DNA of 64,000 nucleotides, taken from Cognaticolwellia beringensis (GTDB lineage: Bacteria > Pseudomonadota > Gammaproteobacteria > Enterobacterales > Alteromonadaceae). The stretch is from NCBI RefSeq assembly GCF_002076895.1, contig NZ_CP020465.1, positions 558,001-622,000 of the forward strand. Reading direction: 5' to 3'. Numbering within the stretch: position 1 is the first letter of the stretch; each line of letters starts with the position of its first letter. Both the position numbers and the translations under genes were made by a program. The notes beneath the pieces were generated by a model that worked only from the letters and a program-made list of their open reading frames with translations, had not been told where the DNA came from and made no database searches. Below are positions 1-64,000 of this stretch, one piece after another.

Positions 1-23
1 ATCGTACCCCCAAGAGATCTTCT

Positions 24-2414
24 ATGACAAATGTGTCAACCAATGCACGCCTTAAGCCTAGTCAATTAACCGCAGATTTAACGGTTAAACAATTTGCCAA
101 TGCCACACCAACAGCAGAAATAGAACAAGTATTTATTGGCCATGAAAGAGCTAAAGAAGCGTTAACTTTCGGGTTGTCGATGGCTGCACCAGGTTTTAAT
201 GTTTACGCTATGGGTGAGCATGGTACGGGACGTCAAACCCTGATAAAACAAATGTTAGCCGCAACAGCGAGTCAAGAACCTACACCTGATGAATGGTGCT
301 ACATCAACAATTTTGATGACCCAAATTCGCCACATAATCTTTATGTTAGTCCAGGTGATGGTAAGCAGTTACTTACTCGTATGAATACCTTTATTGATGA
401 GTTGATGGATTTGTTTCCAGAAATTTTTGATAACCCAGGCTATCAAAGACAAAAAGCTGCGCTCGATCGCGACTTTAATAAAAAATATGATCAAGCCATT
501 ACCGAAGTTGAAGCAGCGGCATTAAAAGAAGACGTGGTATTGTTCGAAGAAAATGGTGAAATTGGCTTTTCACCATTAGTCGAAGGTAAGCCACTTAATG
601 ATAAAGAGTTTGCGGAACTAAAAGAGCCCAAACGTGCTGACTTTTATATTTTATTAGCCAAGTTAGAAGATTTACTCTCTGAAAAGTTAATTGAATTACC
701 GCAATGGAAGCGTATTGCTTCCGATAAATTACGCAAGTTAAAACATGAAACTGCGGCACAAAGTATTCAACCATTTTTAAAAGAGTTAGAGACGGAATTC
801 GCCAGTAATATTGGCGTACAAAAATATTTAGCAAAAGTGAAAGCTCATGTCGTAGATGCTGTATTAGAGTTGCTGGTCGATGAGAGTAACGAAGCGCCGA
901 ATGACAAAGATATGCGTAAATTGATGGTTGAACGCTTTTTACCTAATTTACTGGTAACCCGCAAAGCGGATGAAGGTGCGCCGGTTATTTATGAGCAAAA
1001 TCCGACCTTTCAAAACTTGTTTGGCCATGTTGATTTTGGTAGTTTTCAAGGTGGCAGTTACACCAGTTACCGTTTAATTAGACCGGGTGCTTTGCATAAA
1101 GCTAATGGCGGTTACATCTTACTTGAAGCGGATAAGCTGTTGACTCAACCTTTAGTTTGGGCGCGACTGAAGCTAGCGCTAAAGTCGCAGCAAATTACGA
1201 TTGAAAATCCGCATTTAGAATACGCACAGCCGGGCGCATTTAGTCTACAGCCTGAAAAAATACCGTTAAACGTTAAAGTGATTTTATTAGGTGATCCTGA
1301 AATTTATTACACCTTACAAGATTATGATCAAGAATTTACCGAGCTATTCCGTGTCTTGGCTGATTTTGATCGTCATCTAGAGAAAAGTCAGAGCAATTTA
1401 AATGACTACGCCAATTTAATCCGTCAACGTGCCCATCGTAATAATTACCCCGAAGTCACTGATGAAGCGGTATTAGAACTGGTTAAATATGCGCTTAGGC
1501 GTGCCGAACATCAACACAAAATATCGGCTAATATTGTGCAAGTTAATGATTTATTAGATGAGGCATTCTATTTGTGGAAGCTATCTGATGGTACAAATGG
1601 CTTGTGTGGTAAACATGTGACAATGGCGTTAGCCGCCAAACAGCGTCGAACTGGCCGCATGAGTGAAGCATGGCTAGAGGAAATCAAGGAACGTCAGTTA
1701 TTGATTGATACTGAAGGCGAGAAAATAGGTAAAATCAATGGCCTAACAGTATTAGAGATTGGTGATAGCGTTTTTGGTACACCCGCACGCATAACAGCGA
1801 CTGTATATGCCGGTAGCCAAGGGGTAACTGATATTGAACGAGAAGTTGATTTAGGTAAATCTATTCACTCGAAAGGGGTGTTGATTTTAACCGGTTATTT
1901 GGGTCATAAATATGGTCAAAAATTTCCGGTTACTATTTCTGCCAATATTGCCATTGAACAGTCTTATGGTCATATCGATGGTGATAGTGCTTCTATGGCT
2001 GAGCTTTGCGCGTTAATTTCTGCTATTGCAAATTTACCGATAAACCAAGGCTTAGCGATAACAGGGTCGATGAATCAGCATGGTGAAGTGCAATCAATTG
2101 GTGGCGTTAATGAAAAAATTGAAGGCTTTTATCGTCTCTGTAAAGATAAAGGTTTAACCGGCGAGCAAGGGGTTATCATCCCTAAGACTAATACCATTAA
2201 TTTAATGTTGGCGCCTGAGGTTATTCAGGCCGTAGCTGATGGGAAATTTGCCATTTATGCGGTGGAGAATATTGATCAGGCGATTGAAATTTTAATGGCG
2301 CAACCTGCTGGAGAAATTACTCGAACGGGTCGTTATCCAAGAAAATCAATACACGGTATAGTACTTGATAAATTGTCTGCATTTTCTGACTTACTTAATG
2401 GCGTTGAAGAATAA
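24..2414 (+). CDS. LonB-type ATP-dependent protease (AAA/S16 family)
   Basis: A 796-residue cytosolic AAA+ protease of the Lon-like family that fuses an AAA_32-type ATPase region to a C-terminal S16 peptidase domain. The Walker A-like loop at about residues 64-72 reads GEHGTGRQT, with Arg where most P-loops have Lys; I believe this is common in this branch. The catalytic dyad is visible: Ser655 in GDSASMAE and Lys698 in GGVNEKIEGF, 43 residues apart, the same spacing as in classical Lon. It lacks the long N-terminal substrate domain of LonA. The ATG follows AAGAGA, and the gene ends at a strong terminator, so it is a single-gene unit. Family assignment is secure; the substrate is unknown. Confidence 0.9.
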   Translation: MTNVSTNARLKPSQLTADLTVKQFANATPTAEIEQVFIGHERAKEALTFGLSMAAPGFNVYAMGEHGTGRQTLIKQMLAATASQEPTPDEWCYINNFDDPNSPHNLYVSPGDGKQLLTRMNTFIDELMDLFPEIFDNPGYQRQKAALDRDFNKKYDQAITEVEAAALKEDVVLFEENGEIGFSPLVEGKPLNDKEFAELKEPKRADFYILLAKLEDLLSEKLIELPQWKRIASDKLRKLKHETAAQSIQPFLKELETEFASNIGVQKYLAKVKAHVVDAVLELLVDESNEAPNDKDMRKLMVERFLPNLLVTRKADEGAPVIYEQNPTFQNLFGHVDFGSFQGGSYTSYRLIRPGALHKANGGYILLEADKLLTQPLVWARLKLALKSQQITIENPHLEYAQPGAFSLQPEKIPLNVKVILLGDPEIYYTLQDYDQEFTELFRVLADFDRHLEKSQSNLNDYANLIRQRAHRNNYPEVTDEAVLELVKYALRRAEHQHKISANIVQVNDLLDEAFYLWKLSDGTNGLCGKHVTMALAAKQRRTGRMSEAWLEEIKERQLLIDTEGEKIGKINGLTVLEIGDSVFGTPARITATVYAGSQGVTDIEREVDLGKSIHSKGVLILTGYLGHKYGQKFPVTISANIAIEQSYGHIDGDSASMAELCALISAIANLPINQGLAITGSMNQHGEVQSIGGVNEKIEGFYRLCKDKGLTGEQGVIIPKTNTINLMLAPEVIQAVADGKFAIYAVENIDQAIEILMAQPAGEITRTGRYPRKSIHGIVLDKLSAFSDLLNGVEE

Positions 2415-2452
2415 TCACTGATAATGACTAATTTATAAAATTTTATCTCTAA

Positions 2453-2487
2453 CAATAAACACGGCAAGCGCCGTGTTTATTGCTTTT
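2453..2487 (+). terminator. Rho-independent terminator after the Lon-like gene
   Basis: A perfect 13-bp stem (2453-2465 with 2470-2482), loop AAGC, followed by CTTTT. It lies 38 bp past the stop codon. Confidence 0.9.
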
Positions 2488-3040
2488 CACACTATCTATA
2501 ATTTTTAAATACTAATATTCGCTTAAAAAACAAGCATTACTTGAATTCTTTTCTATACTCAAATTATCAACGATATTTTTCATTGTGATCTTTTGCAAAG
2601 TACATTCGCAAAAGTCGACTATGCAAATATTGTTTAAATTATAAAGTTATAGGTGCTATCTCAGTAGGATTAATGAAGAGAGAAAGTTAGCGAAAGCGAA
2701 ATAACAATAATAAGTAAATGCAGTGAGCGATTGCTACCAACAGGTAATAACATGCTCCCTATAAGGTCAGGAATTTAACCTACCTAGCAGACTCTTTTGT
2801 CTGTCCCATCTACTTAGTCGTTACTTTGCAATGAATTTTAGTAACACTGAAATCCAATATAGCTAGCTAATGTTAACATTATTTTAATCGCTCTATTGTT
2901 ATGCCAAAGTTCAGATGAATGGCTGGGTATTGCGTATTAAGCATGTATCGATAAGTTTGCTGTCTGTCGGTTTTAGTTTAATGATTTGTGAGCCATTAAT
3001 ATTTGGCACAAGCAAACATTAAGTTATCAGTGGAGGCTTT
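2488..3040. other. Long non-coding leader upstream of nuoA
   Basis: About 550 bp with no credible gene on either strand. It should hold the nuo promoter, but I see no convincing -35/-10 pair. It contains a 7-bp inverted repeat at 2590-2596/2608-2614 (CTTTTGC/GCAAAAG) and the structured stretch listed separately at 2652-2803. The nuoA ribosome-binding site GGAGG is at 3032-3036. Confidence 0.6.
2652..2803 (+). ncRNA. Possible structured RNA in the nuo leader (family not recognised)
   Basis: Complementary pieces GCTA and GTAGG (2655-2658, 2664-2668) can pair with CCTAC and TAGC (2779-2783, 2785-2788), closing a domain of about 130 nt. Inside is a small TACC-AACA-GGTA hairpin, and directly after is CAGAC-N6-GTCTG (2788-2803). 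I compared it by eye with 6S, 4.5S, tmRNA, RNase P and Spot 42 and found no match. Orientation is assumed from nuoA. The pairing could be chance in AT-rich DNA. Confidence 0.2.
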
Positions 3041-3529
3041 GTGGAAATATCCGATCAAATAACTCAAGTATGGCCGATTGCTGCTTACTTTATTATCTTG
3101 GCTGGTATGCTCATTGTTATGATGCTGCTGTCACATTTTCTTGGCCCCAAAGGAAAACAGCGGGCGAAAGACACACCTTATGAATCTGGCATTATCTCTG
3201 TCTCTGACAATAAAACCCGCTTTACTAATCACTTCTTTTTATATGCCATCTTTTTTGTCATTTTTGATCTAGAAACAATTTATCTTTTTGCTTGGGTGAT
3301 TGCTTTTGACGAAGTTGGTTGGCCAGGATTTATCGAAGCCAGTATCTTCATTACGGTTTTGCTAGCGGCTTTAATTTATTTGATTCGTATTGGCGCATTA
3401 GAGTTAACACGTCGCCATCAACCTTTTAGAGCAACGCAACTTCAGCGCTTGCAACAAGCTGAAAATCAGCCAATTAAGCAAAGCCTTTTTGAACAAACTC
3501 TTTTTGATAACACTAAGGGACAGCAATAA
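3041..3529 (+). CDS. nuoA: NADH-quinone oxidoreductase subunit A
   Basis: Small inner-membrane subunit of proton-pumping complex I, 162 residues. It has three predicted membrane helices and the family stretches TPYESG and [11 protein letters not shown], which contribute to the quinone-site/membrane-arm junction. The start is GTG, nine bases after the start of a strong GGAGG site. It is the first gene of the nuo operon, and its stop codon overlaps the nuoB start by one base (TAATG). The C-terminal tail of about 40 residues after the last helix is polar and somewhat longer than in E. coli NuoA. Confidence 0.95.
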
Positions 3530-4167
3530 TGGAATGGTCGCTAACAAAAGCAAAATTAGATGACGCCATGGGTGAAATGAAGGGTATTTCTGAAGCAGAG
3601 CTAAAGCGCAGTGTGCTTTTTGCTAAGCTTGATGACATGGTGAATTGGGGACGTAAAAATTCCATATGGCCATTTAATTTTGGTTTAAGTTGTTGTTATG
3701 TCGAAATGGCAACAAGCTTTACTTCCCGACATGACATTGCCCGCTTTGGCGCTGAGGTAATACGAGCAACACCAAGACAAGCTGATTTGATGGTAATTTC
3801 AGGTACCTGTTTTCGGAAGATGGCGCCAGTCATTCAACACCTTTATGAACAACTATTGGAGCCTCGTTGGATTATTTCCATGGGGTCATGTGCCAATTCC
3901 GGCGGTATGTACGACATATATAGTGTTGTTCAAGGAGTGGATAAATTTATCCCCGTTGATGTTTATGTACCCGGTTGTCCGCCTCGTCCAGAAGCGTTAC
4001 TCGAAGCATTATTACTGCTGCAAACCAAAATCGAACATCAACCACGACCGTTAAGTTGGGCGGTGGGCGAACAGCAGGTGAGTGAAATTGGTAAGCCGTC
4101 ATTGCGAGATATTAAGCACGAAGAGCGCATACAGGTGACTAATTTAGACTCCCCTGATCATATTTAA
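3529..4167 (+). CDS. nuoB: NADH-quinone oxidoreductase subunit B
   Basis: Peripheral-arm subunit that holds the terminal [4Fe-4S] cluster N2, which passes electrons to quinone. All four cluster ligands are present: the tandem Cys pair in [10 protein letters not shown], Cys in GTCFRKM and Cys in PGCPPRPEA, with the conserved GSCANSGG loop between them. At 212 residues it is close to family length. The start overlaps the nuoA stop by one base. A 98-bp gap separates it from nuoCD, the widest gap inside the operon. Confidence 0.97.
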
Positions 4168-4265
4168 ATGGGCTCAGGCATTGGCTTTAATAAGAAAAGT
4201 TTCAATAAATTGAATACGTAGTAAAGCAGACTAATAATAAAAATGGCTAGCGTGAAGGGAAGTTA

Positions 4266-6065
4266 ATGGCAACACAAGTAAATATCAAAGCGAGTAATGA
4301 TTGGCAGATGCTACAAGCTGTTCCTTTGCTGGATGAAATTCTTGCTCTTTCACCTAAGCTCAAATTACAGCCGGTCAGCGCCGTCGAGAATATTGTTGAC
4401 GATATACCTTCCTATTGGTTAGAAAAAGATCAATTAATCAAACTGATGCAAGTATTAAAACAAGAGTTAGCGCAGCCGTTTGATATGTGTTTTGACATTA
4501 CCGCTATTGATGAAAGCGAACGAGAACACCCTTCATTATTATCTCAAGCTTTTACGGTCAGCTACCACTTACGCTCATATCAACGTAACCAAGACATTCG
4601 TATTAAAGTTGCCTTGAACATCACAGATAAAACCTTAGAGAGTGTTTGTAGTTTATGGCCAAATGCCAATTGGTATGAGCGAGAAGTATGGGATATGTTT
4701 GGTATCGTTTTTGAAAATCATCCGCATTTAACCCGTATTTTAATGCCGGAGACATGGAAAGGACATCCGTTACTGAAAACCCATCCCGCGCGTGCGACAG
4801 AAATGGATCCTTTTACGCTGTCACCTTATCAACAAGACAAAGAACAAGCGGCATTGCAATTTAACCCCGAAGCTTGGGGTATGAAGCGGCAAAGCAAAGA
4901 CAGCGATTTTATGTTTTTAAATCTTGGACCCAATCACCCAAGTGTTCATGGCGCTTTTCGTATTGTTTTACAAATGGAAGGCGAAGAAATTATCGACTGT
5001 GTGCCAGATATTGGTTATCACCATCGTGGCGCAGAAAAAATGGGCGAGCGACAATCTTGGCATAGTTACATTCCTTACACTGATCGCATTGATTACCTTG
5101 GCGGCGTAATGAATAACTTTCCTTATGTTATGGCTGTGGAAAAACTCGCGGGTATTACCGTACCCGATCGCGCGAAAGTTATTCGTATTATGACCGCGGA
5201 AATGTTCCGTATTCTTAGCCACTTATTGTTCTACGGCACATTCGCGCAAGATCTTGGCGCACTTTCACCTATCTTTTATATGTTTATCGACCGTGAAAAG
5301 CTTTTTGGCATTATTGAAGCTTTTACCGGCGCTCGCATGCACCCGAGTTGGTTCCGCATTGGCGGCGTTGCGCAAGATTTGCCTAAAGGTTGGGAGGGCT
5401 TAGTGCGTGATTACGTTAATTACTTGCCAAAGCGTCTTGATGAATATGAAAAAATGGTTATGCAAAACTCAATTTTAAAACAACGCACCGTGGGTATTGG
5501 TGCTTATTCAACACAAGAAGCTATTGATTGGGGCGTTACAGGCCCAGGTTTACGGGCAACGGGTTTTTCATGGGACTTGCGTAAACAACGACCTTATGGC
5601 GGCTATGATCAATTTGATTTTGACGTACCGCTGGGTCAAAACGGTGATTGCTATGATCGTTGTCGGGTTCGCGTAGAAGAAATGCGCCAGAGTATTCGCA
5701 TTATTGAGCAATGCCTTAACAATATGCCTGAAGGCCCTTATAAAGCAGAACATCCACAAACCACACCCCCATTAAAAGATAGAACTATGCGTGATATTGA
5801 CACTTTAATACCGCATTTTCTTAATGTTTCATGGGGACCTGTTATCCCTGCAGGTGAAGTGTCGATCAGCGTAGAAGCCACGAAAGGTATTATGGCTTAT
5901 CACCTGATCAGTGACGGCAGCACCATGAGTTATCGCACCCGAATTCGCACACCTAGCTTTCCCCATTTACAAATGTTGCCATTAATTAGTAAGGGGCAAA
6001 TGGTGGCCGATCTTATCGCCACACTCGGTAGTGTTGATTATGTGATGGCAGATGTTGATCGATAA
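4266..6065 (+). CDS. nuoCD: NADH-quinone oxidoreductase fused subunits C/D
   Basis: A 599-residue fusion of the 30-kDa (NuoC) and 49-kDa (NuoD) subunits, the arrangement found in E. coli and other gammaproteobacteria. The NuoC part (about 1-190) has the [12 protein letters not shown] signature. The NuoD part (about 210-599) has [23 protein letters not shown] and the C-terminal [11 protein letters not shown] end. NuoD lines the quinone-binding cavity next to NuoB. The ATG follows AAGGGAAG. Confidence 0.97.
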
Positions 6066-6147
6066 AAATTTAATGTTATTTCATATATGTAGATTAAAAA
6101 ATGGCTTGAGTCAGTAATCACCAGTTTTAGCAAATAAAGAGATAGTG

Positions 6148-6672
6148 ATGGAAACAATCGACACGACGACAATTGATTATCAACATTATTTAACGGCACC
6201 TGAAATTGCTGCGATTGAGCATGAGGCCAGTATCATGGAAACACGTGAAGCCGCTGGTATTGAGGCACTTAAAGTCGTGCAGGAAAATCGTGGATGGATC
6301 AGTGATGAAAGCCTTTTTGCCATTAGTGACTTGCTTGCTATTCCCATTGCCCAACTAGAGGGCGTAGCGACTTTCTATAATTTAATTTACCGACAACCTG
6401 TCGGCGAACATGTGATCCACTTGTGCGACAGCATTGCTTGTCATTTAACTGGCCTCGACGCTGTGCTTGCTGCCATAAAGCAACATTTAAATATCGAATA
6501 CGGCCAAACCACAGCAGACGGTAAGTTCACGCTACTGTCGAATGCTTGTTTAGGCAGTTGTGACAAAGCACCCGCTATGATGATTGGCACCGAGCATTAC
6601 CAACATTTAAGTCCTGAAAGCGCGGTTGATATTCTACAACAGCTTGCGGTTAAGGGAGCAGTAAATGCCTGA
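6148..6672 (+). CDS. nuoE: NADH-quinone oxidoreductase subunit E
   Basis: The 24-kDa type [2Fe-2S] subunit of the NADH dehydrogenase module (cluster N1a), about 174 residues. The four ligands are CDSIAC (C-x4-C) and CLGSC (C-x3-C). A GTG lies immediately upstream at 6145. I prefer the ATG at 6148 because it sits five bases after AAAGAGA, while the GTG is only two bases away. The 3' end overlaps nuoF by 8 bp, which suggests translational coupling. Confidence 0.95.
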   Translation: METIDTTTIDYQHYLTAPEIAAIEHEASIMETREAAGIEALKVVQENRGWISDESLFAISDLLAIPIAQLEGVATFYNLIYRQPVGEHVIHLCDSIACHLTGLDAVLAAIKQHLNIEYGQTTADGKFTLLSNACLGSCDKAPAMMIGTEHYQHLSPESAVDILQQLAVKGAVNA

Positions 6673-8071
6673 GTCGATATCCTACAACAACCTAAAGCCG
6701 TTAACCCAATGGGTGAATTTACAACAACCATTGTCATTTGACGATTACTGCCAAGTGGGTGGTTATCAAGGGGCAAAAGTAGCGCTAGAACATTCACCAA
6801 ACGACGTATTAGATATTGTTAAAAACTCAGGCTTAAAAGGGCGCGGAGGTGCCGGTTTTCCAACGGGCATGAAATGGAGTTTTGTCCCGATGTTTAAGGA
6901 CGGAGATGAAAATGCGCCAGACAATAAATACTTAGTCGCCAATGCCGATGAAATGGAGCCAGGCACATTTAAAGACCGTTTATTACTTGAAGGCGTGCCG
7001 CATCAATTAGTTGAAGCTATGATTATCGCGGCGTACACCATAGGTGCAAATAAAGGCTATATTTTTCTGCGCGGTGAATACCATTTAGCGGCAAAGCGCT
7101 TGCAACAGTCTATTGACGAGGCTTATCAAAATAATTGGTTAGGTGAAAAAATTCAGGGTAGTGCATATTCCATGGATTTATATGTCCATTGCAGCGCGGG
7201 TCGTTACATTTGTGGTGAAGAAACTGCGTTGATAAATGCATTAGAAGGCAAACGTGCAACGCCTAGAGCTAAGCCTCCTTTTCCACAAGTTAGTGGTTTA
7301 TTTGGCAAACCTACCATAGTGAACAATGTTGAGACCCTATGTAATTTACCGCATATATTAAAAAATGGTATTGAATGGTTTCAGGCGATTGCGCCTAACA
7401 GTGACGCCGGAAGTAAAATTTATGGTGCTTGTGGACGAGTTAAAACTCCAGGTTTGTGGGAGTTACCTATGGGGCCGACTTTGCGTGAGGTGCTATACGA
7501 CTATGCAGGTGGTATGCAAGAGGGTCTACAATTTAGAGGTTTACTGCCCGGCGGTGCATCAACTGACTTCCTCGTTGAAGAACATTTGGATACGCCAATG
7601 GATTTTGACTCTATAGCCAAAGTGGGAAGTCGTTTAGGTACCGGTGGCTTGATTGTGTTAGACGATAAAAACTGTCCGGTTGCTATGGTGTTAAATTTGA
7701 TGCGTTTTTTCGCTCAAGAATCTTGCGGTTGGTGTACACCTTGTCGAGATGGCACACCTTGGGCTGTTGAAGTGCTCAACCGTATCGAACAAGGCCAAGG
7801 CAAAATACAAGATTTAGACACCTTAGCTAAGTTGTGTGATTTTATGTGGATAGGTAAAACTCATTGCGCTTTAGCACCAGGTGCTGTTGAACCGTTACGA
7901 AGCGCTTTAAAATATTTTCATGACGATTTCTTACAGCATATCGAGCACGGTTGTTGCCATTATAATCCGTCGATGACGCCTAAGCGTACTAAAGTATCGC
8001 AAGCCCAAGTGTCAAATATTCAATCAGCTCAGTCAACTCTCTCTCCTACATCACCAAAGGCAGGGCAATAA
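6665..8071 (+). CDS. nuoF: NADH-quinone oxidoreductase subunit F
   Basis: The NADH- and FMN-binding subunit where complex I takes electrons from NADH; 468 residues. It shows the glycine-rich GRGGAGFPTG, the downstream ANADEMEPGTFKDR region, and the N3 [4Fe-4S] ligands ESCGWCTPCRDGT plus a later Cys in THCALAPGA. The last 30 or so residues are Ser/Thr/Gln-rich and look like a disordered tail. The start overlaps nuoE, and nuoG begins one base after the stop. Confidence 0.97.
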   Translation: MPESISYNNLKPLTQWVNLQQPLSFDDYCQVGGYQGAKVALEHSPNDVLDIVKNSGLKGRGGAGFPTGMKWSFVPMFKDGDENAPDNKYLVANADEMEPGTFKDRLLLEGVPHQLVEAMIIAAYTIGANKGYIFLRGEYHLAAKRLQQSIDEAYQNNWLGEKIQGSAYSMDLYVHCSAGRYICGEETALINALEGKRATPRAKPPFPQVSGLFGKPTIVNNVETLCNLPHILKNGIEWFQAIAPNSDAGSKIYGACGRVKTPGLWELPMGPTLREVLYDYAGGMQEGLQFRGLLPGGASTDFLVEEHLDTPMDFDSIAKVGSRLGTGGLIVLDDKNCPVAMVLNLMRFFAQESCGWCTPCRDGTPWAVEVLNRIEQGQGKIQDLDTLAKLCDFMWIGKTHCALAPGAVEPLRSALKYFHDDFLQHIEHGCCHYNPSMTPKRTKVSQAQVSNIQSAQSTLSPTSPKAGQ

Positions 8072-8072
8072 C

Positions 8073-11000
8073 ATGAGTGAAAAGAAAGTAACGATTTTCA
8101 TTGATGACTTGCCTTATCAGCTAAACACTGAAGATAATTTACTGGCGGGAGTGCTATCAAAAAAATTAAACTTACCTTATTTTTGTTGGCACCCGTCGAT
8201 GGGATCAGTGGGAGCTTGTCGTCAGTGCGCCGTGACACAATTTCAAGATGAAGATGATAAACGTGGGCGTTTAGTCATGGCGTGTATAACCCCAGTTACT
8301 GACGGTATGCGCATTAGTATTAAGCATAAAGAGGCTAGTGAATTTCGCGAACAAGTTATCGCTGCAATGATGACTAATCATCCACATGACTGTCCCGTTT
8401 GTGCTGAGGGCGGTGAATGCCATTTACAAGATATGACGGTGATGACAGGTCATAGCGTACGGGAATACCAGGGCACAAAACGCACATTCAACAATCAATA
8501 TTTAGGTGAATTAGTCGGCCACGAAATGAACCGGTGCATTACTTGTTATCGCTGTACCCGTTTTTATAATGACTATGCGGGTGGTAAGGACTTCGGAGTG
8601 TATGGTTCAAAAAACCAAGTTTACTTTGGTCGTCAATCTGACGGGGCTTTAGAGAGTGAATTTAGCGGTAATTTAGTTGAAGTTTGCCCCACGGGCGTAT
8701 TTACCAATAAAGTCTTTTCATCGCACTATACCCGAAAATGGGATCTACAATCTGCACCGTCGGTTTGTAGCCATTGCTCTGTAGGTTGTAACTTAAGTAT
8801 TGGCGAACGTTATGGTTCGGTGCGCCGAGTAATGAATCGCTACAATGGCGATATTAATGGCTATTTTATCTGTGACCGCGGTCGTTTTGGTATAGGTTTT
8901 GTTAATGGCGAACAGCGCATCAACCAAGCTAAAGGTATCGCGCAACAGTCACCTGTCTCGTTAACTAAGTTAGATGTTGCAAAAGCTTTTTCACACTTTA
9001 GAAAAAAACAATTCATTGGAATTGGCTCTGCTCGTGCCTCATTAGAAGCTAACTTTTATTTGAAAAATATTGTTGGCGCTGAGCAGTTTAGTCCTGGTTA
9101 TAATGACCAAGAAATGAAAGTAGCGGCGCAACATGCGCAATTACTGGCATCAAACAAAGCACCAAGTTTGGCGGATATTGAAAACAGTGACTTTATTTTT
9201 GTTATTGCAGAGGATATTAGCCAAACCGCGCCGCGAATGGCTCTGGCGGTTCGCCAAGCGCTGCGCAATGCCGCTATTGATAAAGCAGCAAATATAGGTA
9301 TTCCGTCATGGCAAGACAGTGCGGTACGAACTATCGGGGGGAAGTTGTTATCACCGTTATTTTCCCTACAAAGTACCAGTACTAAACTCGATGATGTGTC
9401 GGAGCAAGCATTACTGTTACCTGTAGAGCAAATATCAAAATGTTTAGCCTCTTTAGATAAGCTCTTAAAGTTCGGCAAAGTGCAAAGTATTAACAATGAC
9501 AAAGCCGTAGAAGAAGCGATTTCCGACTTAGCTGAGCAAGATCAGTTAAGTACCAGGGAGCAAGGTTTTATTGTTTGCGTTTATAAAGCCTTACGTAAAG
9601 CTAAAAAGCCATTATTTATATCGGGTACCAGCTCTGTTTGTGCCGAAATTTTGAATAATATTGCCAATCTAATATCGGCGTTTAAACAGCAAAATGAAAT
9701 GGTAGCGCCCGCATTAGTTATCGTGCCGCCTTGCAGTAATAGCGTTGGTTTATTATCAATTTTAGATGAGCAATCGCTGTCAATAGAACAAGTTTTGGCA
9801 CAACTAAATGACCCTGATAAAAATTATCAAGGACTTATGTTACTTGAGCAAGAACTGGAGAAGCTTTCTGCGCATCAAATCGCGCAGTTAAGAAAATCAG
9901 CCAAAACCCTCATTGTGCTAGATCATTCAGCACATCGACTTTCAAGTATTGCTGATATTGTGTTGCCAGTTGCGGCGGTTACTGAGGGAGACGGGCATTA
10001 TGTTAATTACCAAGGCCGAGCACAGCAATTCATACAAGTACATGCACCAGTGCTTCCGATACAAGAAAGCTGGCGTTGGTTAGATAATATTGCCGATATT
10101 ATAGGTATAAAAGTACCGAAAACATCGACTGAAGCTAGTGGGCTTAAGCCTCATCAATCTGTGCAAGTAGTCGCTAAAAATAACGACTGCGAATCACTCA
10201 CTCAATTACATCAATTTTTTACTGACACTTATACTCAATGGCCTATGTTAATAGCAGAAGAGAGTATTAAACCTCAGCAAAAGCCCATTGCGAGAATGAG
10301 CCATCGAGCCAGTGGACGAACAGCACAAATGGCTAATATCACGGTACATGAAGCAAAAACCACGCAAAAAATTGACGATAACTTTACGTTTTCAATGGAA
10401 GGTAAATCTGTAGGGCAAAGTAGTGATATGCCTTTTGCTTGGGCGCCGGGTTGGAATTCGAACCAAGCTATTGCTCAATTTCAAACAGAAATTAATGGTC
10501 AATTATTAAAGCAAAAAGCAGCGGTGTTTATCGCAATATCGACAGGAATAGCCAACAATCCAACTTGGCGACTCAGCGAAAATAGTGAAGACAGTCCTGC
10601 TAATAACTTAGCGGCTAATCTATTAACTTATGTTCAGCAAAAACACGTTTATTTTAGTGAGTGGCAAGCCGCGTTAACCCCTGAATTTCAAATGCTGCGA
10701 CAAAGTAATCAAATTTATATTAATGCTGAGACCGCTCAACAAGCTGGGGTGAAAAAAGGTCAGTGGTGTAAAGTTATTTTCTCAGCAACAAACGAAAAAA
10801 TGCAATTGGCCAGTCAAAGTGTCATCGGTCAAGTTTTTATCGTCAATGATTTACCTAGTTCATTAGCTTTTGGTAACTTTTCCCTTTGTCAGCCGCTGAC
10901 GCAGCAAGTTGAAATGAGTATTTCTCTAGCATGCGACCAAGAGGTGACCGATTATCTAGCGCAATTTAATGATGGGTTAATCGCCGCGAAACAAAGCAAA

Positions 11001-11081
11001 GGAAACATTCTCGAAAGGCTAAAAGTAAAGGATCAAACTATTCCTATTCGATTATTCTCAGGAGGATTGAATGATGGTTGA
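8073..11081 (+). CDS. nuoG: NADH-quinone oxidoreductase subunit G
   Basis: Large iron-sulfur subunit of the peripheral arm, 1002 residues and somewhat longer than the E. coli protein of about 910. The N-terminal ferredoxin-like domain carries the [2Fe-2S] motif with GACRQC. It is followed by the His/Cys cluster region HPHDCPVCAEGGECHLQD, two more Cys groups (CITCYRC and CPTG), and the extra N7-type motif CSHCSVGC at the start of a molybdopterin-oxidoreductase-like domain. The remainder is a degenerate molybdopterin domain that binds no cofactor in known homologues. The last 11 bases overlap nuoH. Confidence 0.95.
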   Translation: MSEKKVTIFIDDLPYQLNTEDNLLAGVLSKKLNLPYFCWHPSMGSVGACRQCAVTQFQDEDDKRGRLVMACITPVTDGMRISIKHKEASEFREQVIAAMMTNHPHDCPVCAEGGECHLQDMTVMTGHSVREYQGTKRTFNNQYLGELVGHEMNRCITCYRCTRFYNDYAGGKDFGVYGSKNQVYFGRQSDGALESEFSGNLVEVCPTGVFTNKVFSSHYTRKWDLQSAPSVCSHCSVGCNLSIGERYGSVRRVMNRYNGDINGYFICDRGRFGIGFVNGEQRINQAKGIAQQSPVSLTKLDVAKAFSHFRKKQFIGIGSARASLEANFYLKNIVGAEQFSPGYNDQEMKVAAQHAQLLASNKAPSLADIENSDFIFVIAEDISQTAPRMALAVRQALRNAAIDKAANIGIPSWQDSAVRTIGGKLLSPLFSLQSTSTKLDDVSEQALLLPVEQISKCLASLDKLLKFGKVQSINNDKAVEEAISDLAEQDQLSTREQGFIVCVYKALRKAKKPLFISGTSSVCAEILNNIANLISAFKQQNEMVAPALVIVPPCSNSVGLLSILDEQSLSIEQVLAQLNDPDKNYQGLMLLEQELEKLSAHQIAQLRKSAKTLIVLDHSAHRLSSIADIVLPVAAVTEGDGHYVNYQGRAQQFIQVHAPVLPIQESWRWLDNIADIIGIKVPKTSTEASGLKPHQSVQVVAKNNDCESLTQLHQFFTDTYTQWPMLIAEESIKPQQKPIARMSHRASGRTAQMANITVHEAKTTQKIDDNFTFSMEGKSVGQSSDMPFAWAPGWNSNQAIAQFQTEINGQLLKQKAAVFIAISTGIANNPTWRLSENSEDSPANNLAANLLTYVQQKHVYFSEWQAALTPEFQMLRQSNQIYINAETAQQAGVKKGQWCKVIFSATNEKMQLASQSVIGQVFIVNDLPSSLAFGNFSLCQPLTQQVEMSISLACDQEVTDYLAQFNDGLIAAKQSKGNILERLKVKDQTIPIRLFSGGLNDG

Positions 11082-12045
11082 AATGCTATGGAAACTGTTT
11101 GAAATTACTATCATCATCGCCTTACTTATCCCTATTGCGGCTATGTTGGTCTGGGTTGAACGCAGAATGATTGGTATTTGGCAAGACCGGTGTGGTCCAA
11201 ATCGAGTTGGGCCCTTTGGTGTTTTGCAGTCATTGGCCGATTTACTGAAAATTCTCGGTAAAGAAGATTGGATCCCACCTTTTAGTGATCGGTTAGTCTT
11301 TGTTCTGGCACCGATTATTGGCGCGATGTGCGTATTGATGAGCTTTGCAGTCGTACCGTTTTCGCCTAGTATTGGCGTTTCTGATTTAAACATTGGCTTA
11401 TTGTTTTTTCTTGCTATGGCTTCACTGGCTGTTTATAGCGTGGTGTTGGCAGGGTGGGCGTCAAACTCTAAGTATGCCTTGTTAGGCGGTATGAGAGCGG
11501 CCGCACAAACGGTCAGTTATGAAGTTTTTATGGGCCTGTCTGTAATGGGCGTGGTGTTACTAACCGGGACTTTTAACCTTCGTGAAATTGTTTTAGCGCA
11601 AAGCGATGGTTGGTTGATTCAATCGCAATTTGTTGGTTTCTTTATTTTTTTAGTCGCGGGTATTGCTGAAAGCCATCGATTACCTTTTGATCTTCCAGAA
11701 GCTGAAACTGAGTTAACCGCTGGTTTTCATACCGAATATTCTGGCTTGAAATTCGCTTTGTTTTTTCTTGGTGAATATTTAGGCGTAACATTAATTTCAG
11801 CCATGTCAGTTGTGCTTTTCTTTGGCGGTTGGTTAATGCCAGAGCCGCTTGCGTCATGGTTACCTCCATTGCTGTGGTTCATTATTAAAATTATGTTTTT
11901 TGTGATGTTTTTTATTCTGCTAAGAACATCACTGCCACGTCCTCGATTTGACCAATTACTAAAGTTTGGCTGGGTAGTGATGTTACCTCTAGCGTTATTA
12001 AACCTTTTGGTTACGGCAGTATTGCGCTTAACGGGAGTACTATAA
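11071..12045 (+). CDS. nuoH: NADH-quinone oxidoreductase subunit H
   Basis: Membrane subunit that joins the two arms of complex I and forms part of the quinone channel; 324 residues with about eight helices. Recognisable stretches are VERRMIGIWQDRCGPNRVGP near the N terminus and the acidic loop AESHRLPFDLPEAETELTAG, both hallmarks of NuoH. The start lies inside the end of nuoG after AGGAGG (11060-11065). A second ATG follows directly and could also serve. Confidence 0.96.
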   Translation: MMVEMLWKLFEITIIIALLIPIAAMLVWVERRMIGIWQDRCGPNRVGPFGVLQSLADLLKILGKEDWIPPFSDRLVFVLAPIIGAMCVLMSFAVVPFSPSIGVSDLNIGLLFFLAMASLAVYSVVLAGWASNSKYALLGGMRAAAQTVSYEVFMGLSVMGVVLLTGTFNLREIVLAQSDGWLIQSQFVGFFIFLVAGIAESHRLPFDLPEAETELTAGFHTEYSGLKFALFFLGEYLGVTLISAMSVVLFFGGWLMPEPLASWLPPLLWFIIKIMFFVMFFILLRTSLPRPRFDQLLKFGWVVMLPLALLNLLVTAVLRLTGVL

Positions 12046-12102
12046 CTATGAATAAGCTCCATCAAATTCACACTGATAAAATCAATGCAAACGGGGGCGA
12101 TA

Positions 12103-12618
12103 ATGTTTAGTCAACTTCGAACCATGTGGTTAGTGCTAAAACACACCTTTACTAAAGCCGATACGGTGCAGTACCCAGAAGAAAAACCATATTTGGCACC
12201 CAGATATCGCGGTCGAATTGTCCTGACTCGAGATCCTGATGGTGAAGAGCGTTGTGTGGCATGTAATCTTTGTGCGGTGGCGTGTCCAGTTGATTGTATC
12301 GCTTTGCAGCAAGTGGTTGATGATGATGGTCGCAAACGCGCAGACTTTTTCCGTATTAACTTTTCTCGTTGTATTTTATGTGGTTTTTGTGAAGAAGCTT
12401 GTCCTACCTATGCCATTCAATTAACCCCAGATGTGGAATTAGCAGAATACGATAGACAAAATTTAGTCTATGAAAAAGAGCATTTATTAATTAATGGTCA
12501 GGGTAAATATCACGATTATAGTTTTTATCAGCAATCAGGTATTGCGATTGCAGGTAAAGGCAAGGGACAAGCAGAGCAGGAAAGGCCGCCAATTGATATT
12601 AAAGGTTTAATGCCATGA
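12103..12618 (+). CDS. nuoI: NADH-quinone oxidoreductase subunit I
   Basis: Ferredoxin-like subunit carrying clusters N6a and N6b, which link NuoG to NuoB. The two motifs are [12 protein letters not shown] and [12 protein letters not shown]. An ATG in the same frame at 12085 has no ribosome-binding site. The ATG at 12103 follows a G-rich GGGGG run at five bases, giving a 171-residue protein, so I chose it. Confidence 0.95.
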
Positions 12619-12672
12619 ATCGTGACATAACTTTGCTAGTAAAAACTCAAAATAGTGCTAAGGAGAGCCAAT

Positions 12673-13203
12673 ATGCTCGCTAATTTTGCCGCTATCGAAA
12701 GCCTTTTTTATCTTGCTGGTTTGGTTGCCGTAATCGCTAGCTTGAAAGTGGTGACAGGCAATAATACCGTACACGCTCTGTTATATTTGGTGGTGTCGTT
12801 ATTGGCGGTTGCTGTGTGCTTCTATCTAATGGGCGCGCCTTTTGCTGCCGGATTAGAAGTCATTGTTTACGCCGGTGCTATTTTAGTGTTGTTTGTTTTT
12901 GCCGTACTGATGTTTGGTTTAGGGAAAGATGAAACCGCAAACGCGCCAAAGAATAAAAATTTAGCGAATATGGTGGGGGCGATGTTGTTGGCCTTTGCGC
13001 TGCTAATTGAAATTGTTGTTATTATTAATAATGCCGAAATGCAACAAAGCCTACAAGCAACAGTTATCAGTTCAAAAGCCGTCGGTATTATGTTGTATGG
13101 GCCCTATTTGCTTGCTGTTGAAATTGCGTCTTTTCTACTTTTATCCGGTTTATTAGCCGGTTATCACTATGCAAAACCTGATGTTACTGGAGGTCCGCTA
13201 TGA
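12673..13203 (+). CDS. nuoJ: NADH-quinone oxidoreductase subunit J
   Basis: Membrane-arm subunit with five predicted helices, 176 residues. It has the conserved segment GLEVIVYAGAILVLFVFAVLM... characteristic of NuoJ. A GTG at 12655 in the same frame lacks a ribosome-binding site, whereas the ATG at 12673 follows AGGAGA at 12661-12666. The stop overlaps the nuoK start (ATGA). Confidence 0.95.
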   Translation: MLANFAAIESLFYLAGLVAVIASLKVVTGNNTVHALLYLVVSLLAVAVCFYLMGAPFAAGLEVIVYAGAILVLFVFAVLMFGLGKDETANAPKNKNLANMVGAMLLAFALLIEIVVIINNAEMQQSLQATVISSKAVGIMLYGPYLLAVEIASFLLLSGLLAGYHYAKPDVTGGPL

Positions 13204-13508
13204 CCTCTATTCCTTTGTTTCATGTGCTTATATTATCGAGTTTATTATTTGTTATCGGCTTTATTGGCGTGGTGGCACGAAAAAACACGTTATTTATTTT
13301 GATGAGTTTGGAAATTATGCTAAATGCCGTTGGCATTGCTTTTATTGGTGCCGGCAGTGTTTGGCAACAGGCTGATGGACAAGTCATGTTTATTTTAATT
13401 TTAACCCTTGCCGCTGCTGAAGTTGCGGTAGGGCTAGCCTTATTAATCCGCATGCAAAAGAAATACCGTTCCTTAGATATTGATTTATTAAACCAGATGA
13501 AGGGGTAA
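13200..13508 (+). CDS. nuoK: NADH-quinone oxidoreductase subunit K
   Basis: A 102-residue subunit with three membrane helices, the MnhC/MrpC-like channel element of complex I. It shows the family stretch LFILMSLEIMLNAVG, with the functional glutamate, and ILTLAAAEVAVGLAL. It is coupled to nuoJ by an ATGA overlap and to nuoL by a one-base TAATG overlap. Confidence 0.96.
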   Translation: MTSIPLFHVLILSSLLFVIGFIGVVARKNTLFILMSLEIMLNAVGIAFIGAGSVWQQADGQVMFILILTLAAAEVAVGLALLIRMQKKYRSLDIDLLNQMKG

Positions 13509-15415
13509 TGATAGTGCTATTAGCGACTTTACCATTTTATCCTTTAGTGAGTTTTTTGCTGTTAATTGCCTTTGGTAAAAAACTGTCTTGGCAGCTTGCC
13601 GCCATCATTAGTGTCACTAGTATGGCACTGACGGTTTTAGTGAGCGCGCTATTATTGCTTGAATTGTCAGCAACTCAAAACCAAGTGTTGACAGTTAATC
13701 TCTGGCATTGGTTTGATTTAACTAATCAACTCGGTACTAGCGAAGTTAATATGCGCTTTTATCTTGATGGTCTATCCGCTGTTATGATCAGTGTGGTCTG
13801 TGGTGTAGGTTTTCTCATTCATTTATTTGCTGCTATTTATATGAAGACTGACGCGAATTTCTCGCGTTTTATGGCTTACATGAATTTATTTATCGTCGCT
13901 ATGTTGATATTGGTTTTAGCCGATAATTTAGTGCTGTTATATCTTGGCTGGGAAGGTGTTGGATTATGTAGCTTTTTATTGATTGGTTTTTGGTATCAAG
14001 AAAAGAGCAATGTGTTAGCCGCACGTAAAGCGTTTATTGTTACCCGTATTGGCGATACCTCAATGGCTATAGGTTTGCTGTTATTGTTTAATACTTTTGG
14101 TGAATTAAATATTGAAGCGGTGACAACATTAGCACAACAAGCTAATAATATTGCGGCTGGCGCGAATTCGGTTTCTAGTGCGGAGCAAGCAAACGATATT
14201 TACTGGATTGCCTTATTATTGCTTGGTGGTGCGGTTGGTAAATCAGCACAATTACCTCTGCAAACTTGGTTGCCAGATGCTATGGCTGGGCCAACACCGG
14301 TCAGTGCATTGATACATGCCGCAACTATGGTTACCGCCGGGGTATATTTAATTGCCCGCATGCATGGCATCTTTTTATTATCGCCTGAAGTAATGAATTA
14401 TGTCGCTTGGCTAGGAGCCTTAACTTTATTACTTGCCGGTGTTGCGGCATTAGCACAAACCGATATTAAGCGTGTTCTCGCCTATTCAACCATGAGCCAA
14501 ATTGGCTATATGATGCTGGCACTCGGCGCTGGAGCTTGGTCGGCCGGCGTATTTCACTTAATGACCCATGCCTTTTTTAAAGCACTACTGTTCCTTACGG
14601 CAGGCGCGGTTATTTATGCGCTACATCATCAACAAAACCTTTTTAAAATGGGTGGCTTATTGAAAAAACTGCCGTTTGAAAGCGTTTTATTTATTGTGGG
14701 TTTAATTTGCTTGATGGCGTTGCCTGGCACTTCAGGATTTTTCTCTAAAGAAGCGATTATTGCTCAGCTTTGGTCGTCTAATACTGCCGGGCCGATGTTA
14801 TGGTGGTGTGCCATTTTAGGGGCATTCTTAACCAGTATTTATAGTTGCCGGTTATTCTTTCTTGCCTTTCTAGGGGCAGCGCGCTTCAGTGAAAACACAC
14901 ACACAGAAAAAAGTACTTTGTTACGTAGTGCATTAATCGTGTTAGCGCTGTTGTCGCTATTTGGAGGGCTTATACCGCTTGATCTTACCTTAGTGTTTTC
15001 AACATTTATACAAACCCCTTCAGCACTGTTGGATGAACCCAATTGGTTGCATACGGTTGCGATTATTACGCCCTTTATCGGTATTTTGTTTTCTTGGTTT
15101 TATTTTAAAAGCTACCGTAGTGCTGCCATAAAAGGTAGCGCGCATAAAATTCAGGCCAGTGAAGGCAAGTTTGTGGTGTTCTGCCGTCAAGGTTTAGGTT
15201 TTGACACTTTATATAATGTGCTGTTAGTTAAGCCCTATCAGTGGCTTGCCAAGGTAAATAAGCACGACATATTTGACCAAATCATTATGCTCAATGCTTG
15301 GTACGTTAGCTTGTGGCACGATGCATTGTTGCTGGTTCAAAATGGCAGTTTACGCTGGTATTTAGCGGCTTTTGGGTTAGCCATAATGCTGCTGTTAGGA
15401 GTAAGTTTCTTATGA
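13508..15415 (+). CDS. nuoL: NADH-quinone oxidoreductase subunit L
   Basis: The distal antiporter-like proton-pumping subunit, 635 residues with many helices and the long lateral helix expected near the C terminus. Core motifs are present: LYLGWEGVGLCSFLLIGFWY with the key Glu, LQTWLPDAMAGPTPVSALIHAATMVTAGVYL in pieces, and ALFFLTAGAVIYALHH. The start overlaps nuoK, and the last four bases overlap nuoM (ATGA). Confidence 0.97.
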   Translation: MIVLLATLPFYPLVSFLLLIAFGKKLSWQLAAIISVTSMALTVLVSALLLLELSATQNQVLTVNLWHWFDLTNQLGTSEVNMRFYLDGLSAVMISVVCGVGFLIHLFAAIYMKTDANFSRFMAYMNLFIVAMLILVLADNLVLLYLGWEGVGLCSFLLIGFWYQEKSNVLAARKAFIVTRIGDTSMAIGLLLLFNTFGELNIEAVTTLAQQANNIAAGANSVSSAEQANDIYWIALLLLGGAVGKSAQLPLQTWLPDAMAGPTPVSALIHAATMVTAGVYLIARMHGIFLLSPEVMNYVAWLGALTLLLAGVAALAQTDIKRVLAYSTMSQIGYMMLALGAGAWSAGVFHLMTHAFFKALLFLTAGAVIYALHHQQNLFKMGGLLKKLPFESVLFIVGLICLMALPGTSGFFSKEAIIAQLWSSNTAGPMLWWCAILGAFLTSIYSCRLFFLAFLGAARFSENTHTEKSTLLRSALIVLALLSLFGGLIPLDLTLVFSTFIQTPSALLDEPNWLHTVAIITPFIGILFSWFYFKSYRSAAIKGSAHKIQASEGKFVVFCRQGLGFDTLYNVLLVKPYQWLAKVNKHDIFDQIIMLNAWYVSLWHDALLLVQNGSLRWYLAAFGLAIMLLLGVSFL

Positions 15416-16854
15416 CTCTCACCTTTATTATGTTGGCATTGTTGATTGCTGGTGCCTTGGCATGGCGAGCTGAAAAATATTGGCAAGGTAGTGCTAAATG
15501 GTTGGCATTAATTAGCTTAGCCTTATTAGCGACAATTTTTGCAGTGTTTGTTCTCAATCAAGCGTTCAATCACAATAATGACTTCGCTAAGTTACAGGTA
15601 ATGACCCAAGTTGATTGGATTAAAACCTTTAATATTCAATATAGTATCGCGATTGATCAGTTAAGCATTGTGCTAATAGCGTTGACTTGGTTGTTAGCTA
15701 TTATTTGTGTGTTAGTTTCTTGGCGTGAAATTCAAACTCATGTTGGTTTTTATTATTTTAATTTACTGTTAACAATTGCCGGTATTATTGGGGTATTTAT
15801 CGCGGTTGATATGTTTCTTTTCTTCTTTTTTTGGGAAGTTATGTTACTCCCTATGACCGCTATTATCGCTATTTGGGGACATGAAAAACGTCAATTTGCC
15901 GCGCTTAAATTCTTCATCTTTACCCAAGTGAGCAGTTTATTAATGCTAGTGGCTATTATTGCCACGGGGTATTTTCATTTATTGCAAACTGGGCAGTTAA
16001 GTTTTTATTACCTCGATTGGCTTGTGTTAGATATTCCACTCGAAATGAGTCAATATTTGATGTTAGGTTTTTTTATTGCCTTTGCGGTTAAATTACCCTC
16101 AGTACCGGTGCATAGCTGGTTACCTGATGCGCATACTCAAGCGCCTACAGCAGGTAGCGTATTACTGGCAGGCGTGCTGCTAAAAACGGGGGCTTATGGT
16201 TTAATTCGTTTTGTTATTTTCTTATTTCCACAAGCAAGTATGCAATTTGCTCCCATTGCCGCGACATTAGCGGTGGTGAGTATTGTTTATGGTGCGAAAA
16301 TGGCTTTTGCACAACAAGATTTTAAACGTTTAGTCGCGTACAGCAGTATCAGCCATATGGGCTTTGTGATGCTGGCCTTGTTTGCGTTCAACAGCACGGC
16401 TTATCAAGGTGCAATTGTCACTATGGTGGCACATGGTTTAAGCAGCGCGGCTTTGTTCGCAATGGCGGGCATGATTTATCAACGGATTCACAGTCGAAAT
16501 TTAGCCGATATGGGCGGTTTTTGGCAAAGTGCGCCTCGTATGGGCGGATTTGCTTTAGCTTTCGCTGGCGCTGCTTTTGGTTTGCCGGGTTTAGCTAACT
16601 TTATTGGTGAATTTTTGAGCCTTGTTGGGGTATTTCAAGTGCTGCCTGAATTTGCCATTGTTGCAGCCTTAGGTCTTATCGGCTCTGCTATTTATGGCAT
16701 GGTGCTGTTTCAATCGAGCTTTCAAGGCGCACCAAAGCTGGACATTGTTGATCTACAGTCTAGGGAGCTGATTATTTGTGGCTCATTATTTTTGATGCTT
16801 TTAGCCATTGGTTTATATCCGACGCTATTGCTTAAATTCTCATTTGGAGTCTAG
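15412..16854 (+). CDS. nuoM: NADH-quinone oxidoreductase subunit M
   Basis: The second antiporter-like pumping subunit, 480 residues. It has the FFFWEVMLLPM helix with the essential Glu, and VPVHSWLPDAHTQAPTAGS, the NuoM signature. An in-frame extension upstream lies inside nuoL and is not real. The ATG at 15412 overlaps the nuoL TGA and follows AGGAG. Confidence 0.97.
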   Translation: MTLTFIMLALLIAGALAWRAEKYWQGSAKWLALISLALLATIFAVFVLNQAFNHNNDFAKLQVMTQVDWIKTFNIQYSIAIDQLSIVLIALTWLLAIICVLVSWREIQTHVGFYYFNLLLTIAGIIGVFIAVDMFLFFFFWEVMLLPMTAIIAIWGHEKRQFAALKFFIFTQVSSLLMLVAIIATGYFHLLQTGQLSFYYLDWLVLDIPLEMSQYLMLGFFIAFAVKLPSVPVHSWLPDAHTQAPTAGSVLLAGVLLKTGAYGLIRFVIFLFPQASMQFAPIAATLAVVSIVYGAKMAFAQQDFKRLVAYSSISHMGFVMLALFAFNSTAYQGAIVTMVAHGLSSAALFAMAGMIYQRIHSRNLADMGGFWQSAPRMGGFALAFAGAAFGLPGLANFIGEFLSLVGVFQVLPEFAIVAALGLIGSAIYGMVLFQSSFQGAPKLDIVDLQSRELIICGSLFLMLLAIGLYPTLLLKFSFGV

Positions 16855-16858
16855 TAAT

Positions 16859-18355
16859 ATGCTTATTGCAGATATCTCTCAACCCTTGCTTACCACAGCT
16901 ATGGCTGGCGCAATTTTACCGCAACTCATTATTGCTTTTGGCATAACATTAGCGCTGCTTTTGGTGGCTTGGAAAAGATCGCAACGCACAATTGTACTCT
17001 TTACTTTTTTTATACTATTCGTTTCATTGATAGCGAATGTGAGTTTACTAACAAGCCAAGCTATCCAAGTAACACAGCTACTAAAAGTTGACGGTTACAG
17101 CACTTTTGCTTTTAGTTTGATACTCATTTCAGCCATTGTAGCTTTACGTATGAGTCATAGTTTCTTAAAAGCGCATATAGAGGTGCACGACGAGTATTAC
17201 TTATTATTATTGCTGATGGTACTAGGCGCGGGTATTTTGGTGACTAGCGACCATTTTGCTAGCTTATTTTTGGGCTTTGAACTGCTTAGCATTAGTTTGG
17301 TTGGTTTGGTCGGTTACCATCGCGACAGTCAATATAGCGTTGAAAGTGGTTTTAAATATTTAGTATTAAGTGCCACAGCCTCCAGCTTTATGTTGTTAGG
17401 CATCGCCTTTATTTATAGCGTTACCGGTGATTTGAGTTTTAATGGCTCAATACCCAGCGAAATATATCATCAGCAAGGGTTAGGGGGATTTTTTCAGTTA
17501 GGTCTGTTGCTATTTGTTTCTGGTATTGCTTTTAAATTATCAATTGCGCCGTTTCATTTCTGGACACCTGATGTTTATCAAGGGGCACCAACACCTGTAA
17601 CGTTATTGATGGCGACTATTTCGAAAGTTGCTATGTTCGTGGTTTTACTTAAGTGTATTATTGCACAGCACTATTTACTGCTGGAAAATTTTCAAGTGTT
17701 TTTGATGTCATTTGCCGTAATTTCAATGTTACTGGGCAATGTAATGGCGCTTAAGCAGCAAAACCTGAAACGCTTGCTGGCTTATTCATCGATAGCCCAT
17801 ATGGGCTATTTACTGATTGTGATCATTGTGACTTCTGAGCAAAGCTTAGCCTTTACTTGGCAAAGTAGTTTATTTTACTTAGCGGCTTATACCGTCGCTA
17901 ACTTGTCTATTTTTATCATTATTGCCTTAATTCAACAAACAAATAGCAACACAAATTACCAAGAAGATATCTCTCTGAACGATTTACAGGGCTTGTTTTG
18001 GCATGCGCCTAGTTATGGCTTGTTGATGATACTTGGCTTGTTGAGCTTAGCTGGAATTCCTTTAACAATGGGCTTTATTGGTAAGTTTTATATTTTAAGT
18101 CAGGCAACTATTGCCCATGCTTGGTGGTTAATTGCGATACTTATTATCGGCAGTGGTATTGGTTTAGCTTATTATTTACCGTTGATCTTTAAAGTTTTTG
18201 CCGATCCTCAGGCTCCCATTGTGCCTTTAGTTCGCGGAAATTCTAATGAAATCAGCAGTCATATTATAGAAAAAATATTAGTCTATAGCTTCATTACACT
18301 AGGCTTAGTTTTCGGCATTTTTCCTGAAGTAATTAACCAATTGATCAGTTCTTAG
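16859..18355 (+). CDS. nuoN: NADH-quinone oxidoreductase subunit N
   Basis: The third antiporter-like subunit, 498 residues, and last gene of the operon. Typical pieces are LFLGFELLSISLVGLVGYHR and APFHFWTPDVYQGAPTPVT. The ATG at 16859 lies four bases after the nuoM stop and nine bases after GGAG. An upstream in-frame extension inside nuoM was rejected. I see no strong terminator directly after the gene. Confidence 0.96.
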   Translation: MLIADISQPLLTTAMAGAILPQLIIAFGITLALLLVAWKRSQRTIVLFTFFILFVSLIANVSLLTSQAIQVTQLLKVDGYSTFAFSLILISAIVALRMSHSFLKAHIEVHDEYYLLLLLMVLGAGILVTSDHFASLFLGFELLSISLVGLVGYHRDSQYSVESGFKYLVLSATASSFMLLGIAFIYSVTGDLSFNGSIPSEIYHQQGLGGFFQLGLLLFVSGIAFKLSIAPFHFWTPDVYQGAPTPVTLLMATISKVAMFVVLLKCIIAQHYLLLENFQVFLMSFAVISMLLGNVMALKQQNLKRLLAYSSIAHMGYLLIVIIVTSEQSLAFTWQSSLFYLAAYTVANLSIFIIIALIQQTNSNTNYQEDISLNDLQGLFWHAPSYGLLMILGLLSLAGIPLTMGFIGKFYILSQATIAHAWWLIAILIIGSGIGLAYYLPLIFKVFADPQAPIVPLVRGNSNEISSHIIEKILVYSFITLGLVFGIFPEVINQLISS

Positions 18356-18537
18356 TAATGACTTCAGAATTCGCTAATTAATTGTTATTTTAACCAAAAT
18401 CTATTGTCCAAAATATTTTATCGATTTAAGCTATCTGCTAAGTTACTAATATTAAAGTTATTTAGTGGTTGGCGTGATTTTTGATTGTATTGTGCAAACA
18501 ATTATTAATAATCGATAGTTTACAAGGAAATAGACCA

Positions 18538-19356
18538 ATGAAATTAGCTCAAGTATTACTTTTTATATCAGGTGCAACCTTTTTAAGTGGCTGCATTGTC
18601 GTAGCAAGCCCCTCTCATGCCAATTACCACAGCAAAAAAGAACTCATTATTGATGCCCAAATGCTTAATGCATTGGATGTTGAAGCCGGAGCGGGTGCTT
18701 TGGTTATTTCTGGATCAGATCAAGTAACAGAGATCACCGTGGTTGCTGATATATATGCTGAAGAACGTAATGCAGATGACTATGAATTAACCTTAACTAA
18801 GTCAGGTAAAAATGCGACTTTAGTGGCTAAAATTAACAGCAATGGTTTTTGGCAGGGTGATTCGCCACATATTGATATTAAAATAATAATGCCAAGCCAC
18901 TTAATGTTGAACGTAGACGATGGCTCTGGCGCCATAAACATCAGCAACATTGCTAGCAGCGTTGAAGTGAAGGACGGCTCAGGTGAACTGACCATCAAAA
19001 ACATTAAAAGTGACCTTGATATTAACGATGGCTCAGGTGGACTTTATATTAGTCAGGTCATTGGGAATGTAACTATTATTGATGGCTCTGGGGAAATAGA
19101 GATTAATGACGTTGATGGTGATATTGATATTGACGATGGTTCCGGCGGTATTGTTGTAAAAGGTATATCTGGTGATGCGGTTTTTGAAGATGGTTCAGGA
19201 GACTTAACGGTTAGCAAAGTTGATGGGGTAATAACTATCGATGACGGCTCTGGCGATATCGATGTTGAGCAGGCTGGCGGCTTAAAAATACTTGAAAGTG
19301 GCTCAGGTAACTTACGTATCAAGCAGGTTAAACAAAGTGTTGAAATCGATAGCTAA
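18538..19356 (+). CDS. Lipoprotein with DUF4097-type beta-solenoid repeats
   Basis: A 272-residue exported lipoprotein. The signal peptide ends in the lipobox LSGC at about residues 16-19. After a head domain of about 100 residues come eight consecutive 18-residue units, each starting DGSG (the last SGSG), with no length variation. Alternating hydrophobic positions fit a right-handed beta-solenoid such as the DUF4097 putative adhesin fold. The longer in-frame start at 18481 lacks a ribosome-binding site, while ATG 18538 follows AAGGAA and gives a clean signal peptide. The position after nuoN is not informative about function. DUF4097 membership is inferred from the pattern. Confidence 0.8.
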   Translation: MKLAQVLLFISGATFLSGCIVVASPSHANYHSKKELIIDAQMLNALDVEAGAGALVISGSDQVTEITVVADIYAEERNADDYELTLTKSGKNATLVAKINSNGFWQGDSPHIDIKIIMPSHLMLNVDDGSGAINISNIASSVEVKDGSGELTIKNIKSDLDINDGSGGLYISQVIGNVTIIDGSGEIEINDVDGDIDIDDGSGGIVVKGISGDAVFEDGSGDLTVSKVDGVITIDDGSGDIDVEQAGGLKILESGSGNLRIKQVKQSVEIDS

Positions 19357-19395
19357 GCTATAAAAACTTAAGTCATCACATCGAGTTAAGAGCAG

Positions 19396-19415
19396 CCTAA
19401 AATATCATTTTTAGG
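19396..19415 (+). terminator. Weak terminator-like hairpin after the solenoid lipoprotein
   Basis: CCTAAAA pairs with TTTTAGG across a 6-base loop. It is followed by T-rich but interrupted sequence, so termination is uncertain. Confidence 0.3.
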
Positions 19416-19464
19416 TGTTTTAAGCTGTTTTTAACGTTAAGTAGCGCTAAATGTACATTATAAC

Positions 19465-19492
19465 TTGTATAAATTAGTAGTGTCTGTATAAT
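19465..19492 (+). promoter_or_regulatory. Sigma-70 promoter of the deaD leader
   Basis: TTGTAT at 19465-19470 and a perfect TATAAT at 19487-19492, with a 16-bp spacer, followed by a GC-rich discriminator (GCGCGG). Transcription would start near 19499, leaving about 210 nt of leader before deaD. Confidence 0.6.
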
Positions 19493-19498
19493 GCGCGG

Positions 19499-19712
19499 CT
19501 CTGTAATCGTGAATCGAAATAGTTTCTAAGAGAAACTCAGATAATTGCAGAATTTTTAAAATGAGTGGGGTATATCCGCCCATAGACTTGCCCAGTTAAC
19601 TTTTCAACGTTAACGTAATGAATGTGCCTTAAGTCTTCCTGGTGGTTTCCTCGTATATGTACGTAGGAGCTTTGGCGTATAGCCAGTTTCTACCATGAGA
19701 AGACAAAATTAT
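19499..19712 (+). other. Long 5' leader of deaD with hairpins
   Basis: About 210 nt of untranslated leader. It contains a perfect AGTTTCT-AAG-AGAAACT hairpin (19521-19537), a GTTAAC pair separated by 8 bases near 19598-19617, and a TCCTCGTA/TACGTAGGA stem near 19647-19668. Long structured leaders are typical of cold-induced csdA/deaD mRNAs; the function here is inferred. Confidence 0.45.
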
Positions 19713-21515
19713 ATGACTGATCTTAACAATGCCTCTGTAGGCTTTGACGCCCTTGGTTTGCCTGAAAACTTAGTATCTGCTGTAAAAGCACTAGGTTTTG
19801 AATCATCTACTCCAATCCAAGCGCAAACAATTCCACCTTTACTTCAAGGTAAAGACGTTCTTGGTGAAGCACAAACCGGTACAGGTAAAACTGCTGCTTT
19901 TGGTTTGCCTGCACTAGCAAAAATAGACGTAACTATACGTAAACCACAATTAATGGTGCTAGCGCCAACACGTGAGTTAGCCATTCAAGTAGCAGAAGCG
20001 ATTGAAACTTTTGCCAAAGACATGAAAGGTTTGAAAGTTGCGACTTTATACGGTGGTCAATCTTACCAACCACAATTTCAACAACTAGAACGTGGTGCAC
20101 AAGTTGTTGTGGGTACGCCGGGTCGTTTAATGGATCACTTACGTCGTAAGAGCCTTAAATTAGATAACTTATCATTTTGTGTGCTTGATGAAGCCGATGA
20201 AATGTTAAACATGGGCTTTTTAGAAGACATTGAGTGGATCCTTGAGCATCTACCTAAAGAAACACAAATGGCGTTGTTCTCTGCAACCATGCCACCGCAA
20301 ATTCGCAAAGTAGCGAATCGCTTTTTGAAAAATCCTGAGCACATTAAAGTTGCTGCAGTGAAAAAAGAAAAAGCCAATATTACACAATACGCTTGGAAAG
20401 TTAGCGGCATTAACAAAATGACCGCTTTAGAGCGTATTGCTGAAACTGTTGAATATGATGCAATGCTAATCTTCGTTCGTACTCGTAACGATACTATTGA
20501 TGTTGCTGAAAAATTAGAACGTGCAGGCTATGCCTCTGTTGCTTTAAACGGTGATATGAACCAAGCACAGCGTGAACGTACTGTTGACCAACTTAAATCA
20601 GGTGTTTCATCAATTCTTGTAGCGACTGATGTTGTTGCTCGTGGTCTTGATATTCCGCGTCTTTCATTAGTTATTAACTATGATTTACCGGGTGACAACG
20701 AAGCTTACGTTCACCGTATAGGCCGTACAGGCCGTGCTGGTCGTAGTGGTACAGCGATTTCATTTGTTCGTCCACGTGAAATGTATTCTTTACGTCATTA
20801 TGAGCGTTTAACCTCTGGTACGATTGCAATGTACGACTTACCAAATATTCAAGAAATTGGTAAAGCCCGTATTGAGCGTACTTGTAATGAGTTAGCGTCT
20901 ATTGTTGCTGATAAAGAATTAACTGCAATGCGCGAAATTATTGAAACTATGGCAAGTGAGTCAGAACTTTCAATGACAGATTTAGCGGCAGCGTTACTTT
21001 ATCAAAAACAGTTAAAGCAACCATTACAACCGAAAGAAGATCCTAAGCCTCGTCGTGATGCACGTGAAAGAAATGATCGTGATAGCAGTGGTCGCAATGA
21101 TGCACGTGGTGGTCGTAACGATAGTCGTGGCGGTCGTAACGAAGCTCGCGGTGGTCGTGCGGATAGTCGCAACGAAGGTCGTGCAGAGCGCGCTCCTCGT
21201 AAAGCGAAAGTGGCACGTTCAGATGTTGATTGGCAGACTTACCGCTTAGAAGTGGGTAAAGAGCATGGTGCACGTCCTGGTGATATCGTTGGCGCAATTG
21301 CTAATGAAATATCATTAGACAGCAGCTACATCGGTGCTATCAACTTGCATGACAAACATAGCTTTGTACAGTTACCTAAAGGTATGCCTGAAAAGTCTTT
21401 TACACAATTAAAGCGTGTTCAAGTTCGTCGTCAAGCACTTGCTATTACGGTATCAGATGTACAGCCAGCTGCTGAGCGTCCAGCACGCGCACGTAAAGAG
21501 CAACGCACTAACTAA
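19713..21515 (+). CDS. deaD: DEAD-box ATP-dependent RNA helicase DeaD/CsdA
   Basis: A cytosolic RNA helicase of about 600 residues, involved in ribosome assembly and mRNA turnover at low temperature. Motifs in order: AQTGTGKT, PTRELA, TPGR, DEAD, SAT, and HRIGRTGRAGR. A basic Asp/Arg/Gly-rich linker with several GGR(N/A) units follows at about residues 440-500, then a DbpA-type RNA-binding domain (DWQTYRLEVG to VQVRRQALAI). An in-frame ATG at 19695 has no ribosome-binding site, while ATG 19713 follows GAGAAGA. The gene has its own promoter, leader and terminator. Confidence 0.93.
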   Translation: MTDLNNASVGFDALGLPENLVSAVKALGFESSTPIQAQTIPPLLQGKDVLGEAQTGTGKTAAFGLPALAKIDVTIRKPQLMVLAPTRELAIQVAEAIETFAKDMKGLKVATLYGGQSYQPQFQQLERGAQVVVGTPGRLMDHLRRKSLKLDNLSFCVLDEADEMLNMGFLEDIEWILEHLPKETQMALFSATMPPQIRKVANRFLKNPEHIKVAAVKKEKANITQYAWKVSGINKMTALERIAETVEYDAMLIFVRTRNDTIDVAEKLERAGYASVALNGDMNQAQRERTVDQLKSGVSSILVATDVVARGLDIPRLSLVINYDLPGDNEAYVHRIGRTGRAGRSGTAISFVRPREMYSLRHYERLTSGTIAMYDLPNIQEIGKARIERTCNELASIVADKELTAMREIIETMASESELSMTDLAAALLYQKQLKQPLQPKEDPKPRRDARERNDRDSSGRNDARGGRNDSRGGRNEARGGRADSRNEGRAERAPRKAKVARSDVDWQTYRLEVGKEHGARPGDIVGAIANEISLDSSYIGAINLHDKHSFVQLPKGMPEKSFTQLKRVQVRRQALAITVSDVQPAAERPARARKEQRTN

Positions 21516-21540
21516 TCATTTGTGTGACTAGGATTCTGAA

Positions 21541-21574
21541 ACGCCAACTCTTCATTAGAGTTGGCGTTTTTTTT
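21541..21574 (+). terminator. Rho-independent terminator of deaD
   Basis: A perfect 11-bp stem (21541-21551 with 21557-21567), loop TCATT, followed by a run of eight T. Confidence 0.95.
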
Positions 21575-21834
21575 CGTCTGATGAATGTAAAGCCCAAACG
21601 AAGGAAGATGACTTTTAACCGTTTGTTTGATAGATAAATAACACCATAGCTTTTCAATTAGGCATTATGTTAATAAATACGGTTGTTATACCAAGTTGTT
21701 GAATTAGCTTTAACACTGACTAGGAAATGGAACGGGTGCAGTTAAGGTTATTGGCGTTTATCAATATTATTAGCGGTCTGTTTTGACGAAGATTTTGAGG
21801 GTTATCTGAACGATTTGTAGCAGCATAAATTTAC
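21575..21834. other. Intergenic stretch before the hppD regulatory region
   Basis: No gene seen. The only notable item is ATACCAAGTTGTTGAATTA at about 21690, which resembles the ends of the 162-bp repeat at 32931-33092. No inverted partner is visible here. Confidence 0.4.
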
Positions 21835-21852
21835 TGTAAATATAATGTTACA
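21835..21852 (+). promoter_or_regulatory. TyrR/PhhR-like box 1 upstream of hppD
   Basis: TGTAAA-N6-GTTACA, one mismatch from the TGTAAA-N6-TTTACA box used by TyrR and PhhR regulators of aromatic amino-acid genes. It lies 166 bp before the hppD start. Confidence 0.5.
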
Positions 21853-21912
21853 CCTGTGAGCGGCGCTAGCTATAGCTTAGATCATCAGCGCTGACAATTC
21901 GTCCGCTTTGCA

Positions 21913-21930
21913 CGTAAAAATAGATTTACG
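21913..21930 (+). promoter_or_regulatory. TyrR/PhhR-like box 2 upstream of hppD
   Basis: CGTAAA-N6-TTTACG, a perfect palindrome with the GTAAA-N6-TTTAC core of the TyrR/PhhR box. It lies 88 bp before the hppD start and 78 bp from box 1. Confidence 0.55.
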
Positions 21931-22018
21931 CTGCAAAAAATGTCAGTTTTTTCATTCACTTCCTCTATGTTGAATTCACGGTAATAATCGACTTATTGAG
22001 ACAGTGAGAGAAACAGCT

Positions 22019-23062
22019 ATGACAGAAGTATTAAACCCACTAAATTTACGTGGTATCGAATTTATTGAATATGCATCGCCAGATTCTGACTTTATGGCAG
22101 ATGCGTTTTATGGTTTCGGCTTTTCAAAAACAAAAAAATTCAAAGGCCGTGATATTGATTATTTTAATCAGAATGATATCCATTTTTTCTTAAATAATGA
22201 ACAAGCCGGATTTTCAAAAGAATTTGCGAAAAGCCATGGTCCAGCCATTTGTTCAATGGGCTGGCGTGTAGAAGATGCTGACTTTGCTTTTGAGCAAGCG
22301 GTTGCTCGTGGCGCAAAGTCAGCAGAAAACGTTGATAAAAAATTACCTTACCCCGCTATTTTTGGTATTGGCGATAGCTTAATTTACTTCATCGAAAAAT
22401 TTGGCGCTAAAGGCTCTATATATGAAGATGACTGTGAAGATATTGCTGAACCCGTTTTAGTGAAAGACAAAGGCTTTAAAGCTGTTGATCACCTAACTAA
22501 TAACGTTTACCAAGGTACAATGGAGCATTGGGCTAATTTCTATAAAAATATCTTTGGATTTACTGATATTCGCTATTTTGATATTAAAGGTGAAAAATCT
22601 GCCTTGGTTTCATACGCTTTACAGTCGCCTTGTGGCACCTTCTGTATTCCCATTAATGAAGGTAAGGGGCAAAGTAACAACCAAATTGACGAGTATTTAG
22701 ATGAATATAATGGTCCTGGAGTTCAGCATTTAGCTTTTATCTCAGATGACTTATTAGGTTCATTAGACCAATTAGATAAAGGTATTATTGACACTTTGAA
22801 TATTGTGCCTGAATACTATGACGATGTATTTGACCGTATTCCTTGGGTAAAAGAAGACCAACAACGAATTCGTGATCATCAAGTGTTAGTCGATAGCCAA
22901 AAAGAAAATTCGTACTTATTACAAATTTTCACTAAGAATATCTTTGGGCCTATCTTTATCGAAATGATCCAACGTGTTGATGACCAAGGTTTTGGTGAAG
23001 GCAATTTTACGGCTTTATTCAAATCAATTGAATTGAATCAAATAGAACGTGGTGTGCTTTAA
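22019..23062 (+). CDS. hppD: 4-hydroxyphenylpyruvate dioxygenase
   Basis: Converts 4-hydroxyphenylpyruvate to homogentisate in tyrosine catabolism; cytosolic non-haem iron enzyme of the vicinal oxygen chelate fold. 347 residues, normal length. The iron ligands are recognisable: His158 (AVDHLTNNV), His237 (GVQHLAF) and Glu315 (GPIFIEMIQR). ATG 22019 is chosen over the in-frame GTG at 22004 because GAGAGAA is correctly placed for it. No other tyrosine-degradation gene is adjacent. Two TyrR/PhhR-like boxes upstream suggest induction by aromatic amino acids. Confidence 0.95.
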   Translation: MTEVLNPLNLRGIEFIEYASPDSDFMADAFYGFGFSKTKKFKGRDIDYFNQNDIHFFLNNEQAGFSKEFAKSHGPAICSMGWRVEDADFAFEQAVARGAKSAENVDKKLPYPAIFGIGDSLIYFIEKFGAKGSIYEDDCEDIAEPVLVKDKGFKAVDHLTNNVYQGTMEHWANFYKNIFGFTDIRYFDIKGEKSALVSYALQSPCGTFCIPINEGKGQSNNQIDEYLDEYNGPGVQHLAFISDDLLGSLDQLDKGIIDTLNIVPEYYDDVFDRIPWVKEDQQRIRDHQVLVDSQKENSYLLQIFTKNIFGPIFIEMIQRVDDQGFGEGNFTALFKSIELNQIERGVL

Positions 23063-23095
23063 ACGCCTGTTCTTTTCATAACTTCCAGATGATTT

Positions 23096-23119
23096 AAAAG
23101 CCAGCTTATGCTGGCTTTT
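23096..23119. terminator. Bidirectional terminator between hppD and the aspartic protease
   Basis: A 10-bp stem, AAAAGCCAGC/GCTGGCTTTT, with loop TTAT. It has A/T tracts on both sides, so it can serve hppD on the plus strand and the convergent gene on the minus strand. Confidence 0.85.
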
Positions 23120-23123
23120 GGCT

Positions 23124-24023
23124 TTATGCTTCAGGTAAAGCTATATGAGCGTAACCGCCCTTATAATCAATAGTAATTAAAAAGTGTTTAAGGACGTCAT
23201 AACCGATTATGCCTTGAACCTTTTTTCCTTTGATTCGAGACCCTGCTTTTTGATATTGGCTCTCTAAATTAGAGTTATTTCCTTCAGCTGGAATAGTGAC
23301 AAGTACATTTTCTAATTCGAACGGACCAAACTTTAATGATGGAATTCTAAAGCTTTCTGTTTCTACCACAGAGTTGACTCCCATTGAGACAGTTGCTTGA
23401 CTATCTAACTCGTCTAACCAGCCCATTTTATTGGCTACTTTGCGCTCAATAACCATGCCTCCAGAATTTCCAGTATCAAATAAAAGCCATAAGTGTTTAT
23501 CATTAGGCAGTCCAATTTTTACTATAGGCATACCTGTACCTTTTTGACTTTTTATTTCGATGTTTTTAAATTTAGCTACATCGATAGAATCTGGACTAAT
23601 TATACGCATTCTTTTATTTGGATAATCTAGTTGAGTGACAAACTGATCAAAAAATCCACCCCCTAATAAAAAGCCATTAGTATGGTAACCCAAACTCACT
23701 TCAGTCATTTTATCTAGCTCAGTTTCTATACCGAAAAAGCCAACAGGGACATTATTAAAAGTAGTTTTATTATCAGTACCGAAAACGCCTTTTACTCTTA
23801 TTTTGCTACCTTTATCAAAAGTTAAGTTATGCTTGGCGATGAAGGCTTTATTAATGGCATTGAGTTGAGCACCGGTATCAAGAATGGCATAAGTATCAAT
23901 TCCTGCGATAGTAGCAGGGATTTTTACATGACCTCCGTCTAAATTAAAATCAATCCATTGAGTAACACCTGCAGTAGATTCAAGTGTTAATAATAAGAAA
24001 GTCAGAGATAATAATATTTTCAA
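23124..24023 (-). CDS. Exported retropepsin-like aspartic protease with two DTG motifs
   Basis: A protein of about 299 residues with a signal peptide (MKILLSLTFLLL..., cleavage near STAG). Two aspartic-protease motifs are visible: AILDTGAQ at about residue 49 and LLFDTGNSGG in the second half, so both catalytic aspartates may lie in one chain, as in two-lobed pepsins. The family is periplasmic or envelope-located. The longest frame starts with TTG at 24047 and has no ribosome-binding site. The TTG at 24023 is preceded by AAAGGA and begins a clean signal peptide, so I prefer it. Function and substrate are unknown. Confidence 0.75.
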   Translation of the reverse strand: MKILLSLTFLLLTLESTAGVTQWIDFNLDGGHVKIPATIAGIDTYAILDTGAQLNAINKAFIAKHNLTFDKGSKIRVKGVFGTDNKTTFNNVPVGFFGIETELDKMTEVSLGYHTNGFLLGGGFFDQFVTQLDYPNKRMRIISPDSIDVAKFKNIEIKSQKGTGMPIVKIGLPNDKHLWLLFDTGNSGGMVIERKVANKMGWLDELDSQATVSMGVNSVVETESFRIPSLKFGPFELENVLVTIPAEGNNSNLESQYQKAGSRIKGKKVQGIIGYDVLKHFLITIDYKGGYAHIALPEA

Positions 24024-24304
24024 AAATAATCCTTTATTTTTAATCAATTTAAATTATTTATAATAAGAGCTGAGCTTTGTATTAGAAAGCTTAGTGTCTG
24101 TTACTCACTTTACAGACCATAGCAATATCAATCTATTGAGTCAAAAAGTGCTATTAGCGTTTAGTGACTAAATTTCAATGCTAGTAATGAGCTTGCCGCT
24201 AGCTGTCCGATAAAGTTAACACCCGATATTTCTCATCGTTAGTTTTAGTCTCAGTGGACTTCCCATATTTCAATTAGCTGAGTAAATTCATTTATTACAG
24301 ACAT

Positions 24305-24330
24305 AAAAAAAGCGCCAGAAGGCGCTTTTT
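24305..24330 (-). terminator. Rho-independent terminator of suhB
   Basis: A 10-bp stem, AAAAAGCGCC/GGCGCTTTTT, with loop TTCT read on the minus strand. A T run follows on that strand. Confidence 0.9.
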
Positions 24331-24347
24331 AACGGTAAGCATTAACT

Positions 24348-25151
24348 TTACTTGCTTAATGCTTCACCTAAGTGAGGACGAATATCTTTTAAGATTTCTT
24401 TGGCTAAACGTGGGCTACTTGCAACAATGTTACCCGAGTTGCTGTGATTATGACCGCCAACAAAGTCAGTGACTAAACCACCTGCTTCGATGACCATTAA
24501 TTCACCGGCAGCTGTATCCCATGGCTTTAAGCCAATTTCGAAATAACCGTCAACGCGTCCAGCAGCAACATAAGCTAAATCTAACGCGGCAGAGCCAGCG
24601 CGACGCATATCTGATGTTTTACCGAAAAGTGTTTTAAACATTTCTAAATAAGCATTAGTGTGTTGCTTATGTTTGAAAGGGAAGCCTGTCGCCAAAATAG
24701 AACCTTTAAGTTCTTTAGATTGTTTCACGCGAATACGGAAACCGTTTAATTGAGCACCTTTACCACGACTTGCCGTAAATAACTCACCACGGATAGGATC
24801 GTAGATCACTGATTGATCTAATTTTCCTTTAACTTTTAAAGCGATTGAAACCGCAAAGTGTGGAATACCTTTAACGAAGTTAGAAGTACCGTCTAATGGA
24901 TCAATAATCCACTGATAGTCACTTTCTTTACCTTCTATAACGCCACACTCTTCACCAATAATGGTGTGGTGTGGGTAAGATTTTTGAATTGTTTCAACAA
25001 TAGCTAGTTCAGCACTTATATCAACATTAGTAACGATATCGTTAGTACCCTTAGATTCAATTTCAATCTTATCTACTTGTTCAAAAGCGCGCAGAATTAC
25101 TTTGCCCGCAGCACGTGCAGAGCGCACGGCAATATTTAGCATCGGATGCAT
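24348..25151 (-). CDS. suhB: Inositol-1-monophosphatase / Nus accessory factor SuhB
   Basis: 267 residues and very similar to E. coli SuhB from the N terminus (MHPMLNIAVRSARAAGK). The Mg-dependent phosphatase motifs are GEECG, WIDPLDGTSNF and WDTAAGELMVIEAGG. In E. coli it hydrolyses inositol phosphate and also acts in rRNA antitermination complexes; the same dual role is inferred here. It is transcribed alone, divergently from trmJ, with a terminator just downstream. Confidence 0.95.
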   Translation of the reverse strand: MHPMLNIAVRSARAAGKVILRAFEQVDKIEIESKGTNDIVTNVDISAELAIVETIQKSYPHHTIIGEECGVIEGKESDYQWIIDPLDGTSNFVKGIPHFAVSIALKVKGKLDQSVIYDPIRGELFTASRGKGAQLNGFRIRVKQSKELKGSILATGFPFKHKQHTNAYLEMFKTLFGKTSDMRRAGSAALDLAYVAAGRVDGYFEIGLKPWDTAAGELMVIEAGGLVTDFVGGHNHSNSGNIVASSPRLAKEILKDIRPHLGEALSK

Positions 25152-25256
25152 TATCGACTACCCTATATGTTGTAAAATGTCATAAACAGCTATGTAAAAG
25201 AACGAGGTTAATTTTAAAAGTCATACTGGGATGAACCCCCAAAATTAAGCGCGCGA

Positions 25257-25262
25257 ATTATA
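25257..25262 (-). promoter_or_regulatory. -10 element of the suhB promoter
   Basis: A perfect TATAAT on the minus strand, followed by a GC-rich CGCGCGC discriminator about 100 nt before the suhB start. The -35 is poor (TCGCAA at 17 bp). Confidence 0.5.
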
Positions 25263-25553
25263 GCAAACTAATTATCAATTTGCGACACTCTTCTTTACTA
25301 ATAAGCAACGGATGTTGATGAGACTAAATAAAGTAATAGCATAAGATGTATAAGTTACTAAGTTTTCGTTAGCTTATAAGAAAAAGAACTAACCCAGATT
25401 GATAAACACGCAAAAGGGCTGATTTTTTCGCAGTACAAGGATAATGTTCTGTGTTAACATTATCGACAATTTTAGCCGTCTAGATAGGTAATAACGTTAG
25501 CTAATAAAATAATGCTAATGGAATATTGCCTTCGAATTAAGTAAGTGTAGATA
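25263..25553. other. Divergent intergenic region suhB/trmJ
   Basis: No gene is supported here. It should contain the trmJ promoter, but none stands out. Confidence 0.4.
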
Positions 25554-26315
25554 ATGTCAGATTCTTTATTAAGTAAAGTACGTATAGTTCTCGTTAATAC
25601 CTCAGATTGTCGTAATATTGGCTCGGCCGCTCGTGCCATGAAAACAATGGGTTTAACAGATCTTGTTTTAGTTGATCCGATTGAAATGCCTAATGGCCAA
25701 GCACAGGCTTTAGCCGCAGGTGCAACCGATGTGTTAAAAAATGCCAGAGTAGTATCGACGCTTGAAGAGGCGATTGATGATTGTGGTTTAGTGGTTGGCA
25801 CAAGTGCTCGGTCGCGCACACTACCTTGGCCAATGTTAGAACCACGCGGTTGTGGCGAAAAACTGATCACAGAAGCACAAGAGTACCCTGTAGCGTTAGT
25901 CTTTGGTCGAGAGAGCAGTGGTTTAACGAATGAAGAATTACAGCTATGTCACTTTCATGTACAAATTCCAGCTAACCCTGAATATAGCTCATTAAATTTA
26001 GCGATGGCGGTACAAACGTTAAGTTATGAAGTGCGGACTAGCTTCTTAATTCATCAAGAGCAAGCTTTCACGTCAAATGACAGCGAAGAGTATCCACTTG
26101 TTGATGAAACAGAGCGCTTTTATCAACATTTTGAAAATGCACTAAAGTTAACCGGCTTTATTGTGCCTAGTCATCCAGGCTTGGTGATGACTAAGCTGCG
26201 TCGTTTGTTTAATCGCGCACGACCAGATGTAAAAGAATTGAAAATGATGCGTGGTATTTTAGCCTCAGTTGATCGCGCTGCGAAAAGATCTAACACTGAA
26301 GAAAATAAAGATTAA
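25554..26315 (+). CDS. trmJ: tRNA (cytidine/uridine-32-2'-O)-methyltransferase TrmJ
   Basis: A SpoU/TrmH-class (SPOUT knot) methyltransferase, 253 residues, that 2'-O-methylates position 32 of tRNA anticodon loops with S-adenosylmethionine. Diagnostic segments are [22 protein letters not shown] near the N terminus, [12 protein letters not shown], and the C-terminal knot strand [17 protein letters not shown]. Adjacency to cysE and iscR is the common gammaproteobacterial arrangement. Confidence 0.93.
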
Positions 26316-26386
26316 TCATAGCTTTGGTTGGAAATTTAATTAAGTTATTCACCATGGCTTTTGGCTAGAGAATTAAGGAACGTTGT

Positions 26387-27196
26387 ATGTTTGACCGCAT
26401 GAAAGAAGATATAAACAGTGTATTTGACCGAGATCCTGCAGCACGCAATGTATTTGAAATTTTAACAAATTACCCCGGTTTACATGCTGTCTGGTTTCAT
26501 CGCATAAGCCATCGTTTGTGGAAATATAATTGGAAATGGTTAGCGCGTTCGTTGTCGACTTTTTCTCGTTGGTTAACCGGCATTGAGATCCATCCGGGTG
26601 CTACGATTGGTCGACGATTTTTTATTGACCATGGTATGGGCGTAGTTATTGGTGGCACAGCAGAAATAGGTGATGACGTAACACTCTACCAAGGCGTTAC
26701 GTTAGGCGGCACAAGTTGGAAAGAGGGTAAACGTCATCCGACCTTAATGGATAATGTTGTTATTGGTGCAGGCGCTAAAATTTTAGGTCCAATTACTATT
26801 GGTAAACACGGAAAAGTGGGCTCTAACTCTGTGGTAGTAAAAGATGTACCTGAAAACGCAACCGCGGTGGGCATTCCAGCGCGTATTGTTAATTCAAGCA
26901 AGGATAAAGGTGACGCTGATAAACGTGAGAAAGTAGCAAAAAAATATGGCTTTGATGCTTATGCTGTTGCTACCGATAACCCTGATCCGGTTGCTAAAGC
27001 TATCGGTCGTTTACTTGATCATATGCATTTAATGGACAATAAAGTCTCTGACTTATGTCGAGAAGTTAATCAACTCGGTGGTGAAGTTTGCCAAGAAGCA
27101 TTACCTGAATTAAGGGTTGGTGAGTTTGACGAAGATGAAAAAGCAGCAGCAAAGCGTCGAGAAAGTGTTACGGAATCTTTTGACCCAACAATTTAG
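26387..27196 (+). CDS. cysE: Serine O-acetyltransferase
   Basis: Makes O-acetylserine from serine and acetyl-CoA, the first step of cysteine synthesis. It could feed the cysteine desulfurase IscS encoded downstream. 269 residues; an N-terminal helical part is followed by a left-handed beta-helix of hexapeptide repeats ([31 protein letters not shown]) and the active-site HGMG and GGTSW loops. The C-terminal 70 residues are charged and extend beyond the hexapeptide domain. It is probably read with trmJ (71-bp gap). Confidence 0.92.
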
Positions 27197-27352
27197 CGAA
27201 ATATTGTTATTTGCAAGGTAAATATATTTTGACTAGTGTCAGTATATTTTCCTTGTGAAAGCACTATTTATGCACAGAACACTTAAATATTAGGATGATA
27301 AAAACCCCTAATTTTATTCCTTTTGATTGACTAATTATTTAACCCGAGTAGA

Positions 27353-27377
27353 ATACTTGAGTAAATCACTCGGGTAT
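27353..27377 (+). promoter_or_regulatory. IscR operator (type 1-like) upstream of iscR
   Basis: A 25-bp palindrome beginning ATACTTGAGT and ending ACTCGGGTAT. It matches 23 of 25 positions of the E. coli type 1 IscR consensus; the two mismatches are symmetric (GAGT/ACTC instead of GACT/AGTC). A further CCGAGT half-site lies at 27344-27349. [2Fe-2S]-IscR would repress the isc operon here. Confidence 0.75.
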
Positions 27378-27381
27378 TTAG

Positions 27382-27409
27382 TTGACTATTTTATAGGGAT
27401 ATGTAAAAT
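27382..27409 (+). promoter_or_regulatory. Candidate isc promoter
   Basis: TTGACT at 27382-27387 and TAAAAT at 27404-27409 with a 16-bp spacer, just downstream of the IscR box. A -35 overlapping the box itself (TTGAGT, 27357) is an alternative. Confidence 0.4.
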
Positions 27410-27436
27410 TGCGCAGCAAATTGATAGGGGTAATAA

Positions 27437-27946
27437 ATGAAATTGACGTCTAAAGGCCGATATGCAGTAACAGCGATGCTTGATGTGGCTATACATGCCG
27501 TAACAGGTCCTGTGCCATTGGCTGATATTTCTGAACGCCAAGGCATCTCTTTATCATACTTAGAGCAACTGTTTTCTCGGCTTAGAAAATACGGACTTGT
27601 TAATAGTGTCCGTGGCCCCGGCGGCGGCTATCGTTTAGGCCAATGTTCAGCGCAAATTACAGTGGCTGATGTTATCAACGCTGTAGATGAAAGTATCAAT
27701 GCCACTAAATGTGGTGGTACAGGTAACTGTCAAGACGGTCAACAATGCTTAACGCATTATTTATGGACTGATTTAAGCGATAGAATTGAAGATTTTTTAA
27801 AAAGCATTTCACTTGCCGAGCTCGTCGAGCAACGAAATGTAAAGATAGTGTCACAACGACAAGATGAAGCCACAGCGAAAGCTCGGAAATCACCTTCGTT
27901 AGAGACCTTAATTACCACCCGCAATATTATGAATGACTGGCATTAA
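27437..27946 (+). CDS. iscR: Fe-S cluster assembly transcriptional regulator IscR
   Basis: An Rrf2-family repressor, 169 residues, that senses iron-sulfur cluster status through a [2Fe-2S] cluster. The N-terminal winged helix is clear ([30 protein letters not shown]). The cluster ligands are the three Cys in [14 protein letters not shown]. It is the first gene of iscRSUA-hscBA-fdx, after an AGGGG site and an IscR box, so autorepression is very likely. Confidence 0.96.
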
Positions 27947-27975
27947 TGGCTAGTACAATTGGAGAATATTAATCA

Positions 27976-29190
27976 ATGAAGCTTCCTATTTATTTTGATT
28001 ATTCAGCGACCACACCGGTAGATAAGCGTGTAGCTGAAAAAATGATGCAATACATGACCACTGATGGTTTTTACGGAAACCCAGCATCACGTTCACACAA
28101 ATTCGGCTGGCAAGCAGAAGAAGCGGTTGATATCGCTCGTAATCAAATTGCTGATTTGATTAATGCTGATCCACGTGAAATTGTTATTACCTCAGGTGCT
28201 ACAGAGTCAAACAACTTAGCCATTAAAGGTGCAGCTAAGTTTTACAGCAAAAAAGGTAAGCACATTATTACCTGTAAAACAGAACATAAAGCTGTTTTAG
28301 ATACGTGTCGTGAATTAGAGCGTCAAGGTTTCGAAGTCACTTACCTAGACCCAGAGTCAAACGGTTTAATTGATTTAAATAAATTAAATGACGCGATCCG
28401 CGAAGACACTGTGTTAATCAGCATTATGCACGTGAATAATGAAATTGGTGTTATTCAAGACATCGCTGAAATTGGCGAGATGTGTCGTGCTCGTAAAATT
28501 ATATTCCATGTTGATGCCGCGCAAAGTGCTGGTAAAATTAACATCGATTTACAGCATTTAAAAGTTGATTTAATGTCGTTTTCTGCCCATAAAATTTATG
28601 GTCCTAAAGGCATTGGTGCACTTTATGTTTCTCGTAAGCCTCGTGTGCGTTTAGAGTCACAAATCCACGGTGGCGGTCATGAGCGTGGTATGCGCAGTGG
28701 CACATTAGCAACACACCAAATTGTTGGTATGGGCGAAGCATTTAGAATTGCCAAAGAAGAACTAGCACAAGACGAAGCACACGTAACAAAAATGCGTGAT
28801 CGTTTATGGGCTGGTTTAAACGATATGGAACAAGTTTTTATTAACGGCGACGCTGACAAACGTTACCCAGGTAACTTAAATGTTAGCTTCAACTTTGTTG
28901 AAGGCGAATCGTTAATTATGGCGTTAAAAGACTTAGCGGTATCTTCAGGTTCTGCCTGTACTTCTGCAAGTTTAGAACCGTCATATGTACTTCGAGCGTT
29001 AGGGCTAAATGATGAAATGGCGCACAGTTCAATTCGTTTTAGCTTCGGTCGTTTTACAACAGAAGAAGAAATAGATTACGCCATTGACCTGATTAAAAAG
29101 GCAATTGGCCATTTACGTGACATGTCACCGCTTTGGGAAATGTTCAAAGACGGTATCGATTTAGACTCAATAGAGTGGGCTGCTCATTAG
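27976..29190 (+). CDS. iscS: Cysteine desulfurase IscS
   Basis: A PLP-dependent enzyme of 404 residues that takes sulfur from cysteine as a persulfide and delivers it to IscU and other acceptors. The PLP lysine lies in [12 protein letters not shown]. The persulfide-forming active-site Cys lies in [14 protein letters not shown] on the flexible loop. It is group I IscS length and well placed 29 bp after iscR. Confidence 0.98.
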
Positions 29191-29208
29191 AGCACTAGGA
29201 GAAATATT

Positions 29209-29592
29209 ATGGCTTATAGCGAAAAAGTAATTGATCATTATGAAAATCCACGCAACGTTGGTTCTTTAGATAAAAACGATCCACAAGTTGCAACTGGTAT
29301 GGTTGGCGCACCTGCATGTGGTGACGTAATGAAGTTACAACTTAAAATTTCAGCTGACGGTATTATCGAAGATGCGAAATTTAAAACTTACGGTTGTGGC
29401 TCTGCCATTGCTTCAAGTTCATTAGTAACTGAGTGGGTTAAAGGTAAGTCTATTGATGAAGCGGGTGAAATTAAAAACACCGCTATCGCTGAAGAACTTG
29501 CTTTACCACCAGTGAAAATTCACTGTTCAATCCTAGCGGAAGACGCAATTAAAGCGGCAATCGAAGATTACCGTAGTAAGCAAAAAGCTTAA
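29209..29592 (+). CDS. iscU: Fe-S cluster scaffold IscU
   Basis: 127-residue scaffold on which [2Fe-2S] clusters are built. The three conserved Cys are in [17 protein letters not shown] and HCSILAED, and the LPPVK motif recognised by the chaperone HscA is intact. It lies 18 bp after iscS with an AGGAGA site. Confidence 0.98.
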
Positions 29593-29606
29593 GCTGGAGA
29601 CTAACT

Positions 29607-29930
29607 ATGAGTGTAACGATGACACCTGCCGCTTCTGACAGGGTAAAATCGTTTATCGAAAACCGAGGCAAGGGCCTTGGTTTACGATTAGGTATTAAAA
29701 CAACAGGTTGTTCTGGTTTAGCTTATGTACTTGAATTTGTAGATGAGCTAAATGAAGACGACACCCTGTTTTCTATCAATGATTGTAATATTATTATTGA
29801 TGGCAAAAGCTTGGTTTATCTTGATGGTATCGAACTTGATTTTATCAAAGAAGGTTTGAACGAAGGCTTTAAATTCACCAACCCAAACGCTAAAGGCGAA
29901 TGTGGCTGTGGTGAAAGTTTTAATGTTTAG
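29607..29930 (+). CDS. iscA: Iron-sulfur cluster assembly protein IscA
   Basis: 107-residue A-type carrier. The three Cys ligands are in TTGCSGLAY and GECGCGESF, as in E. coli IscA. It lies 14 bp after iscU, preceded by a GGAG site. Confidence 0.97.
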
Positions 29931-29957
29931 TGATCAGTTGACTTCACTGGAGTTGTT

Positions 29958-30485
29958 GTGAATTATTTTGAATTATTTGGCTTAGACATTCAATTTGATA
30001 TTGACTTGGCTAAGCTTTCAACACTTTATCAAACATTACAAAAAAAAGTACATCCAGATCGCTTTGCTCATGGCTCAAGCCAAGAGCAAATGCTTGCCGT
30101 GAAGAAATCTACGCTGATTAATGATGCATACCAAACGCTAAAAAAACCACTAAAACGCGCGCAATATCTATTAGAATTGCGTGGCGTTAATATGCCTAGC
30201 GAGCAGTCATCTTTTGGTGATGTGAGTTTTTTAATGCATCAAATGGAATTGCGAGAAATGCTAGATGAAGTCAAACATGCTGATGATGTTGATGCCGCTG
30301 TATCAGAGGCGTCAAAAGTGTTTGATTCAGAATTCCAGCAGCTATTTAATCAACTGCAAACTCAATTGGCAGATAACACGGCCGAGTCAAATAGCTTAGC
30401 TTGTGACAATTTAAGAAAACTTAAATTTTATCAAAAGCTTCATGTCGATCTCGATAAACTCGAAGAGCTTTTACTTGATGACTAG
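29958..30485 (+). CDS. hscB: Fe-S assembly co-chaperone HscB
   Basis: 175-residue J-domain protein that brings IscU to HscA and stimulates its ATPase. The N-terminal J domain contains the HPD motif (KKVHPDRF), and the C-terminal helical domain binds IscU. The start is GTG, preceded by GGAG. A 115-bp gap with a hairpin follows before hscA. Confidence 0.95.
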   Translation: MNYFELFGLDIQFDIDLAKLSTLYQTLQKKVHPDRFAHGSSQEQMLAVKKSTLINDAYQTLKKPLKRAQYLLELRGVNMPSEQSSFGDVSFLMHQMELREMLDEVKHADDVDAAVSEASKVFDSEFQQLFNQLQTQLADNTAESNSLACDNLRKLKFYQKLHVDLDKLEELLLDD

Positions 30486-30515
30486 GCTAGATAACTAAGC
30501 TAGAAAATTAAGACG

Positions 30516-30561
30516 TTGATAACTGCATGTACTTTTCTATTAAAAACAATGTAGTTATTAA
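30516..30561 (+). other. Hairpin between hscB and hscA
   Basis: An inverted repeat of about 13 bp (core ATAACTGCAT at 30519-30528 with ATGTAGTTAT at 30549-30558, including G-T pairs) across a 20-base loop. It is not followed by a T run. It could be an mRNA processing or stabilising element. Confidence 0.35.
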
Positions 30562-30600
30562 TAAAAAATCCGTAAAACTATTACCTAACGAGCTTTTACA

Positions 30601-32463
30601 ATGGCATTATTACAAATCGCTGAACCTGGGCAAAGTACAGTTCCTCACGAGCATCGGCTAGCCGCAGGTATTGACCTCGGTACGACCAACTCTTTAATTG
30701 CTAGCGTAAAAAGTGGCTTAGCTGAAACTATTGTTGATACTAATGGTCTTGATATTTTACCGTCAGTAGTGAGTTATCAAAGCAATGGTATTCTAGTTGG
30801 GCATGACGCAAAAGCGTTCGCTGTGAGTGATCCTGAAAATACCATCGTATCGGCAAAGCGTCTAATTGGTCGCTCTAAAGCCGATATTACGACAAAATAT
30901 GCATCACTTCCTTATGCTTTTTGTGGTGATGAAAATCATCCATCAATAGCTACCCGTACTGGTGACGTGAACCCAGTACAAGTGTCGGCAGAAATACTCA
31001 AAAGTTTAGTGCAACGCGCTGAATCATCGTTAGGCGGCGAGCTTACCGGTGTGGTCATTACTGTGCCTGCTTATTTTGATGATGCACAACGTCATAGCAC
31101 AAAAGACGCAGCTAAATTAGCTGGCGTTAATGTACTTCGTTTACTGAACGAGCCAACAGCGGCTGCAGTTGCTTATGGCTTGGATACTGGACAAGAAGGC
31201 GTCGTGGCTGTTTATGATCTTGGCGGCGGCACATTTGATATTTCAATATTACGTCTAAATAAAGGTGTATTTGAAGTGCTAGCGACCGGTGGCGACTCTG
31301 CACTCGGTGGTGACGATTTTGATGGCATTCTGGTTGAACATCTTATTAATAAAGCTGGTTTAGTGCGTCCATTATCGACGTCAATGGAGCGACAATTAAC
31401 CCAGCAAGCGTGTTTGGCCAAAGAGCAATTGTCGAACATCGATAATGTTGAAGTTACGCTATCACTTGCAGAAAATAAGTCGTGGACAGGTAGTTTAACA
31501 AGAGTTGAGTTTGAGCAACTTATTGCACCATTGGTAAAGAAAACATTGCGAGCATGCCGTCGTGCAGTTAAAGACGCAGAGCTGGTTATTGATGATGTGA
31601 TTGAAGTTGTGATGGTTGGCGGGTCGACACGCGTGCCATTAGTGCGTGCTGAAGTAGAAAGTTTTTTCAAACAACAACCCTTAACCTCAATTGACCCTGA
31701 CAAAGTGGTTGCTTTAGGTGCGGCTATTCAAGCGGATATATTAGCGGGCAATAAGCCAGATAGCGATATGCTGTTGCTAGATGTTATACCTTTATCATTA
31801 GGCCTAGAAACTATGGGCGGATTAGTTGAAAAGGTCATAACGCGAAATACCACCATTCCAGTCGCTAAAGCGCAAGAATTTACCACTTTTAAAGATGGTC
31901 AAACTGCAATGGCAGTGCATGTACTTCAAGGCGAACGTGAGCTAGTTGACGATTGTCGTTCGTTAGCACGTTTCGAGCTTCGTGGTATCCCAGCAATGAC
32001 CGCGGGTGCTGCTCATATTCGTGTAACTTTTAAAGTAGATGCCGATGGTTTGCTAGAAGTATCGGCTATGGAAAAATCAACCGGTGTAGAGTCGAGTATC
32101 ACTGTTAAACCAAGTTTTGGTTTAGAAGCTGATGAAATCACGAACATGTTGAAAGACTCTATGGAAAATGCTGAACAAGATATGCAAGTGCGTATGTTGA
32201 AAGAGCAGCAAGTTGAAGCTTTACGCGTTATTGAGTCGATTCAGGCAGCGCTTTTAGCTGATAGTGCTTTATTAGATGTCGCAGAGAGTAGTGCAATCAA
32301 TAATGCTATTGCAGCACTTAAAAAGATAAGCGAAACAGGTAATGCCGATGAAGTTGAAGCGGCAATAGAGAAATTAAATAATAGTACTGCCACATTTGCT
32401 GAACGTAGAATGGATTCTTCTATCAAAACAGCACTTTCTGGCCATTCAGTAGACGAGGTTTAG
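30601..32463 (+). CDS. hscA: Fe-S assembly chaperone HscA
   Basis: Specialised Hsp70 of 620 residues that releases clusters from IscU. The ATPase domain has [25 protein letters not shown] and [12 protein letters not shown]. The substrate-binding domain is about residues 390-510, followed by a helical lid. It lacks the acidic EEVD-like tail of general DnaK, as expected. It sits in the isc operon. Confidence 0.97.
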
Positions 32464-32467
32464 TTAA

Positions 32468-32806
32468 ATGCCACAGATTATATTTTTACCCAATCAAGAA
32501 CTTTGCCCAGACGGCGCAGTAGTACAAGCCGAAAAAGGTGAAAGCGTGTTAAATGTAGCGCTTAGAAATGATATTAACGTTGAACATGCGTGTGAAAAAG
32601 TTTGCGCTTGTACTACTTGTCATATGATCATTCGCGAAGGTTTCGAGTCTATCGAAGAGGGTGATGAACTCGAAGAAGATATGCTTGATAAAGCTTGGGG
32701 ATTAGAGCCTGAGTCACGCTTAAGTTGCCAAGCTTTAGTTGGCGATGAAGACTTAGTCGTCGAAATTCCTAAATATACTGTTAATATGGTTTCTGAAAAC
32801 CACTAG
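32468..32806 (+). CDS. fdx: [2Fe-2S] ferredoxin of the ISC system
   Basis: 112-residue adrenodoxin-type ferredoxin that supplies electrons for cluster assembly. The ligands are C-x5-C-x2-C in CEKVCACTTC plus a distal Cys in RLSCQAL. It starts 5 bp after hscA. No iscX follows; a terminator is found instead. Confidence 0.96.
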   Translation: MPQIIFLPNQELCPDGAVVQAEKGESVLNVALRNDINVEHACEKVCACTTCHMIIREGFESIEEGDELEEDMLDKAWGLEPESRLSCQALVGDEDLVVEIPKYTVNMVSENH

Positions 32807-32830
32807 TATTTCAGTTAATAAAATATAATT

Positions 32831-32865
32831 AAAGGGTAATAACAGTGATGTTATTACCCTTTTTT
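32831..32865 (+). terminator. Rho-independent terminator of the isc operon
   Basis: A 14-bp stem from AAAGGGTAATAACA (32831-32844) with its complement from 32849, loop GTGA, then a T run. Confidence 0.93.
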
Positions 32866-32930
32866 GTTTCTGATCAAAACGGCTGACAAACCATGTTGTA
32901 TTTGCGCTTTTGAAAAATTAATGGCTATTA

Positions 32931-33092
32931 ATACCAAGTTGATTAATTAACGGCTCATTTTTAATGGTTAAAATTACTAATGACAGCGTTAATTAATTTA
33001 TAAGTAGCATAACTATTGAGTAAATTTTATGCCTTGTAATTATCCATTTTCCCTCATGAAAAAGTAGATCACTTAATGAATCAAATTGGTAT
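32931..33092. repeat. MITE-like element, 162 bp with 20-bp terminal inverted repeats
   Basis: The ends are ATACCAAGTTGATTAATTAA (32931-32950) and, on the other strand, ATACCAATTTGATTCATTAA (33073-33092); 18 of 20 positions match. The interior is AT-rich and non-coding. A similar single end occurs near 21690. No transposase is present, and no clear target duplication is seen. The call of a non-autonomous mobile or scattered intergenic repeat is inferred. Confidence 0.5.
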
Positions 33093-33288
33093 GAAATAGT
33101 CTAAGGATAGGCTTATATTTTATTAGCGATTAAGTGTTACTTAACCGCATAAATTACTCGTTTTAAAAAGTAAGGCCCGATGACTAAAATTGCCTTTTTA
33201 ATGGTAATTAACTATTCCATTGATATACTTTAACAAGTAATTAACAATCTGGTAGTATAAAAATAATACCAAATAATAAGGAAAGTTT
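33093..33288. other. Upstream region of the M16 peptidase gene
   Basis: AT-rich and non-coding. AAGGAAAG before 33289 is the ribosome-binding site. No clear operator is seen. Confidence 0.4.
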
Positions 33289-36027
33289 ATGCTAGGAAAA
33301 TGGTTCAAGCCAAGCACAATTGCTATTGCTGCTACACTAAGTATTACGTCATTAAGTTCAGTGGCCTTCACACAAGAATTAAAAAAAGTTACCGAAGTAG
33401 AAGGGATAAGTGAGTACCGTTTAGATAACGGTTTACAAGTATTACTCTTTCCTGATCAAACCAAAGAGACAGTAACGGTGAATGTCACTTATCATGTTGG
33501 TTCAAAGCATGAAAATTATGGTGAAACAGGCATGGCGCATTTACTTGAGCATTTAGTGTTTAAAGGTACGCCTAAGCATAAAGATATTCCAGCAGAGCTG
33601 AGTTCACATGGCGCTCGTCCAAACGGTACAACATGGACAGACCGAACTAACTACTTTGAAACCTTTGCCGCCACAGAAGAGAATATTGATTGGGCATTGA
33701 GCATGGAATCTGATCGTATGGTCAATTCATTCATTGCCAAAAAAGATCTTGATAGTGAAATGACGGTTGTCCGTAATGAATTTGAACGAGGTGAAAATAA
33801 CCCGTTTCGAATTACATTACAGCGCATGCTTGCTGCTTCTTATGAGTGGCATAATTATGGCAAATCTACGATTGGCTCTCGTGCCGATCTAGAGAATGTG
33901 CCAATTGATCGCTTACAAGCGTTCTATCGTAAATATTATCAGCCAGACAATGCAACATTAACGGTAGCCGGTAAGTTTGACTCTGAAGAGATGCTGAAAA
34001 AAATTAACGCAACTTTTGGTCAAATAAACAAGCCAGAGCGCGTTATTAGTCCCTTGTATACGGCTGAGCCCGCGCAAGATGGCGAGCGTGAAGTAACGGT
34101 TCGCCGTGTTGGTGATGCCCAGATGATTGGCTCTATTTATCACGTACCTGCAGGGTCACATCCAGATTTTTCTGCTATTGATGTGTTAAGAGAAATACTT
34201 TCTGCTGAAGCAACAGGTCGTTTACATAAAGCACTGGTAGAAAATAAACTTGCCAGTACTGCTTTTGGTTTTAATTTCCAATGGGCGGAGCCGGGTGTCG
34301 CTATTTTTATGGCTGAAGTCGATAAAACAGGCGATTTAGCTAAAACAGAAGCGGCATTAATTAATACCTTAGAGAATGTTGCCGCTAAACCTGTGACAGC
34401 AGAAGAAGTAGAAAAAGCTAAACGTACGTTGTTAAAAAATACTAAGCTAGCGTTTAATTCATCAGAGCGCACTGCCATGGAGTTAAGTGAATGGCTGGGT
34501 ATGGGCGACTGGCGTTTAGTATTCTTAAACCGTGACCGTGTTGAGCAAGTGACGGCTGAAGACGTGAATCGTGTGGCTAAGAAATACATTACACGTAACA
34601 ATAGAACATTAGGTAGGTTTATTCCTGCCGACAAACCAGAGCGTGCTGAAATTCCACAAGTGGACAGTGTTAAAGCAATGGTTAAGGGTTATAAAGGCCG
34701 TGAGCAAGTTGCTCAAGGTGAAGCTTTCGACCCATCTCATGACAATATCGACGCGAGAGCTGGTATCAGTAAATTAGATACCGGTGTTAAAGTCGCGTTA
34801 TTGCCGAAGAAAACACGTGGAGAATCAGTTGTTGTTCGTATGTCTATGCAAATGGGGGATTTATTATCTCTGCAAGGCTTAAATATGGTGGGCGATGTAA
34901 CGGGTGCTATGTTAATGCGTGGTACTGAAAATTACTCACGTGAGCAGCTAAAAGAAGCATTTGATAAATTAGAAGCACAAGTCAGTATTGGAGGTGATAA
35001 CACTAGTGCTTTTGTGACGGTTAATACAACTCGTAAAAACTTAAACGATACCTTAAAGTTAGTTGCTGAAGTATTGCAAAAGCCTACTTTTGATGAGAAA
35101 GAGTTTGAGTTATACAAAAGCGAGGCGAAAGTTGGCATTGAACAGCAATTACAAGACCCACAAGCGATTGCATTTCGCGCTTACAGCCGTCATCAAAGCC
35201 CATTTCCAAAAGGACATCCTAACTATACAGGAACTTTTGAGGAAGATTTAGCTGCATTAAATGCAACAACCTTAGCTGATATTAAACGTTTTCATGACGA
35301 CTTTTATGGTTCAAATAGCATGCAAATCACCATTGTTGGTGACTTTGATAAAGTTGAATCTACTAAAGTATTAGATGAAGTAACGGCTAATTGGCAGAGT
35401 TCAAATGCATATAATCGTATTGATGCTCCGTATAAAAAGCTTTCAAACGCAGCGATGGACTTTAATACACCAGATAAAGAAAACGCCACTTTTGTCGCTT
35501 CAATAAGTCTTCCTGTTGGACAAGAGCATGTTGATGCACCGGCTTTGACTATTGGTAACTATATGTTAGGTGGTGGTTTCTTAAATAGCCGCTTAGCGAT
35601 GCGCTTACGTCAAAAAGACGGTCTAAGCTATGGTGCTGGGTCATTTATCAATATCAGTGATTTTGACGAGCGAGCTTCATTAGGTGCATATGCTATCTGT
35701 GCGCCACAAAACTTAGCGAAAGTTGAATTAGGCTTTAAAGAAGAAATTGCACGTTTATTAAAAGACGGCTTTACTGACAAAGAAGTAACCGCTGCTAAGT
35801 CTGGTTTATTACAAGGGCGTAAAGTTAGTCGCTCGCAAGACCGAGAATTAGCTGGCGCTTTAAACTCTAATTTACGTTTAGATCGCACCATGCAGTTTGC
35901 TAAAAAGTATGAGCAGAAAATTGAAAAACTATCTGCTGACGACATCAACAAAGTAATGCGCAAGTATTTATCTGTTGAAGCTTTTGCCATCATTAAAGCT
36001 GGTGATATGAGTAAAGTTGAGCAGTAA
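33289..36027 (+). CDS. Exported M16-family zinc metallopeptidase with duplicated domains
   Basis: 912 residues with a signal peptide ending near SVAFTQE, so periplasmic or envelope-attached. The first M16 half carries the inverted zinc motif HLLEH (residues 84-88) and the downstream acidic segment SEMTVVRNEFERGENN with the third ligand. The second half (about residues 490-910) has the fold but no HxxEH, as in pitrilysin-type enzymes. Its closing R/Y region (LRQKDGLSYGAG) is intact. Likely role is degradation of peptides in the periplasm. It is a single gene with its own terminator. Confidence 0.88.
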   Translation: MLGKWFKPSTIAIAATLSITSLSSVAFTQELKKVTEVEGISEYRLDNGLQVLLFPDQTKETVTVNVTYHVGSKHENYGETGMAHLLEHLVFKGTPKHKDIPAELSSHGARPNGTTWTDRTNYFETFAATEENIDWALSMESDRMVNSFIAKKDLDSEMTVVRNEFERGENNPFRITLQRMLAASYEWHNYGKSTIGSRADLENVPIDRLQAFYRKYYQPDNATLTVAGKFDSEEMLKKINATFGQINKPERVISPLYTAEPAQDGEREVTVRRVGDAQMIGSIYHVPAGSHPDFSAIDVLREILSAEATGRLHKALVENKLASTAFGFNFQWAEPGVAIFMAEVDKTGDLAKTEAALINTLENVAAKPVTAEEVEKAKRTLLKNTKLAFNSSERTAMELSEWLGMGDWRLVFLNRDRVEQVTAEDVNRVAKKYITRNNRTLGRFIPADKPERAEIPQVDSVKAMVKGYKGREQVAQGEAFDPSHDNIDARAGISKLDTGVKVALLPKKTRGESVVVRMSMQMGDLLSLQGLNMVGDVTGAMLMRGTENYSREQLKEAFDKLEAQVSIGGDNTSAFVTVNTTRKNLNDTLKLVAEVLQKPTFDEKEFELYKSEAKVGIEQQLQDPQAIAFRAYSRHQSPFPKGHPNYTGTFEEDLAALNATTLADIKRFHDDFYGSNSMQITIVGDFDKVESTKVLDEVTANWQSSNAYNRIDAPYKKLSNAAMDFNTPDKENATFVASISLPVGQEHVDAPALTIGNYMLGGGFLNSRLAMRLRQKDGLSYGAGSFINISDFDERASLGAYAICAPQNLAKVELGFKEEIARLLKDGFTDKEVTAAKSGLLQGRKVSRSQDRELAGALNSNLRLDRTMQFAKKYEQKIEKLSADDINKVMRKYLSVEAFAIIKAGDMSKVEQ

Positions 36028-36050
36028 TTAATTCAATGTTTAAGAACAAA

Positions 36051-36078
36051 AGGGAAGCTTCTGCTTCCCTTTTTTTTT
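36051..36078 (+). terminator. Rho-independent terminator of the M16 peptidase gene
   Basis: AGGGAAGC pairs with GCTTCCCT across TTCT, followed by eight T. Confidence 0.93.
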
Positions 36079-36292
36079 GGTTAAATATTTTTACAATTAA
36101 TAGTCGTTTGTAAATATAAAATATAGCCATAGCGTAAAATACAAAAGTTAATATATTGTAAATTTTTAATGTGTGGTTAAATAGACACCAGATAAAAAAT
36201 TTGCTCTAATTGAAAAAAATAATAATTCGCACGTTGAGTTTGTAAATATCGATAAAGCGAAGTAAGTGTATACATAACTTAGGCATAATAAT

Positions 36293-38719
36293 TTGTCCGA
36301 ACTCTCTAAATCACAAACGATAAAAAGCTTAACTATTACTAATCAGTTTGCGACTGATATTTTGTTACTAAATACGCCTAATGAAGTCTGGCAATATTTA
36401 GCACAAAATATTATCGAAAAGCTTGGCTTTGACGATGCTGTTATTTATACCTTAGACGAAGGCGGCAAAACACTAAGTCGAATGTCAGGCTTTAAAAAGA
36501 ATAAAGTCATTAACAATGATAACACCCGTAATACCCAGCTAAATGATACTTCGGCTAACTTGATGGTTATTCCTTTTAATCAAGGGGTTATTGGTAAGGT
36601 TGCGGCGACTAAGCAACCCATATTAGTTAGAGATACTCGAGAATTTGAAAGCTATATTGCTGATGGTGAAGTAACGTTGTCGGAATTAGCCGTACCTATT
36701 TTATTTAAAGATCAATTATTAGGCGTAATAGACACTGAACATGCTCAGGTTGATTTTTACACTGAATATCACCTAAAAACACTGACCGCGTTAGCTTCTA
36801 TTGCGGCGATGAAAATATCTCATATCATTAGAGAAGATGGTTTAGCTGAGATTATTGAAAATTTAGAATATGCCAATAAAATTCAAGATGCCTTATTCGA
36901 AATAGCCGAACTGACTTTTAAAACCAACACTATGGGGGAGTTTTATCGGAGTTTGCATCAATGTATTGGGCGTCTTACTTTTGCAAAAAACTTTTTTGTT
37001 GCCTTGCTTAAAGACGATGGAGAAACCATTGAATTTCCTTATGCGGTTGACGAACTTGATCAAGATGCTGTTGATGAGTTTGATCTAGGTGAAATCTTTG
37101 AAAAAGTTAGGATTGATCCGGAAAATTTAAGTATTACTGGTTATACCTTGTCAAAAGATACGCCTTTTTTATTGTATGAAAAAGATATTCAAAAAATGTT
37201 GGATAACAAAGAGCTTTATATTCTAGGTAGCATTCCAAAAGCATGGTTAGGCGTACCTTTTGGCTCGGGCGATAATAAAGGTATTGTAGTTGTACAAAGT
37301 TATAGCACTGATTTTTTATTCCAAGAGAAAGATAAACAACTTCTATCATTTGTCGCAAAGCATATTAACGATGCGATAGAAAGAATGGAGGCTAAGCAGA
37401 AACTTGAGTTTTTAGCATTACATGATCCACTTACCGACCTGCCTAATCGATCACTTTTTAAAGATAGGATCCAACATGCTTTTTTACATTGTCAGAATAA
37501 TCGTCAGGACAATATAGCGATTTTGTTTATTGATGTGGACAGGTTTAAACAAGTTAACGATACTTATGGTCATCATGTTGGCGATAAACTTCTTATTGAG
37601 ATTGTAAAGTCTATAAAATCCACATTAAGAAATACGGATACATTGGCACGTCTAGGTGGTGATGAGTTCGCTATATTACTGGATGGTAAAATTGATCATG
37701 ATACTATTTGTCGCATAACTGAAAGTTTAATTGCCGCAATGGCTGAGGCATTCAATATTGATGGCTTGAATATTTCTAGTAGTCTTAGTATCGGCATAGC
37801 AACCTATAATAATTCCACTGAAAATGCAGAGCAATTATTGATTGATGCCGATCATGCGATGTATCAAGCCAAGTTGAAAGGGCGTAATCAGTATGTGTTT
37901 TTTGAATCACTACAAGAGACAAATAAATCAACCAATATTAAGCTTGAATATGACTTTGAACATGCGATTAAGAACCAAGAATTTATTGGCCGTTATCAAC
38001 CTTTAATTGGTTTTGATAGCGACGAGGTAGAGGGGGCGGAAGTTTTAGTCCGTTGGCAACATCCTAAATTAGGACTTTTACAGCCAGATACTTTTATTCC
38101 TATTTTAGAGAAATCAGGACAAATAGTTCAACTTGATCTTTATATGCTGAAGTTGGCGATAAGTAATTTAAACCTTTGGACTGATTGGTTACCTGATAAA
38201 TTTAAGCTTAATGTTAATGTTTCAACTGCCGGTTTTGCGTCAAAAGAATTTATTACCTATTTACAAGAGCAACATCTGAAATCTGCAGAGATCACCAGCC
38301 GCCTATGCGTAGAAATTACTGAAGAAAGCTTAATTTTAAACGTTGATGCAGTGAAAAAGCATTTAGAGATTTTAAAAAGTCTCAATATTCTAGTCGCATT
38401 GGATGATTTTGGTACCGGTTATTCGTCGTTAAGTTACTTACATCAATTCTCTTTAGATTATTTGAAAATAGATAAAAGCTTCGTTGATGATCTAAATGAA
38501 GTGAATAATAAAGTCTTGATATTAGATGCTGTGGTTAATCTAGCCAAAGCATTAAAGATAAAAACTACCGCAGAGGGTATAGAAACCGTAGAACAATATC
38601 AAAAGCTTAAAGAAATTGGTTGCGATGTAGGTCAAGGATACCATATTTCAAAACCGCTGCTTGATACCGATTTTAAATGTTTTATTTTTCATAGAGGTAA
38701 TCCAAGGAAAATCGCTTAG
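36293..38719 (+). CDS. GAF-GGDEF-EAL cyclic-di-GMP signalling protein
   Basis: 808 residues, cytosolic, with no membrane helix. Two GAF-type sensor regions (about 20-170 and 190-355) precede a diguanylate cyclase domain and a phosphodiesterase domain. The cyclase motif GGDEF is intact at 455-459, with a product-inhibition RxxD (RNTD) five residues before it. The EAL signature reads EVL (583-585), keeping the metal-binding Glu, and DDFGTGYSSL, TAEGIET and QGYHISKPL are intact, so both activities are plausible. The start is TTG with AGG nine bases upstream; no better start exists. The stimulus is unknown. Confidence 0.85.
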   Translation: MSELSKSQTIKSLTITNQFATDILLLNTPNEVWQYLAQNIIEKLGFDDAVIYTLDEGGKTLSRMSGFKKNKVINNDNTRNTQLNDTSANLMVIPFNQGVIGKVAATKQPILVRDTREFESYIADGEVTLSELAVPILFKDQLLGVIDTEHAQVDFYTEYHLKTLTALASIAAMKISHIIREDGLAEIIENLEYANKIQDALFEIAELTFKTNTMGEFYRSLHQCIGRLTFAKNFFVALLKDDGETIEFPYAVDELDQDAVDEFDLGEIFEKVRIDPENLSITGYTLSKDTPFLLYEKDIQKMLDNKELYILGSIPKAWLGVPFGSGDNKGIVVVQSYSTDFLFQEKDKQLLSFVAKHINDAIERMEAKQKLEFLALHDPLTDLPNRSLFKDRIQHAFLHCQNNRQDNIAILFIDVDRFKQVNDTYGHHVGDKLLIEIVKSIKSTLRNTDTLARLGGDEFAILLDGKIDHDTICRITESLIAAMAEAFNIDGLNISSSLSIGIATYNNSTENAEQLLIDADHAMYQAKLKGRNQYVFFESLQETNKSTNIKLEYDFEHAIKNQEFIGRYQPLIGFDSDEVEGAEVLVRWQHPKLGLLQPDTFIPILEKSGQIVQLDLYMLKLAISNLNLWTDWLPDKFKLNVNVSTAGFASKEFITYLQEQHLKSAEITSRLCVEITEESLILNVDAVKKHLEILKSLNILVALDDFGTGYSSLSYLHQFSLDYLKIDKSFVDDLNEVNNKVLILDAVVNLAKALKIKTTAEGIETVEQYQKLKEIGCDVGQGYHISKPLLDTDFKCFIFHRGNPRKIA

Positions 38720-38775
38720 CCTTTAATCCATTTACTTTTTAGTGCTCAGAAATTACTGAGATGAAGCAATAATAG

Positions 38776-38843
38776 TGCATTATTTATAATATCTCCCTGC
38801 CGGTAATGATTGATAACATGGCGTTGGGAGCATAAATAATGCA
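38776..38843. repeat. Imperfect long inverted repeat after the GGDEF-EAL gene
   Basis: The outer 12-bp arms TGCATTATTTAT (38776-38787) and ATAAATAATGCA (38832-38843) are perfectly complementary. An inner CTCCC/GGGAG pair (38793-38797, 38826-38830) continues the stem. There is no T run. Confidence 0.5.
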
Positions 38844-38888
38844 TTAAATTTTTTACTGAAATAATGTTGAATGTATCGTTCAACAAGT

Positions 38889-38922
38889 AAGGCTAATAAC
38901 AGTGACGTTATCAGCCTTTTTT
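38889..38922 (+). terminator. Rho-independent terminator
   Basis: AAGGCTAATAAC pairs with GTTATCAGCCTT (one mismatch) across AGTGAC, followed by a T run. It probably ends the GGDEF-EAL transcript. Confidence 0.75.
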
Positions 38923-38943
38923 ATGACAGTTAACAGCGTTTAC

Positions 38944-39358
38944 CTATTTTGTCACTTTAACTTGTTCAATTAAACTTTCCCGCTTAGCTGAATTTTCATT
39001 CATGGCAAAATCTAATTGAACGAGGTTATTTTTGTGATACGAGTTTGATGGCTCATATTGCCATTGCTCTAGTGCAGTTTTTGCGACTTTATCGAACACG
39101 TAGGCGGGTGAGCCGTTAACCACTTCAACATTTTTCACCATGCCAGTGCGGTCAATATCGAACTTTAATACTACTGAACCTTCAATACTTTCTGCCGCAG
39201 CCTTAGCAGGATATTTTGGCTCAACTCTGTAAATAGGTTTTACCGAATTTTCCTGCTTAGGTGGCAGTCTTCGTATTTGATCTTTTCCAGACAGGTCTTC
39301 ACGATATTGTTGTTCTGTCGACTGACCTTGGTTACCTGTAAAACTAACGCCTGATAGA
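38944..39358 (-). pseudogene. Truncated TonB C-terminal domain protein (no start)
   Basis: The minus strand is open for about 138 codons with a recognisable TonB C-terminal domain: KPIYRVEPKYPAKA, GSVVLKFDIDRTG, VKNVEVVNGSPAYVFDKVAKTALEQWQYEP. No ATG, GTG or TTG occurs before an internal ATG at 39141, which would start in the middle of the domain. The open frame begins right at the stop codon of the oxidoreductase gene upstream. The sequence style recalls M56/BlaR-type proteins with a TonB tail. I read it as the 3' remnant of a larger gene whose front part was lost or replaced. Confidence 0.7.
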
Positions 39359-40390
39359 TTAGTCTATGCTGACTTTTACCACTTGTTTGCCAGTGAAACC
39401 ACCGGCTAACTGAGTTTTCAGCGCTGTAGAAATATGCTCTGCATTAAATTCGATGAGATCAATTTCCGGTACTTTTAACTCATCTTTAGCGACACTTTCA
39501 AGCAGTAAATTACTCATAAAACTCATTCGCTGTTGTGCACATAAACTATTGGCTAGCCATGCACCAGCAAGCGATACTATGCTAATGTTAGGTGCCTTTC
39601 TAAACAGTAATTCTTGTTCAAATACAGGTAATGGTTTTAAACAAGCAATGCGACCACAAAAACGCATGAGTTCGATATTGCGGGCGGTAACTTCACCACC
39701 AAGGGAGTCGAGTACCGCATCAAAACCTTGTGGTCCCAGTTCTCGGCGAATTTTCTGACAAAGGTTTTTATCTTGATAATCAAAGACGGTGTCAGCCCCT
39801 AAAGACTTGACTAATTTATGATTTCGTTTCGCTGCAGTGGTAAATACATCGGCACCACGTTGTTTAGCAAATTGAATCGCAATTTGGCCTACTGCGCCAG
39901 CACCTGCTTCAATTAATAAAGTATCACCCTCCGTAATTTGTAATTTGTCGAGTGAAATCAATGCAGTCATACCAGCACAAGGTAGTGCTGCTGCCTGTTC
40001 TGGTTTGACACTTTCTGGCACAACAGATACGGCATAGTTAGGGACTTTGGCGTATTCACTGAGTACGCCTTGTTCACCCATACTCGCATGCCACATAACA
40101 CGTGCGCCGATATTGGGATAAATACCTTTCGGCGCGTTAACGACTATACCAACAGCGTCTAAACCAAGCACATGTGGATATTGCCAATGACAAAACCCGG
40201 TTTTTGCATATTGTGCATCTAGAGGATTTAGGCCAACATACTCTACTTTTATTAAAAGTTCGTTTTCACTGCATTCAGGTACTTTTAGCTCAGCATTATT
40301 TAACCGAATTGCTTCGTTAGCTTCGGGTAAAACAATGGCTCGCATAGTTTTAGGTACTTTGAGTGCTGGTAAAATATCTGTATTTGGCAT
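39359..40390 (-). CDS. Zinc-binding-type alcohol dehydrogenase / quinone oxidoreductase (MDR family)
   Basis: 343-residue medium-chain dehydrogenase/reductase. The N-terminal GroES-like domain has VEYVGLNPLDAQY and GLDAVGIV. The nucleotide-binding domain has LIEAGAGAVGQIAIQFAK, a variant of the AGAGGVG motif, and preference for NADPH is likely from the family. Structural-zinc cysteines are not seen. It is the last gene of the minus-strand RND operon, 10 bp after the outer-membrane factor. A comparable oxidoreductase (MexS) accompanies mexT-mexEF-oprN in Pseudomonas. The role here is inferred to be handling of a reactive or quinone-like substrate. Confidence 0.82.
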   Translation of the reverse strand: MPNTDILPALKVPKTMRAIVLPEANEAIRLNNAELKVPECSENELLIKVEYVGLNPLDAQYAKTGFCHWQYPHVLGLDAVGIVVNAPKGIYPNIGARVMWHASMGEQGVLSEYAKVPNYAVSVVPESVKPEQAAALPCAGMTALISLDKLQITEGDTLLIEAGAGAVGQIAIQFAKQRGADVFTTAAKRNHKLVKSLGADTVFDYQDKNLCQKIRRELGPQGFDAVLDSLGGEVTARNIELMRFCGRIACLKPLPVFEQELLFRKAPNISIVSLAGAWLANSLCAQQRMSFMSNLLLESVAKDELKVPEIDLIEFNAEHISTALKTQLAGGFTGKQVVKVSID

Positions 40391-40400
40391 TAATTTAACT

Positions 40401-41825
40401 CTATTTATTCGTATGATTTAAAGCATAGCTCCATTGCCCGTTAAACGACTGGTAGGCGTTTACTTTCGCAAGCATGGATGAAATGGTTAAATCAACTGCA
40501 TTTTCTTGTGCTATTAAAACATCCTGACGTGCATCTAACAACTCTAAGTAAGGAATTTGCCCTTCTTGGTACATGGCTTCTGCTTGTAAAAATGCATTGT
40601 TAGCAAAGCCATAGCGTTCATCGGCAAAGCGTTTTTGCTGGGCTTGATTAACCAACAATTGTAGAGCAAGTTCGCTCTCACTGAGTGCCTTAAGCACGAC
40701 TTGTTGGTAATCACTATAAGCGGCTTCACTTAAAAATTGTTGTGCATCTCGTTGTGCTAAAAGCGCCGGGTAACTGAGAATTGACCACTGAAGTTGCGGC
40801 GCTACTTGCCACTGCTGTTGTGTATCGCTAAAGCCTGTGCTGTTTATACTCAGAACGCCGGCAAATCCGCTCAAGCTTATGTCTGGTAATAATGCTTTGC
40901 TTGCTGAAACACTTAAGCTATTCGCTTGACTAAAGTCATAAATTGCACGGCTAATATCAGGTCTAAGGGCAATGGCGTTATTAGGTTCACTAAGCGTTAC
41001 ATTAAACTCATGCGCTAAAATAGCTTGTTCATCAGCTAACTTAACATCTTGCGCTAAACGGCCGGTAAGTACGGCTAAGGTCGATAAATCGCGATATTTA
41101 GCGTATTTAATCGCCGGTATTAATGCTTGCTGCTGCCTAAGTTGGGCCATGGTTCTGTTTAAATCGAGATCGTTAGCTACGCCTTCATCAACCCGTGCTT
41201 GCAATACATCAATGCCTTGCGTAAGTGCATCAATTTGCATGGCAATTATGTGCTGCTTTTCAACATTACCTTGATAGCTCACGAAACCTTTTACTACAGA
41301 AGATACGACTTCTATTTGTAATAAACGTACTTGTTCCGCTTGGCTCATGGCCGATGCATTTGCTGCATCAACCAAGGCGGTAATTCGTCCAAATAAATCT
41401 AATTGCCAGTTAAGTGCTAAATTAGCGCTTGATTGACGATCATAAGTAGAAATCACATCACTACGTTTTGCACCAATGGCAACACCACCTTGCGGTAAGT
41501 ATTGCGCTTTTTGTTCGCCTAGTCGTGCTAAGGCACTTTTCAACGTTAATTGACTGGTTTGTAAATCGTAGTTATTGGCTAACGCGTCTGCTACTAATTG
41601 GTTTAGCTGACTTGAATCAAGCTTTATCCACCAGTTTATTTCATCTTCAGCGCTTAACTTGCCACTTAACTCGCTCGCAATGTTGGCTTTAGCGATTAAC
41701 TCGCTAACAAGGTTTTGCTCTTGAACAGTGTCAATTTTACTCGCACAGCCTGATAAAAACACAACGGCTAAAATCGCACTTGCTGTAAAGCTTTTTTTAA
41801 GCAGTTTTTGTCCTAATTTAGTCAT
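40401..41825 (-). CDS. RND efflux outer-membrane factor lipoprotein (OprM/OprN type)
   Basis: 474-residue TolC-family channel protein of the NodT group. The signal peptide ends with the lipobox LSGC. Two repeated outer-membrane-efflux-protein domains rich in Gln/Ala/Leu coiled coils follow. It forms the exit duct of the pump encoded just upstream, and its start overlaps the pump gene stop by 8 bp. Confidence 0.92.
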   Translation of the reverse strand: MTKLGQKLLKKSFTASAILAVVFLSGCASKIDTVQEQNLVSELIAKANIASELSGKLSAEDEINWWIKLDSSQLNQLVADALANNYDLQTSQLTLKSALARLGEQKAQYLPQGGVAIGAKRSDVISTYDRQSSANLALNWQLDLFGRITALVDAANASAMSQAEQVRLLQIEVVSSVVKGFVSYQGNVEKQHIIAMQIDALTQGIDVLQARVDEGVANDLDLNRTMAQLRQQQALIPAIKYAKYRDLSTLAVLTGRLAQDVKLADEQAILAHEFNVTLSEPNNAIALRPDISRAIYDFSQANSLSVSASKALLPDISLSGFAGVLSINSTGFSDTQQQWQVAPQLQWSILSYPALLAQRDAQQFLSEAAYSDYQQVVLKALSESELALQLLVNQAQQKRFADERYGFANNAFLQAEAMYQEGQIPYLELLDARQDVLIAQENAVDLTISSMLAKVNAYQSFNGQWSYALNHTNK

Positions 41826-44800
41826 GAGATATCTCCTGCACTTTAGCTTTTTTACTTGTTACAAGCATATAAAATACGGGGGTAAACAATAAACCAAATA
41901 CAGTGACACCAATCATGCCAGAAAACACCGCATTACCCATGGCGTGACGCATTTCTGCACCGGCACCGGTTGCTAACACTAATGGCACTACACCAGCAGT
42001 AAAGGCAATTGAGGTCATTAAAATTGGGCGTAAACGCATACGACAAGCCTCGAGTATCGCTTCTAAATGCGACAAACCGTTATCGTGCCTATCTTTGGCA
42101 AATTCGACCATTAATATAGCGTTTTTCGAGGCTAAGGCCACCAGCACGATTAACGCGATTTGGGTAAATATGTTGTTGTCAGAGCCGACAAACCAAACCC
42201 CTAATAACGCGGAGAAAATAGTCATGGGCACGATTAATATAATCGCCAATGGCAAGCGCAAGCTTTCGTACTGTGCAGCAAGCACCATAAATACCAGTAA
42301 CACGACTAATGGGAATATATAAACCATAGTATTACCTGCCAGCACTTGCTGGTACGTAACTTCTGTCCACTCATATTCAATACCAGCGGGTAATGTGTCA
42401 GCGAGTACTTTTTCAATAGCGAGCTGTGCTTGGTCAGAGCTGAAACCTGGCGCAGGGCTGCCGTTAAGTTCTGCACTTGGGTAACCGTTGTAATGCATTA
42501 CTCGGTCGGGGCCAATGGCCGGTGTTACCGTTAATACCGAGCCTAATGGCACCATGTTACCGGCACGATTACGTACTTTTAAGTTTAGAATCTGTTCTGG
42601 ATCTAACCTAAAGTCAGCATCGGCTTGGGCATTCACTTGATAAGTTCGACCAAACAAGTTGAAGTCGTTTACATACACTGAGCCTAAGTAAATTTGCAAC
42701 GCGTCAAATACTTCATTTAACGGAATGCCTTGAATAAGTGCTTGCTCACGGTCAATATCAATATCCATTTGTGGCACTTGAATACGAAAGCTTGAGTAAA
42801 GTCCCATTAATGCAGGATCTTTTTGCGCTTTACCAATAACGGCTTGCAAGCTATTAAATAAGGCTTCAAAGCCTTTGTTAGCTCTGTCTTCAATTTGGAG
42901 CTTAAAGCCGCCAGTAGTTCCTAACCCTTGAATTGGCGGTGGTGGGAATACCGCAACAAAAGCTTCGTCAATGGCAGCAAAACGTTGGTTTAATTGCGCC
43001 GCTATAGCTTGAGCCGATAGGCTTGGATCGTTACGTTTATCGAAGCTATCCAGTGGCGTAAAGACAATGCCGCTGTTAGGACTATTGGTAAAACCGTTCA
43101 CCGATAAACCAGGAAACGCGACCGTGTGCGCTACACCCGGCACATCTAAAGCAATACGTTGCATTTGTGCCAAGACATCTTGAGTACGATCTAGACTTGC
43201 CGCATCAGGTAACTGGGCAATCGCGACTAAGTATTGTTTGTCTTGTTGTGGGATAAAGCCACCAGGTACCGCGTCAAATAACTTAATCGTGCCGCCAACT
43301 AAGGCGATGTAAGCGACCATCACAACAACAGTCATACGGATAAGTTTTTGTACTAGCTTTTCGTATCCTTTAGCACCACGGTTAAATACGCGGTTAAATG
43401 GTGTAAACAACCAACGACCGAATAATTTATTCAATAAGCGGGTAAAGGCATCTGGTTTTGCATCATGCGGTTTTAATAATAATGCCGCTAACGCTGGCGA
43501 TAACGTTAATGAGTTAAAGGCTGAAATAATGGTTGAGATAGTAATGGTCAACGCAAATTGCTTATAAAATTGACCTGATAAGCCGGTAATAAACGCAGTC
43601 GGAATAAATACCGCACACAATACAAGTGCAATCGCAATAATAGGTCCGGTGACTTCAGTCATGGCAACGCGGGTTGCTTCAAGCGGTGATAAGCCTTTTT
43701 CGATGTTACGCTCAACATTTTCTACTACAACAATGGCGTCATCAACCACAATACCGATGGCGAGCACTAGGCCAAATAGTGACAGAGTATTTATCGATAC
43801 ACCTAGCCATTGCATGACAGCAAAGGTACCAATCAATGAAACAGGTACGGCAATTAATGGAATGATAGACGCACGCCATGTTTGCAAAAATACAATAACA
43901 ACTATAACAACAAGCGCAATAGCCTCTAGTAATGTGGTGATAACCGCGTCAATAGAGCCACGTACGAATACTGTTGGGTCGTATACAATGTCGTATTCAA
44001 CACCGGCAGGAAAATCTTTTGATAAGCGCGCCATGGTTTCACGTACTTGATCAGACAGTTCGATAGCATTTGAGCCCGGACGTTGAAAAATAGGCATAGC
44101 TAAAGCGGGTTGGTTATCAAGCTCAGCTCTAAGCGAGTATGAGTCTTGGCCTAATTCAACACGAGCCACGTCAGATAAACGGGTTAACTGACCTTGCTCA
44201 CCGACTTTAATAATAACTTGTTCAAATTCTTCAATGCTATTTAATCGACCTTTAACATTTAATAATATTTGAAATTGGCTGTCATTCGAAATAGGTTGCG
44301 CACCTAAACTACCTGCAGCTACTTGTTGGTTTTGAGCACGTAAAGCCGTAACAACATCCGTCGCGGTAAGTCCACGTGATGCCAGTACATCTGGGTTTAA
44401 CCATACACGCATTGCATATTTACCACCGCCAAATAAGCGGATGTCGCCAACGCCCGGTAAACGCGCAATTTCATCTTTAATGTTTAAATCGGCATAGTTA
44501 GATAAATAAGCGGTATCGTGCGTTTTTTCAGGTGAATATAAATGTACTACCATGGTTAAGTCAGGTGATGACTTCTCGGCGACTACACCTAAACGCTGAA
44601 CTTCTTCAGGTAAACGCGGTAATGCACTGTTTACACGGTTTTGTACTTGCACTTGTGCTCGGTCTAAATCGGTACCTAATGCAAAGGTAACCGTTAAGGT
44701 CATGCGGCCATCACTGGTGGCTTGTGAAAACATATACAGCATGTTTTCAGTGCCGTTAATCTCTTGCTCAAGTGGTGTGGCTACTGTTTGTGCAATAACG

Positions 44801-44970
44801 GTTGGGTTTGCGCCAGGATAACTAGCCGATACAACAACCGTAGGCGGTACAACTTCAGGGTATTCACTGATCGGTAATTGGAATAATGAAATACCACCAC
44901 CGATCAAAATAATGAGCGATAGTACGGCCGCAAAAATAGGGCGCTGAATAAAAAAGTGAGAAAAATTCAT
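41818..44970 (-). CDS. RND multidrug efflux permease, HAE1 family (MexF-like)
   Basis: 1050-residue proton-driven inner-membrane pump. It begins FSHFFIQRPIFAAVLSL. The proton-relay residues are visible: GIVVDDAIVVVE in TM4 (two Asp) and VALASKNAILMVEFA in TM10 (Lys). The two large periplasmic loops carry the porter and docking domains. Sequence style (QLPISEYPEVVPPTVVV) is nearest the MexF/AcrB drug exporters. It is encoded 9 bp after the adaptor gene. Confidence 0.95.
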   Translation of the reverse strand: MNFSHFFIQRPIFAAVLSLIILIGGGISLFQLPISEYPEVVPPTVVVSASYPGANPTVIAQTVATPLEQEINGTENMLYMFSQATSDGRMTLTVTFALGTDLDRAQVQVQNRVNSALPRLPEEVQRLGVVAEKSSPDLTMVVHLYSPEKTHDTAYLSNYADLNIKDEIARLPGVGDIRLFGGGKYAMRVWLNPDVLASRGLTATDVVTALRAQNQQVAAGSLGAQPISNDSQFQILLNVKGRLNSIEEFEQVIIKVGEQGQLTRLSDVARVELGQDSYSLRAELDNQPALAMPIFQRPGSNAIELSDQVRETMARLSKDFPAGVEYDIVYDPTVFVRGSIDAVITTLLEAIALVVIVVIVFLQTWRASIIPLIAVPVSLIGTFAVMQWLGVSINTLSLFGLVLAIGIVVDDAIVVVENVERNIEKGLSPLEATRVAMTEVTGPIIAIALVLCAVFIPTAFITGLSGQFYKQFALTITISTIISAFNSLTLSPALAALLLKPHDAKPDAFTRLLNKLFGRWLFTPFNRVFNRGAKGYEKLVQKLIRMTVVVMVAYIALVGGTIKLFDAVPGGFIPQQDKQYLVAIAQLPDAASLDRTQDVLAQMQRIALDVPGVAHTVAFPGLSVNGFTNSPNSGIVFTPLDSFDKRNDPSLSAQAIAAQLNQRFAAIDEAFVAVFPPPPIQGLGTTGGFKLQIEDRANKGFEALFNSLQAVIGKAQKDPALMGLYSSFRIQVPQMDIDIDREQALIQGIPLNEVFDALQIYLGSVYVNDFNLFGRTYQVNAQADADFRLDPEQILNLKVRNRAGNMVPLGSVLTVTPAIGPDRVMHYNGYPSAELNGSPAPGFSSDQAQLAIEKVLADTLPAGIEYEWTEVTYQQVLAGNTMVYIFPLVVLLVFMVLAAQYESLRLPLAIILIVPMTIFSALLGVWFVGSDNNIFTQIALIVLVALASKNAILMVEFAKDRHDNGLSHLEAILEACRMRLRPILMTSIAFTAGVVPLVLATGAGAEMRHAMGNAVFSGMIGVTVFGLLFTPVFYMLVTSKKAKVQEISHD

Positions 44971-44979
44971 GATCAGCTC

Positions 44980-46161
44980 TTAGTGTTTAGCTATAAGGCT
45001 TACATCGTCCATTGAAGACAAAGTAAAGGCTATATCGGTTGTATCAATGGTGACGGTCGTCGGATTTATTGGCATGCCAGGTCCAACGCGAGCGGGGCCG
45101 TTGACAGCGATAATGTCGCCTTTATTTAAACCTGAAGTAATCGCACGTAATTTTCCGTAACGTTCACCAACTTCGATAAGCTTATATTCCAAAACGTTGT
45201 TTTCACCGACCGTAAGTACAAAGCGATTTTTCAAGTCTGTACCTATGGCACGTTCAGGAATAATAATTTGCTTCGTTATCGCGTTAGCAGCGAGCTTAAT
45301 ACGAGCAAATGATCCAGCACGTAATTGGTCGTTTACTTCACTATGTTGCCCCTCAAAAATAGCACGAACTCTTAAAGTACCTGTTGACGCATTAATACGG
45401 TTATCAATGAAGTTGATGTAACCTTCATGGGTAAAGGCTTGTTGTCCTATTTTTTGCATAACAACTTGCTGTTTGCTTGCCGCAGTAACATCAGCAAATG
45501 AATTATTCCAAGTACGCTCATCAATATCAAAATAGGCATACATTTCATGATTAGAAACGATTGACGTTAGTATGCTTTGACCCGCAAGTACGTTATTACC
45601 ACGGGTGATATTTGCTCTTGAAATAACACCATTTATAGGTGAACGAATAGCCGTAAATTCTAAATCAAGTTGTGCTGAGGTTAGCTGAGCTTGTAATGCC
45701 GCTAATTGTGCTTCACGCTGATGTAAAGTTGAAGTGCGAGCTTGTGCTTGTTCTGTTGATATAGCATTGCGTTCTGTTAAGCGTATGGCACGTTTGGCTT
45801 CACTTTTTGCTTGGTCTAATGCTGCATTTGCACTAAGAATTTGAGCTTCTAGGCTCGCAACTACAGCTGCAAAAGGGCGGTTATCAAGTTGAAACAATAA
45901 ATCGCCTTGTTTTACGTTATCACCTTCTTTAAAAGCAATACGGTCAATAACACCAGACACACGTGGCATTAACGCTACTTCTTCAGGAGACTCTAGACGG
46001 CTAGTATAAACATGCCAGTTTTGTACGGGTTTAACTAATACCTCGGCAACATCTATAGGTTGTAATGGCTGCGATGCTGTCTTTTTCTCAGGCTCTTCAG
46101 TACAGCCTGTTACAGCTAAACTAATGGTGATGATAGCGGCAATAAAAATGTGTTTGTTCAT
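44980..46161 (-). CDS. RND efflux periplasmic adaptor lipoprotein (MexE-like)
   Basis: Adaptor of about 393 residues of the HlyD/AcrA family that bridges pump and outer-membrane channel. I start it at the ATG that gives a lipoprotein signal peptide ending VTGC. A longer in-frame start at 46212 adds 17 residues that spoil the signal. Lipoyl-like halves (EGDNVKQGDLLFQLD and FTAIRSPINGVISR) flank a coiled-coil hairpin. It is the first gene of the four-gene operon, facing the LysR gene. Confidence 0.92.
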   Translation of the reverse strand: MNKHIFIAAIITISLAVTGCTEEPEKKTASQPLQPIDVAEVLVKPVQNWHVYTSRLESPEEVALMPRVSGVIDRIAFKEGDNVKQGDLLFQLDNRPFAAVVASLEAQILSANAALDQAKSEAKRAIRLTERNAISTEQAQARTSTLHQREAQLAALQAQLTSAQLDLEFTAIRSPINGVISRANITRGNNVLAGQSILTSIVSNHEMYAYFDIDERTWNNSFADVTAASKQQVVMQKIGQQAFTHEGYINFIDNRINASTGTLRVRAIFEGQHSEVNDQLRAGSFARIKLAANAITKQIIIPERAIGTDLKNRFVLTVGENNVLEYKLIEVGERYGKLRAITSGLNKGDIIAVNGPARVGPGMPINPTTVTIDTTDIAFTLSSMDDVSLIAKH

Positions 46162-46257
46162 AAGAGTTCTCGTCTGGCTCGAAATAATATACTTAAGTTT
46201 CATGGCGTGCATGATACGGAACCAATGTGTGGATAAAAAGCATAGATTTTTAATTTC

Positions 46258-46280
46258 ATTAGTGCCAGAATGACACCAAT
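46258..46280 (+). promoter_or_regulatory. Candidate LysR-type operator
   Basis: ATTAGTG-N9-CACCAAT, an imperfect palindrome with six of seven positions matching. It contains GTG-N9-CAC and fits the T-N11-A pattern of LysR regulators. It lies between the divergent RND operon and the LysR gene. Confidence 0.5.
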
Positions 46281-46301
46281 AAGATTATTAAAGAGTGGGT
46301 A

Positions 46302-47246
46302 ATGGATACTACAAGTCGGTTATTAATGTTGTTAGATGTAGTTGAATTAGGATCATTCTCCAGTGCTGCAGAAAGCAGAAACATTGACCGCTCGGTGATT
46401 TCAAAGCAAATAAGTCGACTGGAAGATGACTTGGGCGTAAGGCTGCTAAATAGAACAACACGTTCTTTTTCGCTTACGGCTGCTGGCGCCGAAATGATAA
46501 AAAAATCTCGTGAATTACGAGAACTGCTTGGGCATACCATCAGGTTAGCTGAAAACTATCATCAAGAACCACGAGGGGTGTTAAAAATCACCTCGTCTAC
46601 CATCATAGCAAAACTCTATTTACAACCGGTTATTAATGATTTTCAGAAACGTTTTCCTCAGGTTGAAGTCGAATTACGTTTGGAAGACCGTGTTGTTGAT
46701 ATTGTTGCCGAAGGCTTTGATTTGGCTTTTCGTGTGGGAGAACCCAAAGACTCGACCTTAATTGCGCGAAAGCTAGCCCGTAATCGTCTGGTTATTCTTG
46801 CATCTCCCGAGTTTATTGATACTTATGGTTTACCTAATACCATTGACGATCTCGCATTACTACCTGCAGCAACTTATACCAGCAATGCTTTGCGAGTTAC
46901 AAGTATCAGCTATATAGATAAAAAAGGTGATAGAAATGAAAAAATGATAAAAAGCGTATTTCGTGCCAATGATGGTGAGGTACTGTTATTAAAAGCACTT
47001 TCAGGTACTGCTTTTGTTGTACTGCCGGCGCTTATCTTAGGTAATGAAGTTATAGATGGGCAACTAGTCCCACTGCTCACGGACATACAGTTATCAGACT
47101 TCAGTGCCATGTACGCAATATATCCACATCGAGACTTGCCCGTAAGAACTCGGTTATTTTTTGATGCAGTGCAAGAATATATTGGTAAAGATACGCCCAT
47201 TTGGGAAAGTAATATTCCAGACTTCGACTCTTTATATCAAGGTTAG
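46302..47246 (+). CDS. LysR-family transcriptional regulator (MexT-like position)
   Basis: 314 residues: an N-terminal winged helix-turn-helix (LDVVELGSFSSAAESRNIDRS, VISKQISRLEDDLGVRLLNRTTR) and a periplasmic-binding-protein-like effector domain. It is divergent from the RND operon, with a candidate binding palindrome 22 bp upstream of its start. It is therefore the probable activator of the pump, as MexT is for mexEF-oprN. The effector is unknown. Confidence 0.9.
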   Translation: MDTTSRLLMLLDVVELGSFSSAAESRNIDRSVISKQISRLEDDLGVRLLNRTTRSFSLTAAGAEMIKKSRELRELLGHTIRLAENYHQEPRGVLKITSSTIIAKLYLQPVINDFQKRFPQVEVELRLEDRVVDIVAEGFDLAFRVGEPKDSTLIARKLARNRLVILASPEFIDTYGLPNTIDDLALLPAATYTSNALRVTSISYIDKKGDRNEKMIKSVFRANDGEVLLLKALSGTAFVVLPALILGNEVIDGQLVPLLTDIQLSDFSAMYAIYPHRDLPVRTRLFFDAVQEYIGKDTPIWESNIPDFDSLYQG

Positions 47247-47536
47247 TATAAGTATAGTAAAACCCACCTAGCAAATATCTCATGAACAAAGCTTTTATAA
47301 AGTTCGCATTTAAATTTTTATATTTAAATAAAAACATATGCTAAATACCCCATTTGTATGAATGCTGACTACTGCTAGTAAACAGATAGAGCTATATTTT
47401 CCGTGAAAGTAAGCAAATTTTTGATGAATATTACCAAATAATAATCATTTGAGGTTGATGGTTTATTGTGCAAGTATGGCGAGGTAAGTAAAGTTTAACG
47501 TATGATAAAAATAATAGAAGTTAAAGGGAGTTTATT
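47247..47536. other. Intergenic stretch before the acylase gene
   Basis: AT-rich and non-coding on inspection. Only the AGGGAG ribosome-binding site at 47525-47530 is clear. Confidence 0.5.
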
Positions 47537-50065
47537 TTGAATTATTCAATAAAAAATACAATAAAGCCTATTTCAATCATAGGGTTAATTTCAGTATTAT
47601 CCGCATGTGGAGGCGGTGATTATACCTATATAGGAACGCCAGAACCTGAAATTCCTACGCCAATTGCGCCACCAGTAGTCGCTACACCTGTGCCATCATT
47701 TGATGATGACGGCGTATTATCGGCAAATATTCGTTGGACAGATTATGGTGTGCCTCATATTAAGGCCGACAATCTAGAAAGTATGTCCTATGGTGTTGGC
47801 TATGCTTTCGCTAAAGATAATATTTGTGTGCTAGCCGACCAAATTATCAAATATAATTCACAGCGAGCAAAATATTACGGCCCAGACTTGGTGCCTGCTT
47901 CGGGTGATTCTGAGCACTTAATTAATGACTTTGGCTTTCTAACATTAGGCATAAGAGCGCATGCAGAACAAAATATAAATGCACTTTCAGCTAATAGCCA
48001 AGCGTTATTATCGGGTTATGCGCAAGGTTATAATAAATACCTAGCCGATACCGGGGTAGCTAATATAGACGCTGCATGTGCCAACATGCCTTGGGTTCAG
48101 CCGATCAGCAATATCGATATGATGACATACTCGCTTGGTATCGCTTTGTTGCCAGGGGCTGCAAATTTTCTTGGTCCAATGTTTTTAGCTGCTCCTCCAG
48201 GAGAAAGCTTCGCACCTTATGCGCAAAATGTTGCGGCTAATAATTATGTTGTTAATGCCAAGCCTGTTATTACAATGCCTGAAAAAAATCCAAGTGATTT
48301 AGGATCAAACGGCTGGGGCTTAGGTAAAGATAAAACAGAAAACGGCAAAGGAATGGTGTTGGCAAACCCACACTTTCCACATACAGGTAATTTACGTTTT
48401 TGGCAGTTTCATATTACTATACCTGATCATTTAAATGTGATGGGCGGTTCGCTTACCGGTGTTCCTGGTGTGGTAAATATTGGTTTTAATGAAAATGTTG
48501 CTTGGACACATACCTTTTCATCGGCTGAACATTTCGTGGTTTATCAGCTAACATTGAACCCGAACGATGCTGCGCAAATGTCGCAAGTTATAGATGGAAC
48601 CAATCGTTTAATCACCAGTAAAGAAATTTCCATCGATGTTGCAGTTGCACCTGGCCAAACCATCAAGTTATCGAAAATGACTTATGCTACTCATCATGGT
48701 CCTATGGTGGTTGTACCAGGGAGTTTTGAATGGGGCCCCGGTGGTAATGCTTTTGCTATTAAAGATGCTAATTTGGGTAATGTCGATATAATTGATCATT
48801 GGTTAGCGATGAATTTAGCCGGTAATATTGCTGAATTTAAACAAGCTTTTAAAGACTACGACGGCGTAATTTTTAACAATACAATGTCGGCCGATAGCGA
48901 AGGTAATGTTTTCTATATTGATGATTCAACGGTGCCCAACTTAACCGCTTCAGCAATTAATGAAATGACCACTAACCCTTTACTTATTGGCGCAAAACAA
49001 GCCGCTGGCTTTACTATTTTACCGGGTTTTTTATCTGCATTTGATTTTGAGCGTGCTGTTCCTTATGAAAATGCACCACAATATTCAGGTACTGATTATG
49101 TACAAAACTCAAATGACAGTTATTGGCTTACCAATATTAATGCACCAATAACCGGCGTTTCTCCTTTATATGGTGACGTAGATAACCAACAGTCATTACG
49201 CTCTCGTATGGCACACAAGTTATTAGTGGATGCTGCTGGCAGTGATGGTTTATTTAATCCTACAGAGGTTGAACAAGCCTTATTCAGTAATCGAAATTAT
49301 CTTGCTGAAAATATACTGACAGAACTATTAGCTATATGCCAAGCGCAAGGTAGCACAGCTGTTACTGTTGGTGCTGAGAATGTCGATATAAGCGCAGGTT
49401 GCACAGCTTTGTCGTTATGGGATGGCACTATGAATAAAGATAGTAGTTCAGCGCATTTATTTAGAGAGTTTGCTTTTCTATTCGATAAAAACCCACAATG
49501 GCTTAATAACTTCAATGTTGAAAACGCAACAAGCACTCCGAATGGCTTAATGAATAACAACACAACGTTAGAGCAATTTGCACAAGCTATTCTCAATGTT
49601 GAATCAGCGGGCTTAGCTTTAGATGCAACATTGGGCTCTGTGCAGTTTGTTGAACGTAGTTTACCTGATGGTAGTGCATCGGGCGTAAAAATACCTTGGG
49701 CTGGCGCGCACAATATAGAAGGCGGTTTTAATGTCTTTAGTACGAGAACAGGAAATGATGGCTCATTAATCCCCCGTCATGTTTACCCAGCACAAAATAG
49801 CGACTCTATTTTAAGTGCTGAAGGTAGCGGTTATCACATTAATTATGGCAGTAGTTGGATGACAGTAGTCAACTTTACCGATGAAGGCCCAGTAGCTAGG
49901 GGTTTATTGAGTTACTCACAGTCATCAGAATACGGCAGCGACCATAACTTAGATCAAAGCTTACTCTATTCACAACAACCGCAACTTAGGCCTTTACGTT
50001 TTACTGAAGCGGATATTGAAGCGAATAAAGTGACGGAAATGACGATAAGCTCAGCTCCAGAATAA
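47537..50065 (+). CDS. Penicillin acylase family lipoprotein (Ntn hydrolase)
   Basis: 842-residue exported amidase precursor. The TTG start follows AGGGAG by six bases. The signal peptide ends with LSAC, so it is a lipoprotein, with a Pro-rich linker afterwards. The alpha chain begins RWTDYGVPHIKADN. The autoprocessing nucleophile is Ser257 in LGSNGWGLG, followed by VLANPHFPH of the beta chain. Family members hydrolyse penicillins, N-acyl homoserine lactones or other acyl amides. The sequence does not say which, though a surface-anchored acyl-homoserine-lactone or lipid-amide acylase is possible. A bidirectional terminator follows. Confidence 0.87.
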   Translation: MNYSIKNTIKPISIIGLISVLSACGGGDYTYIGTPEPEIPTPIAPPVVATPVPSFDDDGVLSANIRWTDYGVPHIKADNLESMSYGVGYAFAKDNICVLADQIIKYNSQRAKYYGPDLVPASGDSEHLINDFGFLTLGIRAHAEQNINALSANSQALLSGYAQGYNKYLADTGVANIDAACANMPWVQPISNIDMMTYSLGIALLPGAANFLGPMFLAAPPGESFAPYAQNVAANNYVVNAKPVITMPEKNPSDLGSNGWGLGKDKTENGKGMVLANPHFPHTGNLRFWQFHITIPDHLNVMGGSLTGVPGVVNIGFNENVAWTHTFSSAEHFVVYQLTLNPNDAAQMSQVIDGTNRLITSKEISIDVAVAPGQTIKLSKMTYATHHGPMVVVPGSFEWGPGGNAFAIKDANLGNVDIIDHWLAMNLAGNIAEFKQAFKDYDGVIFNNTMSADSEGNVFYIDDSTVPNLTASAINEMTTNPLLIGAKQAAGFTILPGFLSAFDFERAVPYENAPQYSGTDYVQNSNDSYWLTNINAPITGVSPLYGDVDNQQSLRSRMAHKLLVDAAGSDGLFNPTEVEQALFSNRNYLAENILTELLAICQAQGSTAVTVGAENVDISAGCTALSLWDGTMNKDSSSAHLFREFAFLFDKNPQWLNNFNVENATSTPNGLMNNNTTLEQFAQAILNVESAGLALDATLGSVQFVERSLPDGSASGVKIPWAGAHNIEGGFNVFSTRTGNDGSLIPRHVYPAQNSDSILSAEGSGYHINYGSSWMTVVNFTDEGPVARGLLSYSQSSEYGSDHNLDQSLLYSQQPQLRPLRFTEADIEANKVTEMTISSAPE

Positions 50066-50084
50066 TACTTTTACATCGTGATCA

Positions 50085-50124
50085 AAAAAGCCCGCTTAAC
50101 TTTACAGGTTATGCGGGCTTTTTA
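50085..50124. terminator. Bidirectional terminator between the acylase and mlaC-like genes
   Basis: AAAAAGCCCGC pairs with GCGGGCTTTTT around an inner TAAC/GTTA stem. A and T tracts on both sides allow use on both strands. Confidence 0.88.
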
Positions 50125-50145
50125 TTCGCGATAGTTTGCTAAGTA

Positions 50146-50760
50146 TTAACTTGCGATTGAAGCAAGTTCGAGGGTGACTTGGTCTAAGCCCAAATCAGAT
50201 ATTCTACGGTTCAACTCAGATTGTTTACTGCTAATTAAGGATATACCTTCAACAATCATATCGTAAGCCTTCCATTCTTGTGATTGTGTGTCTTTGCGCA
50301 TTTGAAAAGTAATTTTTATATCAGGCTTGCCTGAATCGATAATTTTAACATCAACAGAAGCTGATTTTGCATTCTCTTTTAACTTAGCTTCCGGTTCAAA
50401 TAATACTTTTTGGTTGCTGTACTGTGTTAATGCATTCGCGTAAGTGCGAACCAAGTATGAGCGCATGGCGGTAATAAAGTTTACGCGTTGCTCTTTGGTT
50501 GTATTTCGTAAATGTTTACCTAGAATTTTAAAGGCTGCATATTGGTAATCAACCGATGGCATTAATTCTTCTTCAACAATATCTCGCATTAGTTCAGGGA
50601 ATTTTTTTAAAGCATCTTGATTACTAGCAATTTTAGTGAATAGGTTATTACCTGTTACTTCTATTACTTGATAGGGCGAAACTGCTGGCGTAGTCTCAGC
50701 TGCGATACTACTTTGTATAAAGTTAGTGAGTAATACAAACAGTACTAAGAGCTTTTTCAT
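50146..50760 (-). CDS. MlaC/Ttg2D-like periplasmic phospholipid-binding protein
   Basis: 204 residues with a signal peptide (cleavage near SIAAE). The Tol_Tol_Ttg2/MlaC pattern is clear: LKKFPELMRDIVEEELMP, ILGKHLRNTTKEQRVNFI and MIVEGISLISSKQSELN. MlaC carries phospholipids between the outer membrane and the MlaFEDB importer. Here the gene stands alone, apart from any mla operon. Together with the upstream TetR operator this suggests a paralogue used on demand. Confidence 0.85.
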   Translation of the reverse strand: MKKLLVLFVLLTNFIQSSIAAETTPAVSPYQVIEVTGNNLFTKIASNQDALKKFPELMRDIVEEELMPSVDYQYAAFKILGKHLRNTTKEQRVNFITAMRSYLVRTYANALTQYSNQKVLFEPEAKLKENAKSASVDVKIIDSGKPDIKITFQMRKDTQSQEWKAYDMIVEGISLISSKQSELNRRISDLGLDQVTLELASIAS

Positions 50761-50818
50761 GATGGTCCTTGGGAAATACAGTTAAATTAAAGTGATTCAG
50801 AATTGTGGTTATTATACA

Positions 50819-50838
50819 TACCGACCGCTCGGTCTGTA
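50819..50838 (-). promoter_or_regulatory. TetR operator upstream of the mlaC-like gene
   Basis: TAC-N-GACCG-N2-CGGTC-N-GTA, a 20-bp palindrome 58 bp upstream of the mlaC-like start. It shares its core with the site in front of the tetR gene. Confidence 0.7.
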
Positions 50839-50909
50839 AATAGCATTTAGGATTAAGATAGTCGATAAAGTGTTAAGAATTGTTATCTATAGGTGGAGTT
50901 AATTTTAAC

Positions 50910-51494
50910 TTAGCGTTTTAATTGTCGCATGTAACGACAAAGCTCTTTAATGACTTTGACAAATAACTCTTTGTTTAATGAGCTTTTACTTAAACTTGAA
51001 GAGCCATGAAATGTTGAGACAATAAAGTAAGCAACCTGACTAAAATCAAGCTCGGGTTGTAATTGCTGGCTAACACGTGACAAGTTGGTGGCAATTAATA
51101 AATTTAATTGCTGTTGCATCGCAAGTATTCTAATTCGAAAGCCTTCATCTACACCAGACATCTCCTGACATAGGTTGTTTAAAGGGCATCCGCATACTAG
51201 TTCATCGCACGTCATGTTTTTAGACATCGCACTGAAAAACTCGCACAAGCCTTCTATGGGATCGTCGGCTTCTACCGTTGGTTGCCATAGTTTAATAAAT
51301 GCAGGGGCGTAAACCTCTTCAAATACCGCGTAGCCAAGTTCCATTTTATTAGCGAAGTGGTGGTATAACGCTCCTTTTGATATTTCACAGCGCGCTAAAA
51401 TACAAGATAAGCTGGTTGCGGTGAAACCTTTTTTATGGATTTCATCGGCGCTAACTTCTAATATTTTTTGACGAGTTTGCTCTGAGTCTCTCAT
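50910..51494 (-). CDS. TetR/AcrR family transcriptional regulator
   Basis: 194-residue repressor. The N-terminal helix-turn-helix reads GFTATSLSCILARCEISKG and ALYHHFANKMELGYAVF. The ligand domain has a Cys-rich element (CDELVCGCPLNNLC) shared by a subgroup of TetR proteins. It lies between two copies of a GACCG..CGGTC palindrome, one upstream of its own gene and one upstream of the next gene, so it probably represses both. The inducer is unknown. Confidence 0.9.
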   Translation of the reverse strand: MRDSEQTRQKILEVSADEIHKKGFTATSLSCILARCEISKGALYHHFANKMELGYAVFEEVYAPAFIKLWQPTVEADDPIEGLCEFFSAMSKNMTCDELVCGCPLNNLCQEMSGVDEGFRIRILAMQQQLNLLIATNLSRVSQQLQPELDFSQVAYFIVSTFHGSSSLSKSSLNKELFVKVIKELCRYMRQLKR

Positions 51495-51537
51495 GAGGAT
51501 ACCTTAAAACACCTTAGTAACAGAATAGCGTTAGTTT

Positions 51538-51557
51538 AACCGACCGGTAGGTCGGTT
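51538..51557 (-). promoter_or_regulatory. TetR operator upstream of the tetR gene
   Basis: A perfect palindrome AACCGACC-N4-GGTCGGTT, 43 bp upstream of the tetR start. This is a typical autoregulatory site of TetR-family proteins. Confidence 0.75.
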
Positions 51558-51631
51558 GCAAAGCTAAAGTATGAACAAAGTGTATAAAAATTGTTACCAA
51601 GGTATTGGCTTATTAAAACTAAAGTACTGTT

Positions 51632-52954
51632 TTATGTTGTGCTCAGTTTAATTAATTTTCCGATGGGATCATCCAACGATGATGGCGGCATAGTGAACCA
51701 TTGCGGGCCCTTTTTGGTCATATAAATGCAGTCTTCTAGGCGAACGCCGAACTCGCCTTGAATATAAATGCCGGGCTCATTCGAAAAACACATGCCTGGT
51801 TTTAATATGGCCGTTTCACCATGGACAAAGTTTACGCTCTCATGTCCTTCCATGCCAATACCGTGTCCGGTTCGATGCGATAATCCAGGCAATTTGTAGC
51901 CTGGGCCAAAACCTTTACTTTGATAAAATTCACGTACGGCATCGTCAACTAAACCCGCTTGTGTGCCTATTTTTGCTTGTTCAAAGGCTATTTCTTGGCC
52001 TTGTCTAACGGTTTGCCAAACATCACGTTGACGCTTGCTTGGCTCTCCAAAGACAAAAGTTCTGCTGATATCAGATTGATAACCATGAACATTACAACCG
52101 CAATCCATTAAGACAACGGAGCCTTCGGTTAATGTCTGCTTTTGTTTAGTGCCGTGCGGATAAGCACTGGCTTGATTAAAAAGCGCCATATTCCATGCAC
52201 CTTTTCCGCCTAATTGCCCTTGGGCTGTGTGCATTAATGACTTTACATCGCTTTGGCTCATACCAGCCTTGAGCTTTGAAAATACATCGGCATAGGCAAG
52301 TAAAGTGACTTCGTTCGCTTTGTGCATTAACTCAAGTTCGTGTTGGCTTTTATACATTCGACAGCCTCGAGTTACGGGCTCGGCACTGACATGTTGCATG
52401 TGAGAAAGCTGTGCCATAATACCGCTCATAACGAAATACCGCACAGAGTTTTCAAAGGCTACTTTACCCTTATCCAAGCCTGCATCTTTTAATATTTTCT
52501 GGATTAATATGAACGGACTTTCGTGCTCTTGCCAAACACGAATATCATCACCTACCGCTAAACTTTCACGCACGCTAGGCTCTTCAAAAAAAGGGCAAAC
52601 AACAGATATGTTGCCTTCACGTGGGATAATAACGGCTGTTAAGCGTTCACTACGCCACCACTGTACTCCTGAAAAATAGTCCATGGCAGCACCAGGCTCA
52701 AGGATCAGCGCAGAAATATCAAGTTGGTGCATTAATTTTTGTGCATGGCTAATGCGCTCGAATCGCTCGTTTTTACTAATGCCTTTGACTGTATTTGTTA
52801 TTGTTTTTAGTGCTGATGATTGGTTTTTATTTGTATTAGCTTGAACATTGGAAGCTGCAGCAAGGCTAGAAGATGTAAGCGTTTGCCCTGCAATTGTCAT
52901 AGTGGCAACACTTGCAGCACTGGCTTTTAAAAAAGTTCTTTTATTAAAGTTCAT
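51632..52954 (-). CDS. Exported M24-family metallopeptidase (Xaa-Pro peptidase type)
   Basis: 440 residues with a Tat-like signal (NKRTFLKAS, Lys-Arg instead of Arg-Arg), followed by a creatinase-like N-terminal domain and an M24 pita-bread domain. The five metal ligands are visible: two Asp in VLMDCGCNVHGYQSDISRT, His in GHGIGMEGHE, Glu in FSNEPGIY and Glu in VRLEDCIYM. Likely action is removal of N-terminal residues before proline, or hydrolysis of a related amide, in the periplasm. The ATG follows AGGAAA. Confidence 0.85.
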   Translation of the reverse strand: MNFNKRTFLKASAASVATMTIAGQTLTSSSLAAASNVQANTNKNQSSALKTITNTVKGISKNERFERISHAQKLMHQLDISALILEPGAAMDYFSGVQWWRSERLTAVIIPREGNISVVCPFFEEPSVRESLAVGDDIRVWQEHESPFILIQKILKDAGLDKGKVAFENSVRYFVMSGIMAQLSHMQHVSAEPVTRGCRMYKSQHELELMHKANEVTLLAYADVFSKLKAGMSQSDVKSLMHTAQGQLGGKGAWNMALFNQASAYPHGTKQKQTLTEGSVVLMDCGCNVHGYQSDISRTFVFGEPSKRQRDVWQTVRQGQEIAFEQAKIGTQAGLVDDAVREFYQSKGFGPGYKLPGLSHRTGHGIGMEGHESVNFVHGETAILKPGMCFSNEPGIYIQGEFGVRLEDCIYMTKKGPQWFTMPPSSLDDPIGKLIKLSTT

Positions 52955-53259
52955 ATTGTTTCCTGTCTGGCGTCAATGTGCTGCCTCGTTAGAGCAGTCA
53001 GATTTATAACTTTACGCTAGCGTTTATTTTCTTAATGGGCAAGCTGTTACCGATAAATAGCCACTTTCATGGGATGTATGAAGTTAATTAAAAATTCGTA
53101 TGGTTGATAGCTTTAATTTATCTGTGTTCATGATGGTGATATGTATTATATTTTGGAGTTCCAAATATGGTAAAATTGCTACACCTATTAGAAACATAAA
53201 TTATTCCGATGTTGGCGTAAATCAACCCGAAATATAGCGTACCCGAGTAAAATTATTTT
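52955..53259. other. Intergenic stretch with a 14-bp palindrome
   Basis: No gene. The divergent promoters must lie here. TTTGGAGTTCCAAA at 53152-53165 (TTTGGA-N2-TCCAAA) is a possible operator for either neighbour. Confidence 0.3.
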
Positions 53260-53511
53260 ATGGCAAAACCTAATAAAAAGGGCCCAACTAAAACAGTCGA
53301 TATTTTTTGCGCTAGCTGTAATTTCTTATTATTTAAATATCGGAAGGGCGGCAAAGGCGCACTAGTCAAAAGTTTTAAAGAACGGATAAATCAAGATTAC
53401 ACGCTTGAGTCTTGTATTTGCCCAAAATGCCAAAAACCATTTGCTCGAGAGGCTTTGATTCGGGGTTTGCCAGCTTATAAGTTTATTGGCGGTAAGGTGT
53501 GGTTTAAATAG
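53260..53511 (+). CDS. Small zinc-ribbon-like conserved protein
   Basis: 83 residues, Lys-rich, with two Cys pairs (CASC and CPKC) placed as in a zinc ribbon. The C-terminal part ALIRGLPAYKFIGGKVWFK is aromatic and basic, suggesting nucleic-acid contact. No strong ribosome-binding site is visible before the ATG. Function is unknown. Confidence 0.65.
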   Translation: MAKPNKKGPTKTVDIFCASCNFLLFKYRKGGKGALVKSFKERINQDYTLESCICPKCQKPFAREALIRGLPAYKFIGGKVWFK

Positions 53512-54052
53512 CCATAATTATTTTTTTTGTAAAAAGGCCAAAAAAACGCCATCGAAGTTAAATCGCTATATTTGAATTTGTAAAACTTCCCGCCCCAAAA
53601 CAGAGCTTTATCAAGTTACATATTGCTATTCATTTTTAATACTATATCCAACCGATCTGATTCATAGTTCTTTCATTTAGACATCGATAAGAATGACATC
53701 GCTATTAAAAAAATATCAAACTTATCTATTGATTAGTCCTAGTCGATAAATGTTCAGGTTATAAGGTGTAATTTAATCTTTACACCTTATGTTGTTCATC
53801 AATATTTTTATAGAGATAAGTTATGGTTTAGTTACGCATATAAATCAATTCATTAAATTATTTTTACTGTAAAGGAATTATACGTTTTTGAAGTTTGATT
53901 CCGTCTTTAACTCATCATTTTATTCATTTTTATTTATTAAAAATATTTTTATTTATTTTTTTACTTTTTAAAATTTTGATCTAGGCTTTAATAATACGTT
54001 GAGCAATTTTTGATGTGTTATAGCTGTTTCAAAATGCAGGTGGTCAATAAAT
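53512..54052. other. AT-rich gene desert before the giant repeat protein
   Basis: About 540 bp, very AT-rich, with long A and T runs around 53930-53970 and no gene. It contains the perfect hairpin listed separately. CAGGTGG at 54038-54043 is the likely ribosome-binding site of the next gene. Confidence 0.5.
53761..53790. other. Perfect 11-bp hairpin in the upstream region of the giant gene
   Basis: ATAAGGTGTAA (53761-53771) pairs exactly with TTACACCTTAT (53780-53790) across an 8-base loop. No T run follows, so it looks more like an operator or mRNA element than a terminator. Confidence 0.45.
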
Positions 54053-57000
54053 ATGGATGTTTATTTTAAAAAAGTACTAAGAGTTTTTCGTTTTGTTCTA
54101 GTTTTTCAACTGTTGATTACATCATTCTATGTAAAATCAATTGAAACTTGTGAGTCGGTTTTTGTGGCGAGTAGCGGTGTGGCTACAATTAGTATCTCAG
54201 ATGCAGAGTTACTCAACTTTATTACTGGTGGGCTGCTAGGATTAAATGTAAAGCTTTCAGTTGCCGATACCGAATATAGTAGTTTGCTAAGTGCTGGAAT
54301 AGATTTAGAAAGTTATCTTGATACATTAGTGGTTGATCTGAGTGTCGCTAATAAATCAGATGCTGTTGCTGCCAACATAACCCTCACGCAAGCAATTGAT
54401 GCTGCGATTACTGTTCTGCAAAGCCAAGGTGGTAACACGGTTGCCATTGCCACACTGGAAGATATTAAACTTGTGGTGCCTGCCAATACTTTTTCATTAC
54501 TCGATGTTATTAATTTAAATGTTGAAGATAGCGCGGTATTGTCGACAACAGTCAATGTTCTCGATTTTCATATGCTGATTTTACAGGCATTTAATCATCA
54601 AAATGCCATTAGTGCAGAAGATATTTCTTTAAATTTATCCGCACTTGGGCTTGATGGCACTTTTGGTGGCTTGTCTGTTTCTCTTAGCGATATCTCTGCC
54701 GCTATCATCGCTGTTGAAGGGCCTAAGTTAGTCAGCGGATCTGTTGGTACAGCATTTACTACTTCATCTATCAGACTGAAGATATTCGCTGATCTTGTAG
54801 ACGTAGCTGCAGCTCCTTTATCTTTAGGCTTAGCAAATGTTGCCGTAAATCTTACTGATTTTGAATTGTATGCCGATGTTTCAAGAGCCAATGGCACAGT
54901 TGAACAGCTGTCATACTTAACGCAAACTTTACGCTTAAATGTAACCCCAGGAGTTGCAAGTTTATACTTAGGTCAAATTAGTGCTGTCGATTTTAATGAT
55001 AGGAGCTTAACCAGTGATATTGATTATGCAACCGAAGTCGCACCAGTAGTTATAGGTAGTATTAATATTCACTTAGGTCTTGCTAATGAAACTATAGCAT
55101 TAGAAGCACGTGCTAATGCGAATGTTAATGGGGCTCTAGAAAGCCTTGATTTTATAGCTCCTTTTCCTGAAAGCAAAACTACTACGGCGGGTGTTGGAGT
55201 TATTAATTCACTGCTGTCTTCTCTACTAAGCAATACAGTGCTTTCAACGACTCCAGATCCTACATTGGTGGATACGACATTGCTTTTAGCTTTGATTCGT
55301 AGCCTTGTTGTTGATGATATTTTATCACCCGTTATTAGTGATATTGTGACTAATTTTGCTGACCCAACTGCTGAAGGGTTAGGTATCAGTATCGGTAATG
55401 CTACACAGAAAGTCTTTGCGCTAAATGGTGATAGTTGTATCCCAACAGTTAATAGCGCAAATACATCTGATACCACTCCTTTGCTCAGTGGTTTGGCTTA
55501 TCGTTCGACAGTAGATTCAGAGCAGTTAAATATTGTATTGAACAACATTACCTATCAGGAAGGTATCGATTTTGTCGTCACTGAAAATCAATGGTCGTTA
55601 ACTGTACCTCCAGAAGACTCTATGCCAGAAGGTGTTTACAATGTTGACGCAACAGTAACTAATGGTGTTGATAGTGTTTCTGATCAAAGCACGTTTGAAT
55701 TAACAATCGACTTAAGCCAACCTACCGTACAAATTCAAAATGTACCGACTAATAGCAACAGTCCTTTTACGGTAACTTTTGCCTACAGTGAACCAGTGAC
55801 TGATTTTATTCTTGCTGATATCTCAGTGGGTAACGGCACTGCTAGCAATTTTACGACAGTTGATAGCAGCAACTATACCGCCTTGATCACACCGGCGGCT
55901 GATGGCGCAGTGACTTTAGATGTCAACGCCAATGTCGCACAAGATACAGCTGGAAATCTCAATACGGCGGCCACACAAGTGAGCAGTACATTTACTGCCG
56001 GTCGTCCATCAGTACAAATTCAAAATGTGCCTGCCAATTCGAAAATTGTTTTTACCGCAACCTTTGCGTTTAGTAAGCCTGTGACTGGCTTTATTCTGAC
56101 TGATATATTGGTAGGTAACGGCATTGCTAGTAACTTTAGTGATGTTGACGGTAGTAACTACACGGCGTTGATTACACCAACTGTTGATGGCGCAGTGACT
56201 TTAGATGTTAATGCTAATGTTGCACAAGATAGCGGCGGTAATCTTAATACCGCAGCAGTTCAGGTTTCTAGCCAATATGATGCGACTCGCCCATCAGTCG
56301 CTATTCAAAATGTACCTGCTAATAGCAGCGGTGCTTTTACCGCAACCATTGCATTCAGTGAGCCGGTATCTGACTTTATTATTACTGATATATTGGTCGG
56401 TAACGGTATTGCCAGTAACTTTATCGATGTCGATAGTAGTAACTACACGGCGTTGATCACACCGACTGCTGATGGCGCAGTAACTGTAGACGTTAGTGCC
56501 AATGTCGCACAAGATACGGCTGGAAATTTCAATACGGTCGCCACACAAGTGAGCAGTACCTTTAATAGCACGCGTCCGTCAGTACAAATTCAAAATGTAC
56601 CAGCTAATAGTAACAGTGCATTTACCGCAACTTTTGCGTTCAGTAAGCCAGTGATCAATTTTATTCCCACTGATATTACGCTCTCCAATGCGACGGTAAG
56701 TACCTTCATTATTGTCAGTACCAGTAGCTATACCGCCTTGATCACACCGACGACCAATGGCGCCGTGACTATAGACATCAATGAGAATGTCGCCCAAGAT
56801 CTTTTTGGTAATCTTAATACGGCGGCCACGCAAGTGACCAGTCAATATGATGCCAGCCGTCCATCGGTTGCTATTCAAAATGTCCCTGAAAACACCAAAG
56901 CGGCGTTTATCGCCACCTTTGCCTTTGATAAAATTGTCACCGGTTTTATCATCGGTGATATCAGTGTCAGTAACGGTACGGCCAGTAACTTTATTTCTCT

Positions 57001-60000
57001 CGGTGGCAGTCTCTATACCGCCTTGATCACCCCTACGGCGAACGGTGTGGTGACCTTAAATGTTAACGAAAATGTTGCCCAAGATCTCAGTGGTAATCTG
57101 AATACCGCGGCCGCGCAAGTGAGCAGTAATTATGACACCCTGCGCCCATCGGTTGCGATTCAGAATGTTCCTGAAAACACCAACGGGGCATTCACCGCCA
57201 CCATAGTGTTCAGTGAGCCAGTGAGCAATTTTATTCTCAATGATATTAGTGTGTCTAACGCGACGGTCAGTGACTTTATACCGGTCAGTGGCAGTAATTA
57301 TACCGCGTTGATCACCCCTATAGCCGAGGGTGTGGTGACGTTGAATATTAACGAGAATGTGGCAGAAGATCTCAGTATTAATTTAAATACGGCGGCCACG
57401 CAAGTCAGCAGTACCTTTAATGGTACGCGTCCGTCAGTACAAATTCAAAATGTCCCGGCGAATAGCAGCGCACCATTCACCGCGACCTTTGCCTTTAGTG
57501 AGCCAGTGATTGACTTTATTCCCACTGATATTACGGTTACTAATGCGACGGTCAGTACCTTCATTATTGTCAGTACCAGTAGCTATTCGGCCTTGATCAC
57601 CCCAACAGCCAATGGCGCGGTGACGTTAGATGTGAATGCCAATGTCGCACAAGATATCGCGGGTAACCTTAATACGGCGGCCACGCGAGTGACCAGTCAG
57701 TATGATGCCACCCGTCCATCGGTTGCTATTCAAAATGTGCCTGAAAACACCAAAGCGGCGTTTATTGCCACCTTTGCCTTTGATAAAATTGTCACCGGTT
57801 TTATCGGCAGTGATATCAGTATCAGTAACGGTAGGGCCAGTGATTTTCTTTCCCTCGGTGGCAGTCTCTATACCGCCTTGATCACGCCAACGGCGAACGG
57901 TGTGGTGACCTTAAATGTTAACGAAAATGTTGCCCAAGATCTCAGTGGCAACCTGAATACCGCGGCCGCGCAAGTGAGTACTAATTATGACACCCTGCGC
58001 CCATCGGTTGCGATTCAGAATGTTCCTGAAAACACCAACGGGGCATTCACCGCCACCATAGTGTTCAGTGAGCCAGTGAGCAATTTTATTCTCAATGATA
58101 TTAGTGTGTCTAACGCGACGGTCAGTGACTTTATACCGGTCAGTGGCAGTAATTATACCGCGTTGATCACCCCTATAGCCGAGGGTGTGGTGACGTTGAA
58201 TATTAACGAGAATGTGGCAGAAGATCTCAGTATTAATTTAAATACGGCGGCCACGCAAGTCAGCAGTACCTTTAATGGTACGCGTCCGTCAGTACAAATT
58301 CAAAATGTCCCGGCGAATAGCAGCGCACCATTCACCGCTACCTTTGCGTTTAGTGAGCCGGTGATTGACTTTATTCCTACTGATATTACAGTCACTAATG
58401 CGACGGTCAGTACCTTCATTATTGTCAGTACCAGTAGTTATACCGCTTTGATCACCCCAACGGCCAATGGCGCGGTGACGTTGGATGTTAATGCCAATGT
58501 TGCCCAAGATATCGCGGGTAATCTTAATACGGCGGCCACGCAAGTGACCAGTCAATATGATGCCAGCCGTCCATCGGTTGCTATTCAAAATGTCCCTGAA
58601 AACACCAAAGCGGCGTTTATTGCCACCTTTGCCTTTGATAAAATTGTCACCGACTTCATCATCGGTGATATCAGTGTCAGTAACGGTACGGCCAGTAACT
58701 TTATTTCTCTCGGTGGCAGTCTCTATACTGCCTTGATCACCCCTACGGCGAATGGTGTAGTGACCATAGACGTCAATGCTAATGTCGCACAAGATATCAG
58801 TGGCAATCTTAATACGGCTGCCACGCAAGTGAGCAGTAATTATGACACCCTGCGCCCATCGGTTGCGATTCAGAATGTTCCTGAAAACACCAACGGGGCA
58901 TTCACCGCCACCATAGTGTTCAGTGAGCCGGTGAGCAATTTTATTCTCAATGATATTAGCGTGTCTAACGCCACGGTCAGTGATTTTATACCGGTTAGTG
59001 GCAGTAATTATACCGCGTTGATCACTCCGATTGTTGACGGTGTGGTGACGTTGAATATTAACGAGAATGTGGCTGAAGATCTCAGTATTAACCTCAATAC
59101 GGCGGCCACGCAAGTGAGCAGTACCTTTAATGGTAAGCGTCCGTCAGTACAAATTCAAAATGTCCCGGCGAATAGCAGCGCACCATTCACCGCTACCTTT
59201 ACGTTTAGTGAGCCGGTGATTGACTTTATTCCCACTGATATTACAGTCACTAATGCGACGGTCAGTACCTTCATTATTGTCAGTACCAGTAGTTATACCG
59301 CCTTGATCACGCCAACGGCCAATGGCGCGGTGACGTTGGGTGTTAATGCCAATGTTGCCCAAGATATTGCGGGTAATCTCAATACGGCCGCCACGCAAGT
59401 GACCAGTCAATATGATGCCAGCCGTCCATCGGTACAAATTCAAAATGTTCCGGCTAATACCAATATTGAATTCATCGCGATTTTTACCTTTAGTGAATCA
59501 GTTATTGATTTTACTATGAGTGATATCAGCGTAACAAATGCAATCATCAGTACCTTTATCGATATTAATGGCAGTAGCTATACAGCATTAATTTCACCGA
59601 TAGCCGATGGCGAAATCACCTTGAATGTCAATGCTAATGTGGCACAAAACAACAATGGCAATCTCAACACGATGGCGGCTCAAGTGACTAGCCTATATGA
59701 CACTGAACCTCCTGAGTTAACTATCTTTAAAACCGTGACAGTTAATATTGTTAATCAGTCAAATTACAAATTTGAAGGAACATGTAGTGATGATGGCAAC
59801 TCGGTCGTTGTAAAAATTAATAACTTAAATTCAAATTCTGTAAATTGTGACGCAGGCCAGTGGGCCTTAAATAAGAATATGAGAGCTGTTACTGATGGCT
59901 TATCAGTAGTGACTATTAATGCGAACCAAACTGATAATGCTGGAAATATAGGGAGTGCCTCTCCAGTTGCAATTGATAAAGATACAGAAAAGCCAATATT

Positions 60001-62758
60001 CACTATTGATAGAGTTATTTATAGTCAAGAAAATGCGCTGATATTTAGTGGTACATCTGACACAGAAGATGGTACTGAAGTAACAATTATAGAATCAACG
60101 GACAATACCTTATGTGTCGCCCCAGTTAATGAAAATTCATGGGTCTGTGAAAGTTCAGTTATTTTACCTGAAGGAACTTACGATCTTAGAGCAGAAGCTG
60201 AAGACAAAGCAGAAAACTTGAGCATCATTTATTTTTCTAAAACTGTAAGTCTTGACGAAGACAATGATGGTATTTCAAACCTAGATGAAGGCTATGGTGA
60301 CACAGACAATGACGGCATTCCGGACGCTCAAGATACAGACTCTGATAGTGATGGTGTTCTAGATAGCGTAGAAGGGATTGGCGATGATGACGGCGACAAC
60401 ATACCCAACTTCCAGGACTCAAGTAGTGATGAAGATATGGATGGCATCCCTGATGTAATTGAAGGTAATACCGATGTTGATAATGATGGCATTATCAACG
60501 CCCTAGACCCAGACAGTGATAATGACGGCATTGTTGATGGCTTTGAAGCAAGACTGTCTGGCAATGATAGTGACCAAGATGGTATTGATGACATATTTGA
60601 TGCCGACATAGGTGGAGATGATCCTGACGGTGATGGCATTACCTATCAAGCGATAGATACGGATAATGACGGTATTGCAGATTACTTGGATAAAGATTCA
60701 GATGGTGATGGTATTCCTGATGCAATTGAAGCTTTTATAGGCTTCACAGACATAGATAATGACGGTATTTGGGATAGATATGACCAAAGTGTAACCGGTG
60801 ATGCAGATAGTGATAATGATGGAATTATCGATTCCTATGACGCTGATCAAACCAATGGTTTAGATGCTGATAATGACGGTATCAATGATTTGTTAATCTT
60901 ACTTAATGATCACAACCAGAACTTTATACCAGACCACCTTGATATAGATAGTGACAGCGATGGTATTCGAGATGGCATTGAAGCTCAAGTATCAGGTTTC
61001 GATCATGATAATGATGGCATTGACGATACGTTTGACGCTGATCTTTCAAACGCGATAGATGCAAACAGTGACGGAATTATCGATAACTTTACTTTCATAG
61101 ATACAGACGCTGATGGCGTTATAGATATGAATGACCTTGATAGCGACAACGATGGTGACACTGATACTTTAGAAGCGAATGTTCAAGATGATAATAGAGA
61201 CGGCATTATTGATGTTGGTGCACCTTTAATTACACAAGTTGTTGATACTGATGAAGATAACATTCCTGACCATTTAGACTCAGACAAAAACAATGATGGT
61301 ACTTATGATATTCAAGATAATGCCCATGGCGCCTTTGACAACAATAATGATGGTCAAGTTGATATAACAGCAGATATCGATGGCGATGGGATTGATGACA
61401 GTGTTGATGGCGATACCCAAGTACTGGGTCACGGAAGTAATGCTGACAGCGATAACGACTCAGTGCTTGATGTAATCGATAAAGATGATGATAACGATGG
61501 TATTGCTGATATTACTGAGCGTTCATTTGTTGATGATGGCAATGAAACCGCGGGTATTAATAAAGTTTTAAGTACTAATACGGCTAGTGTGCAAACGACT
61601 AAAGTTCTACGCGCGCTAGATACGGACAATGATGGCATTATCGATGAAAAAGATCGCGATAGTGATAACGACGGTATTTCTGATTTAATTGAAAATGGCA
61701 GACCGAATTTATCAGGATTCGACCACGATATGGATGGTATCGACGATATGTTTGATGCCGATTTTACCGGTGGAGAAGACAATGACCTTGATGGCGTTGA
61801 CGATATTTATAACGTTAAGGATACAGACGGAGATTCAGTACCTGATTACTTAGATCTTGATAGCGACAATGACAAAATTAGTGACAATGTAGAACAACTG
61901 ACTGTTGCACCGTCAGGGATTGATGCTAATAGAAATGGTATTGATGATGCATTTGATCCCGCTTTTAATTCAAATCAAGATGATAATTTGGATGGCATTG
62001 ACGACACACTCGTTATTTTAACTAACCCAGACGGCGATGACATATTAAACTTCCAGGACGTTGATAGCGACGGCGATAGTATCAGAGATATTGATGAACA
62101 AGCTGTCGACTTTGACGGTGATGGAACACCTAACTATCTTGATCTTGATAGCGACAATGATGCTATTAGTGACGCTATAGAAGGTCTTAATGATTTCGAT
62201 ACGGATGGCGCGTCTAACTTTTTAGACCTTGATAGTGATAACGATGGTATTAGTGATGCTACTGAAGGAGTAAATGACTTCGACTCTGATGGTGCATCTA
62301 ACTTTTTAGACCTCGACAGTGACAATGATGGTATTAGTGACGCTAGAGAGGGGGAGAATGATTTTGACAGTGATGGAGCGTCCAACTACTTAGACCTTGA
62401 TAGCGATAACGATGGAATAAGTGATGCCATTGAAGGGGAAACAGACTTTGATGGTGATGGCGCGTCTAACTTTTTAGACCTTGATAGTGATGGTGACGGC
62501 ATCAGTGATGCGATAGAGGGACAGAATGACGCTGACGGTGACGGTTCGTCTAACTACTTAGACCTTGATAGTGATGGTGATGGTGTCTCTGATATTGACG
62601 AAAATGGCGATTTTGATGGTGATGGTGTGAGTGATGCTATTCAAGATAAGAGACATGTTCAAAGTTCATTAAAAGGCTCAGGAAATGTTGGTACGATATT
62701 AATTTTTATGCTGATATTATTTAATTTAATGCGCTATAGAGCTAGTAATAACACCTGA
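54053..62758 (+). CDS. Giant exported Ig-like repeat protein with Asp-rich calcium-binding array
   Basis: 2901 residues. It has an N-terminal signal segment (LVFQLLITSFYVKS), then about 450 residues resembling the C-terminal region of TadG-type proteins (SVADTEYSSLLSAGIDLESYLDTL; tentative) and one Ig-like domain. Residues about 556-1885 are fourteen 95-residue repeats of exact length (QIQNVPANS, FAFSEPV, YTALITPT, NVAQD, GNLNTAA). After two looser Ig-like segments comes a thrombospondin-type-3-like array (DxDxDGxxD) to about residue 2865, and a tail GSGNVG plus a hydrophobic stretch and Arg, resembling GlyGly-CTERM. Likely a surface or secreted, calcium-stiffened adhesin. No enzyme domain is seen. 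Confidence 0.85.
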   Translation: MDVYFKKVLRVFRFVLVFQLLITSFYVKSIETCESVFVASSGVATISISDAELLNFITGGLLGLNVKLSVADTEYSSLLSAGIDLESYLDTLVVDLSVANKSDAVAANITLTQAIDAAITVLQSQGGNTVAIATLEDIKLVVPANTFSLLDVINLNVEDSAVLSTTVNVLDFHMLILQAFNHQNAISAEDISLNLSALGLDGTFGGLSVSLSDISAAIIAVEGPKLVSGSVGTAFTTSSIRLKIFADLVDVAAAPLSLGLANVAVNLTDFELYADVSRANGTVEQLSYLTQTLRLNVTPGVASLYLGQISAVDFNDRSLTSDIDYATEVAPVVIGSINIHLGLANETIALEARANANVNGALESLDFIAPFPESKTTTAGVGVINSLLSSLLSNTVLSTTPDPTLVDTTLLLALIRSLVVDDILSPVISDIVTNFADPTAEGLGISIGNATQKVFALNGDSCIPTVNSANTSDTTPLLSGLAYRSTVDSEQLNIVLNNITYQEGIDFVVTENQWSLTVPPEDSMPEGVYNVDATVTNGVDSVSDQSTFELTIDLSQPTVQIQNVPTNSNSPFTVTFAYSEPVTDFILADISVGNGTASNFTTVDSSNYTALITPAADGAVTLDVNANVAQDTAGNLNTAATQVSSTFTAGRPSVQIQNVPANSKIVFTATFAFSKPVTGFILTDILVGNGIASNFSDVDGSNYTALITPTVDGAVTLDVNANVAQDSGGNLNTAAVQVSSQYDATRPSVAIQNVPANSSGAFTATIAFSEPVSDFIITDILVGNGIASNFIDVDSSNYTALITPTADGAVTVDVSANVAQDTAGNFNTVATQVSSTFNSTRPSVQIQNVPANSNSAFTATFAFSKPVINFIPTDITLSNATVSTFIIVSTSSYTALITPTTNGAVTIDINENVAQDLFGNLNTAATQVTSQYDASRPSVAIQNVPENTKAAFIATFAFDKIVTGFIIGDISVSNGTASNFISLGGSLYTALITPTANGVVTLNVNENVAQDLSGNLNTAAAQVSSNYDTLRPSVAIQNVPENTNGAFTATIVFSEPVSNFILNDISVSNATVSDFIPVSGSNYTALITPIAEGVVTLNINENVAEDLSINLNTAATQVSSTFNGTRPSVQIQNVPANSSAPFTATFAFSEPVIDFIPTDITVTNATVSTFIIVSTSSYSALITPTANGAVTLDVNANVAQDIAGNLNTAATRVTSQYDATRPSVAIQNVPENTKAAFIATFAFDKIVTGFIGSDISISNGRASDFLSLGGSLYTALITPTANGVVTLNVNENVAQDLSGNLNTAAAQVSTNYDTLRPSVAIQNVPENTNGAFTATIVFSEPVSNFILNDISVSNATVSDFIPVSGSNYTALITPIAEGVVTLNINENVAEDLSINLNTAATQVSSTFNGTRPSVQIQNVPANSSAPFTATFAFSEPVIDFIPTDITVTNATVSTFIIVSTSSYTALITPTANGAVTLDVNANVAQDIAGNLNTAATQVTSQYDASRPSVAIQNVPENTKAAFIATFAFDKIVTDFIIGDISVSNGTASNFISLGGSLYTALITPTANGVVTIDVNANVAQDISGNLNTAATQVSSNYDTLRPSVAIQNVPENTNGAFTATIVFSEPVSNFILNDISVSNATVSDFIPVSGSNYTALITPIVDGVVTLNINENVAEDLSINLNTAATQVSSTFNGKRPSVQIQNVPANSSAPFTATFTFSEPVIDFIPTDITVTNATVSTFIIVSTSSYTALITPTANGAVTLGVNANVAQDIAGNLNTAATQVTSQYDASRPSVQIQNVPANTNIEFIAIFTFSESVIDFTMSDISVTNAIISTFIDINGSSYTALISPIADGEITLNVNANVAQNNNGNLNTMAAQVTSLYDTEPPELTIFKTVTVNIVNQSNYKFEGTCSDDGNSVVVKINNLNSNSVNCDAGQWALNKNMRAVTDGLSVVTINANQTDNAGNIGSASPVAIDKDTEKPIFTIDRVIYSQENALIFSGTSDTEDGTEVTIIESTDNTLCVAPVNENSWVCESSVILPEGTYDLRAEAEDKAENLSIIYFSKTVSLDEDNDGISNLDEGYGDTDNDGIPDAQDTDSDSDGVLDSVEGIGDDDGDNIPNFQDSSSDEDMDGIPDVIEGNTDVDNDGIINALDPDSDNDGIVDGFEARLSGNDSDQDGIDDIFDADIGGDDPDGDGITYQAIDTDNDGIADYLDKDSDGDGIPDAIEAFIGFTDIDNDGIWDRYDQSVTGDADSDNDGIIDSYDADQTNGLDADNDGINDLLILLNDHNQNFIPDHLDIDSDSDGIRDGIEAQVSGFDHDNDGIDDTFDADLSNAIDANSDGIIDNFTFIDTDADGVIDMNDLDSDNDGDTDTLEANVQDDNRDGIIDVGAPLITQVVDTDEDNIPDHLDSDKNNDGTYDIQDNAHGAFDNNNDGQVDITADIDGDGIDDSVDGDTQVLGHGSNADSDNDSVLDVIDKDDDNDGIADITERSFVDDGNETAGINKVLSTNTASVQTTKVLRALDTDNDGIIDEKDRDSDNDGISDLIENGRPNLSGFDHDMDGIDDMFDADFTGGEDNDLDGVDDIYNVKDTDGDSVPDYLDLDSDNDKISDNVEQLTVAPSGIDANRNGIDDAFDPAFNSNQDDNLDGIDDTLVILTNPDGDDILNFQDVDSDGDSIRDIDEQAVDFDGDGTPNYLDLDSDNDAISDAIEGLNDFDTDGASNFLDLDSDNDGISDATEGVNDFDSDGASNFLDLDSDNDGISDAREGENDFDSDGASNYLDLDSDNDGISDAIEGETDFDGDGASNFLDLDSDGDGISDAIEGQNDADGDGSSNYLDLDSDGDGVSDIDENGDFDGDGVSDAIQDKRHVQSSLKGSGNVGTILIFMLILFNLMRYRASNNT
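55718..59707 (+). repeat. Fourteen tandem 285-bp repeats inside the giant gene
   Basis: Unit starts fall at 55718, 56003, 56288 and every 285 bp to 59423, with no insertion or deletion. From 56858 the units form a three-unit (855-bp) higher-order pattern A-B-C repeated three times (56858, 57713, 58568). The B units at 57143 and 57998 appear identical at the DNA level. Confidence 0.95.
60250..62640 (+). repeat. Asp/Asn/Gly-rich calcium-binding-type coding repeats
   Basis: Irregular DxDxDGxxD units throughout, ending in six regular 84-bp (28-residue) tandem units starting at 62138, 62222, 62306, 62390, 62474 and 62558. Each has the form LDLDSDNDGISDA followed by a DFDxDGASN segment. Confidence 0.85.
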
Positions 62759-63153
62759 TTGAGGAAATGAAGCGACAGCTGTGTAGTGTAGGATTTAGTA
62801 GATAGTGCTGAAAAGTAATCATACTGTCAACGAAATATATTATTACTTACAGTGAGTTGGATATTGTTTTAACTTTTATTTTGACTATTAATTATAGCAA
62901 AGTTGGCAATTATAAAAATTGCTCTGAAAAATATAAAATATCAGCTCTGTAGAAAAATGTTAGAAGCAGGCTAATTCAAATTGAATAGTGGCAGGAGAAA
63001 AGGGATTTTGTTGCTTTAAAAATGACTAGTTTAAAATATCTATTTTTAGGGGAGAGAATTCAGTAAATAAGTGAACTCAAATTAAGAAACCCACTTGTCT
63101 AAATGAGTTAAATAATTTGAGTGACTTAGCGTTAAATATCTAAATATATTAGC
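62759..63153. other. Intergenic stretch after the giant gene
   Basis: AT-rich. No gene and no convincing terminator seen for either convergent transcript. Confidence 0.4.
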
Positions 63154-63405
63154 TTAGCCTTCTTTTGGAAGGACTTTAATCGCTTCATAATAGCTAGCTT
63201 CTAACTCGTCATTAATACAAGTTAATAAGTAACTATTCATTTCTGATTTTGTGATCTCATCTTCCACAGCATCGTTTTTACACTGTGCTAAAAGGCTTAA
63301 AACATATTCAGGCGATGCAGCCATTAACTCTGGCTCATCGTCTTGACTAAACGCTGCATTTGACGTTAATGCCAGAACAGCCAATGCTAAAATTAATTTT
63401 TTCAT
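63154..63405 (-). CDS. Small exported hypothetical protein
   Basis: 83 residues starting MKKLILALAVLALTSNAAFS, a clear signal peptide. The mature part is acidic, with two Cys about 34 residues apart (LAQCKNDA and LLTCINDE) that could form a disulphide in the periplasm. A longer in-frame start at 63450 overlaps the neighbouring gene and spoils the signal. Function not recognised. Confidence 0.7.
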   Translation of the reverse strand: MKKLILALAVLALTSNAAFSQDDEPELMAASPEYVLSLLAQCKNDAVEDEITKSEMNSYLLTCINDELEASYYEAIKVLPKEG

Positions 63406-63430
63406 GTTCAATCTCGTTAATGTATACCTG

Positions 63431-63649
63431 TTACATGTCCCAATAGTCACTTAAGGAGTTAAGTTGTCTATCAAGAAATTTTTTTTCGTTTAGTGAATCT
63501 AATCGTTGTCTGATCTGATATGTTTGTTTTGTTGTCTTTCTAATTGCTTTCTTATTGGCTGAACCATAGGCAATTTCAAAACCAGCAATACCAGTATCAA
63601 AATTTGAATCTTCATCAATATCAGTGTCTGCATATGTATCAATGTTCAT
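63431..63649 (-). CDS. Small PA3496-like protein
   Basis: 72 residues: an acidic Asp-rich N-terminal half and a basic helical C-terminal half (IRKTTKQTYQIRQRLDSLNEKKFL, ending LSDYWDM). The latter resembles the PA3496 family of small proteins described as putative envelope-integrity factors; the match is by eye only. AAGG precedes the ATG. The next gene starts 26 bp further on, so the two may share a transcript. Confidence 0.55.
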   Translation of the reverse strand: MNIDTYADTDIDEDSNFDTGIAGFEIAYGSANKKAIRKTTKQTYQIRQRLDSLNEKKFLDRQLNSLSDYWDM

Positions 63650-64000
63650 TTCTTTACCTTATAAAAACATCATATTTGGATTTTCCACTAGATAATGTGC
63701 CGTTAATTGGAAATAGAAAAGTGAAATATTTTGCTGTTATTAATCAAAATTTTTAATCAAATTAAAATAAGAACTAAAATGCAGAGACAAAAAATATTCG
63801 TAAAAAATATAAAGTAATATGGAAATGAATAATCGTGAAATAAAGCCATATAAAACAATGTGTTGTAATAACTTGTAACGTTAGATGTCTTGGAGGGATA
63901 TGTATTTACAGTAAACCGCTATAGTAGCAAACTGGCCGAGGCAGCTTTAACAGTAGGCTTTTTATGTTAGTTATTATTTGAAATTTAAATTATTTTAATT
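63650..64000. other. Right-edge non-coding stretch
   Basis: AT-rich and no gene supported. It should include the promoter of the minus-strand gene pair. Confidence 0.35.

Follow-up and report, generated by a model that had tools for sequence, protein, structure and literature searches.

A repeat protein of Cognaticolwellia beringensis with a TadG-like head and a variable number of fixed-length Big_12 units

Periscope Proteins such as Sgo_0707, SasG, Rib, Esp and CdrA are known from Gram-positive and some Gram-negative bacteria (PMC8201768, PMC9704523). In the sections of those papers used here, the screen for such proteins took repeats of over 50 residues with at least 80% identity, the adjacent SHIRT domains of the model periscope Sgo_0707 are 82-100% identical, and the authors describe a 'misfolding problem', similar neighbours being prone to misfold. 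Of the classes compared here, Periscope Proteins come closest to the protein described below, which appears to share with them, as sketched in those sections, an N-terminal functional domain, a stalk of tandem folded domains and a C-terminal anchor, together with a repeat number that differs among closely related strains and repeats alike enough in DNA to recombine. Unlike them, it is a Gram-negative protein with a probable rhombosortase anchor, a TadG-derived head and a 798-aa TSP3-like segment.

Three other described systems are close in part. MpAFP, the ice-binding adhesin of Marinomonas primoryensis, is presented in the relevant part of PMC4083281 as an RTX protein, a class exported by type I secretion, with ~120 identical 104-residue calcium-dependent Ig repeats and calcium-bound inter-repeat regions. 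The present protein resembles it in being very long, in its constant-length Ig-like units, in its Gram-negative, cold-water host and in the extender role the units would play, whereas its export signals, head and tail differ and a sequence search of the PDB finds no match for either its units or its head. Fibrillar adhesins, as outlined in PMC8286594, combine a known adhesive domain with stalk domains; here the array is made of Big_12 units and the head matches no Pfam or NCBIfam family above cut-off. In Vibrio cholerae, rhombosortase cleaves the C-terminal segment off the GlyGly-CTERM protein VesB and a glycerophosphoethanolamine-containing group is added to the newly formed end; VesB is then brought to the surface by the type II secretion system (T2SS) and partly released, according to the passages of PMC6219818 on this enzyme. 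The present protein shares the C-terminal Gly/Ser motif, hydrophobic stretch and basic end of such substrates, though those named in the relevant parts of PMC3237569 and PMC6219818 are proteases and nucleases, not repeat stalks. Searches by title, with few subscription journals covered, returned no paper on higher-order repeats in adhesins, on such a Colwellia adhesin, on TadG domains with Ig arrays or on a rhombosortase-anchored repeat adhesin.

The stretch of DNA analysed here, hereafter the window, comprises 64,000 nucleotides of the single 4,661,274-base contig of the Cognaticolwellia beringensis genome, which is rated 100% complete. It contains a gene at 54053..62758 on the plus strand, encoding 2901 residues without an internal stop. 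A protein search returned 18 proteins: P0001 is the window's own entry, and P0002-P0011 are ten relatives over the whole head, one marked partial at source and one with an early end. The other seven (P0012-P0018) were left out of the family, having 17-24% BLASTP query cover and other architectures. A predicted Sec signal peptide (aa 1-30; 54053..54142), recognised by eye in the window sequence and its relatives, has a basic N-region, a hydrophobic core and ...VKS or VKA before the mature start. The head and the array meet at a Big_13-like domain (aa 471-553; 55463..55711), for which the best PF19077 stretch is 469-553 and the whole-protein score 25.3, below the cut-off of 27. This domain, the two like it after the array, the sorting-signal-like C-terminal segment and the three-unit higher-order pattern within the array are all additions to the earlier note, which recognised no described family with the full layout; indeed, no single Pfam or NCBIfam model matches the whole layout.

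The fourteen 95-aa Big_12 units occupy aa 557-1886 (55721..59710). The motif 'P[ST]V[QA]IQNVP' starts at aa 557, 652 and so on to 1792 with all 13 spacings equal to 95 aa, a regularity far beyond chance. Tandem Repeats Finder reports a 285-bp period with 0% indels, and Pfam Big_12 (PF19078) matches 14 stretches (E 6.8e-170), confirming the count and exact length claimed earlier. The constancy extends to the relatives: across 14 array sequences, a count that takes the C. polaris array twice (Cpol and P0008), 219 of 221 spacings are exactly 95, and both exceptions occur in P0002, where a spacing of 94 and one of 96 cancel out. A model of units 5-7 (mean pLDDT 91.7) consists mostly of beta domains, and its best structural matches are FdeC, invasin and SiiE, the three top-ranking PDB chains giving query-normalised TM-scores of 0.33-0.40. 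Together with the Big_12 matches, this supports the Ig-like assignment, at an identity of only 13-17% between the window units and the Ig stalks of FdeC, invasin/intimin and SiiE. FdeC and invasin are inverse autotransporters, while SiiE is type I-secreted. The same model, with a pTM of 0.59, leaves interdomain placement uncertain, and with it the rigidity suggested earlier.

What is new is that unit number varies, from 9 to 26 per array, against a nearly invariant unit length, head and tail. In deposited assemblies, several of them draft or metagenome contigs in which repeats can collapse, the window copy has 14 units, G009 has 23, G008 has 26 and C. polaris (G014, P0008) has 17; among the remaining relatives there are 26 in P0002 and P0005, 17 in P0003, 13 in P0007 and P0011, 11 in P0006 and P0010, 9 in P0009 and at least 12 in the partial P0004. 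Tails are 1015-1049 aa in the copies that run to the end. The clearest series is the C. polaris type: the 430 aa that precede the array do not differ between P0009, P0010, P0011 and P0008, yet these copies carry 9, 11, 13 and 17 units, which is length variation of the kind sought in Periscope Proteins. Tail identity among P0009, P0010 and P0011 is 99.4-100%. When units are sorted into types at 97.5% identity, the four arrays, taken in the same order, are seen to differ between types 4 and 8, where they run '7', '5 6 7', '7 6 7 6 7' and '7 6 7 6 7 6 7 6 7'; a small number of units elsewhere are of another type too. Similarly, G009, P0003 and P0005 are 97.9-99.1% identical over the same 430 aa and have 23, 17 and 26 units. 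The constant length stressed in the earlier note thus holds for the unit but not for the array, where the count differs widely, in steps of whole units or blocks. The pattern points to a Periscope-like stalk of variable rather than fixed length.

Could these differences be assembly artefacts that mask true arrays of one length? P0006-P0011 and the C. polaris copy come from draft or metagenome contigs, and short-read assemblies collapse repeats. The window genome is a single contig, however, and two more single-contig genomes hold 23- and 26-unit arrays, albeit in different species, making a collapsed assembly unlikely. Moreover, it is whole in-frame modules that differ, and the order of unit types differs as well, for example '4 5 6 7 8' against '4 7 6 7 6 7 8'. 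We consider an artefactual origin very unlikely.

Within the window array, an 855-bp block of three units occurs three times over units 5-13: as units 5-7 (56861..57715), units 8-10 (57716..58570) and units 11-13 (58571..59425). Nucleotide identity is 92.7-95.8%, the first copy being 95.8% identical to the second and 92.7% to the third, and the third 93.0% to the second; one shared run is of 357 identical bases. The corresponding 285-aa blocks are 93.7-96.5% identical, and units 6 and 9 are 100% identical in amino acids and, rounded, in nucleotides. Between blocks dN is 0.017-0.032 and dS 0.13-0.27, a dN/dS of ~0.1, so the block sequence is also constrained. Each of units 5-13 has a sibling in the same array to which it is 93-100% identical, whereas its identity to the units of G008, G009 and C. 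polaris does not exceed 75%; for units 1-3 and 14 even the closest sibling is no more than 76% identical. The same holds for C. polaris units 5-14 (96-100% to a sibling, no more than 74% to units of other genomes) and for G008 units 6-23 (88-99% and no more than 73%). In G009, siblings of units 15-23 do not exceed 80% identity, so homogenisation does not extend over the whole interior there. Greater identity to siblings than to homologues, and differences by in-frame modules, are the outcome expected from unequal, in-register recombination, which would be the agent. The continuing homogenisation proposed in the earlier note is therefore supported by near-identical siblings, block copies and differing counts behind identical heads.

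The higher-order pattern differs between arrays. Mean identity in the window is 66.3 for neighbours and 83.1 for units three apart; in G008 it is 60.9 for neighbours and 83.2 two apart, and in C. polaris 59.8 and 80.3. No such periodicity is found in G009 (77.4 for neighbours, 79.4 two apart). None of the 13 adjacent pairs in the window, and none of the 54 in the window (period 3), G008 and C. polaris (period 2) combined, reaches 80%, although more distant units in these three arrays are up to 99-100% identical. By comparison, 12 of 22 adjacent pairs in G009 reach 80%, and P0002 has one identical neighbour pair. Set beside Sgo_0707, with its adjacent identities of 82-100%, three of the four arrays here thus average 60-66% between adjacent units, and in those three it is units two or three apart that average 80-83%, the closest reaching 99-100%. 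The repeat identity of at least 80% used in the Periscope screen is accordingly reached by the 285-aa blocks and by no adjacent window units. In a permutation test of neighbour identity on 12 arrays, many of them related, p(low) was 0/5000 for G008, 0.05 for C. polaris, 0.22 for the window, 0.33-0.63 for P0006, P0007, P0010 and P0011, and 0.92 for P0009, and G009, P0002, P0003 and P0005 went strongly in the opposite direction. Given these mixed outcomes, we do not claim selection. Amplification of blocks of two or three diverged units, which would make an array length-variable without creating near-identical neighbours, is a reading of these alignments that we regard as doubtful: the G009 lineage and the identical neighbours of P0002 are counter-examples, so the pattern might be due to chance, or block amplification might be just one route of two. 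If true, it would resolve a conflict in Periscope Proteins, in that recombination needs identical DNA while folding favours different neighbours. The block-wise arrays offer a clean test of whether identical neighbour domains misfold and are selected against.

The head (aa 31-470; 54143..55462) matches no Pfam or NCBIfam family above cut-off, and its only two cysteines, C33 and C462, lie at its two ends. The earlier note had called it TadG-like, and a first comparison with one TadG sequence was weak (BLASTP E 2e-5, hhalign probability 6). TadG-like ORFs were gathered by means of Tad_C (PF09977), present in 1 of 143 genomes and then in 46 of 398; a crude script extracted 23 ORFs from 31 Tad_C loci, some probably in the wrong frame. 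Against head aa 31-470, one of these scored 34.1 bits, four scored 16.7-20.2, and the remaining 18 stayed at or below 8.1 bits, the top score among 30 shuffles; against the complete 556-aa head the maximum was 36.7 bits. The best-scoring ORF has 1824 relatives, and among the 120 listed the functional names are mostly of TadG-related pilus assembly or membrane proteins. A final profile of 122 TadG-like sequences (117 of these relatives and five of the earlier ORFs) scores 61.8 bits against the head, compared with 2.6 for the best of 200 shuffles, -9.8 for the reversed head and nothing positive for three control pieces from P0002, and hhalign of the head against the TadG-like sequences gives a probability of 99 (E 9e-18). 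These scores show the head to be a distant relative of the C-terminal region of TadG. The homologous region covers head aa 37-340 and, by alignment, probably continues to ~460.

A protein with such a head might be a component of a Tad (Flp) pilus, that is, a TadG paralogue with a long extension, and the homology to the C-terminal part of TadG-related proteins is in its favour. The TadG-related pilus proteins of Pseudomonas and others carry an N-terminal Tad membrane segment and Tad_C, however, whereas the window protein matches neither Tad (PF13400) nor Tad_C (PF09977), and its head follows its own signal peptide and is placed on a putative stalk. PF09977, the sole Tad family searched for in the window genome, has no match there, and no tad-like genes are recognisable by eye among the neighbours. 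We therefore regard a pilus component as highly improbable and take the head to be a TadG-derived domain that lacks the membrane segment and Tad_C. Among 394 genomes of the order, 24 match a profile of head and TadG sequences; apart from the window ORF (given there as 2914 aa), the frames listed are of 165-775 aa and mostly matched in the N-terminal Tad part. A search of 7996 candidates of restricted length gave no stand-alone relative of the head at E <= 0.01. An AlphaFold2 model of the head from 25 aligned sequences has a mean pLDDT of 39.4, too low to support a binding site.

Two Big_13-like domains (aa 1887-2067; 59711..60253; PF19077 45.5 bits, cut-off 27, two stretches) follow the array and carry four cysteines, C1911, C1932, C2021 and C2032. 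The positions of the cysteines would fit periplasmic disulphides formed before T2SS export. Next comes an Asp-rich segment of 798 aa (aa 2068-2865; 60254..62647) with 28.8% Asp, 26 strict DxDxDGxxD motifs and 47 of the looser form [DN]x[DN]x[DN]G. TSP_3 (PF02412) scores 21.6 bits over 13 stretches on the tail alone and 16.4 on the whole protein (cut-off 25), and PF18884 scores 13.6 bits over 9 stretches of the tail (cut-off 25). The segment is TSP3-like yet lies below the Pfam cut-off; the Asp-rich part of what had been called a calcium-type array stands, while the sub-threshold TSP_3 scores do not bear out the claim of calcium dependence. In the Big_12 units, E24, D33, D75 and D92, conserved among 138 distinct units, are candidate calcium positions.

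An Asp-rich tail could alternatively act as the calcium-dependent secretion region of a type I-secreted giant adhesin of the RTX/LapA or MpAFP kind, and the giant size and Ig-like array do recall MpAFP as portrayed in PMC4083281. RTX/LapA-like adhesins have C-terminal RTX repeats and LapG control; the window protein has no RTX (hemolysin-type) Pfam match and its genome no match to the LapG-family protease (PF06035). In addition, the protein has an N-terminal signal peptide, by eye, and a hydrophobic C-terminus with a basic end, its units lack a sequence match in the PDB, and the ORFs next to the gene include no type I transporter that can be recognised by eye, although an efflux-type adaptor protein, also by eye, is encoded ~8 kb upstream (44980-46212). 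Type I export is accordingly a very improbable route.

The C-terminus itself (aa 2873-2901; 62669..62755) resembles a divergent GlyGly-CTERM sorting signal, with a Gly/Ser motif, a hydrophobic stretch and a basic end. LKGSG is kept in every copy whose C-terminus is seen, and so is the Gly/Ser-hydrophobic-basic end. The GlyGly-CTERM model TIGR03501 (cut-off 15.5) gives 15.5 bits for the C-terminus of the P0002/G009 type and 13.1 for G008, with no match for the C-termini of the window and P0011 (C. polaris type). Five places in the window genome lie above the cut-off and the window gene is not among them; on account of its sub-cut-off C-terminus, we do not file the window protein as a GlyGly-CTERM protein. 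The genome encodes one rhombosortase above cut-off (TIGR03902, 167.1 bits, cut-off 84) and GspD (TIGR02517, 546.6 bits, cut-off 351.35), the latter being the sole gsp gene searched for. We nevertheless think that the C-terminus works like a GlyGly-CTERM signal in divergent form, and the protein is probably anchored by a divergent GlyGly-CTERM/rhombosortase route. If the segment were instead cleaved without lipid attachment, the protein would be freely released as a matrix component or cross-linker rather than an anchored stalk. VesB is partly released, according to PMC6219818, and the window signal is divergent; against this, the Gly/Ser-hydrophobic-basic end is retained in every copy that reaches its C-terminus. 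Release is, on balance, unlikely. The genome's best GlyGly-CTERM match, 22.2 bits, belongs to another locus, G000:C1:1946859-1952759 (L004, L015), which also has one Big_12 domain; a 2250-aa open frame is given at both L004 and L015, so this is probably one large protein.

A pilus-protein-like head on equal-length modules of varying number would probably make a length-adjustable cell-surface arm. We therefore propose, as a reasonably probable reading, that this Gram-negative protein is a surface stalk of the Periscope kind, monomeric and variable in length. The Sec signal peptide would direct it to the periplasm, where folding and disulphide formation would take place. Rhombosortase would then remove the divergent GlyGly-CTERM-like C-terminus and attach lipid, and the T2SS would export the folded protein. 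The TSP3-like segment, possibly calcium-bound, would lie next to the cell with the Big_12 array as a stalk, perhaps rod-shaped and rigid, and the TadG-derived domain at the N-terminal tip would bind a partner or surface. Whole modules would be gained or lost in register as multi-unit blocks of near-identical sequence recombine, an exchange by homologous recombination that would keep units at 95 aa while altering reach. Against the stalk reading stand the window C-terminus and TSP3 scores, both below their models' cut-offs, and the low pTM and TM-scores. If it is true, a class known mainly from host-associated bacteria, to judge from the Periscope papers as excerpted here, would gain an environmental Gram-negative example, with a head related to a pilus protein and a probable rhombosortase in place of a sortase anchor. 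The near-identical copies with 9, 11, 13 and 17 units form a natural series in which stalk length can be set against attachment.

The gene belongs to a real, well-formed family that, in the genomes searched, is confined to one genus. The head is present in 4 of 60 genomes, all of the same genus (4 of 17 congeners, 0 of 43 other genomes), and the two of P0002-P0011 with an organism name are both Colwellia. The earlier note had suggested looking for the domain order across Colwelliaceae, and the head was recovered there in congeners alone among the 60 genomes, with Colwellia as the only name among relatives that carry one. A head profile matched only the window genome among 147 genomes of the family, a draw that lists five other congeners, evidently without the three other carriers. 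In all four carriers the gene lies between the same two small core proteins, and 12 of 13 non-carriers show the site without the gene; G007, whose contig ends 307 bases after a peptidase-like gene, is outside the site count. The site is nearly empty in two non-carriers (202 and 245 bp) and holds 0.9-8.5 kb in ten. G013, G006, G015 and G016 gave no match to the 83-aa marker on the right, and the gap was taken there up to the following marker. Nine of the ten filled sites contain ATG-started ORFs of at least 120 aa, by eye GGDEF-type, hydrolase-like, amylase-like and others, and the tenth, G001, has shorter or other open frames. With the same flanks in carriers and an empty or otherwise filled site in non-carriers, the gene is accessory, inserted at a site whose content varies across the genus. 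Two of the four carriers have interrupted copies: that of G008, a single-contig genome, has a frameshift inside the head (L032:15746-16222), and in that of C. polaris an in-frame stop separates the Big_13 domains from the Asp-rich segment (L031:13190-13300), beyond which the same frame remains readable. The protein may therefore be dispensable.

Several minor observations concern the gene and its surroundings. Promoter scans around the gene gave chance-level results only, and a terminator scan found one terminator-like site before the gene and none after. Antisense open frames of 80-274 aa lie beneath the head and array (54313-59443, minus strand); those within the array probably follow from the repeat codon pattern and are not evidence of genes. 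The Pfam match to PEX18_PEX21_C (31.3 bits, above its whole-protein cut-off) was dismissed because no single stretch passes, as were those to FitA, Spore_YpjB and ACP, in which no stretch passes alone. P0010 and P0011 bear the source name 'thioredoxin-like negative regulator of GroEL', which the family matches of the window copy do not support. Elsewhere in the window, a 21-bp tandem repeat at 21088-21170 encodes the RGG-type (GGRNDSR-like) tail of an apparent DEAD-box RNA helicase (19695-21515; recognised as a helicase by eye).
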